Source: Chamaesiphon sp. 336R_metabinner_41 (GTDB lineage: Bacteria > Cyanobacteriota > Cyanobacteriia > Cyanobacteriales > Chamaesiphonaceae). From it: 40,950 nucleotides of DNA. The stretch lies in assembly GCA_025359915.1 (NCBI GenBank), contig JANYDE010000110.1, positions 1-40,950 of the forward strand, read 5' to 3'. Shown piece by piece: positions 1 through 40,950 of the stretch (position 1 is its first letter; the number at the start of each line of letters is the position of its first letter). The notes under the pieces are model-generated. The model saw only the letters and a program-made list of their open reading frames with translations. It was not told the origin of the DNA and made no database searches. Position numbers and translations under genes: made by a program.

Positions 1-130
1 TAGGGCTTGCTGACAAAAGCCAAAACCCAGACACAGAGAGAGATATAAACAATAAAAAGTTAGTCAAGTTCAATGAAATCGGCTAAAATCAACTAAAATT
101 AGTGAAGAAATCGATATATCCGTACAAGTA

Positions 131-1566
131 ATGTATAAAAAAAATGAGCAACTCGAAACTGAACTAGATAACTTTGAACTGCCATTTGGGGGGAAATTAG
201 CTACTGATAATCGATGGGTAATTATGGCAAAATTAATTCCTTGGGTGGAAGTAGAAGAGGAATACGCGAAAAAATTCACGCTAGAAATAGGAGCACCAGC
301 GAAATCAAGTAGGATAGCCTTAGGAGCATTAATAATCAAAGAAAAGCTAGGGATAAGCGATAGAGAAACAGTAGAACAAATCAGAGAGAACCCATATTTG
401 CAATACTTTATAGGACTAAAAAGCTATAGAAATGAGGCACCGTTTGAAGCATCGATGCTAGTGCATTTTCGGCAAAGACTAGAAATAGATTTAGTGAATA
501 AAATCAACATAAAAATGTGTGAGGAAGGTAGAGGAGAAGTAGAAACTCTAAAAAAGCGATCGAGGTCAGTAAGGAAGAAGAGAGTGTAAATAGAGGAAGA
601 TTAATATTAGACGCAACATGTGCGCCAGCGGATATTAGATACCCAACAGACTTGGGATTATTAAATCAAGCAAGAAAAGAAACAGAAAAAATTATAGACA
701 TTCTTTATGATGGGTTAGAAGAGAAGCCAAGCAAAAAACCAATAACACAGAGAATAATAGCCAAAAAAGAATATCTAAAAATCGCCAAAAAGCGGCGACA
801 AACGAAGAAGCAAAGAAGAAAAGCAATTAAAAAACAGCTTCAATATATCAACAGAAACTTAGGGCACATCGAACGGCTACACGCGAGTGGTGCCAAGTTA
901 GAGTGGCTCAATGGCCAGCAGTATAAAATGCTGTTGGTCGTAACGACAGTTTACCAACAGCAGTTGTCGATGTATGAGAATAAGCAACAGCGTGTTGATG
1001 ATAGAATAGTTAGTCTAACGCAACCACATATTCGCCCAATTGTGAGAGGAAAAGCTGGAACACCAGTCGAATTTGGGGCAAAGTTATCAGTTAGCTATCA
1101 TAATGGGTACGTATTTATAGATCGATTAAGTTGGGATAATTTCAATGAATCTGGAGATCTGAAATTACAAGCAGAAGAATTTAAAATAGCAACGGGATAT
1201 TATCCAGAGTCCATTCATGTTGACCAAATTTATCGCACTAAAGAGAATAGAGCTTGGTGTAAAGAAAGGGGAATTAGAATTACGGGAGTGCCATTAGGTA
1301 GACCTCCCAAAATTATTGATTCATTGATTAAAAAACAAGCGCAGGATGATGAGAAGTTTCGCAGCCGAATTGAAGGTAAGTTCGGAGAAGCTAAACGTAG
1401 ATTTAGTCTTGGTCGAGTAATGACTAAACTTTCTGAAACTTCTCAGACAGCTATTGCAATCACTTTCTTAGTGATGAATCTTTCGCGGCTGCTGCGGCAG
1501 CTTTTTGCGTTTTTTTGTATTTCCTTACGGATCGACACTTTTTTTGTGATATTTGAGTTTGGATGA
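131..1566 (+). CDS. IS5-like DDE transposase in two overlapping frames, candidate -1 frameshift product
   Basis: The first frame (131-589, 152 aa) carries the N-terminal DUF772/InsH-like region. The second frame continues the protein to 1566. Reading backwards from the second frame gives conserved sequence (LILDATCAPADIRYP) upstream of its first possible start, so the two frames form one protein. A -1 shift at the A AAA AAG heptamer (550-556) would yield about 478 aa, a normal length for this group. The putative DDE triad is D in LILDAT, D in ESIHVDQIY and E in EGKFGEAKRRF. The element could be active through programmed frameshifting, or the shift could be a mutation; sequence alone cannot separate these. 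Confidence 0.85.
550..556 (+). other. A AAA AAG slippery heptamer, candidate -1 programmed frameshift site
   Basis: The zero-frame codons here are CTA AAA AAG. A one-base backward slip places the ribosome on GCG ATC GAG, exactly the frame of the downstream catalytic domain. A AAA AAG is a classic bacterial -1 slippery sequence used by several IS families. I did not find a clear stimulatory stem-loop just downstream. Confidence 0.6.
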
Positions 1567-1613
1567 TTAATAAAAATTATAACTGATGCCGATCGGCTCC
1601 TAATTGCTGATGG

Positions 1614-1639
1614 ATTCAATTCGATCGATCGAATTGAAT
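1614..1639. repeat. 26-bp perfect palindrome near the right end of the IS
   Basis: ATTCAATTCGATC is followed directly by its reverse complement. The palindrome lies 19 bp inside the right terminal inverted repeat and contains overlapping CGATCG sites. It may be a subterminal structure of the element or simply a consequence of the abundant GATCGATC runs in this genome. Confidence 0.7.
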
Positions 1640-1670
1640 GCCATTTTATTGACTTATTCAGCAAGCCCCA

Positions 1671-4251
1671 ATTATGGCGGTGGTGCAGGTCGCCCCTTTG
1701 ACTCCAGCAAAATGTCTGGTCAACAGGGTGCTAGAGTAGAATTGTATGAGAACACAGGCGGATTCAAAGGGTTTACAACAACTGATAGTAATGGTTTGTA
1801 CAAGTTTGACTCCACTGTCACTGGGGGATTAGTTGCGGGATCTACTTACAAGGTGCGGGTTGTCAATAGCACTGTCACCTCCTCCCGTCCGCCGAATCCG
1901 GCTAACGTGATTAGCGCACTTCGTTCTGTCCAAACCTTCCGTACTGATGCCAGTACGGGGACTCCACTTGATGTGACGAATAAAGTTGGGGGCGAATTGC
2001 CGAATGAGGTCGATCCCGCTAGTCAGACTGGCTCTCAGACACTAGCGATCTTAAGTTCTGGCAGCACCTATCAAGTCCAATCGATCGCGCCTGTGACATT
2101 AAGTAATGGCAGTTTGACAGGTATCGATTTTGGGTTTAACTTCGATACGATCGTCAATACCAATAATAGTGGTCAAGGTTCTCTACGTCAATTTGTCGAT
2201 AATAGTAACTATCTTGCCAATACTGGACTCAATCAGGAACCCAGTTCCAGCCCCGCAACGGGTACTACGGCGATCGATCCTGCCGCTGGAGTTGAAACTA
2301 CTATTTTCATGATTCCGACTAGTGCCTTGTCCGCTACAGGTGCCGCTGTGATTAACTTTCCCGCTAGTGGGCGGTTGATTATTCGAGATGCTTTTACTGC
2401 TATCGATGGTCGCACCCAAACCACGAATAAAGGCAATACTAACAATACCATTCTAGGAGATACCAGCACACCGATCGGCATCGGTGGTACGACTCTAACG
2501 GGTGTCCCTGGAGCGGAGATCGAGCTACATCTGACTAACGATTTAGGGATCTATACTTACGGTGAAAATACTTATATCAATAGTATCGCCTTTACTGCGG
2601 ATGCGGGGGCGGCGATCGAAACCGATACCCTCGCCAAAAATAGCCGGATCGAAAATGTAACGATCGGTACTACCTCAGCCGCTGACAATTCACCCAGTGG
2701 TGGTTTTGCCAAAGCTTTATTAATTAATAGTGATAATACGCTGATCGATCGCAATTTAATTCGACCGCCTTGCGGCGCGCTTCGCGTTCGAGCTATGAAT
2801 CCGTAGTTCTCAATGCTAGTAATGTCACCATTGTCAAGGATCTCAAACTTACCAACAATGAGATCACCAGCGGCGTTTCCGATAATTCCGTCACAACTGG
2901 TGCCTGTATTCGCAGCGGAATTACCACCGCAACTGGCGGGACATTGAGAACAACGATCGAGAATAATTATCTCCACAAGTGTGCTTGGGGAATCGAGATG
3001 AATGGTAGTAACGGTGCCAGTGCCACGATCTTCAAAAATACGATCGACACCACCAAAAATTCAGGGATTATGATGAACTCTGGCGAGAAAAATCACACGA
3101 TCGAACTAAATGTGATTAGCCGCAGTTTGGGTGCTGGTATCGTTATCGAAGGTGGTCCGACTGGCATTAAAATCACCAAAAATAGTATCTATCGAAATGG
3201 TTCAGTTGGCATCGATCTCAACGATCACATTGCCGCATATCTGAGCGAAGGATTAACGCCAAATAACGGCAGTTTAGACAATACATTTGGCAATCAGCGC
3301 ATGAATTATCCAGTGATTATGTCATCTGTCGTAACGGGAAATTTACTGAGAGTTAAAGGATTTATTGGCAAAGACATCACTACTAGTAAAGCTTTTGCCA
3401 ATGCCAATCTCGAATTTTTTATTGCTGATGATGATGGTAATCAAAATGGCGAAGTTTTTGTCGGCGATCTGCGCAATAAACCACATGGCGAAGGTAAAAC
3501 TTATCTCAATAGCTGTGCGGCTGATGCAAATGGCGAATTTGATTGTACTTTCACTGTGGCGACGGGATTTAATTCGCGCAATATTACGGCTACGGCGACA
3601 ACCACTGATGGCTCGAATAATACCTCCGAATTTAGTGCCAGTCCAATGTTAAGAGCTAATGTCCTGATGATCAAACGGATTACCGCAATTAATGGCAATA
3701 TTCTCAAAAATCCTAATGATGATACCCCACTGCATGAATTTGTAGAAGATCCAACTTCTACTCATGATAATAACTGTAGCTGGCCTTTGAGTTATGACAA
3801 TGGCACGCCTGGATGTATCAATGACTATACCATCGGGGCGATTGATGCTGGCAAAGTCCAGCCTGGGGATGAGATTGAATATACAATTTATTATCTCAAT
3901 GCTGGTGAAAATAAAGCCTTTCAGGGTCGGATTTGCGACAGACTAAATACCAATTTAACTTTTCAACCTAATTTTGATTCTGTTAGCCCAAATACGGGAA
4001 TTGTTTTGGTTGAAAATGATGGAGTTCCAAAGTACTTAACCAATGGCGCAGATAGCGATCGAGGTCAATTGACTACTGCTGCTCTAGCAGGTGCTAATTG
4101 TAACTTAGCGGCAAATACTTTACCAAATTTATCTGACAATGTAGTTGTCGTTGATATTGCTAGTACTGCTAATCCATTAATTGGTTCGATCAATCAAGTT
4201 AATTCGACCGTTTCTCACGGATATATTCGCTTCAAAGTCAAGGTGAAATAA
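1671..4251 (+). pseudogene. 3' remnant of a large secreted beta-helix/DUF11-type surface protein, disrupted twice
   Basis: Two frames (to 2806, then from about 2770 to 4251) together match the C-terminal three quarters of the paralog at 4640-8359. Shared landmarks in order are NYGGGAGR and an SdrD B-like domain (YKVRVVNSTVTSSR), FDTIVNTNNSGQGSLRQF, a right-handed beta-helix region rich in Asn ladders, then NVLMIKRITAING and a DUF11-like conserved repeat (GDEIEYTIYYLNAGE). The 5' part, including any signal peptide, was separated by the IS and would lie left of the window. A second lesion at 2761-2786 shifts the frame. An ORF from 1604 reads out of the IS end into the remnant (400 aa) but lacks a secretion signal. 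Probably dead; a split short product cannot be excluded. Confidence 0.85.
2761..2786. repeat. 26-bp double-hairpin small repeat inserted in a coding sequence
   Basis: It contains two adjacent mini-hairpins with CTT loops: CCGC-CTT-GCGG and CGCG-CTT-CGCG. Deleting 2761-2786 rejoins the two frames as NLISSYESVVLN, which restores a continuous beta-helix. GC content is far above the surroundings. It resembles the small dispersed repeats described in cyanobacterial genomes. The exact borders are inferred from frame restoration. Confidence 0.65.
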
Positions 4252-4639
4252 TTAAGATTTGTTGACTATTTTCGCTCTCAGCCTCGATCGGGTTTGAGAG
4301 TTGATTATAAGTAGAATTTTTACCTGCGTAATGACTATTCTCCCCACAGCGAACCCATAAAAATTCTATCTAATATCTAGATTAAATCGATCGAATAAAA
4401 ATATTTTACTAGCTAATTTATCGCAGATTTAAGGGAACACTCAAAGATAACCGATCGATCGTCATAGATATCCGCCGTAATGGTAGTATCAATACTTTTT
4501 TAAAAGATCCGAATTTGCACGGTACTCATTATATAGCTCTGGAGATTATGATGGACTAAATATAAAATTTTGGCGATCTATTAAAATTGCGACTAAATTA
4601 TTTAATTATTATTAATCAACTCAACTATCCCAACCAATC
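4252..4639. other. 388-bp intergenic region between the tandem surface-protein genes
   Basis: AT-rich. The only structure I see is a possible hairpin at 4275-4300. No ORF of note and no convincing -35/-10 pair for the downstream gene was found, although a promoter for it must lie here if it is expressed. Confidence 0.5.
4275..4300 (+). terminator. Weak terminator-like hairpin after the disrupted surface-protein gene
   Basis: CTCTCA at 4275-4280 pairs with TGAGAG at 4295-4300 around a CGATCG-containing loop, with partial extra pairing of CC with GG. There is no strong T-run, so function as an intrinsic terminator is uncertain. Confidence 0.35.
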
Positions 4640-7600
4640 ATGTTCAAGTCCCCCTGTAAAATTACTGACTCCGCAATCAGAAGAGATAAATATATAAGTT
4701 TTTTGGCTAGATCGTTGGCACAACCACTCTGGAAGAGTCTCGTCTATCTCAGTGTCATTGCAGTGGGCAATTCGTTCAGTCTTGATCCTCTTGTTGCCGC
4801 ACCACTAACAGCCCCAACCACAATCGAAAACCAAGCCACAGGTTCGTTTACCGATGGTGAAGATCCAGTCGCACAACCAGAATTAATTTTCTCGAACATC
4901 GTTAAAGTCACAGTCGCCGAGGTCGCTGGGATCACCGTCAGTTCGGGTGTTGCCTCAGAAGCTCCAAGCTCAGTCGCTAGTGCAGGAGCCTTCCAGGGGG
5001 ATGGCACCATCAACGCTGGAGATATTGCCTTCTTTGACTACGTTATCACCAATGCGGGTAACGACCCCACCCAATTCTTTATCCCTGGTGCGCCTTCTAG
5101 CATCACTGGCGGTACCTTTGATGCCACTACCAACCCCATCCAAATCATTGCCTACAACCCGACAGGTACCAGTGACATCCCTGTCACTGGCGTAACCGTA
5201 CCCGCCAGCGGTCAACGAACTGGTCCTGACGGTACGGCGACCCCTAGCTTAATACCTAATAAAAATGGCATTATCCCTGCTGGTGGTACCGTCACAATAA
5301 GGGTGCCGATCAAAGTCAATGCCACCGCAGCCGTAAATTCCACTATCTCTGTCACGATGGGTAATACGCCTACTCCCCTGGGCACAAACCAAGTCTACAC
5401 CAATAATAGCAACTTAGATATTTACACCCAAGACAACCCTGATGGTACCACCGATGCAGGTGGGACAGTCATTGAAACAGCAGGGATGCCAATCAATGGT
5501 GATACCACTAATCACCGTCAAGAATCTAGCAATATTGGCACCACTACGATTGTAATCGAACCAATCAACATCACGGGGAAAGTATTTGAAGATGTCAACT
5601 ATGGTGGTGGGGCTGGTCGCGATCTGACAACTTCCACCGGAATCACCAGACCGAATGTCCGCGTCGAACTCTATGCTGCTGACGGTACTTACTTAGGTGC
5701 GACTCTCACCGATGCTACTGGTAAATATAAATTCAACCAGTTTAATGTCACTCCAGCAACGGCATTTACCTCAGGTAAATCATACCAAGTCCGCGTTGTC
5801 AATAGCTTTGTCACCTCTAGCCGCTCTGGTGGTTGTGATTCGACTACTGCCACGCTCACGACAGCACCCACATCCTGTACTCAGTCACCTGTCCAAACTT
5901 TCCGCACTCTAGGAGATACCGACGCTAATAGTATCGCCGATCCTGATCTCCACCGTGTCGGTGGAGAGCTTCCAGCTAAATTAGATGCTGACTCCAATCT
6001 CACCAGTCAAAACCTCAGTGCGCTCACTGTCGGCACTAAAGCAGTAGAATCACTGACGACAGTAACTTTAGGGACTGCGGCTCTCAGTGGTGTAGATTTT
6101 GGTTATAACTTCGATACCATTGTTAACACAAACGATTCCGGTCAAGGTTCCTTACGTCAATTTATCACCAATAGTAATGCACTTACGAATACTGGACTAG
6201 CTCAAGTCGGACAGACCACAGGAAAAGAAGTTTCGATCTTCATGGTACCAAAAGGAAGTGCTTCCCCAGGCATTCTAGGCACTGTTCCTAGTCAACTCAC
6301 CAATGGAGTGGCAATCATCACCGTTGGTGCTAGTGAGTTACCCGCTATCACCGACCCGAACACCACTATTGATGGAACCACTCAAACAACCAACGTTGGT
6401 GATACCAATGCCGGTGTTACTGGTACAGGCGGCACCGTTGGTACAAGCGCGAACAACCTCTCCCAAGTTAACAAACCCGAAGTCGAGATCAACGATGGGA
6501 TATCCGGGAGTACATCATGGCGAACTAATGGTATCTTAGTCCACGCAAATAATACTACCGTCCGTGGCATGGCGATTTGGGGCTTTGGTTGGGGTAGTCA
6601 ACCAATGGGAGACATTCATGTTGGGCCGCTTAATGGCGTTGGTAATTGTAGTGCTTCTGATGTCTTTACCGGATTATTATTCGAGCAAAATGTACTAGGA
6701 ACTACAGCGGCTGGTTTTAATGCCGCCAACACGAACACGACCGGAAATGAGGGACGAGGCTTTGAATCCTCCTGTGGTAGTCAAGGTATTTTCCGTAATA
6801 ACCTGCTCGGATTTACCAAATATGTTGCAGGTGGATGGAATGATGCTAATAATGTCGATCCTAATATGAACTGGGTGATTACGAATAATGAGTTTCGATC
6901 GGCAGGGCATGACAACTTAATCGATAATGTCAGTTTTGAGAATAATGCTCATAACATTCTGTTTACCAACAACTTAGTCACTGGTTCTTATGCCAACGGG
7001 ATTAGTTTGTATGACAATGTATCCAGTGGCAACATCAAAATTGACAATAACACTATCACCAATAGTGGTTTTGGATCTGCGAGTACCGAATGGGCTGGGA
7101 TTGCCATCTTTACCGGCACCAATGGCGATGTCACGATCTCGAAAAACATTATTCAAGGCAATAAAGGCGCAGGCGTTTGGGTCGAAAAAGATTTCTCTGG
7201 TGTCAAAATAACTCAAAACTCGATGTTTGGGAATGGCGGTCTGGGTATCGATCTCAAGGGTACAACTCTAGATAATGGATCTGGAAATCAGACAATCCTC
7301 TCTGATACAGTCACCCCCAATGATGGTTCTAAGACTGTTGCCAATATCGCGAATCTAGGGATGGATTACCCGATTATGACCGCAGCCAGTGTTAGCGTAG
7401 TTGGGACTACTTCTACTCTGACCATTAAAGGTTATGTCGGCAATGTTGCGACAGGTAGCACCACCTTTAAAGATGCGAAGATCGAATTCTTTGTCGGTGC
7501 GGCGGATACGAATGATAAAGGTCGCGTATTCAGTACAGATCCAACCACGGTATCGAAGCTCCATGCAGAGGGTCAAACTTATCTTGGTACCTGTACTGCG

Positions 7601-8359
7601 GATGCCAATGGATTATTTGGGACTACAGCACAGCCTTGTGCATTTACGGTTCCGACGGGAACTGACACTCGAAATATTACCTCGACCGCTACAGATCCAG
7701 CGGGAAATACATCCGAATTTAGTGCTGCTGTAGCTAGCGATCCGAATGTGTTATTAGTCAAGCGGATCACTGCGATTAATGGTTTAGCTCAACAGCCTGA
7801 TGGTAGTTTACTCAATACTTACGTACATTTTAATACTTATGATGATAATACCATTTCGATTCCGACCCAAGCCACCTCCAGCGATCCCCAAAAAGATACA
7901 GATAAATGGCCTAATGCTGCTAGCGGCTTTTTGTTAGGAGCAGTTGATGGTGGGAATGTAGCACCCAATAGCTCGATCGAATATACCATTTATTTCCTTT
8001 CCACTGGCGAGAGTGATGCTAAAAATGTATTATTCTGCGATCGAGTCCCTGGTAATGTGACGTTTATCCCCAATGCCTACAATCATATTCCTTCCCCTAC
8101 GCCTAGTACTAATCCCAATCGTGGGATCGTCGTCCAGATTGGTACGACGCTGACTGCCTATGAGTCCCTTGATAGTAGTTACGCCAAGTACTTCCCGCCA
8201 GGAGTCGAACCGAGTGGTCTTTATCCAACTGCTAAATGTGGCGGTGCGAATACCAATGGAGCTGTTGTCGTTAATCTCGGTAATATCCCTCAAGCGACAG
8301 CTAGCGGTGTGCCACCTGAGTCCTATGGCTTTGTCAGATTCAAAGGACGGGTTAAATAG
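4640..8359 (+). CDS. Secreted beta-helix / DUF11-type surface protein, 1239 aa
   Basis: Likely an exported cell-surface or matrix protein; no enzymatic role is visible. A long basic N-terminus (about 35 residues) precedes a hydrophobic stretch (SLVYLSVIAVGNSF) ending near VAAPL, consistent with a signal peptide. The mature part begins with a region rich in Gly, Thr and Val that recalls DUF11-like beta domains (about 60-310). A SdrD B-like domain follows (VNYGGGAGRDL to YQVRVVNSFVTSSR, about 315-400), then a parallel beta-helix region (about 500-900, with NNLVTGSYANGI and KITQNSMFGNGGLGIDL type coils). A C-terminal segment contains NVLLVKRITAING and SSIEYTIYFLSTGE. It is a tandem paralog of the broken gene just upstream. 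The N-terminus contains a possible small-repeat-derived peptide (see 4716-4734). Confidence 0.85.
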   Translation: MFKSPCKITDSAIRRDKYISFLARSLAQPLWKSLVYLSVIAVGNSFSLDPLVAAPLTAPTTIENQATGSFTDGEDPVAQPELIFSNIVKVTVAEVAGITVSSGVASEAPSSVASAGAFQGDGTINAGDIAFFDYVITNAGNDPTQFFIPGAPSSITGGTFDATTNPIQIIAYNPTGTSDIPVTGVTVPASGQRTGPDGTATPSLIPNKNGIIPAGGTVTIRVPIKVNATAAVNSTISVTMGNTPTPLGTNQVYTNNSNLDIYTQDNPDGTTDAGGTVIETAGMPINGDTTNHRQESSNIGTTTIVIEPINITGKVFEDVNYGGGAGRDLTTSTGITRPNVRVELYAADGTYLGATLTDATGKYKFNQFNVTPATAFTSGKSYQVRVVNSFVTSSRSGGCDSTTATLTTAPTSCTQSPVQTFRTLGDTDANSIADPDLHRVGGELPAKLDADSNLTSQNLSALTVGTKAVESLTTVTLGTAALSGVDFGYNFDTIVNTNDSGQGSLRQFITNSNALTNTGLAQVGQTTGKEVSIFMVPKGSASPGILGTVPSQLTNGVAIITVGASELPAITDPNTTIDGTTQTTNVGDTNAGVTGTGGTVGTSANNLSQVNKPEVEINDGISGSTSWRTNGILVHANNTTVRGMAIWGFGWGSQPMGDIHVGPLNGVGNCSASDVFTGLLFEQNVLGTTAAGFNAANTNTTGNEGRGFESSCGSQGIFRNNLLGFTKYVAGGWNDANNVDPNMNWVITNNEFRSAGHDNLIDNVSFENNAHNILFTNNLVTGSYANGISLYDNVSSGNIKIDNNTITNSGFGSASTEWAGIAIFTGTNGDVTISKNIIQGNKGAGVWVEKDFSGVKITQNSMFGNGGLGIDLKGTTLDNGSGNQTILSDTVTPNDGSKTVANIANLGMDYPIMTAASVSVVGTTSTLTIKGYVGNVATGSTTFKDAKIEFFVGAADTNDKGRVFSTDPTTVSKLHAEGQTYLGTCTADANGLFGTTAQPCAFTVPTGTDTRNITSTATDPAGNTSEFSAAVASDPNVLLVKRITAINGLAQQPDGSLLNTYVHFNTYDDNTISIPTQATSSDPQKDTDKWPNAASGFLLGAVDGGNVAPNSSIEYTIYFLSTGESDAKNVLFCDRVPGNVTFIPNAYNHIPSPTPSTNPNRGIVVQIGTTLTAYESLDSSYAKYFPPGVEPSGLYPTAKCGGANTNGAVVVNLGNIPQATASGVPPESYGFVRFKGRVK
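4716..4734 (+). repeat. GTTGGC-type small dispersed repeat inside the signal-peptide region
   Basis: The codons for SLAQPLWK match the repeat at 12001-12024 (SLAKPLRK when read in the same frame) at about 19 of 24 bases. This suggests that a small dispersed repeat was absorbed into the 5' coding region. The match is short, so chance similarity is possible. Confidence 0.4.
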
Positions 8360-8387
8360 TTGATAGTTGATAGTTGATAGTTGATAG
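8360..8387 (+). repeat. Heptamer array, 4 copies of TTGATAG
   Basis: Four exact tandem copies begin directly after the stop codon (TAG at 8357-8359) of the surface-protein gene. It belongs to the 7-bp tandem repeat class (STRR-like) found repeatedly in this window. Confidence 0.9.
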
Positions 8388-8484
8388 CGTATTCTGTCGG
8401 TAGGAGAATAGCGAATTTTTCAGAAGTTTTTTTGGTAACAAACTGTTAGATCCCTATTCTCCAAGCTCCCCTCTCCCCTATCCC

Positions 8485-9636
8485 ATGGCTTTCACCCCCA
8501 AATCCCGTACCGCCAAATTTTTCACACCAACTCGTATACTGCAATTGGGCAAACAAACTGGATGGATCTCGCTCCTGCTCTGGCTGATAACCATTGCACC
8601 CGTTCAAGCTGCTCAACTACGTGTCGCCGTCGCCCAAAAAGTCTCCGAAGTAAAGATCGGCACTTCGACTACCGCCATCATCAGCGACGAAAACGGCAAA
8701 AAAATCGGCGAACTCCAGCCAAAACAAGGTTTAATTGCTCAGGCGAAGAATGGGGAGATCTCCATCGGTGATATCCACGTAGCTCAATTGTGGGTAAAGC
8801 CCCAACAAAATGGTCAAATCTGGATTGGAGATCGTTGGTATCGTGGCTCTGTGCGAGTGATTTCGACCGGAAAACAACTACTTGCTGTCAATCACGTCGA
8901 TCTCGAACAGTATCTCTACAGCGTTTTGGGCGCAGAAATGAGTACGACATTTCCCGCTGAAGCTCTCAAAGCTCAAGCCGTAGCCGCGCGTACTTACGCC
9001 CTCTATCGCAGCCAATCCACCAGCCAAAAACCATTTGATGTCGATAGTACCCAAGCCAGTCAGGTATATAGAGGTCTATCTAGCGAAGCAAACACCACTC
9101 AATCCGCTGTCAATGCCACTCTAGGTCAAATAATGACATATCAAGGCAAACCAATTCTCGCAGCCTTTCACTCCGCTTCTGGCGGCCATACAGAGAATGT
9201 TGAAGATATTTGGACAGACCGAGTACCGTATTTACGCGGAGTACCGGATTACGATGCAGGTACACCTGGATATGAATGGACAAAAACCTTCAGCAATAGT
9301 GAGCTGAGTAAGAGTCTCAAGATTAATAATATCAAATCGATCGCACCCGATCGCACCACTCAATTTGGTAGTGTCGTCAGTCTCAAAATCAATGGTGACA
9401 CATCAGTAAATTTACCAGGAGACAAAGTGCGAACTGCCCTCAAACTTCGCAGTCTCCGGTTTACCATTACTCCGACCCCAACCGGATTTCTCCTGACTGG
9501 ACGCGGTTATGGACATGGATTGGGCATGAGTCAATGGGGAGCCTATAATCTTGCTCAACAAGGGATGAAATATCCCAGCATTTTAGCTCATTACTATCAA
9601 GGCGTAGAAATCGGAAAATCGATCGCCACTAAATAA
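8485..9636 (+). CDS. SpoIID/LytB-domain exported protein
   Basis: 383 aa. An N-terminal signal peptide (basic start, then WISLLLWLITIAPVQA, cleaved near AQA/AQL, about residue 44) precedes a beta-rich segment. The SpoIID/LytB domain follows, with the family hallmarks YLYSVLGAEM, PAEALKAQAVAARTYA and the C-terminal GRGYGHGLGMSQWGA. SpoIID in Bacillus is a lytic transglycosylase acting on peptidoglycan during sporulation. In non-sporulating cyanobacteria the domain is found in exported proteins thought to modify the wall or septum, so that role is inferred here. The gene stands alone and converges on lpdA, separated from it by a strong palindrome. Confidence 0.88.
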   Translation: MAFTPKSRTAKFFTPTRILQLGKQTGWISLLLWLITIAPVQAAQLRVAVAQKVSEVKIGTSTTAIISDENGKKIGELQPKQGLIAQAKNGEISIGDIHVAQLWVKPQQNGQIWIGDRWYRGSVRVISTGKQLLAVNHVDLEQYLYSVLGAEMSTTFPAEALKAQAVAARTYALYRSQSTSQKPFDVDSTQASQVYRGLSSEANTTQSAVNATLGQIMTYQGKPILAAFHSASGGHTENVEDIWTDRVPYLRGVPDYDAGTPGYEWTKTFSNSELSKSLKINNIKSIAPDRTTQFGSVVSLKINGDTSVNLPGDKVRTALKLRSLRFTITPTPTGFLLTGRGYGHGLGMSQWGAYNLAQQGMKYPSILAHYYQGVEIGKSIATK

Positions 9637-9651
9637 CGTCAGTGCAGTGCA

Positions 9652-9682
9652 GATCCCCGACTTTTTGGAAAAGTCGGGGATC
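9652..9682. terminator. Palindromic hairpin between convergent genes (CCCCGACTT family)
   Basis: A perfect 14-bp stem (GATCCCCGACTTTT with its complement) closes a TGG loop. It lies between the ends of the SpoIID-like gene and lpdA, so it can serve both strands. The CCCCGACTT arm recurs in the palindrome at 23145-23177 and as a half copy at 32539-32550, indicating a dispersed repeat. Confidence 0.7.
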
Positions 9683-9708
9683 TCGGAGGTTTCTCGATAT
9701 CTGCGAGG

Positions 9709-11142
9709 TTAATGAACCCCCGCAGCACGTTTGTAAGCTTCATCCAATACCTCAGACAGAGTAGGATGAGCGTGAACGTAAGTTGCGAGATTCTGTACCG
9801 AATTGCGTTGGGCGATCGCATTTGATGCCTCATGAATCAAATCCGCCGCATGTAAGCCGATAATGTGGGTACCCAGGACTTCCCCAGTATCCTTACGGTA
9901 AATCACTTTTGCCATGCCATCTGCTTCACCTTCAGCGATCGCTTTTGAGTTACCTTTGAAATAACTCCGCACGGCGGCAATCTCAAAGCCGCCAGCGGTT
10001 CCAGCTTCTTTGGCTTGAGCTTCGGTCATCCCGACAAAACTAATTTCGGGATGGGTAAATGCCGCTGCGGGGATGCTCTGATAGTCCATTTCACGCGATC
10101 GACCGCAGATATTTTCTACCGCTGTAATTCCCTGAGCGGAAGCCGCATGAGCCAACATCATTTTACCTGTAGCATCACCGATCGCCCATAAATGCGCTAC
10201 GGGTTTTTCATCGATTAAGACCTCTAGCTTATCATTCACCGGAATGAAGCCTCGGCGGTCGAGGGCGACCCCTACAGCTTCTAAATTAAGGTTTTTGGTA
10301 TCGGGAATCCGACCTGTCGCCACGAGGCAGGCATCGACCTCTAGGATTTCGACGACTTCTTTGGTTTTGGCATCGGCTAGCTCGATGACTACTGGTGAAC
10401 CTGGGATAATCCGCTTGGCGAGGAGGCTGGGGCGAGCCTCGATGTCACGGGGCTCGATTAAAATCCGTTTGGCGAGTTTAGCTATATCAGTATCAAATCC
10501 TGGCATCAGTTGGTCGAAGAATTCAATCATGGTGACTTCCGAACCCAATGCTGTGTAGACATCAGAGAATTCTAAGCCGATGTAACCGCTGCCAATAATT
10601 GCAATCCACTGGGGGATTGTCTCTAATTTAATCGCATCATCGCTGGTAAATACCGTCTTACCATCAACCTCAATTCCTGGTGGTACAAACGGAATCGAAC
10701 CCGAAGAAATCATCACATCCTTAGCGGTAATAATTTTCTCGCCTTCAGGCGTAGTCACACTCACCTTTTGCGTACCAGCAATTTTGCCATAACCGCGAAT
10801 CACCTCGACATTCAATCGCGTCAAACTATTCGTCAGATCTCCCCGCAGCTTAGTGACTAGATTACTAGCATGAGCGGCAATTCCGGCTCGATCGAAATTA
10901 ACATTATCAACCTGAATCCCCATCGCCTTGAGATGATGAGCATTCTTTAATTCTCGTACTCTGCCCGAAGCAGCCAGCAGTGCTTTGGAAGGGATACAGC
11001 CGCGATTGACGCAAGTACCACCCATATCTCCGGCTTCGATTATTGCCGTCTTCAAGCCGCAGCTAACCGCATGGAGAGCCGCACCATGTCCACCGACACC
11101 CGCACCGATAATTACTAAATCGTAGTCAAATTGTTCGCTCAC
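9709..11142 (-). CDS. lpdA: Dihydrolipoyl dehydrogenase (E3)
   Basis: 477 aa. This FAD-dependent flavoprotein reoxidises dihydrolipoamide with NAD+ in 2-oxoacid dehydrogenase and glycine cleavage complexes. Visible features are the FAD Rossmann motif [16 protein letters not shown] near the N-terminus, the redox disulphide [13 protein letters not shown] (Cys-x4-Cys, about residues 44-49), the NAD-binding GSGYIGLEF, the second FAD motif [14 protein letters not shown], and the C-terminal dimer-interface motif [13 protein letters not shown] with the active-site His. The sequence style resembles the cyanobacterial/plastid E3 type. It probably has its own promoter in the 193-bp gap behind the Uma2-like gene. 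Confidence 0.96.
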
Positions 11143-11335
11143 GCCGCTATATCCTCTTTGATCTGTGACTCTCTATTCTCGCTCCGACCGATCGCCCTTG
11201 TAAAGGCTCGGTGGTTAATTTATGCTTTGCTCAAATAATTAGCTTTAGCAGAATGGCTGAGGTCGATCTGAATCTGGCTCAGTTATGTTTAGGGCATGAA
11301 GATTGGTTCCGCCAGTTAAAGCTTCAATATTAGAT

Positions 11336-11890
11336 TTAGCTAAAAACTTCAGCAACAGATTGTTGAAAATTAGGTAATAGTGGACTACTCAAAACATCAC
11401 TACAAAACAACGTCGCCACCAACGGCAACCCATTACTATCCCGCCGGAAAATCTCGATTTGTTGTCTGCGCCAATCGATAATCCAATATTCCTGTACGCC
11501 TCTAATTGCGTAGAGTTTGCGCTTCACCTCTCTGTCGCGTCGCTCATTGTCAGTACCTGCTGATAGCACCTCTACTACCAGTTCTGGGGCGGCTAAAAGA
11601 TGTCCAGATTCATCCAGAACTCGTGCTAATCTGCCGTTACTAATCCACACTAAATCTGGAATCACATTATCATCATCAGTGAATATCACGCCTGGAGCTA
11701 CTGAGACTCTACCTAAACCACTCGATCGAGACCATGTTACCAGAGCGACTGATAAATTTAAGATAGCATTTTGATGATCCCAGTGAGGTGCGCGAGTCAC
11801 GAGTAATTCTCCATCAATAATTTCATAGCGATTACCGTTATCGGGTAATAGCTCTAGATCGGCGGATTGCCAACGGGTGGATTGGTGCAT
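11336..11890 (-). CDS. Uma2-family (DUF820) putative restriction-like endonuclease
   Basis: 184 aa, full length for the family. PD-(D/E)xK nuclease-fold residues are visible: Asp in IPDLVWIS, Glu in PELVVEVLS and Lys in REVKRKLYAIRGV, followed by the typical EYWIIDWRRQQIEIFRR. Uma2 proteins occur in large paralogous sets in cyanobacteria and are often linked to mobile DNA; their biological role is not established. It lies upstream of lpdA on the same strand. Confidence 0.92.
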   Translation of the reverse strand: MHQSTRWQSADLELLPDNGNRYEIIDGELLVTRAPHWDHQNAILNLSVALVTWSRSSGLGRVSVAPGVIFTDDDNVIPDLVWISNGRLARVLDESGHLLAAPELVVEVLSAGTDNERRDREVKRKLYAIRGVQEYWIIDWRRQQIEIFRRDSNGLPLVATLFCSDVLSSPLLPNFQQSVAEVFS

Positions 11891-12003
11891 TTTAGTCAGC
11901 CTCCAGCAATTACTTCTATTTTGACATATTCGGTTAGGAGATTGAAGATCGATTCTCTTCCAGAGACGCTATGCGAACGAATCTGTCAGAATTTTGGGAG
12001 ATC

Positions 12004-12030
12004 GTTGGCAAAGCCTCTGCGGAAGCAGAG
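12004..12030 (+). repeat. Small dispersed repeat (GTTGGCAAAGCC) with hairpin
   Basis: GTTGGCAAAGCC is followed by CTCTGC-GGAA-GCAGAG, a 6-bp stem with a GGAA loop (12015-12030). Related cores occur at 4716, 17378 (complement), 31535, 40858 and 40941. The surrounding 11945-12045 stretch looks like a patchwork of such repeats and contains no credible gene. Confidence 0.65.
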
Positions 12031-12103
12031 TCACCACACAGAAGCCGCTATGATGGAGTTAACTGAAAATTGCGATTTTAACTTGGAGATATTTTAGACA
12101 AGC

Positions 12104-12424
12104 ATGGCAGAATTTATTAAAGATGAAGCAGAATTTGATACACTTTTAGCTGAAGGCAAGGTATTAGTTATCGACTGTACAGCTACTTGGTGCGGCCCGT
12201 GTAAATTAGTAGCTCCATTAATCGATCGATTGGCTATAGAATATGGCGATCGCGCTCAAGTATTTAAACTAGATATTGATGCAAATAAGGCGTTCCCCAA
12301 ACGATTTGGAATCCGCAGTATTCCAGCCGTAATATTTTTCAAGGCAGGTGAAAAAGTCGAAATCATCGTTGGTGTAAAAGCCTATGAAGAATTTAGTGCA
12401 GCAGTCGAAAGATTGTTAGTTTAG
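12104..12424 (+). CDS. Thioredoxin
   Basis: 106 aa, the usual single-domain length. The active site WCGPC is at residues 29-33 and the cis-proline motif IRSIPAVIFF follows in the C-terminal half. It acts as a cytosolic protein disulphide reductase. The TATWCGPC context differs from the FWAxWCGPC of typical m-type thioredoxins, so I do not assign a class or symbol. GGAGA about 15 bp upstream may be a distant ribosome-binding site. It stands alone, with a palindromic terminator-like repeat downstream. Confidence 0.94.
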   Translation: MAEFIKDEAEFDTLLAEGKVLVIDCTATWCGPCKLVAPLIDRLAIEYGDRAQVFKLDIDANKAFPKRFGIRSIPAVIFFKAGEKVEIIVGVKAYEEFSAAVERLLV

Positions 12425-12466
12425 GAATAATGATTAAATAAGATCCATAATTACTCTCATCTCAAG

Positions 12467-12504
12467 CTCAAGTAGGGGCAATTCATGAATTGCCCCTACT
12501 TGAG
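12467..12504. repeat. 38-bp perfect palindrome, TAGGGGCAATT family, copy 1
   Basis: The core TAGGGGCAATT, centre CATG and complement AATTGCCCCTA are extended by outer arms CTCAAG and CTTGAG. It sits 43 bp after the thioredoxin gene and can form a long hairpin. Related copies are at 28299-28356, 29269-29302 and 38102-38137. Confidence 0.92.
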
Positions 12505-12621
12505 CAATCGTCTAAAAGCTATCATTTATCCACGATCATTAGTTTTAATTAGTAGCAATCTGAGCAATAATTTTGGGATTGCGATCCGATCATGAAATAT
12601 GGTATTGGCTGACGAGGGGAA

Positions 12622-12627
12622 TATAAT
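12622..12627 (+). promoter_or_regulatory. Possible -10 box (TATAAT) for mnmG
   Basis: A consensus TATAAT lies 68 bp before the mnmG start. I see no good -35 hexamer at the right spacing, so this is a weak call. Confidence 0.3.
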
Positions 12628-12695
12628 AGAGATAGACCAGATCGCACCTCCTCGCTCAGGGCGGAAAGTTACAGCCCTCGCCCCTCCCCATTGCT

Positions 12696-14600
12696 ATGAA
12701 TTCTGACGTTAAATTTCAAGATAGTTTTGATATCATCGTTGTCGGTGCTGGACATGCAGGCTGTGAAGCCGCACTAGCTGCCGCCCGCTTAGGCTGCCGC
12801 ACGCTGTTACTCACCCTTACTTTAGACAAAATCGGTTGGCAACCTTGCAATCCCGCCGTCGGTGGCCCCGCCAAGTCCCAGCTCACCCATGAAATCGACG
12901 CGCTGGGCGGTGAAATTGGCAAAATGGCCGATCGCACCTATTTGCAGAAGCGAGTCTTGAACGATACCAGAGGCCCCGCTGTGTGGGCATTACGCGCTCA
13001 GACTGACAAGCGCGAATATGCGGCGGTGATGAAGAATATTGTGGAGAATCAGGAGAATCTCAGCATTCGAGAAGGAATGGTGACGGATTTGGTGCTGGAT
13101 GCAAATAATAAGGTGATTGGTGTTGAGACTTATTTTGGTGGCGCGTTTGCATGTCAAGCGGTAATTTTGACTACGGGGACATTCCTGGGTGGGACAATTT
13201 GGGTTGGTAATAAATCAATGTCGGCGGGACGTGCGGGGGAGTTTGCGGCGACAGGATTGACGGAAACTTTGCACCGTCTGGGATTTGAAACTGGACGGCT
13301 GAAAACGGGTACGCCAGCGCGGGTGGATAAGCGATCTGTCGATTATAGTAAGATGGAACCACAGCCTGGGGACGAGCGGGTGCGCTGGTTTAGTTTCGAT
13401 CCTGAGGTGTGGGTAGAGAAGGAGCAGATTCCTTGTCATCTAACGCGCACGACTTTGGCGACTCATCAGTTGATTCGCGACAATCTCCATCTGTCTCCAG
13501 TATATGGCGGTTGGGTCGATTCCAAGGGGCCACGTTATTGTCCGAGTATTGAGGATAAAATCGTCCGGTTTGCCGACAAGGAAAGTCACCAGATTTTTAT
13601 CGAACCCGAAGGGCGAGATATTCCTGAGTTGTATATTCAGGGCTTTTCGACTGGACTCCCCGAAAGTCTCCAGGTAGAAATGTTACGCACGCTGATTGGG
13701 ATGGAAAATTGCGTGATGTTGCGTCCAGCTTATGCGGTGGATTATGACTATATCCCTGCGACTCAATGTTATCCCACGTTGATGACGAAGAAAATTGAGG
13801 GGCTATTTTGTGCGGGACAGGTAAATGGTACCACTGGCTATGAAGAAGCTGCTGGACAGGGATTTGTGGCGGGGGTAAATGCGGCGCGATTTGTCAATCA
13901 TCAGGAGATGATTGTCTTCCCTCGCGAACAGAGTTATTTGGGCACATTAATCGACGATTTGTGTACCAAAGATTTGCGCGAACCTTATCGAATGCTGACT
14001 AGTCGATCGGAATATCGGTTATTATTGCGATCGGATAATGCCGATCAACGTTTGACTCCCTTAGGACGAGAAATCGGCCTGATTGACGACAGACGGTGGG
14101 AGTTATTTACCAGCAAGCAGGCAAATATTATTGCTGAAAAAGTCCGACTCGAAAAGACGAGAGTGCGCGAGTTAGATCCGATTGGTAAAGGAATTACAGC
14201 CGCAACTGGAGAAGTAATTAATGGCTCGATTACTCTAGCCGAACTTTTGCGTCGTCCTGGTTTTCACTATCCAAGTTTGACTGAATTTAAACTCGGAGAC
14301 GATAATCTCAAACTCGCTGAGAAAGAAGGTGCCGAAATTGAGATTAAATACGCCGGATATCTCAATCGTCAACAACACCAAATCGACCAAGTAAGTAAAC
14401 AGTCTAATCGGAAACTACCTGGAAATATTGATTATAGTTCGATCGAGACCCTCTCCAAAGAGTCGCGAGAAAAGCTAACCAAAGTTCTACCCGCCACCAT
14501 CGGACAAGCTACCCGTATCGGTGGGGTGAATCCAGCCGATATCAACGCACTATTGATTTGGCTGGAAGTACAAAATCGCCGAAAAACTCTCAGCAATTGA
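12696..14600 (+). CDS. mnmG: tRNA uridine-5-carboxymethylaminomethyl synthesis enzyme MnmG (GidA)
   Basis: 634 aa, family length. Together with the GTPase MnmE it installs the (carboxymethyl)aminomethyl group on wobble U34 of several tRNAs. The FAD-binding motif [19 protein letters not shown] starts near residue 15. The family signatures [15 protein letters not shown] (about 278-292) and [18 protein letters not shown] (about 371-388) are intact, as is the C-terminal helical region ([17 protein letters not shown]) needed for MnmE binding. The gene is monocistronic and ends 3 bp before the convergent helicase gene. Confidence 0.97.
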
Positions 14601-14603
14601 TTG

Positions 14604-17297
14604 TCAAGAGATTGATTCGTTAATCGGGAATCGATCGATCAATTGTATTGCCCGCCTAGCATTTGCTTGCAAAGCATCGCTAGCATGAGGTACATAGGGA
14701 ATCTGCGACAATAGATCCACCGTGCGTCGCAACATTCGCACGATATCGCCCTCATCGAGACTGGTATTACTACACAACTCCGTCCAGGTTAGCCCCAACG
14801 CCCAATGTTCGACGATGCCTACCAGCTCGTATTCCATCCAAACGGGGAGAGCCACCTGATAGCGGCGTTGAATTTGGAATAGTTGTCTGCGTGTACCGCG
14901 CAAGGCACTCAGTGTCATCACCACCTCATCGGCTGGCTCGTAATTCGTCCAGGTATCGGGGCGGGGTGTTTCGGATACTAGGGCACAGATTACCGCTGCT
15001 AAATGGTGCGGATCTAAAGCATCTAAATAACCAGACATCAGCGCGAGGGCAATCCATAGCTCATTATCCCCGCGAATTGCGGCAGCGGCTTCACCAATTC
15101 GGGTTGGTAATACCCCTTGCAAACCATTGACTTGACGCAATACTTCAATCAGATTGAGAAATTCTTGCCAATGTCGATCGAGTTGCAATTGCAGTGTATC
15201 CTGGAGTTCTTTAATCTCTTCTTCTAGTACGAATTGACGGCGATAGCGTTTGAGTAAGGTGGCTGGATTTCCGGCTTCCCAGATGGGATGATTTTCGAGC
15301 TTTGATTTCAGCTCGGTGACGACTTTGATTTGGGCGGTTAATTCAGTCGTCGCTTCTGGTTCGACAGTAGGAATGCTCTGGGCAATTTCGGCGGTTAGGC
15401 TCATTCCCTTGCGAACTTGTCCTGGTTTTAAGGGCATATCCGCAGGTGGGAGTAGGGAAACAATGGGGGAGACGCGCTGTTTGCCTGTATAGTCAGACCA
15501 ATGTTTGTGGACGGCGACGACATCTTGATGATTGACGACGTACCAGCGGTTATCTTGTCCTAGACAGACTAATGCGGGTTTGTAGCCAGATCCGGCGATT
15601 TTGCTGACTAATACAGCGGGCAGGGGTGTGGCGACGGGGACATGTTTACCTTTGAGACTGAGAATTGTGCCTGGTAAGGCTGCTGGTAGTAGTTTGCTAA
15701 CTTGTCCGGTGTGGATTTGTTCGGTGTAGAGTTGGATATTTTTGAGCTGGTTTTGGTCTAGTTTCAGTTGGGAATGGGCTGTTTCATAGTCGGCTAAGAC
15801 ATCACCATCGACTTTCCCCAGGGTTTCTTGAAGCTGGCTCAATTCCCGCTTGATGTCATTAATACTCTGCTGTTGGGGTTGGAGGTGGAGGGTTTTGGTA
15901 AACTGGCCGAAACTACGTTCGACTAGTTCCCTAGCTTCTTCCAGAGTATGAGTTTGGAGTAGATTTAATACCATCCCATAGGTAGGTGTAAATTGACTCA
16001 CTAGCGGATCTGGTGCTGATGTTGCAAAATCACTTGCTTCCTTCGCGCCTTCAAATCTGGTCTGAGTAGCCACCACATAGCCCACCACGTCCTTACCCCG
16101 TCGTCCGGCACGTCCAGCCATTTGCAGAAATTCGGAGGCGGTCAGGAGCCGATGTCCTTGGTCTGTGCGTTTGGAGAGACTAGAAATTACGGTGGTTCGG
16201 GCGGGCATATTAATCCCTGCTGCCAGGGTTTCGGTGGCGAAGACGACTTTGATCAAGCCCTGGGTAAATAGTTCTTCAACGAGCACTTTCCACGCTGGTA
16301 AAATTCCGGCGTGGTGAGCGGCAACGCCTTTGTACAATGGTTCTACTTGTCCAGCTCGCGCAGCTTCGGGATTTTTGTCGAGGAATTCATCGATGCGGAT
16401 CTTGAGCCGCGCTGATTCTTCTGGATTAACTAGTCGGAGTGTGGACATTTCCGCTACTGCTTTATCACAGCCGCGCCGACTGAAGATAAAGTAAATCGCG
16501 GGTAACATTTCTCGCTCGGCGAGTTTGCTCACGACAAAGCCGATACTGGGGATATCTTCCTGCTTTCTACTTCCAGGTGGACGATGGGATTTGAGTTTGG
16601 GATTGAGTTTGGCGGTATTTGGATCTAGTAGTGGCGCGATTCCTTTGGGGCTGACGAAGTGAAATTCTAAGGGAACTGGGCGATAATCAGAATAGATCAG
16701 ATCGGTCGGCCCGTGAACTAGACTAATCCAATCGGTGAGTTGCTTACTATTGGCGACGGTGGCAGAGAGTCCGACGAGTTGAATGTGGGGAGGGCAATAG
16801 ATAATTGACTCTTCCCATACTGTACCGCGCTGCTTGTCATTCATATAGTGACACTCATCCAGCACCACGGCTTCGACACCCATCATCGAAGTACCGACTT
16901 CGCCGATGCGAGTACCATAGAGCATATTCCGAAAGATTTCCGTCGTCATGACGACGACTAGGGCATCGCGGTTGATGGAGATATCACCCGTGAGCAAGCC
17001 CACATTCTCTTCACCAAATTCAGCCTTAAAGTCGCGGAATTTTTGATTGGATAAAGCTTTAAGTGGGGTAGTGTAAAATACTCTGCGCCCTTGTCGAATG
17101 GCTCGATGGATCGCATATTCACCGATGAGAGTTTTTCCTGAACCAGTTGGGGCGCAGACTACAACCGATCTGCCTAAGTTGAGCGAGTCCACCGCCTGAA
17201 GCTGAAACTTGTCGAGAGGGAATGGAAAAATCTCTTGTAGTAGTGCGGTAGTCGTAGCAGAGGTGGTCATAGCGTTTAACTTTTCAGGCGGTGGCAC
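14604..17297 (-). CDS. Ski2-like DEAD/DEAH-box RNA helicase (ISE2-like)
   Basis: 897 aa. Superfamily 2 motifs are all visible: CAPTGSGKT (Walker A, 49-56), TTPLKALSNQK (Ia), DECHYMND (Walker B/II, Asp147-His150), LSATVAN (III), FSRRGCDKA (IV) and QMAGRAGRRGKD (VI). A long C-terminal DSHCT-type domain with HWALGLTW and VRMLRRTVDLLSQIP follows. Family knowledge: relatives include Ski2/Mtr4 and chloroplast ISE2, which act in RNA processing and decay. A role in RNA turnover here is inferred. M10 (17270) is an alternative start; the first nine residues (MPPPEKLNA) are not obviously conserved. Confidence 0.93.
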   Translation of the reverse strand: MPPPEKLNAMTTSATTTALLQEIFPFPLDKFQLQAVDSLNLGRSVVVCAPTGSGKTLIGEYAIHRAIRQGRRVFYTTPLKALSNQKFRDFKAEFGEENVGLLTGDISINRDALVVVMTTEIFRNMLYGTRIGEVGTSMMGVEAVVLDECHYMNDKQRGTVWEESIIYCPPHIQLVGLSATVANSKQLTDWISLVHGPTDLIYSDYRPVPLEFHFVSPKGIAPLLDPNTAKLNPKLKSHRPPGSRKQEDIPSIGFVVSKLAEREMLPAIYFIFSRRGCDKAVAEMSTLRLVNPEESARLKIRIDEFLDKNPEAARAGQVEPLYKGVAAHHAGILPAWKVLVEELFTQGLIKVVFATETLAAGINMPARTTVISSLSKRTDQGHRLLTASEFLQMAGRAGRRGKDVVGYVVATQTRFEGAKEASDFATSAPDPLVSQFTPTYGMVLNLLQTHTLEEARELVERSFGQFTKTLHLQPQQQSINDIKRELSQLQETLGKVDGDVLADYETAHSQLKLDQNQLKNIQLYTEQIHTGQVSKLLPAALPGTILSLKGKHVPVATPLPAVLVSKIAGSGYKPALVCLGQDNRWYVVNHQDVVAVHKHWSDYTGKQRVSPIVSLLPPADMPLKPGQVRKGMSLTAEIAQSIPTVEPEATTELTAQIKVVTELKSKLENHPIWEAGNPATLLKRYRRQFVLEEEIKELQDTLQLQLDRHWQEFLNLIEVLRQVNGLQGVLPTRIGEAAAAIRGDNELWIALALMSGYLDALDPHHLAAVICALVSETPRPDTWTNYEPADEVVMTLSALRGTRRQLFQIQRRYQVALPVWMEYELVGIVEHWALGLTWTELCSNTSLDEGDIVRMLRRTVDLLSQIPYVPHASDALQANARRAIQLIDRFPINESIS

Positions 17298-17655
17298 GAG
17301 GCTAGATTGTGGCGGTAGCTACGTCTCGATACCTATAGTATATTCGCAAATCACGATCGCTGTAAGCGCAAAGCGCAGGCTACGCCAACTCGTAGTGTCT
17401 CGCAGCGAAATAATTGACGAAGATTTATGCTAATTCAGATCGATCGAATCTGATCGATCAATAAAGTTGAATATATCATCGATCGATCTCTCCTGAAGTC
17501 GTGCGATTTTATAGGTTACAATGTCAAGAAAGCTAGACTAACATAATCATTTGTCAGAATCGCAATTCGATTCGATCGTAAAAAAATTGAATATTGGACA
17601 AATGCGATCGAGTAAGCTTACTTTCAAATCGATCTAATCGATCGAATTTCTCAAG
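17298..17655. other. 358-bp divergent intergenic region with small-repeat patch
   Basis: It separates the helicase and the secreted BNR-type gene. At 17359-17405 lies a small-repeat patch: a GCGC-AAA-GCGC mini-hairpin (17366-17376) and a minus-strand GTTGGCGTAGCC core (17378-17389). The remainder is AT-rich with many GATCGATC runs. Promoters for both genes should be here, but I cannot name one with confidence. Confidence 0.5.
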
Positions 17656-19593
17656 ATGAAATTACGCAGAAGTGTTTTGGCAGTCATCGTTTCAGTCACG
17701 ATTTGGGTTTGCGTTGCATATGCAAATCCACAATCGGACAACTCGCCCCAAACCATTGCTGCTGTGAATTCTTGGCGATCTGCACCAGACTTGTTAAGTC
17801 GTTACAAAGAAGCTAACTTGAGATCTTCCTATGCTAACAAAATCTCATTTGTCGAGCTGTCAACGGCAGTTAAACCTGTCGCAGCACCTGGACGCTCTGG
17901 TTTACAAGCTGCACATTGGTTGCATCTGCCTAGCGTTCCCACGATTCATACCACTGACGTACCGCAAAATTGGTGTGGCAAAGAAGCTCTAAATTTCGAT
18001 CTATATGCCGCCAAAAACCTCGGTGAAATCGTTACGATTGGGGTGGCAAATAATGCCCCAAGCGATCCTCCAAAATTTCATATCAACGATTACTTCTTGG
18101 CGAGCATCAAGGTAAATTGGAGCGGCTGGAAAACAATTAGCGTCCCATTGAATTCATTTACAATGGTACGCAGATCGAATGGTTGGAAACCAGAAACGCC
18201 ATTCAGTTGCGGACAGGATTCAAGTATCGGCTGGAATCGAGTATCTGGACTGTATTTATTTAGCAAGATTTTTAATTATCAACCGCACCCAAACAGCGAG
18301 TTTTATATTGGCAAAGTGTCCTTGGGAAAATCAATCGAAAAAGTACCATTGATCGTTAGTTTTGGAGACTACCCATTGCAGTATAAATCATCGGAAACGG
18401 AGATTAAAGGCGTTGAAGGGGAACTCTTCAACCCTACCAGCCCTCTCTCGCGCTGGTGGAATCATCAAGCTCCAGAAATTAAGACTGACACACCGCTGGA
18501 ACTCCCGTTCCGGCTTGGTGCTTATTTCCGCCACGAACGCGCTCTGCTTGACTATTTTCCGCGTTATGAGCCTGGGTATGTTAATTTTACAGCCCAAGGT
18601 GTCCCGACGATATTTGCTGGCGGTAATGCGATCCAGTACGCGCCCCACGGTGGCAAATGGCAAGTCATCAACCTTGCCGACACCATTACCAGATATGCCA
18701 AGGAGAAGCTGGGCTATCGCCAAATTTCGATGCATAGCGGCGGGGATGATGTGTATGCCGTGTATGGATTACCAATCCTCAATTTGGATAAAAACGATCC
18801 GATTTCTCTGCGGGGATTGCCGACATATATTACGAAATACAATCGTCAAAGCCATAAATTCTCCACACCTGTATTGGTAGGATATGGCGGGACAAAATCA
18901 TCCGATGGACATAATTGGGCGGTAATGGCGATCGATAGTAAAGGGATACTGCATGTCATCATCAACGGACATCACGATCCATTTGTCTATACCAAGAGTC
19001 TGCGTCCCCACGATATCACAGCCTGGACGAGTCCCCAACAGGTTGGTAACGGAACATCATATCTGGGATTGGTAATCGATCGACAGGATACGTTGTATAG
19101 CGTCAGCCGCAACAGCGAAAACGGCTATTATTTCGACTTAGCACTGCATCGTCTCCGCAGTGGTGGTGCCTGGGAAACCAAGCATCTGGTGATGCCATCC
19201 CGAAATTATTACCATGTCTGGTTTCATAATCTCAATATCGACCCGCGATCGGGTAAACTCTTTTTGAGCTATCATTCACAATCGATCGAGTTGGAGATAT
19301 TTGGCGATGATATTGAAATGATGCTCTATCAACGTCCAGATTTTGCACCTCAAACGCTAAATTCAAATGGCAGTGATAAATACGTACCGAGAACGGTAAT
19401 TCAGGGATCTGGTAGTGGCGGACATGAAACCTACGATGTCCCGTGGGATGAACGGGCGATTTTGACTAGCTCTGATGGTGGTGACAATTGGCGGATGGCA
19501 TTGAGCAAAGACTTACAAGCACCAGCAGATTGCTCGATAATCGTTCCCAAAAGCTCCGCCAATGCCAACAATGCTGATTTAATTTGTCATTGA
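17656..19593 (+). CDS. Secreted BNR_4-domain protein, putative polysaccharide lyase (ulvan-lyase-like)
   Basis: 645 aa. The signal peptide (KLRRSVLAVIVSVTIWVCVAYA) predicts export. Residues about 100-235 look like a carbohydrate-binding jelly-roll (GWKTISVPLNSF, GWNRVSGLYLFS). From about 340 a beta-propeller-like BNR_4 region follows, with SGGDDVYAVYG, DGHNWAVMAIDSKGILHV and INGHHDPFVYTKS. BNR_4 propellers are the fold of ulvan lyase families such as PL24 and PL25, whose paired catalytic histidines are spaced about 20 residues. Here His419 and His439/His440 have that spacing. The substrate is unknown; an exopolysaccharide or algal polysaccharide lyase is inferred, and a non-catalytic sugar-binding role is the main alternative. 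The gene has no obvious operon partners. Confidence 0.72.
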   Translation: MKLRRSVLAVIVSVTIWVCVAYANPQSDNSPQTIAAVNSWRSAPDLLSRYKEANLRSSYANKISFVELSTAVKPVAAPGRSGLQAAHWLHLPSVPTIHTTDVPQNWCGKEALNFDLYAAKNLGEIVTIGVANNAPSDPPKFHINDYFLASIKVNWSGWKTISVPLNSFTMVRRSNGWKPETPFSCGQDSSIGWNRVSGLYLFSKIFNYQPHPNSEFYIGKVSLGKSIEKVPLIVSFGDYPLQYKSSETEIKGVEGELFNPTSPLSRWWNHQAPEIKTDTPLELPFRLGAYFRHERALLDYFPRYEPGYVNFTAQGVPTIFAGGNAIQYAPHGGKWQVINLADTITRYAKEKLGYRQISMHSGGDDVYAVYGLPILNLDKNDPISLRGLPTYITKYNRQSHKFSTPVLVGYGGTKSSDGHNWAVMAIDSKGILHVIINGHHDPFVYTKSLRPHDITAWTSPQQVGNGTSYLGLVIDRQDTLYSVSRNSENGYYFDLALHRLRSGGAWETKHLVMPSRNYYHVWFHNLNIDPRSGKLFLSYHSQSIELEIFGDDIEMMLYQRPDFAPQTLNSNGSDKYVPRTVIQGSGSGGHETYDVPWDERAILTSSDGGDNWRMALSKDLQAPADCSIIVPKSSANANNADLICH

Positions 19594-19637
19594 GACGAAT
19601 CGCAAAGTTCAGCGGATAGAGGCTATCCGGCTGTTTG

Positions 19638-20423
19638 TTACAATTGAACTACAGGGTAATGTGCTTCTCGTTCGTAGGTATACATATCGCTAAACTTCCG
19701 CAATTGTCCTTCCGATAACAGAATTTCTTGGGGATGGTCGAGCCAATGCATATTATACTCTTGTAGAGTATTGCTCAAGCGAACGCGATCGACTTCCTGT
19801 TTGACATTCGCAAAATAGGCTAACGTCGTATGCGCAGTAAAATAGTACTGCTGTTCGATACCTAGCGAAATCAAACTAGAACTCTGATAAATCGCCCGTC
19901 GGAAAGCGATAATTCGGTTATAACTATACTCATCCTTAGGTACCAAGCTTACCTCGATCGCACGTGGCCGGACAGTTAAACCCATCACTTGCCAACGAAT
20001 TGGTTGAGTTTCAGCGATCGAATTCTGATATATTTTGAAACTATCTTCGATTCGATCGAATAATTTACTCTCAAAGTCAGGATTGGCATCAGTCGCCATC
20101 TGATAAGCACTATCCCAAATCAAGTCAGCTAATGTGAAGTGAAAACTAGCTGGATCTACTAAAACTAATAAATCTGGCTCCAAGTGTTTGAGTAGATGTT
20201 GCTGACATGCAGCCAAATCTGCATAAACTCCAGCATTTGCCGGATCTGCCGCTCCTGGTGGTGTAATCACCGAGTACCCAGGAAATGCCACTGGCTCCCG
20301 ACTACCATCCGCCGTCAACCTGAACTTAGGTGATTCTTGGATATTTTTGACCTGAGACTCGTATGTGGCGGGTAGGGTCATTTTTGCCACGCGGTTGAGA
20401 TAAGTGTGATAGGACTCGTCCAC
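19638..20423 (-). CDS. 2H-phosphoesterase-like protein (DUF1868-like)
   Basis: 261 aa. Two HxT motifs in hydrophobic strands, HFTL (His95, Thr97) and HTTL (His198, Thr200), are separated by about 100 residues. This is the hallmark of the 2H phosphoesterase fold, whose members hydrolyse cyclic nucleotide or 2'-5' linkages. The middle region WQVMGLTVRPRAIEVSLVP fits the intervening strands. No signal peptide is visible, so it is probably cytosolic. The substrate is unknown. It converges with the BNR-type gene, 44 bp apart. Confidence 0.6.
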   Translation of the reverse strand: MDESYHTYLNRVAKMTLPATYESQVKNIQESPKFRLTADGSREPVAFPGYSVITPPGAADPANAGVYADLAACQQHLLKHLEPDLLVLVDPASFHFTLADLIWDSAYQMATDANPDFESKLFDRIEDSFKIYQNSIAETQPIRWQVMGLTVRPRAIEVSLVPKDEYSYNRIIAFRRAIYQSSSLISLGIEQQYYFTAHTTLAYFANVKQEVDRVRLSNTLQEYNMHWLDHPQEILLSEGQLRKFSDMYTYEREAHYPVVQL

Positions 20424-20461
20424 TCGCGATCGCCTCCTTGCCTTTACTATTTATGAACATT

Positions 20462-20800
20462 GCATTGACATACCTCCTCTTCCTAAAGGAGAGAGGATTC
20501 CTTAACGCTTCGCAGATCGATGCTTGTAAACAAGTCTTACCCAATCTCCACGCTCGTTTTGAGTCTCCCAATGCCCTATGGCGACTTTCTTTTTTTGACA
20601 TACAAGCGAATACTTGTTTTGCTTCCAGGTTGGATCGTCCATTGCCTTTTAGCCGTCTCATATTTTGCTCTCAATCCGCCTATTTCAGGATGTAAGTATC
20701 GAGCCTAGAGATCGTGTTTACATTCTAGCACTATCCTTAGCGCATACGACTTAACTAACGTTTGCGCATGTAAAGCCGTCGTGAACGACGGGGTTTTTAC
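20462..20800 (-). mobile_element. Possible IS200/IS605-type remnant or non-autonomous derivative
   Basis: On the minus strand the left edge reads GGAATCCTCTCTCC, TTTAGGAAGAGG and ATGTCAA, resembling the 3' hairpin end of tnpB-type elements. The right edge carries a CCGTCG-TGAA-CGACGG hairpin next to a GTTTTT run, also common at such elements. No TnpB or TnpA coding sequence with a zinc-ribbon or HUH motif is visible; the short ORFs here on both strands look spurious. Call made by pattern memory only. The 575-bp gap 20424-20998 also holds the heptamer array at 20881. Confidence 0.35.
20776..20798 (+). terminator. Hairpin with T-run (CCGTCG-TGAA-CGACGG then GTTTTT)
   Basis: A perfect 6-bp GC-rich stem with a TGAA loop is followed within 3 bases by five Ts. 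It looks like an intrinsic terminator on the plus strand, but no plus-strand gene precedes it, so it may be the end hairpin of a mobile-element remnant. Confidence 0.55.
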
Positions 20801-20880
20801 CTGATAATGTTACTTACCTAAATACATATACAACTATTTTCTTGGTCTGCGATAGTAGGTTTTTGCAATTCTTGATATTA

Positions 20881-20941
20881 GGGGATAGGGGATAGGGGAT
20901 AGGGGATAGGGGATAGGGGATAGGGGATAGGGGATAGGGGA
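20881..20941 (+). repeat. Heptamer array, 8 copies of GGGGATA plus a partial ninth
   Basis: Exact tandem copies run from 20881 to 20936, with GGGGA continuing to 20941. It lies downstream of alr (minus strand) and faces an inverted C-rich array at 20972-21006. Confidence 0.95.
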
Positions 20942-20971
20942 ACTTTAGTTTTCAGAAAAGTTTTTGATCTC

Positions 20972-21006
20972 TAATTCCTAATCCCTAATCCCTAATCCCT
21001 ATCCCC
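20972..21006 (+). repeat. C-rich heptamer array (TAATCCC/TATCCCC) overlapping the alr stop codon
   Basis: Units are TAATTCC, three TAATCCC (20979-20999) and TATCCCC (21000-21006). The last is the exact complement of the GGGGATA unit at 20881-20941, so the two arrays could pair across a 30-bp spacer. The alr stop codon (20999-21001, complement) falls inside it. Confidence 0.85.
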
Positions 21007-22144
21007 TAATCCTCGGCAATCGATTCTTAAAGCCACAAAGAATTTCCCAGGAGATGGTACCTAGTTGATTTGCCCAATCGTCGGCGGTAATCTGGACAGA
21101 TCCATCTCGTCCTAAAATTGTGACGATCTCGCCTACCTGAAGATCGGGAATCTGACTGACATCGATCATAATCCGATCCATCGTAATCGAGCCAATTTGG
21201 GGCACTAATTGACCTCTAATTGACACCTGCATTTGATTCGACAATCGACGGGGAATGCCGTCAGCATAGCCAATATCCACAACTGCTAACCGGATATCTC
21301 GATCGGCGATAAACCGATAACCATAACTCACTCCCGTCCCCGCCGCAATCTCTTTGATTTGATTGACTCTGGCTCTGACACTCAAGACTGGTTGAAGATC
21401 GATTTTAGCTTGCAAATGCGGTGCTGGGCAAAGTCCGTATAAGATTAATCCTGGTCGAACTAACTGGTAGTGTAATCGATCGCTAACCAATATCCCCGCC
21501 GAATTTGCCAGATGGAGCAGGGGCAGTGCATGTCCCGCCGCACCAATTGCTGCGACTGCTTGCCCAAATCTGTCGAGTTGCATCTCCATTACGGTTCGAT
21601 CGATCTCATCAGCAGTGGCTAGATGAGAGTACAAGCCGCCAATTTCCAGGTACGGTAGACTTTTGACCTGACTGAAAAAATCGATAGCTTGTTGCCAATC
21701 TGTCCCCAATCTAGACATACCTGTATCGAGCTTGAGGTGAATGATTAAAGGTTCGCTGGGTTGTAATGTAGCGATCGCTTTTGAGACTACAGTTGCTTGT
21801 TCGACGGTGCAGATGGTTGGAGTTAGTCCCCATTTAACAATTGCCTGTACTTGTACCTCACTATTTACGCCACCCAGAATCAAAATCGGTGCGACGATTC
21901 CGGCGGTTCGGAGTTCGATCCCTTCTGTCACCGTTGCCACCGCCAGCCACTCCACACCTTCAGCGATCACAGTGCGGGCAATATCGATCGATCCATGTCC
22001 ATAGGCATCGGCTTTAACTACTGCCATCATGCTAATATCGGCAGCTAATAAGCTCTTAATCTGGCGGACATTATGCGCCAATGCCGATAAATCAATTTCT
22101 ACCCAGGCGCGTTGCTGTTCCCAATCGATCGCAGAATTCATCAA
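20999..22144 (-). CDS. alr: Alanine racemase
   Basis: 381 aa, family length. This PLP enzyme makes D-alanine for peptidoglycan. The PLP lysine is in AVVKADAYGHG (Lys44), and the second catalytic base, a tyrosine, is in GVSYGYRF. VRPGLILYGL and the C-terminal SITMDRIMIDVSQIP are typical. A second Met follows immediately (MMNS), so the start may be one codon later. The C-terminal codons and stop run into a heptamer repeat, suggesting the extreme C-terminus was shaped by repeat expansion. Confidence 0.96.
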   Translation of the reverse strand: MMNSAIDWEQQRAWVEIDLSALAHNVRQIKSLLAADISMMAVVKADAYGHGSIDIARTVIAEGVEWLAVATVTEGIELRTAGIVAPILILGGVNSEVQVQAIVKWGLTPTICTVEQATVVSKAIATLQPSEPLIIHLKLDTGMSRLGTDWQQAIDFFSQVKSLPYLEIGGLYSHLATADEIDRTVMEMQLDRFGQAVAAIGAAGHALPLLHLANSAGILVSDRLHYQLVRPGLILYGLCPAPHLQAKIDLQPVLSVRARVNQIKEIAAGTGVSYGYRFIADRDIRLAVVDIGYADGIPRRLSNQMQVSIRGQLVPQIGSITMDRIMIDVSQIPDLQVGEIVTILGRDGSVQITADDWANQLGTISWEILCGFKNRLPRIRG

Positions 22145-22225
22145 ATCTCTAGTAATGTAATTAAAGTCGCGTTGCTGAATTTAGGGATGATTCATCATTT
22201 TTGCAACAAACAATTATCCTTCTCT

Positions 22226-22309
22226 CCAATCTCCAATCTCCAATCTCCAATCTCCAATCTCCAATCTCCAATCTCCAATCTCCAATCTCCAATCTCCAAT
22301 CTCCAATCT
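22226..22309 (+). repeat. Heptamer array, 12 exact copies of CCAATCT
   Basis: Twelve perfect tandem heptamers (84 bp) lie between divergent alr and the HNH gene, ending 51 bp before the HNH start. They fill much of the 216-bp shared promoter region. This is the longest and most uniform array in the window. Confidence 0.97.
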
Positions 22310-22360
22310 CTAGTTTGTGTTAACATCTGAGCAAATAGGTCTCAAATTCTCAAAGCAGAC

Positions 22361-22858
22361 ATGAGCAAAGTGCTGGTGTTAAATGCTTCCTACGAGCCGC
22401 TCAACATTACTGGTTGGCGACGTGCGGCGATCTTGATGCTCAAAGGGAAGGCAGAATCGATCGAACATAATGGCAAATATTTGCACCGCGACTTTCCACT
22501 CCCGACGGTGATTCGACTGCGACACTATGTCACCGTACCATATCGAGAAATACCCCTCACCCGTCGCAATATTCTCAACCGAGACAATCATACTTGTCAA
22601 TACTGCGGTTGCAAAGGTGACGATCTAACCCTAGACCATATTATCCCTCGATCGCGTGGCGGTGGAGCCAGTTGGGAAAATTTAATCACCGCTTGTATGC
22701 GGTGCAATGTCAAAAAAGGCAGCCGCACTCCCAAGGAAGCTAATTTATATCTCCCACATCAACCGCGCCGACCTCATAGCAGTCTACACTACGAGGTCGC
22801 CAGTCATGTCAATAATGGCTCTCACGCTGAGTGGCGGAAATACATCATTGGCATCTAA
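22361..22858 (+). CDS. HNH endonuclease family protein
   Basis: 165 aa. The first half (LVLNASYEPLNITGWRRA) is the conserved N-terminal extension of a widespread bacterial HNH family. The HNH core follows: CQYCG, then LTLDHIIPRSRGG, ASWENLITACMRCN, with two CxxC zinc pairs and the His-Asn-His type catalytic set. A nicking or structure-specific nuclease activity is inferred. The small standalone form is common in cyanobacteria and actinobacteria, and its role is not established. Confidence 0.92.
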   Translation: MSKVLVLNASYEPLNITGWRRAAILMLKGKAESIEHNGKYLHRDFPLPTVIRLRHYVTVPYREIPLTRRNILNRDNHTCQYCGCKGDDLTLDHIIPRSRGGGASWENLITACMRCNVKKGSRTPKEANLYLPHQPRRPHSSLHYEVASHVNNGSHAEWRKYIIGI

Positions 22859-22868
22859 GATTTCAACT

Positions 22869-22985
22869 TTGCTTATCTACATCTTACAGAAACCTGCCAC
22901 ACCAGTCCAAATTGCTCAGATGCTTCAAGCCAATCGCTTCTACATTAAAACAGTAGTAGATATTCACCATCAAATCCAAAAATAG
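22869..22985 (+). pseudogene. Truncated DUF5674-like fragment
   Basis: From a possible TTG start the frame reads LQKPATPVQIAQML and FYIKTVVDIHHQIQK, then stops. This resembles the N-terminal 35-40 residues of DUF5674 proteins, which normally continue with a Gly-Gly and His-rich segment that is absent here. The family call is from memory and uncertain. The following 22986-23144 contains nothing I can interpret. Confidence 0.4.
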
Positions 22986-23144
22986 TTGAAGCGACACAAA
23001 TCAAATTTGGTTAGCATCTAAAAAATCTGAAAGACAATCACCAGGAATAGCATCATTACTAAATTTAGTTGTTGAGGATCGATCGTGACGATCGATCAAT
23101 TTAGTGGGCAAAATTCAAATATTCGTTGATTCTAGATTAAGGCT

Positions 23145-23177
23145 ATATCCCCGACTTCTTTAAGAAGTCGGGGATAT
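23145..23177. repeat. 33-bp palindrome of the CCCCGACTT family
   Basis: ATATCCCCGACTTCTT is followed by one central base and its exact complement. It shares the CCCCGACTT arm with the hairpin at 9652-9682, while the outer bases differ but stay paired. Confidence 0.9.
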
Positions 23178-23187
23178 GTCCTCGCTA

Positions 23188-23221
23188 AAAAACCCAACAT
23201 CAATCAAGATGTTGGGTTTTT
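23188..23221 (-). terminator. Intrinsic terminator of infB (AAACCCAACATC hairpin)
   Basis: A 14-bp stem, AAAAACCCAACATC with its complement, surrounds a 6-base loop. It lies 30 bp past the infB stop. The A/T ends give U-runs on either strand, so it can work in both directions. A related AAAACCCAACA hairpin lies at 40878-40930. Confidence 0.75.
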
Positions 23222-23250
23222 GAAAATAAAAGGGCTATAACCTATACAGA

Positions 23251-26200
23251 CTATACAGGTGATAACGTCCGACGTTTGCTGACCATTTGGAAGGTTTCGA
23301 TGATGTCACCTTGCTCCCAACCGTTGAACTTGTCTAAGCGGATACCGCATTCAAAGCCAGAATTGACTTCGCGCACGTCATCTTTGACCCGTTTGAGGGA
23401 ATCGAGTGTGCCTGTGAACACCACTTGATTCTTGCGTTGAACGCGGATGCTACAGTTACGGAGAGCCTTACCTGTGAGCACATAACATCCGGCGATATTG
23501 CCACGTCCGGCTTGGAATACAGCCCGGACTTCGACTTGACCGAGGGGTTCTTCGACTTGTTCGGGGTCGAGCAGTCCTTCCATTGCGTCTTGAATGTCAC
23601 TCAGGAGGGCGTAGATGATGTTGTATTCACGCACATCGACTCCGGCATCATCTGAGGCAGAACGGGCACCACTAGCGAGGGTGGTGTTGAAGCCGATAAT
23701 TACGGCACCACTGGCTGCGGCGAGATCTACGTCGGTTTCGGTGATTTCACCTGCTGCGGAGAAGAGGACGCGAACTTGAACTTCGTTTTGCGGTAATTGA
23801 CGGAGCGAACCGAGGATTGCTTCGACGGAACCTTGAACGTCGGCTTTGAGAATCAGGTTGAGTTCTTTGAGTTCTCCTTCCTGTGCTTTGGCTGACAAGC
23901 TGTTCAGGGTGACGCGACGGGAAGCCATCATCTGTTGGAGACGTGAATCACGGCGTTCGCCAGAGCGGACACTAGAAATTGCGCGAGCTTCTTTCTCGAT
24001 GAAGACTTCAAATTCATCACCAGCTTGCGGTACATCACTTAATCCGAGGACTTCGACGGCGAAGGATGGGCCAGCAGCTTCGACGCGGGCAAGTCGGTCA
24101 TCAACCATTGCCCGAACTTTGCCGAATACGTGTCCAGCAACGAGGGTTTCACCGACGCGGAGGGTACCATTTTGGACTAATAGAGTCGCAACAGGGCCTT
24201 TCGCTTTGTCGAGGTGAGCTTCGATGACTGTACCACGAGCGGTTCGGTCAGGATTTGCTTGGAGATCTTCGACATCAGCTACTAGCAAGATCATTTCGAG
24301 CAGGGTATCAAGATTTTCACCTTTCAACGCGCTGACTTCGACCATGATGGTGTCACCACCGAGGTCTTCTGCTTGAAGATTGAAGGCGATTAATTCTTGT
24401 TTCACACGAGCAGGATTGGCACCTGGTTTGTCGGTTTTGTTGATGGCGACAATAATTGGGACTTCGGCTGCTTGGGCGTGGCGAATTGCTTCGATGGTTT
24501 GAGGACGAACACCATCATCAGCCGCAACGACGAGGATGGCGATGTCGGTGACTCGCGCACCCCGCGCTCGCATGGCGGTGAAGGCTTCGTGTCCAGGTGT
24601 GTCGAGGAAGACTACCTGTTGAGTAGCTCCTTCGTGGTCGATGTCTACATGGTAAGCACCGATATGTTGGGTAATGCCTCCGGCTTCTCCTTGGGCGACT
24701 TTGGTCGATCGAATGGCATCGAGTAAAGTAGTCTTACCATGATCCACGTGTCCCATAATCGTGACGACTGGCGGACGACGTTGGAGTAAGTCAAAGTCGG
24801 CGAGGTCGAGCATTTCGGTAACTTTCGTCGCCGCTGCTTGTTCGACACCTGTAATCACGGCGACTTCCATTTCTTCGGCTACCATTGTCGCGGTACCGAC
24901 ATCGAGAATCTGGGTGACGCTAATGGCGATCCCTTTGAAGAAGAGCTGTTTAACGATTTCAGTTTCCGGTACGAGCAGCATTTCAGCTAAATCGCGGACG
25001 GTGATACTGCCCATCAGGGTAATCGATTCGGGCTTCTCAACCGTATTTTTCTGTTCGCCGCGTTTGTTATTATTACCACGCTCTTTGGTTTGTTGGTCGC
25101 CTTTCATGACAGGCTTCTTGCGCTGCGCCGGAACCGCTGGAGGTCGGACTCCTCCGCCAGTACCGATCTTCTGTTTTGCAGGTCTGGCGATCGATAAGCT
25201 TACAATTGTTTCAGTTTCATTATTGCTACCGTCGCCGTCATCATCATCATCGTCATCATCAATGACAACTGTTTTAACGCGCTTACCTTTAGCTTGAACT
25301 TTCGCCTTAGCGGTTTCGATTTCTTCCTCTTCTTTGCTCCAACCTTTGCCCTTATTAACTACAGGCTTTCTCGGTGATGGGCGTTTGAGTTCGAGATCGA
25401 CTCCAGTTGTTGGCGTATTATCATCCTTGTCTCCAGGCGTACCATCTTTATTTGGCGCACCAGGTCGAGTTGGGCCGCTACCTTGGGGTTTGATTTGAAC
25501 GATCCGCGCTGGGGGACGGTTTAATGGTGGTGCTGCATTTTCAGCTTTAGCGACAGGACGGCGGACTACTCCGGTACTAGGAGCGGATGGCGCACCAACT
25601 GCGGGTCTGCTAGCAGGCTCAACTCTGATAATTTGAGACTTGGGAATAGGTTTGCTCGGAGCAGCAGGTCTGGGTACAGAAGCTGTGTTGCTATCTAAAT
25701 TCGCGGGAGCGGCTGAGTCACCTGTGCCACTGGGACGGGCAGGAGGCCCCGACAATTGAGGTTTTGGAGCTGGAGGAGCAACGGGCGCAGCAGCTCTGGC
25801 TACGCGAGGCGTTACGCCGCCTTCTGCGGTATTTTCTGCCCGTTTAGGAGCTTCACCAACTGGGGTCGGACGCACGACTGGACGACTAGGGCTAGGCGAT
25901 GGTGTCGCTGCTTGTCGTTGTGGTGGTTGGGCTGCAACTGGTGGTTGCGGCATCAGGGATGGCTTAGTTGGGCTATCCGCTTTGGGTTTGATCTGCAAGA
26001 TTTGGGCTTTGGCTTCGGTTGGTCGCTGCGGTGCTGCTGCGGGAGCGGTAGTAGCTCTAGCTGCTTCGCTTTTTGGCGCAGTAGTAGCTCTAACTGCTTC
26101 GCTTTTTGGCGCAGTAGTAGCTCTAACTACTTCACTTTTGGGCGCAGTTGGAGCTACCACTTTTTCAGGCTCAACCTGGGCTAGTGGCGTTTTTTGTCGA

Positions 26201-26373
26201 TCGGGAAACTTTGTATTCGCTGCTGCGGTAATTTGTGCTGATTCTGCTTCTGAGATACTGCTACTGTGGCTTTTGACCACAATATTCAAGTCCTCACAAA
26301 TTCCCAAGATGTCCTTATTTTCCAAGTTTAAATCCTTTGACAGTTCGTAAATTCTGACTTTGCCGTTGTTCAT
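23251..26373 (-). CDS. infB: Translation initiation factor IF-2
   Basis: 1040 aa, typical of cyanobacterial IF-2 with a long N-terminal extension. This GTPase places initiator fMet-tRNA on the 30S subunit. The order is an IF2_N segment ([12 protein letters not shown]), a disordered Ala/Pro/Arg-rich linker (about 50-450) with three 11-residue repeats and an eight-Asp run, a second IF2_N region, the G domain with G1 GHVDHGKT (541-548), DTPGHE and NKTDK, and then domains II-IV ending in [20 protein letters not shown]. In many bacteria infB follows nusA and ylxR. Neither is next to it here: the upstream neighbour is a possible 40-aa ORF and then a divergent gene. Confidence 0.97.
26048..26146 (-). 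repeat. Three tandem 33-bp repeats in infB
   Basis: Units at 26048-26080, 26081-26113 and 26114-26146 encode 11-residue repeats of the type [11 protein letters not shown]. The first two differ by one base; the third is more diverged. The repeats stay in frame and lie in the disordered N-terminal linker. Confidence 0.95.
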
Positions 26374-26496
26374 CCACTATGTCCCTATTTATAAAAATGA
26401 TCGAGCGTCTAGATCTATGACTTGTTGGCAAGACCATATTTTTTATCTATCCGGTATTAATTTTTTGTTTAGAATTTTATATATTGATGAAAGCTA

Positions 26497-26619
26497 TTAC
26501 CTGGTAGTGGGTTCCTCACACCGTAGCTCGGCTACTAAGTGCTGGCGATTACCCCCATCCGCTGTTACACAGTCTTGTTTGACATAATCGGTATTACCAA
26601 ATCGCCAACGGGGAATCAT
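26497..26619 (-). CDS. Possible 40-aa ORF upstream of infB
   Basis: An ATG-TAA frame begins MIPRWRFGNTDYVKQ and ends LRCEEPTTR, with a mixed, soluble-protein-like composition rather than low complexity. It lies on the infB strand, 123 bp ahead of it, in an otherwise AT-rich 388-bp gap (26374-26761). I recognise no family and see no clear ribosome-binding site. It could be a genuine small protein, a decayed gene or chance. Confidence 0.35.
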   Translation of the reverse strand: MIPRWRFGNTDYVKQDCVTADGGNRQHLVAELRCEEPTTR

Positions 26620-26723
26620 TCTATATTGTTACACCAATTTGCCATTATTGGCGAGTCCGATCGACAATTTGTGATAGTGTGATAGGTTTAGAGTTTAGTT
26701 GACAGTTGATAGCTGAGAAAGTG

Positions 26724-26752
26724 TCTCCCAGTCTCCCATCTCCCATCTCCCA
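26724..26752 (+). repeat. Heptamer array of TCTCCCA before cobA
   Basis: Three exact tandem copies at 26732-26752 are preceded by a fourth offset by one base (26724-26730). The array ends 9 bp before the cobA-hemD start, occupying the place where a ribosome-binding site would be. Confidence 0.85.
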
Positions 26753-26761
26753 TCTATCCTA

Positions 26762-28279
26762 ATGAGCAAAGTATATATTGTCGGTGCAGGACCTGGGGAT
26801 ATTGGTTATTTGACGGTGCGGGCGCGAGAAATTTTGACTCAGGCGCAGGTGTTGATATATGATGCTTTGGTCGATCGACAGCTACTCAGTTTAGTCCCGA
26901 ATAATTGCGTGTTAGTTGATGTCGGGAAGCGGGGCGGGAAGCCGAGTATGCTTCAGGCGGAGATCGATTTATTGTTGGTAGAATATGCCCAAACCAGACA
27001 GGTAGTAGTTCGGCTCAAAAGTGGCGATCCGTTTATCTTTGGGCGGGTAACTGCGGAGCTGGATGCGTTGAGGGCGGCGGATTGTGAGTATGAGGTGGTA
27101 CCAGGTTTATCGACGGCTTTAGTCGCGCCGTTATTGGCGGGGATTCCGCTGACTGATCCGGTATTGAGTCGGGGGTTTGCGGTGGTGACGGCGCATCTTC
27201 CTGATGATTTGGATTGGGATGCTTTGGCGCGGATGCCGACGGTGGTAATTTTGATGGGGGCGAGACAGTTTGGCGAAATAGTGACCCAATTATTAAAGCA
27301 TGATCGATCTGCCAATACACCGATCGCGATTATTCAGTGGGCGGGAACTCCTCAGCAACAAGTCTGGGTGTCAGATTTAGGATCTGTAGTGGCTGAAACG
27401 GCTGGAGTAGAGCTATCACCAGCGGTAATAGTTGTCGGACAAGTGGTAAGATTGCGAGAATATCTAATGTGTCAGGTGTCAAATTCTACGTTCCTTGGGG
27501 GTAAAACTGTCCTTGTGACCCGTGCTAGTGGACAGGCGAGTGCATTTAGTGAAATGTTGCGATCGCGTGGCGCACAAGTCTTAGAAATGCCCACTTTAGA
27601 AATTGTGCCGCCGAGTAGTTGGGTGGAACTCGATCGAGAAATCGACAGATTAAATGATTTTGACTGGTTGATTCTGACTTCGACAAATGCCGTGGATGCC
27701 TTCTTTTCACGACTTCAACAAGCGGGTAAAGATAGTCGCGCTCTAGCGGGAATTAAAATCGCCGTAGTCGGTCAAAAAACAGCCCAATCCCTCGAACAAC
27801 ATGGGATTAAACCTGACTTGATCCCGCCTGCTTTTATCGCTGATGCTTTAGTTAGTAACTTCCCCGAATCTCCGGCTGGTAAAAGAATTTTATTTCCCCG
27901 TGTCGAGACAGGTGGAAGAGAAGTATTAGTCAAAGAACTTACCAATTTAGGCTCGATTATCGTCGAGGTAGCGGCTTATCAATCTCAATGTCCAGTATCG
28001 ATCGATCCCAGTGTATCAGTCGCACTGCAACAGCAACAGATTGATATTATCACCTTCGCTAGTTCCAAAACTGTCAAACATTTCTGTCAGCTCATTGGCA
28101 CTAGTTTATCATTAGGTTGGCAAGAAAAAGTGTGTATTGCCTCGATCGGTCCTCAGACTTCGGCTACCTGTAAAGAGTTGTTAGGTAAAGTGGATATTGA
28201 AGCGACTGAATATACTTTACCTGGTTTAGTTGCGGCGTTAGAATTAGGTATTGTAAACAGTCAATTGAATCAGAATTAA
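26762..28279 (+). CDS. cobA: Uroporphyrinogen-III C-methyltransferase fused to uroporphyrinogen-III synthase
   Basis: 505 aa, two enzymes in one chain. Residues 1-about 245 are the SAM-dependent methyltransferase that makes precorrin-2 for sirohaem and cobalamin: VGAGPGDIGYLTVRA, VGKRGGK, VVRLKSGDPFIFGR, VPGLSTALVAP and GIPLTDP. Residues about 255-500 are HemD-like: GGKTVLVTRASGQASAFSEM, DWLILTSTNAVDAF and TFASSKTVKHF. HemD makes uroporphyrinogen III, the substrate of CobA, so the fusion joins consecutive steps. No cobalamin riboswitch is visible upstream. Confidence 0.93.
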   Translation: MSKVYIVGAGPGDIGYLTVRAREILTQAQVLIYDALVDRQLLSLVPNNCVLVDVGKRGGKPSMLQAEIDLLLVEYAQTRQVVVRLKSGDPFIFGRVTAELDALRAADCEYEVVPGLSTALVAPLLAGIPLTDPVLSRGFAVVTAHLPDDLDWDALARMPTVVILMGARQFGEIVTQLLKHDRSANTPIAIIQWAGTPQQQVWVSDLGSVVAETAGVELSPAVIVVGQVVRLREYLMCQVSNSTFLGGKTVLVTRASGQASAFSEMLRSRGAQVLEMPTLEIVPPSSWVELDREIDRLNDFDWLILTSTNAVDAFFSRLQQAGKDSRALAGIKIAVVGQKTAQSLEQHGIKPDLIPPAFIADALVSNFPESPAGKRILFPRVETGGREVLVKELTNLGSIIVEVAAYQSQCPVSIDPSVSVALQQQQIDIITFASSKTVKHFCQLIGTSLSLGWQEKVCIASIGPQTSATCKELLGKVDIEATEYTLPGLVAALELGIVNSQLNQN

Positions 28280-28298
28280 ATTAAGATCGGAATTTTCG

Positions 28299-28356
28299 AT
28301 AGCTATCTTACTGGTAGGGGCAATTCATGAATTGCCCCTACCAGTAAGATAGCTAT
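28299..28356. repeat. 58-bp perfect palindrome, TAGGGGCAATT family, copy 2
   Basis: The same core as the copy at 12467-12504 is extended by 16-bp outer arms (ATAGCTATCTTACTGG and its complement), giving 29 perfect base pairs. It lies between convergent cobA-hemD and the metallophosphoesterase gene and overlaps the last ten codons and stop of the latter. A role as a bidirectional terminator is likely. Confidence 0.95.
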
Positions 28357-29203
28357 GGAGAACGATTACAGCTATTTCTGGACGACAATTGATTCTGGCT
28401 TGAGGTAATCCAGTTGTGCCCACACCGGAGCTAACATATAGTTGCGTTCCACCGACAGTATAATGCCCGCTAATATATTTCTTTGCCAATAGAGCTGTTA
28501 CTCTAGGTAAGAAGGGAATTACGATTTGTCCGCCGTGGGAATGTCCTGAAAGTTGCAATCCAAATAAATTTGTAGCTGCTGCGGTATCTACGAAATCTGG
28601 TTCGTGAGCAAGTAAAATATTAGTGCCAGTTTCAGGTAATTGGGAAATCGTCAGGGGGAGATTTGCTCGCTCATAATAGATATCATCAACTCCGGCAATA
28701 TTTAATTTATTACCATCCCTATCGATCGAATATACGGCATTATTTAAGAAGTTAACATGAGCATTGGTAAAAGCACGTTCAAGCGGGATGTTATAATCTT
28801 CTTCTCGATCGTGATTGCCCATAATTGAAACTACGCCATCAGGTGCTTTAAGCTGACTAAAAGCATTGGTAAGCATTGATTCAGCCTTTTCAGCACCATC
28901 GGTGATATAGTCACCAGTTAGCGCAATTAGATCTGGATGCTGTTGATTAGTAATGTTAGCAACATTTTCTAATTGTTGACGATCCATGATACCCGATCGA
29001 GCATGAATATCGCTCAGTTGAACTATTTTATACCCTTCAAATACGGGGTTCAATCCGGCGATGGTGATGTCGATTGTTTTGATGTCAAACCAGCGGGGTT
29101 CTACCCCACGCGCATACACGCTGGTAGCAAATAAAATCGCGATTGCGACTAGCAAAAATTTAATTGATTTGTGCAGTACTCTTCGCAAACGCTTGATCAT
29201 CAT
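28325..29203 (-). CDS. Membrane-anchored metallophosphoesterase (YaeI/YkuE-like)
   Basis: 292 aa. An N-terminal hydrophobic segment (FLLVAIAILFATSVYA, about 16-31) acts as anchor or signal, so the enzyme faces the periplasm. The two-metal phosphoesterase motifs follow in order: QLSDIHARSG, LTGDYITDG, MGNHDRE, LLAHEPD and SGHSHGGQ. Related proteins hydrolyse phosphodiesters such as UDP-diacylglucosamine or cyclic nucleotides; the substrate here is unknown. The last residues (SYLTGRGNS) and the stop codon are encoded by the palindromic repeat at 28299-28356. It is the last gene of a minus-strand run after ssb. Confidence 0.92.
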   Translation of the reverse strand: MMIKRLRRVLHKSIKFLLVAIAILFATSVYARGVEPRWFDIKTIDITIAGLNPVFEGYKIVQLSDIHARSGIMDRQQLENVANITNQQHPDLIALTGDYITDGAEKAESMLTNAFSQLKAPDGVVSIMGNHDREEDYNIPLERAFTNAHVNFLNNAVYSIDRDGNKLNIAGVDDIYYERANLPLTISQLPETGTNILLAHEPDFVDTAAATNLFGLQLSGHSHGGQIVIPFLPRVTALLAKKYISGHYTVGGTQLYVSSGVGTTGLPQARINCRPEIAVIVLHSYLTGRGNS

Positions 29204-29268
29204 GCTTGTTGTGATTGTTGATATATCTATTATTCCCAGTTAGTTTAAATTAATTACCATCACAAAAA

Positions 29269-29302
29269 CAGATAGGGGCAATTGATCAATTGCCCCTATC
29301 TG
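29269..29302. repeat. 34-bp perfect palindrome, TAGGGGCAATT family, copy 3
   Basis: The core TAGGGGCAATT has centre GATC instead of CATG, and outer arms CAGA and TCTG. It lies between ssb and the metallophosphoesterase gene, 44 bp past the ssb stop, and could terminate ssb transcripts. Confidence 0.92.
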
Positions 29303-29345
29303 GTTTGGGAAGAGTTGGAATAATGGAAAATCTCGATTTTAGTTT

Positions 29346-29795
29346 TTAAAAAGGAATTTTATCGATGTCTTCACCTTCAAAGTTTGGGGCTTCATTTCGT
29401 GGTGCGCTGGGAGTTTTGGCACTACTAGCTGGTGGCTCACTGGGGGTAGCTGCACTCATTGATGTCACGGGTGCAGTCGAATCAGTAGCCATGACGTGAT
29501 AGAGGCGATTGGCAACTAGTCGAGCACGTTTTTCCTTGTAGCCATCGCGTTCGATCGTATTCATCTCTAGCCGACCTTCGATCGCGATTTTATCACCTTG
29601 CTTATAATTTTCCTTCATTTCGGTCGCTAAATTTCCCCAACCGACAACTTCGATGGTGGGATGTCTATCGTCGGGGCGATTTCCTGGTGGTGGCGCGAAT
29701 TGAACAAACATATCAGCTACCGCCATCTGATTATCGGCGGTGTAACGCAATTCGGGATTTTTGATGATCTCCGCCATTAAAATGCAACTATTCAT
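29346..29795 (-). CDS. ssb: Single-stranded DNA-binding protein
   Basis: 149 aa. The OB fold (MNSCILMAEIIKNPELRYT, IEVVGWGNLATEM, IAIEGRLEMNTIERDGYKE) covers about residues 1-105. A Ser/Pro/Ala-rich linker and the acidic tip DIDKIPF, the binding site for partner replication and repair proteins, follow. It lies 65 bp downstream of the ABC ATPase gene on the same strand. Confidence 0.95.
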   Translation of the reverse strand: MNSCILMAEIIKNPELRYTADNQMAVADMFVQFAPPPGNRPDDRHPTIEVVGWGNLATEMKENYKQGDKIAIEGRLEMNTIERDGYKEKRARLVANRLYHVMATDSTAPVTSMSAATPSEPPASSAKTPSAPRNEAPNFEGEDIDKIPF

Positions 29796-29860
29796 CGGTT
29801 AGGTATTGATAAAGATTGAGGATCTGAACTATTGCACCAAGCAATATTCAAAAGGCATAG

Positions 29861-30688
29861 TTATATTTTAGTATATAAATACTGTGGTGCAACTATATTT
29901 TGCAGCGATTGAAACATTTCGGCATTGATGGGTTCAACGCTCTGAGTCTGGAAGATATTGGAACTACTAGGCAGGATATTTACCCGACTAATAAAATTCG
30001 TGACAAAAGAATTGGCTGGATTGTCGTAGATTGCGGCAGGAGTGCCGATTTGTTCGATTCTTCCTTCGTTCATGATGACGATGGTATCCGCGACTTGCAT
30101 GGCTTCTGATTGATCGTGGGTGACGAAGATCGTGGTAACGTGAGATCGCTCGTGGAGCCGACGCAGCCAACCGCGCAAATCTTTGCGGACTCTAGTATCT
30201 AAGGCTCCAAATGGCTCGTCGAGGAGGAGTAGTTGGGGTTTGATGGCTAAAGCTCTGGCGAGAGCTACTCTTTGCTGTTGTCCACCAGAAAGTTGAGCGG
30301 GATATTGATCGCCAAAATCAGCTAGTTGAATTAAGTCTAGCAGTTCTTCTACTTTAGTTGTAATCTTGGCAGTTGCTGTCGATCGAACCTCCAATCCAAA
30401 AGCGATATTTTGACGGATTGTGAGATGTTTGAACAGGGCATAATCCTGGAAGACAAAGCCGATATTCCGTGTCTGAACGCTCTGCTGGCTGGCATCTTTC
30501 CCCGCTAGCCAAATTCGACCGCGATCGATTTTTTCCAGTCCCGAAATCAGTCTGAGCAGGGTCGATTTACCAGAGCCAGATGGCCCTAGTAGTGCAACCA
30601 AAGAGCCAGAACCGATCTCTAGATTGACTCGATCGACAGCCTTGAAACCATCAAAATATTTGGAGACATTTTCTAATCCAATACCCAC
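29861..30688 (-). CDS. CysA-type ABC transporter ATP-binding protein, short form
   Basis: 275 aa. Walker [11 protein letters not shown]-loop FVFQDYALF, signature [15 protein letters not shown], Walker [13 protein letters not shown] and the switch His in FVTHDQSEA are intact. The sequence most resembles sulfate/molybdate importers (CysA), which normally run to 330-360 aa with a C-terminal TOBE domain. Here the protein ends soon after [13 protein letters not shown], so TOBE is missing. No permease or binding-protein gene is nearby. It may serve a permease encoded elsewhere or be a shortened paralog. Confidence 0.88.
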
Positions 30689-30741
30689 ATTTTTATCTCG
30701 ATTTACACAATATTTAATGCGTCAATAGAACTTATTATTTA

Positions 30742-31467
30742 TTACTTATTACTTAATCCCTCTCCCGCCGCAGCATCTAGCAACCACAATAACTCACCTT
30801 GCGGCTGAATACCTCTCGATGGATAAGCATTGACATCACCATCTGGTGCAAAAATTGCCGCTAAAGCCGTCTGTTTGCTAGCACCAGAGACGAGGAAGAT
30901 CGTACTTTGAGCATGATTGATCAGCCCAAAAGTAAAAGTCAGCCGAGGCTGTCCATCCTTATCACCGACAGTTACCAATCGATCGACCACCGATAGAGCT
31001 GCTGTATGGGGGAATAAAGACGCTGTGTGCCCATCATCACCCATCCCCAGCAATACAATATCAAAAACTGGAATTGACCCAGCTTCTAGCCCAAAATGAG
31101 TGGCGATCTGGCGGTCGTATTCATCTGCGGCTAGTTGGGGTGCGGCTAAATTGGTGGGAATGGGATGAACATTCGCCGCCGGAATTGGCACTAAATCCAG
31201 CCAGACTCGTCTAGTCATCCCGTAGTTACTATCGGGATGGGTAGCTGGAACATAGCGTTCGTCACCCCAAAAAATATGGATTCGATCCCACGGTAGATCG
31301 GCAAGTGCAAGAGCGGCGTACAATGGTTGCGGAGTCGAACCACCAGAAAGCGCGATCGAGCAAGATTGACGCTGGGCTATTGCCGTTCGCACTCGCTCAA
31401 TTATCAGTGTATAGGCAGTTTCTACCAATGTCTGTCGATCTGGACAAATACGAACTGCTTGTGTCAT
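30742..31467 (-). CDS. pgl: 6-phosphogluconolactonase
   Basis: 241 aa, DevB/SOL-type length. It hydrolyses 6-phosphogluconolactone in the oxidative pentose phosphate pathway. Characteristic stretches are IALSGGSTPQPLYAAL, IHIFWGDERYVP, DSNYGMTRRVWLD and LLGMGDDGHTASLFP. It is the first gene of the minus-strand run pgl, ABC ATPase, ssb, with a 53-bp gap to the next. Confidence 0.95.
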   Translation of the reverse strand: MTQAVRICPDRQTLVETAYTLIIERVRTAIAQRQSCSIALSGGSTPQPLYAALALADLPWDRIHIFWGDERYVPATHPDSNYGMTRRVWLDLVPIPAANVHPIPTNLAAPQLAADEYDRQIATHFGLEAGSIPVFDIVLLGMGDDGHTASLFPHTAALSVVDRLVTVGDKDGQPRLTFTFGLINHAQSTIFLVSGASKQTALAAIFAPDGDVNAYPSRGIQPQGELLWLLDAAAGEGLSNK

Positions 31468-31534
31468 AAAAATCGTGATAACAGCTAAACTGAATGATTA
31501 GATTTTACCAAACATCAGGGATTTAAACTCCCCT

Positions 31535-31563
31535 GTTGGCGCAGACGCTCTCCCAGCGCATCG
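31535..31563 (+). repeat. Small dispersed repeat (GTTGGCGCAGAC)
   Basis: A GTTGGC-type core followed by GCTCTCCCAGCGC lies in the 179-bp divergent gap between pgl and the HpsJ-like gene. It belongs to the same small-repeat family as copies at 12004 and 40858. Confidence 0.5.
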
Positions 31564-31646
31564 ACAAGTCGATTGTCGCGCTTGGTGGGGAATCGCCATC
31601 TTGAAGCAACTCTATAAACCCCGTAATCCATCACTACTAATTTAAT

Positions 31647-32399
31647 ATGCAACCTACCGTCAGTAGTTTTTTGACCCCACTTGCGCTGAAAACCGCAGGT
31701 GCAGTATTGATTCTATCTTCGCTCATCGATCTGGTATTTATGCTCGTCTTCCCGCCAGAAAATTTGGTATTAGAAGGTGGTAGATGGTGGCTTTATGCTA
31801 CCAGTCAATTAGTCGATCGCGGGCTGTTACCATTGGTTGGTATTGCTTTTATGGTTACGGGTGATTGGATCAAAATTGTTTCGACAGAGGATGGCGGTAA
31901 TCGCGGGAATATCTGGCGAATCGGCACTTTTGTCCTGGCTAGCTTATTGGGATTGATTTTTGTGTTGATTATTCCGTTTCAATTGAGTACCACCAACGAT
32001 TTCAAATCCCAAGAGCTAGGGAAGATCGGTAAAGAAGTGACTCAAATCGAAGCAGGTATTAAGAACAACCTCAAACAAATTAACGCTCAAAGCAAGGATA
32101 AGCTCAAGGAGCAAATTACCGCTATCGACAAGGAGCTAAAAGGCGGACAAATTCCTCCCGAACGTCTGACAAATCTCCAGATCACTAAGTCTAAGCTAGA
32201 ATTGCTGCTCAACGATCCCAAAAAATTTGCCCAAGAATCCGAGCAAAATCTTCAACAGTTACAAAAACAAAAGCAAAAAGTCGAAGCTCAAGCTAGTGAA
32301 AGAATGTTGAAAACTGGCGTTCGGACTAGTTTAGCAAGTTTCTTGCTGGCAATTGCCTATATTACGATCGGCTGGACTGGTTTGAAGCGAGTGCTGTAG
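31647..32399 (+). CDS. HpsJ-like membrane protein with coiled coil
   Basis: 250 aa. Four hydrophobic segments are visible: about 13-37, 58-74, 92-112 and 229-247. Between the third and fourth lies a charged, Lys/Gln/Glu-rich helical region (about 120-225) likely to form a coiled coil. The arrangement and the LYATSQLVDRGLLPLVGIAF style match cyanobacterial HpsJ-family proteins. HpsJ in Nostoc is linked to hormogonium polysaccharide secretion; the function of this copy is unknown. The heptamer arrays at 32401-32488 start directly after its stop. Confidence 0.68.
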   Translation: MQPTVSSFLTPLALKTAGAVLILSSLIDLVFMLVFPPENLVLEGGRWWLYATSQLVDRGLLPLVGIAFMVTGDWIKIVSTEDGGNRGNIWRIGTFVLASLLGLIFVLIIPFQLSTTNDFKSQELGKIGKEVTQIEAGIKNNLKQINAQSKDKLKEQITAIDKELKGGQIPPERLTNLQITKSKLELLLNDPKKFAQESEQNLQQLQKQKQKVEAQASERMLKTGVRTSLASFLLAIAYITIGWTGLKRVL

Positions 32400-32400
32400 A

Positions 32401-32435
32401 GGGGATAGGGGATAGGTAATAGGTAATAGGTAATA
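32401..32435 (+). repeat. G-rich heptamer array (GGGGATA x2, GGTAATA x3)
   Basis: Five tandem heptamers of two related types start one base after the HpsJ-like stop codon. Together with the C-rich array at 32454-32488 they form an inverted pair. Confidence 0.9.
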
Positions 32436-32453
32436 GGTTCTAAAATTTCACTG

Positions 32454-32488
32454 TCCCCTATCCACTATCCACTATCCCCGATCCACTG
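32454..32488 (+). repeat. C-rich heptamer array (TCCCCTA, TCCACTA x2, TCCCCGA, TCCACTG)
   Basis: Five degenerate heptamers in the orientation opposite to the G-rich array, 18 bp away. The arrangement parallels 20881-21006. Confidence 0.85.
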
Positions 32489-32552
32489 TTCACCAAACCT
32501 TTGTATAGTTAAGAGTAGACGTTACAGCAATTGTACTAAAAGTCGGGGATTT

Positions 32553-33305
32553 GTGTTCCAACATTTCAAGCAAGACTTAAAAAACGATTTAATAGCTGGG
32601 TTGCTGGTAGTGATTCCACTCGCTACTACGATCTGGCTGTCAATTAATGTGGCGACATGGGTAGTCAATTTTTTGACTCGCATTCCCAAGCAAATCAATC
32701 CTTTTGATGGGTTGCATCCGATTCTGGTGTATGTGCTAAATCTGTTGGTGGGATTGACTGTGCCCTTGATGGCGATCCTACTGATTGGACTGATGGTGCG
32801 GAATATTGCAGGTAAGTGGCTGCTGGATGTGGGGGAACAGCTCCTCCAAGCGATTCCACTTGCAGGTGCAGTTTATAAGACGCTCAAACAACTATTGGAA
32901 ACTGTGCTCAAGGATTCGGGCAATAAGTTTCGACGGGTAGTACTAGTTGAATATCCTCGAAAGGGCATCTGGGCACTTGCTTTTGTGACGGGGACGACGG
33001 ATAGTGAGATTCAGTCGCAGATGCCGCAGGGGATGTTAAATTTATTTATTCCGACTACTCCTAACCCGACCACTGGTTGGTATGCTGTGGTAGCGGAACA
33101 GGATGTGCTGGATTTAACAATGTCGATCGAGGATGCTTTTAAAGTCGTGATTTCTGGTGGGATCGTCAATCCTGGTAATCTAGCAGTAGCGGCTTTGAGT
33201 CAAAACTCATCGCCTGTCGTCGATCCCCCAATGGCTAGTATCCTATCTGCCCCTATTATCGATTCTCCAGAGGAGAGGCTCTCGGGACGGGAGGATAATC
33301 TATAA
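32553..33305 (+). CDS. DUF502-family membrane protein
   Basis: 250 aa with a GTG start; no better in-frame start is seen. Two transmembrane segments lie near the N-terminus (LIAGLLVVIPLATTIWLSI, about 14-32, and LNLLVGLTVPLMAILLIGLM, about 62-81). A conserved soluble domain with PLAGAVYKTLKQ, VVLVEYPRKGIWALAFVTG and LFIPTTPNPTTGW follows. This is the DUF502 pattern (plant LCV-like relatives). Its biochemical role is unknown. It precedes menF by 27 bp and may be cotranscribed. The sequence just upstream (32539-32550, AAAGTCGGGGAT) is half of the CCCCGACTT palindrome. Confidence 0.88.
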   Translation: MFQHFKQDLKNDLIAGLLVVIPLATTIWLSINVATWVVNFLTRIPKQINPFDGLHPILVYVLNLLVGLTVPLMAILLIGLMVRNIAGKWLLDVGEQLLQAIPLAGAVYKTLKQLLETVLKDSGNKFRRVVLVEYPRKGIWALAFVTGTTDSEIQSQMPQGMLNLFIPTTPNPTTGWYAVVAEQDVLDLTMSIEDAFKVVISGGIVNPGNLAVAALSQNSSPVVDPPMASILSAPIIDSPEERLSGREDNL

Positions 33306-33332
33306 TTTATAATTCACAGTCGATCGTTCATA

Positions 33333-34778
33333 ATGGATCTTTCTCTGAAGATAGCCGCCCAGATTCAAGACTTTTTTAAGTACGATCTAATTTCGCTCCC
33401 ACTGGAAATGGCGGGGAAAATTGTTCGGATCGAAGTAAAAATTTCTAACTTAGAACCATTAAGTTGGTTGGGACTACAAAATTCAGATGTCAAAACTTAT
33501 TGGTCCGATCGTCAAGGTCAGTTTACAATGGCTGGGGTGGGTACATTAGATCTAATTGCTGGAGATAGATCGATCGACTATCCGACTATTTTTGGACAGA
33601 TAAGACAAAATTTATCACCGCTATTTCCCAATGTTCGCTACTATGGTGGGATTGGCTTCAGTCAGGATCGATCGATCGATCTTGACTGGACATCATTTGG
33701 TAATTATCGGTTCATCATCCCGAAGTTTGAGCTGTGGACAGATGGAATAAATACTTTTTTCGCTTGTAATTTTAGATGCGATTTTAGTTCGGAAAAGTTG
33801 GATTCGATCCTAGATGAATTAACTCAAATTTATTTCAATTCAGCCGATAGTTTAGCCGCTCTACCATTGCAGATCGCTTTGTCTGCTCCAATACTACGCG
33901 ATCGAGTAGATACACCCAATCGGATCGAGTGGGAACGAAATATTGATGCTGCACTAGCTAAATTCACCGATTTAGAGCTAGATAAAATTGTCCTCGCCAG
34001 ACGATCAATTTTCACATTTACTCACGATATTCAGCCCCAATCACTGCTCCAATCGCTCCAACCAAATAATTCTCATAGTTATCATTTCTGCTTTCAAATT
34101 AATCCCACCACAGCCTTTGTCGGGACCTCTCCCGAACGACTCTATCATCGTCAAGATCGATTTTTACAAACCGAAGCAATTGCTGGAACTCGTCAGCGGG
34201 GAAAATCCCCCCAACTCGATCTCGCATTAAGTGAAGATCTCCGTAATTCACCCAAAGATCGCCATGAACATCAATTAGTCGTCAATAACCTCAAAGCAAT
34301 CTTAACCGAACTCTGTGATGCAGTGACAATCGATCGAGAATTAACGATCCTCAAACTCAATAAAGTCCAACACCTATACACCCAATGTCATGGTACTCTA
34401 AAAGCCGATCTCACCGATGCTGATATCTTGCCCAAACTCCACCCTACACCCGCTGTCGGCGGTTTCCCCCGCCCTCAAGCTCTAAAACTGATCCAAGAAC
34501 TAGAACCCTTTGAACGGGGCTGGTACGCCGCTCCTGTGGGCTGGGTGGGTGCTGATGATGCCGAATTTGCCGTCGCCATTCGATCTGGTTTAATCGATCG
34601 AGATCGACTATTATTATTTGCAGGTGCTGGCATCGTGCGTGGTTCTCAATCAGCCGAAGAATGGGCAGAAATCGAAAACAAAATTCGCCACTTCACAGAC
34701 TTATTTACCGATTTACCACAGCAGATTTCCGACTTATCGTTGGCTTACTCTCTTCCCAGTGTCAAATTAGATATCTAG
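33333..34778 (+). CDS. menF: Isochorismate synthase
   Basis: 481 aa. It converts chorismate to isochorismate, the first committed step to phylloquinone (the photosystem I quinone in cyanobacteria). The chorismate-binding domain covers about 210-465: LDKIVLARRSIF, FVGTSPERLYHR, EAIAGTRQRGKS, HLYTQCHGTLK, LHPTPAVGGFPRPQAL and FERGWYAAPVGWVG. The N-terminal part is variable, as usual. It converges on the secreted nuclease gene, 24 bp away. Confidence 0.93.
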   Translation: MDLSLKIAAQIQDFFKYDLISLPLEMAGKIVRIEVKISNLEPLSWLGLQNSDVKTYWSDRQGQFTMAGVGTLDLIAGDRSIDYPTIFGQIRQNLSPLFPNVRYYGGIGFSQDRSIDLDWTSFGNYRFIIPKFELWTDGINTFFACNFRCDFSSEKLDSILDELTQIYFNSADSLAALPLQIALSAPILRDRVDTPNRIEWERNIDAALAKFTDLELDKIVLARRSIFTFTHDIQPQSLLQSLQPNNSHSYHFCFQINPTTAFVGTSPERLYHRQDRFLQTEAIAGTRQRGKSPQLDLALSEDLRNSPKDRHEHQLVVNNLKAILTELCDAVTIDRELTILKLNKVQHLYTQCHGTLKADLTDADILPKLHPTPAVGGFPRPQALKLIQELEPFERGWYAAPVGWVGADDAEFAVAIRSGLIDRDRLLLFAGAGIVRGSQSAEEWAEIENKIRHFTDLFTDLPQQISDLSLAYSLPSVKLDI

Positions 34779-34802
34779 AGTGGTTTAGTGGTTTAGTACC
34801 AA

Positions 34803-35693
34803 CTAATTTCTTTGACGTAGCTTTGGTTTTTCCCTCGGCTCGACTGAATCGATTTTAGCCTCAATTATCGATCGAATCTCCGCAGGTACGCTGGTAAAAA
34901 ACTTATATCCAGTTAGCTTTTCTACTTCTTGCACCGAAGTCTGATATTGTTGCCAAGGATCGGATTTTATCCCCTGTTTATTCGGCATAATCACCGCAAT
35001 CGTGCGGGTATTTTTAGTGACTCCAGCCACGCCAGAATTGGGCGTATCCAATACTAAAATCACTTTCCATGTGACGGCAGGCACGAGGACTTTACCCTGT
35101 CCTACAGTCGCTTTTAGACCATTTTTACCAATCCCACCTTGTCCGTATCCGCCGGAAATGATAAATAGTTCTTTGCCAGATCTGACTAATTGACGAGAAT
35201 AATTTTCTAACTGTACCCACGGGCCTTGATTATTGTCAGGCGACTGTGGGAGAATATTCGTCATCAAAAAGGTTTGAATATTATCCTCAGGAGATCGACT
35301 GCGATCTTCCGAATTTGTCATATGACCTCGATCGAATCCACTCCCTGTATAGTCAGCAGACTTGATGTGTTCCCAGCCTGCGGGCAACTCTTGATCTGGT
35401 GCAAATTTACCGACGCGGTGAGCATCTCCCAACCAAGATGAATTGAGTTCCCACGATACCCAATTAGGTATCCCCTTATTTTTGGAATAAGAGAGCGCGT
35501 ACTGAGGACGAGCAATCAGATAATTCTCAGAATTTCCAGGGGAACTAGTCGCTTGAGACGGATTTCCCATCAACAGATTGATATTACCCTTAGTCTCCCC
35601 ACTCAATGGAAGATCGGGATTTCGACAAGATCCTAAACTAACCGCAATCGTCAAAATCAGGGCGCAAGCTATTTTTCGCACAGTTATCAGCAT
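34803..35693 (-). CDS. Exported DNA/RNA non-specific endonuclease, putative lipoprotein
   Basis: 296 aa. The N-terminus (KIACALILTIAVSLGSC) ends in a lipobox LGSC, with Cys23 as the likely lipidated residue. The NUC1-type nuclease domain carries the DRGH active-site motif (Asp121-His124) in GFDRGHMTNSEDR, and NILPQSPDNNQGPW supplies the metal-binding Asn. It probably degrades extracellular nucleic acid, for nutrition or defence. It follows DUF2973 by 52 bp on the same strand. Confidence 0.93.
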   Translation of the reverse strand: MLITVRKIACALILTIAVSLGSCRNPDLPLSGETKGNINLLMGNPSQATSSPGNSENYLIARPQYALSYSKNKGIPNWVSWELNSSWLGDAHRVGKFAPDQELPAGWEHIKSADYTGSGFDRGHMTNSEDRSRSPEDNIQTFLMTNILPQSPDNNQGPWVQLENYSRQLVRSGKELFIISGGYGQGGIGKNGLKATVGQGKVLVPAVTWKVILVLDTPNSGVAGVTKNTRTIAVIMPNKQGIKSDPWQQYQTSVQEVEKLTGYKFFTSVPAEIRSIIEAKIDSVEPREKPKLRQRN

Positions 35694-35745
35694 CTAAATC
35701 TTCATTGGCGACTTAATTCCCCTATTCCAGCTCCAAGTCTCCAGC

Positions 35746-36045
35746 CTAATCCTCTGTCGAGCTAGGAGTATCATTATGATACAGTGCATCCAGTCTCGCG
35801 CGAGCATCCTCAACACTGATTGACTTCATAATTAATAGTGGCTCATTCGTAACATTGCCCATATCATCAATCAACTCAGGATGAGGAACTGCACCTGTCC
35901 GATAGTTATAGCCCTGAAAATTTGGATTAGTTATCCCCCTCGGCTGCGATGCATCCATGCTAAAACCAATCAAACTACGAATCAGATTTCCGATCGCCAG
36001 AAATGCCAAAATGGTGAAGGCAATTAAATAAATTATTTGTAACAT
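35746..36045 (-). CDS. DUF2973-family small membrane protein
   Basis: 99 aa. One N-terminal transmembrane helix (LQIIYLIAFTILAFLAIGNL) is followed by a short soluble tail with HPELIDDMGNVTNEPLLIM, typical of this cyanobacteria-restricted family. Its function is unknown. The neighbouring DUF2605 gene on the same strand is the usual partner, so the two probably work together. Confidence 0.85.
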   Translation of the reverse strand: MLQIIYLIAFTILAFLAIGNLIRSLIGFSMDASQPRGITNPNFQGYNYRTGAVPHPELIDDMGNVTNEPLLIMKSISVEDARARLDALYHNDTPSSTED

Positions 36046-36206
36046 GTGACTGTCCTACACAATGAGCGAGAGATGAGAGTAACAACTAGAAGCTCTGCAA
36101 TATCTGACATCCAGAGATAATCACGTCAATGGATCGCAACCATGGCGTTGAGCAAAGACCTGTGTCTTTAGTTTTATGAGAAATTTACAGCAAACAAAGA
36201 CGATCT

Positions 36207-36530
36207 TTACTCTTCTAGTTTAGTCTGTTTCGACTGTCTTAACTGCATAGAGACATGCCAACATTCTGTAACGATTTTATGCCAAGCAACCATTTGGCTC
36301 GGCTCGATCCCCGCTTGTCCTTCAACTGCATTGAATAATAGTTTAGCAACACTTACCTCTTGTTGCGCTTGTTTGACTCGATCGAGTAATTCTGATTGGG
36401 CAATCGGACTCAAGAAAGCAATCTGCTCGCCTTCTAATAGTTCTCTCGATCGAGTAAACCAATAGTCAAAGTCTACCAGCAATGGCTGAAGAATGGTTTG
36501 GAGTAGTTCTTGTTCTGAGGGTTGGGACAT
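36207..36530 (-). CDS. DUF2605-family protein
   Basis: 107 aa, acidic and helical, with no membrane segment. EQELLQTILQPLLVDFDYWF and WHKIVTECWHVSMQLRQ match the cyanobacteria-specific DUF2605 family. Function unknown. It lies 161 bp ahead of DUF2973; that gap contains no structure I could interpret. Confidence 0.85.
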   Translation of the reverse strand: MSQPSEQELLQTILQPLLVDFDYWFTRSRELLEGEQIAFLSPIAQSELLDRVKQAQQEVSVAKLLFNAVEGQAGIEPSQMVAWHKIVTECWHVSMQLRQSKQTKLEE

Positions 36531-36750
36531 AGGTAATGGGTAATAGGTGGGGACTGGGGGACTGGGAGATAGATGGCAGATCGTAGCTTAGATACAACAA
36601 CGCTCGATTTTTCCTATTCCTTTCCTGGAAAATAGGAATGTGTTCGATACCAACATTCTAGTTGTTTTTTACAATTCTTAATAGAAAAATTTATAATTGG
36701 TAGCTAGTAGCAGCATGATGGGTACATTGGAGATTACAGTTGGTTAAACT

Positions 36751-36780
36751 TTGACTTTTGGATTCGATCGAGAGTATAAT
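36751..36780 (+). promoter_or_regulatory. Sigma-70 type promoter for recA
   Basis: TTGACT (36751-36756) and a consensus TATAAT (36775-36780) are separated by 18 bp. Transcription would begin near 36787, leaving a leader of about 200 bases before the recA start. Confidence 0.7.
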
Positions 36781-36943
36781 AGTACCTATGCACCAAGCTT
36801 TTGCTAGTTAAACTAAAGCTAAAATAATTTCACATCCCGTTTGAAATCGAGATATCGAACCTGCTTCGGGCTTTAACTTCCCATTTCAACTTTCACAGTC
36901 AAATACATTCTAGATGCGGCAAGTTGTTGCGTTGGGGTTTCAA

Positions 36944-36980
36944 CCCCCTAACCCCTAAACCCTAACCCCCTAACACCTAA
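36944..36980 (+). repeat. CCCCTAA heptamer array in the recA leader
   Basis: Five near-heptamers (two exact CCCCTAA, then ACCCTAA, CCCCCTAA, CACCTAA) end 4 bp before the recA ATG, replacing any recognisable ribosome-binding site. Confidence 0.85.
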
Positions 36981-36984
36981 TTTA

Positions 36985-38061
36985 ATGGCAACCCAAATCA
37001 CAAATAGCCCAGACAGACAGAAAGCCCTCAACTTAGTCCTTAGCCAAATCGAGAAATCTTTTGGGAAAGGGGCAATTATGCGTCTTGGTGATGCCACGCG
37101 GATGCGGGTAGAAACCATTTCGAGCGGCGCAATGACACTGGATATTGCCCTGGGTGGCGGCTTACCAAAAGGTCGAGTCATCGAAATTTATGGTCCCGAA
37201 AGTTCTGGTAAAACTACCCTCGCACTCCATGCGATTTCGGAAATCCAAAAAGCGGGTGGAGTCGCCGCTTTTGTAGATGCCGAACATGCTCTAGATCCGA
37301 CCTATTCTGCTGCTTTAGGTGTAGATATCAATAATCTCCTCGTTTCCCAACCAGACTCAGGCGAAGCCGCCTTAGAAATCGTCGATCAATTAGTTCGTTC
37401 TGCGGCTGTCGATATCGTCGTGATTGACTCCGTAGCAGCATTAGTACCCCGCGCCGAAATTGAAGGCGATATGGGCGACTCTCACATGGGTTTACAAGCT
37501 CGGTTGATGAGCCAAGCCTTGCGCAAAATTACTGGGAGTATTGCTAAATCTGGCTGTACGGTAATTTTCATCAACCAACTGCGTCAAAAAATTGGTGTTG
37601 TCTATGGTAGTCCAGAAACAACTACTGGTGGTACCGCGCTCAAATTCTACGCATCCGTCAGATTGGACATTCGCCGGATTCAAACCCTCAAGCGGGCTAA
37701 TGATGGTGAATATGGTAATCGCGTTAAAGTCAAAGTTGCTAAGAATAAAGTCGCGCCACCATTCCGTATTGCCGAGTTTGACATCATCTTTGGGAAAGGA
37801 ATTTCCACTGTCGGTTGTCTGGTAGATCTGGCGGAAGAAACTGGGATCATCACTCGTCGTGGTGCTTGGTATAGCTATAAGGGCGATAATATCGCTCAAG
37901 GGCGCGATAACACGGTTAAGTATCTGGAAGAAAAACAGGAACTTGTCGCCGAAGTCCAAAAGCTGGTACTGGATAAGCTCAGTGCTGGTACGCCAGTTTC
38001 GGCGAATACGCTCAAACAGGCTGAGGAAGAAGAAGATGACGATTCTGAAACAGAAGAATAA
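36985..38061 (+). CDS. recA: Recombinase RecA
   Basis: 358 aa. This ATP-dependent strand-exchange protein acts in recombinational repair. Walker [10 protein letters not shown] lies near residue 70. The signature [14 protein letters not shown], loop L1/L2 regions ([32 protein letters not shown]) and the acidic C-terminal tail ([12 protein letters not shown]) are present. It is monocistronic, with a strong promoter upstream and a palindromic terminator downstream. I saw no obvious LexA box, in line with the variable SOS control in cyanobacteria. Confidence 0.98.
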
Positions 38062-38101
38062 GGAATAAGGATTAAATAAGATCCAGCTTTTATACGAGCA
38101 C

Positions 38102-38137
38102 AAAAGTAGGGACAATTTATAAATTGTCCCTACTTTT
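38102..38137 (+). terminator. recA terminator: 36-bp perfect palindrome, copy 4 of the TAGGGRCAATT family
   Basis: The core TAGGGACAATT, centre TATA and outer arms AAAAG and CTTTT form an 18-bp stem that ends in a T-run (38134-38139). It is the most diverged core copy, and the one with the clearest intrinsic-terminator form. Confidence 0.85.
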
Positions 38138-38446
38138 TTATTGCCCAATCCAATATTACTAAGTAAACTCGTCGTGGTATCACAACCATTTTCTCAAAAA
38201 TAGTTAAAAATATAATTAAGTCACAGCTAAACATAGACGCTCTTTAAAAATCCGTGAAATTACGGAGATTAAAAAATTAAACTTTTATCTAGTACTGAGG
38301 ACTAGTAATCTCACTGATGGAATTTAGGTAGATCTGAGATTAAACTTGATGAGTCAGAATAAATCAATATGTTGAATCAAATTAATTGAAATAAACTGTG
38401 TTCCGTTTACTGCGATCTAATATCAACTCTTAATTATAAAAGTGAA
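38138..38446. other. 309-bp AT-rich region upstream of sigF
   Basis: No ORF or repeat stands out. A promoter for sigF is expected here, but I found no convincing hexamer pair; group 3 sigma genes often use non-consensus promoters. Confidence 0.4.
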
Positions 38447-39220
38447 ATGACTATCGTTTTAGAATGCGATCTGAAGCACCATAGTTTACAACTACTGCGA
38501 GAATATCAACAAACTGGCAAAGCAAGACTCCGCAACCAGATTGTCGAACTAAACTTGGGACTGGTGCGTAAAGAAGCACACTACTGGACGAGTCAATGTC
38601 AAGAAACCTATGACGATTTGCTCCAGGTTGGTAGTATTGGATTGATTGGTGCAATCGATAAATTTGAGATCGAGAAAGGATGTGCTTTTAGTACCTTTGC
38701 GATACCCTATATTCGGGGAGAAATTCAGCACTATCTCCGCGACAAGAGTTCGGTCTTGAAAATGCCCCGTCGCTGGTTTGCAATTGTTCAACAAGCAAGC
38801 GGCATCACCAAGGATCTTCAAATCAAACATCAGCGTTCCCCCACGGAAGCCGAAATAGCCGGAGCACTGGATATTCCTGTCGCTGAATGGCAAGAAATCA
38901 AAATGGCATACCAAAATCGGCAGCCAATGAGTTTGGATTGTCCGATGGGCACTGATGAGGATGCTAGTAATCTAGCAGATTTATTACCCGATCGACATTA
39001 TCAGAGTTTTCAACTCTATCAGGAAGATCGGTTGCGCGTTCAACAGAGTTTGATTGCCCTCGAACAACATACTCGCCAAATTCTCGAATTCGTCTTTCTT
39101 CACGATCTTACTCAAAAACAAGTCGCCGAAAAGATGGATATCAGCGTAATTACAGTATCCCGCCATGTCAAAAAAGGACTCAACGTTCTCAAGCTGATTT
39201 TAGGAAATAACGACGCTTAA
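38447..39220 (+). CDS. sigF: RNA polymerase group 3 sigma factor SigF
   Basis: 257 aa. Region 2 is DDLLQVGSIGLIGAIDKFE plus FSTFAIPYIRGEIQHYLRD (about 57-98). A region 3 segment contains RSPTEAEIAGALDI, and the region 4 helix-turn-helix is LTQKQVAEKMDISVITVSRH (about 222-241). There is no region 1. This is the SigF/SigB-like group. In Synechocystis SigF controls type IV pili and motility, which suggests the same class of targets here. It lies 271 bp before a lipoprotein gene on the same strand. Confidence 0.9.
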   Translation: MTIVLECDLKHHSLQLLREYQQTGKARLRNQIVELNLGLVRKEAHYWTSQCQETYDDLLQVGSIGLIGAIDKFEIEKGCAFSTFAIPYIRGEIQHYLRDKSSVLKMPRRWFAIVQQASGITKDLQIKHQRSPTEAEIAGALDIPVAEWQEIKMAYQNRQPMSLDCPMGTDEDASNLADLLPDRHYQSFQLYQEDRLRVQQSLIALEQHTRQILEFVFLHDLTQKQVAEKMDISVITVSRHVKKGLNVLKLILGNNDA

Positions 39221-39491
39221 CTAAATCGATATTGCGACCCAGATAGAGGCTTAGTCAACGACTATACTCAACACAAATAGTTGACAATTGATCGTCGATA
39301 GAGTAGATACCTGAATCGAGGTAATTTACCTAATACTATTTGTTAATTGATATTATTGCCGAGGATTTGGGAAGTATAAAAGTAGGCAGATTATTGTCTT
39401 AAGAAATAAGAAAGAGTAAACATCTAAGCATTTCGACTGTTATCAAATTTATATGTCTATAGATATTCAGGGAAACGAGGTATAGAAAGTA

Positions 39492-40622
39492 ATGAATAAG
39501 TCTTGGTTTTATCTGGGTGTAATCAGCAGTTTATCAATCCTCACCACTAGCTGTGGTGGCGATAGCAAGCCCCCGACCCCCGCAGCTACTCCCGCTGCTG
39601 TTAAGGCTCCTGCGGCTGCGGCTCCACCTACGGTTCCCCCTAAGCCAGTGGCAACGGCTCCTACTAAACCAGTAGTGCCTCCCACAGCATCTATAGCGAC
39701 ACCAACAGTTCCAGCAAAATCTGTGGCAATCAAACCTGTCTCGGTTGATGTCACCGCCGGATTGATTCCGCCTACTGATGGCGAAAGCTGGGCAAAGACT
39801 GTCTTGAAAGGTCGTGCAGATCCTTTTGGGATGTTATCATTACAACCGATTGAAATTATCGAACCAATCGATCCTCGCACTCAATCAGTTACATCGAAAA
39901 AACTATCACCGAAGCCTGTCTCTCAACAACCAGAACAAAAGATCGCCACCAATGATCTTCCATCTTCTAGCAAACCTGTGGTGAATAAACTATCAGCATT
40001 ACCAACATTCAAAGCTGCCGCAAATCCAACTAAAATTGTGAATGTTGCTAGAAACCAAAAGATTGCGAGTAATCCAGTCATTTTAGCTGGAACTAAAGTT
40101 TTAAAAGATCGCCCAGTAACAATTTCAGAGATTCCAAGATCTGGGATCAATAGAACTTTGCCTAAAATGATCGTTGCACTTGCCGCAACGAAAGCAATGC
40201 AAGCTCCGACAATTCCAAAATCTCGCAAAAATGTAATTGCTACAGTTAAAAAAGTACCCGCTAAAACAATTGTAAAAGCTAAGGTGATTGCCGTCCCAGC
40301 ACAAACTCAAATTGCAGCCAAACCAGAAAAAGTTGCCGAAAAACCATTGCAAGCGATGGCGGTAGAAATATCTGGAGTGATTGAAGTTGGAGGTCAAACA
40401 CAAGTTATTATTAAACTCCCCACTGAATCCTTTAGTCGCTACATTGAGGTCGGCGAGCGAATTGGTAATGGTAAAGTTTTAGTAAAACGAGTTGAAGGTC
40501 AAAATAGTCTATCACCTACTGTTGTACTAGAAGAAGTTGGTGTTGAAGTTCCGCGCAAAATTGGTGACAAGTCATCAGCACCTGCTGTACCAGCTTCTCC
40601 GCCACCACAAAAAACTATTTAG
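39492..40622 (+). CDS. Pro/Ala-rich putative lipoprotein with C-terminal beta domain
   Basis: 376 aa. The N-terminus (FYLGVISSLSILTTSC) resembles a lipoprotein signal with Cys21, though the residue three before Cys is Thr rather than Leu, so the lipobox is imperfect. A low-complexity Pro/Ala/Lys-rich linker contains the short motif LKGRADPFGML (about 105-115). The C-terminal about 75 residues (ISGVIEVGGQTQVIIKL, YIEVGERIGNGKVLVKRV) look like the beta-sandwich of PilP-type pilus lipoproteins, which also carry a DPF motif. That link is inference, helped by the neighbouring sigF. Unrecognised otherwise. Confidence 0.72.
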   Translation: MNKSWFYLGVISSLSILTTSCGGDSKPPTPAATPAAVKAPAAAAPPTVPPKPVATAPTKPVVPPTASIATPTVPAKSVAIKPVSVDVTAGLIPPTDGESWAKTVLKGRADPFGMLSLQPIEIIEPIDPRTQSVTSKKLSPKPVSQQPEQKIATNDLPSSSKPVVNKLSALPTFKAAANPTKIVNVARNQKIASNPVILAGTKVLKDRPVTISEIPRSGINRTLPKMIVALAATKAMQAPTIPKSRKNVIATVKKVPAKTIVKAKVIAVPAQTQIAAKPEKVAEKPLQAMAVEISGVIEVGGQTQVIIKLPTESFSRYIEVGERIGNGKVLVKRVEGQNSLSPTVVLEEVGVEVPRKIGDKSSAPAVPASPPPQKTI

Positions 40623-40857
40623 TCGTAAAATAATACCAATTTAAAGAATTAATACGACAGATGTTTGTCCACCCAGGGACGCGCGCACACCGTTGTTTCC
40701 CGACAGTTTACAAAAAGTGCGATCTTGGGGTTTCCCCTATCTTGTTGCACCTTTTCAAGACAGCGCGCCAAGATAATATCCCCTTTCCAAGGGCAGGGCT
40801 GATCTATCTGGTAGAGAAAAATCTGAAATCCACCTGTAGGTTGGGTTGAACGAATGT
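40623..40857. other. Right-edge non-coding stretch, repeat-like
   Basis: The short frame at 40661-40849 has no convincing protein character. The stretch includes GTGCGATCTTGGGGTTTCCC and GTAGGTTGGGTTGAACGAA, which look like relics of dispersed repeats rather than a gene. Confidence 0.4.
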
Positions 40858-40878
40858 GTTGGCGTAGCCTCTCGTTCC
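40858..40878 (+). repeat. Small dispersed repeat (GTTGGCGTAGCC), with second copy starting at 40941
   Basis: GTTGGCGTAGCC continues as TCTCGTTCC. A second core, GTTGGCGAAG, begins at 40941 and runs off the window. The two copies flank the hairpin at 40878-40930. Confidence 0.6.
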
Positions 40879-40930
40879 GAGAAAACCCAACATCTGCACA
40901 ATCGATTGTTGAGTGTGTTGGGTTTTCTCG
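40878..40930. terminator. Long hairpin with AAAACCCAACA arms
   Basis: A 15-bp perfect stem (CGAGAAAACCCAACA and its complement) encloses a 23-base loop that contains the palindrome ACAATCGATTGT. It shares AAAACCCAACA with the infB terminator. It may terminate the lipoprotein transcript at a distance or a gene to the right of the window. Confidence 0.6.
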
Positions 40931-40950
40931 TTCCGTTCACGTTGGCGAAG

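Follow-up and report, generated by a model that had tools for sequence, protein, structure and literature searches.

A candidate secreted polysaccharide lyase of the BNR_4 family with an apparently shortened beta-propeller in a cyanobacterial genome

We analyzed a 40,950-nt stretch of DNA of Chamaesiphon sp. 336R_metabinner_41 (contig JANYDE010000110.1), referred to below as the window, which encodes a 645-aa protein belonging to a BNR_4 beta-propeller subfamily. We assign about an even chance to the reading that this protein is a secreted lyase acting on polysaccharide that contains uronate, that its propeller is shortened and that its gene was acquired horizontally; the protein's activity, substrate and role are what we infer. 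Beta-elimination on a uronate is proposed because a His/His/Tyr/Arg set is retained. In the proposed mechanism (i) the N-terminal carbohydrate-binding module (CBM)-like domain would keep the enzyme on the polymer, (ii) R485 would neutralise the uronate carboxylate, (iii) H419, with H439 and Y469, would take the C5 proton and protonate the leaving oxygen, and (iv) the target would be acidic exopolysaccharide, of the organism itself or of its neighbours, which would be trimmed.

Active sites are closely alike among the propeller lyases of families PL24, PL25 and PL42. A subfamily in which this site is shifted, with one member about two blades short, would separate the needs of the chemistry (adjacent His and Tyr/Arg blades) from those of the seven-fold ring, and the 645-aa protein can be tested as a candidate secreted cyanobacterial enzyme for polysaccharide cleavage. 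The initial annotation, which had described an ulvan-lyase-like BNR_4 protein with a candidate catalytic His pair, included neither the Tyr/Arg half of the active site, nor the separate subfamily with its different blade order, nor the missing segment.

Gene and domain organization

The ORF is intact and starts with ATG. Its frame shows the best codon-usage fit of the six (0.053 per codon vs. -0.259 or lower for the other five), calculated with a table built from eight neighbouring genes; it lies below the fit of four of these genes (0.18-0.28), which are themselves part of the scoring table. The protein begins with M1-KLRR, followed by a hydrophobic run and A21-Y22-A23/N24, and this start resembles, by eye, a type I signal peptide, so that the secretion proposed in the initial annotation is upheld at the level of sequence. 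The carbohydrate-binding-like N-terminal domain proposed there has a weak counterpart in Pfam CBM_11 (aa 100-170; E 8.7e-5; 23.1 bits, under the cut-off of 27). Comparison of this domain with PDB sequences yielded no match better than E 0.2, and a search of 100 genomes matched the own genome alone (1/100). Assignment to the BNR_4 family was confirmed with the PF15892 profile, which matches aa 393-490 (E 5.2e-10; 39.6 bits, cut-off 27.3); the match is partial, covering positions 16-117 of 272 and not the whole profile, although Pfam's own criterion does not ask for full coverage. The features of the gene are listed in Table 1.

Table 1. Features of the gene and its product; blade borders are a reading of the alignment, not of a structure.
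Feature	Position	Strand	Basis
Whole gene, 645 aa, secreted BNR_4-subfamily protein	17656..19593	+	ORF call, Pfam, subfamily profile
Putative signal peptide, aa 1-23 (AYA/NP)	17656..17724	+	Sequence, by eye
CBM-like beta-sandwich candidate, aa ~60-228, borders estimated	17833..18339	+	Pfam CBM_11 match to aa 100-170, under its cut-off
Blade a, aa 281-347 (LPxxLG..HE..PR...W); aa 278-355 matched by profile 2-77 of 424	18496..18696	+	Subfamily profile
Approximate place of the relatives' roughly two extra blades (b, c)	18694..18699	+	W335-H360 spacing, alignment
Blade d, aa 348-415, with H360 (HSG)	18697..18900	+	Alignment of relatives
His blade e, aa 416-465	18901..19050	+	Pfam, alignment, profile
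H419, counterpart of PL25 His123, FoRham1 His85 and BT3686 His90	18910..18912	+	Alignment; roles and numbers from passages of PMC8377490
H439, equivalent of the assisting His in PL25 (His143), FoRham1 (His105) and BT3686 (His110)	18970..18972	+	Alignment; passages of PMC8377490
Tyr/Arg blade f, aa 466-515	19051..19200	+	Alignment, subfamily profile
Y469, counterpart of PL25 Tyr188 / FoRham1 Tyr150 by spacing; aligned to GH145/PL42 Tyr	19060..19062	+	Passages of PMC8377490
R485, by spacing the equivalent of PL25 Arg204 / FoRham1 Arg166, which neutralises the carboxylate; aligned to GH145/PL42 Arg	19108..19110	+	Passages of PMC8377490
Last blade g, aa 518-618, with H524, Asp-box SSDGGDNW and an insertion of ~40 aa relative to most relatives	19207..19509	+	Alignment

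Active-site residues and relation to known enzymes

The protein has His residues at positions 419, 433, 439 and 440. Of the candidate pair named in the initial annotation (H419 with H439/440), H419 and H439 stood, being invariant in all 17 of the nearest relatives found (described below); H440 is matched in 1/17, so the family residue is H439. Y469, R485 and H524 are likewise kept in 17/17. The distances H419-H439 (20 residues) and Y469-R485 (16 residues) are constant across the 16 relatives with full propeller coverage, and both recur in the residue numbers of PL25 (123/143, 188/204) and FoRham1 (85/105, 150/166) given in passages of PMC8377490 and PMC11395424. The likeness in spacing to the histidines of propeller lyases, also claimed initially, was thus corroborated, and in alignments H419/H439 fall on BT3686 His90/His110 and on the PL25 His pair. 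Overall identity to the 16 relatives is 32-38%, at which the 645-aa protein keeps 31 of the 39 columns invariant among them; two of the eight altered columns lie beside key residues (T468S, Y523F).

Counterparts of H419, H439, Y469 and R485 are also invariant in 10/10 diverse aligned BNR proteins, haloarchaeal sequences and the 645-aa protein included, which suggests that the His/His/Tyr/Arg set is general in BNR_4 and not specific to ulvan lyases. According to passages of PMC8377490, His85 of FoRham1 acts as base/acid, assisted by His105, with Tyr150 and with Arg166 as the neutraliser; the PL25 active site consists of His123, His143, Tyr188 and Arg204; and members of GH145, which is to be renamed PL42, retain the His pair. 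The same source states that BT3686 retains these residues, yet is a rhamnosidase acting at another site, so the set is no proof of lyase activity. Moreover, the catalytic base is given as His in FoRham1 and PL24 and as Tyr in PL25 (passages of PMC8377490 and PMC11395424), and the roles of the individual residues in the 645-aa protein are therefore uncertain.

The best PDB match of profile A6 (nine rows, the 645-aa protein among them) was GH145/PL42 (E 1.6e-11), in an alignment that includes the His, Tyr and Arg columns and places the H419/H439 columns on His90/His110 of BT3686; PL25 followed at E 1.5e-5 with the His columns aligned. The subfamily is thus nearer to PL42/former GH145 (FoRham1, BT3686, BACOVA_03493; PF15892), with which it shares the BNR_4 propeller and the His/His and Tyr/Arg residues at 20/16 spacing, than to PL25. 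It differs from PL42/GH145, whose members have the canonical order with the His blade early, in that its His blade comes late, and the 645-aa protein is in addition about two blades short. The collinear match to GH145/PL42 structures is significant at positions 250-419 of the 428-position profile, not over the whole propeller, and blades a-c match later parts of these chains at -3.6 to 1.5 bits. An NQ pair that may correspond to Asn275-Gln276 of PL42 (-1 rhamnose) stands in blade a of 5/8 A6 relatives, not in the 645-aa protein. Judged from these comparisons, the 645-aa protein is no demonstrated PL42 member.

The same matches bear on the idea of a GH145-type glycoside hydrolase, a rhamnosidase working on the posterior face of the propeller as BT3686 does. 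BT3686 is the best PDB profile match (5muk/5mul), and the sole NCBIfam match is AlphRhmnaseBT3686 (NF052497; E 2.1e-5); its 23.2 bits stand far under a cut-off of 700, however, the significant structural match is limited to the anterior His/Tyr/Arg blades, and His48 falls outside the matched range (chain residues 82-225). We regard this alternative as highly improbable.

The comparison with PL25 was made for ulvan lyase PLSV_3936 (5UAM/5UAS), whose His123/His143/Tyr188/Arg204 correspond to H419/H439/Y469/R485 (Tyr and Arg by spacing) and whose blade order differs from that of the subfamily; the comparison sequence (L005:6570-8036) matches 5UAM at E 9e-252. Passages of PMC13193363 name three PL25-specific neighbours of the active-site residues, namely Asn122, Lys125 and His208. 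Asn122 (before the first His) and Lys125 (two after it), present in the reference as DNHGK, are not in the 645-aa protein, which has D417-G-H-N-W421, and the zinc ligand His208 (Arg +4; RHGAH in the reference) is replaced by N489 (R485..N489). The absence of these hallmarks shows that the 645-aa protein is not a PL25 enzyme. The initial term 'ulvan lyase' was consequently too specific: the residue set is general in BNR_4, the closer structures are those of GH145/PL42, three PL25 positions are absent, and no GH88/105 gene was found in the genome.

For PL24 ulvan lyase LOR_107 (6BYP), passages of PMC11395424 describe a seven-bladed propeller with a His pair 21 residues apart and a neutralising Arg. 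It was found by Foldseek at E 1.1e-4, with a weak model as the query, and no PL24 chain is among the 34 PDB matches of A6 at E up to 10. PL28, listed initially among the CAZy profiles to be searched, was discarded from the comparison, as it is a jelly roll and not a propeller (passages of PMC11395424).

The canonical type is represented in another cyanobacterium (G047) by a TPR-fused BNR_4 protein (L003), which shares PF15892, the His pair and the Tyr/Arg residues. It has the canonical blade order, is close to GH145/PL42 structures (E 1.8e-73) and is not a subfamily member. The ORF upstream of its gene is glycosyltransferase-like (by eye).

A BNR_4 subfamily with altered blade order and a shortened member

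The nearest relatives found are 17 proteins from Latescibacterota and Planctomycetota MAG sets, and their common trait is the position of the catalytic blades near the C-terminus. They were reached from distant plasmid BNR proteins, whose profile was used to scan genome contigs and gave ten loci, eight in Latescibacterota, Gemmatimonadota or Phycisphaerae MAGs and two in haloarchaea. In a search of four of these genomes together with one plasmid record, a much closer relative emerged, L025 of a Latescibacterota MAG (E 7.7e-20), which is 34% identical over aa 385-586 and has a further colinear match at 281-319. A two-sequence profile of the 645-aa protein and L025 then detected 13 strong relatives in 12/64 genomes of the Latescibacterota phylum and four in 4/246 genomes of the phylum to which the Phycisphaerae MAG belongs. 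The 13 were kept from 31 matches, and all four from the second phylum were kept; several of the 18 left out (E 4e-22 to 3e-13) are 940-1000-aa proteins, and L043 and L055 have the canonical order. L059 is partial and was excluded from counts that need the whole propeller, hence the number of 16.

Outside the propeller the relatives differ: N-terminal parts of ~350-416 aa gave no Pfam match above cut-off in the five scanned (L064, L069, L070, L073 and L074), L025 carries EF-hand/dockerin-like repeats, and L076 has LamG and a weak dockerin. No lyase gene cluster appeared among the best 25 of 105 families in their neighbourhoods (71 of 142 called ORFs scanned); the carbohydrate-related families among those 25 are AXE1 (4 ORFs), fungal-type glucuronyl esterase (3, weak) and Laminin_G_3 (2). 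In Latescibacterota, 940-1000-aa open frames (L050-L054, L056, L058 and others) match the His and Tyr/Arg part of the profile, and that of L050 seems, by eye, to continue into amidase-like sequence. Haloarchaeal loci L009, L015 and L022 encode ~600-aa BNR_4 proteins with a His-blade motif close to that of the 645-aa protein; L009 is located on a plasmid near a DUF2264 gene and L022 is chromosomal.

The propellers of the relatives can be read as seven blades, namely a, b, c, d, e (His), f (Tyr/Arg) and g (Asp box). In 14 of the 16 the His blade lies 248-266 aa after the propeller start, which was defined by a pattern, and is followed by 169-211 aa; the exceptions are L076 (272, with extra domains behind) and L063 (348, with an insert). 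Twelve canonical BNR_4 proteins, by comparison, have 347-360 aa behind their first His. Profile comparison placed blades d-g of the subfamily on the first part (24-250) of the canonical proteins (E 3.7e-23). By position, alignment thus shows that the blade order is changed relative to canonical BNR_4.

A circular permutation would explain this order and is weakly favoured, though not proven. When blades a-c were placed behind d-g, the score against canonical BNR_4 rose from about 173 to 197-199, vs. a maximum of 180.7 in 60 column shuffles; a control in which a second copy of d-g was appended scored nearly as high (192.3). The six orders of a, b and c behind d-g gave 178-199, with B-C-A the highest (198.8). 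Secondary PDB alignments placed a and b in order behind the catalytic blades in 5/5 chains shown, four of which are close relatives, and c after them in 2/5, at -3.6 to 3.7 bits. One alternative profile alignment begins where the first ends (canonical 250/251, P 0.007), and a stronger one (P 4e-5) sets b where the permutation wants a, one blade out of register.

The 645-aa protein departs further from this pattern. W335 and H360 are separated by 25 residues, vs. 130-145 in 16/16 relatives, so that the stretch between aa 335 and 360 is shorter by 105-120 residues, or about two blades, with the gap placed by the alignment at 347/348. A profile of the 16 relatives, built without the 645-aa protein, picks it up at E 3.5e-57 (one-sequence search space); the match falls into two parts, model positions 2-77 (23.1 bits) and 219-422 (155.2 bits) of 424. 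Blade d is also shorter than in the relatives, and blade g carries an insertion. The propeller therefore seems, from the alignment, to have been shortened by about two of seven blades, those without the His/His/Tyr/Arg residues; the blade count is likewise read from the alignment, and closure of the ring is presumed.

A propeller two blades short may fail to close or be inactive. The segment is absent from the 645-aa protein only, a single copy is known, and its codon fit is below that of neighbouring genes, all of which would suit a decaying or assembly-truncated gene, in which blades b and c were lost from a non-functional copy or through an assembly deletion in one genome. Against this stand the open frame, intact over 645 codons, and the retention of 31 of the 39 invariant columns with overall identity near one third, which is above neutral expectation; we consider such a loss of function, or of sequence, distinctly unlikely. 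If the protein were an active polysaccharide lyase whose five-bladed propeller arose through a clean two-blade loss from a seven-bladed ancestor circularly permuted with respect to PL25/PL42, it would represent a natural minimal propeller-lyase fold and found a new PL family, a prospect that we find doubtful. The subfamily itself is apparently undescribed so far: among the papers listed from the literature searched, which excluded most subscription papers, none gave an account of it or of a blade-deleted lyase. The word 'ulvan' occurs 19 times in a paper on the metabolic potential of Latescibacteria (PMC4454575), so a Latescibacteria-ulvan link may already be in print.

Structure prediction with AF2 gave a mean pLDDT of 35.8 for the single sequence and 51.9 for aa 276-645 with ten relatives, the latter model being poor and partial; in the second model, ten-residue means over aa 346-515 were mostly 58-89, with two lower (45, 53). 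Foldseek ranked a sialidase first for the partial model (E 1.4e-5) and returned GH145/PL42, PL25 and PL24 entries at E 5e-5 to 3e-4, with TM-scores mostly 0.3-0.4. VIA-align Z values near 12 were common to many unrelated propellers (lectins, methylamine dehydrogenase and others) and do not discriminate. The models support the propeller fold class of the protein, not its geometry.

Photorhabdus lectins are among the further matches of the partial model (VIA Z 13.8; Foldseek E 2.1e-4), which leads to a further alternative, a carbohydrate-binding protein (lectin or adhesin) whose pocket would bind an acidic glycan without cutting it and, with the CBM-like domain, aid cell attachment. It would fit the loss of about two blades and the lack of a GH88/105 match in the own genome, and passages of PMC9210967 place a BNR_4 cluster under ambiguous function, with adhesion suggested. 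On the other hand, propeller structure matches are not specific, and Y469, R485 and both His residues are conserved in 17/17 relatives, as a catalytic set would be. We judge such a binding protein improbable, though the leading alternative to the lyase.

Occurrence in cyanobacteria and genomic context

The initial remark that such a protein is unexpected in a cyanobacterium was well founded, since PF15892 was found in 3/386 cyanobacterial genomes sampled across the phylum, the own genome included, and in 1/40 related genomes, again the own one. With the protein as query, the own gene was the only match in the 386 genomes and in 100 related genomes. Profile A6 found it as the sole strong match (E 3.2e-83) in 388 genomes of the order; three more proteins, one of them the canonical BNR_4 protein of G047, matched at E 2.9e-9 to 2.1e-7 within profile positions 253-418 only. 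Single-protein scans of genome contigs, viral contigs and plasmids gave no confirmed relative: at E up to 10, phages yielded seven matches (E 5-8) and plasmids 15 records, several of which are distant BNR proteins. Scans of viral contigs with the subfamily and of plasmids with one relative as query found none.

A neighbouring helicase gene encodes a product 95 and 96% identical, over its full length, to those of two congeners, which assigns the contig to the genus. The lyase candidate and the gene order beyond the helicase promoter were not found in seven related stretches read (2-6 kb upstream), so that these showed no empty site. The gene was apparently acquired horizontally by this cyanobacterial lineage; we infer both the transfer and its direction.

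The other inspected ORFs of the window are housekeeping or unrelated genes, and the own genome gave no match to GH88/105 (PF07470) in a search whose control was positive in 3/14 genomes. In view of the unsuccessful search for a gene to process the products and of the kind of neighbours, ulvan catabolism seems improbable, and exopolysaccharide trimming is likelier than growth on ulvan as the role of the proposed lyase.

Several further elements were noted in the window. At 131-1566 an IS-type transposase looks split or interrupted, its N-terminal part (DUF772) and its C-terminal part (DDE_Tnp_1_2) lying in two adjoining ORFs. Neighbouring beta-helix/SdrD_B-like surface proteins are encoded at 1604-4251 and 4640-8359; within the former, two overlapping ORFs in different frames (1604-2806 and 2770-4251) have the look of a gene of the 4640-8359 type that was copied and then frameshifted. 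Seven heptanucleotide tandem arrays with differing units (e.g. TAGGGGA x9, TCTCCAA x12.6) are present at 8356-8387, 20879-20941, 20967-21012, 22223-22310, 26724-26755 and 32412-32487, and the 20879-20941 array has a similar stretch in a congener (L095 3629-3672).
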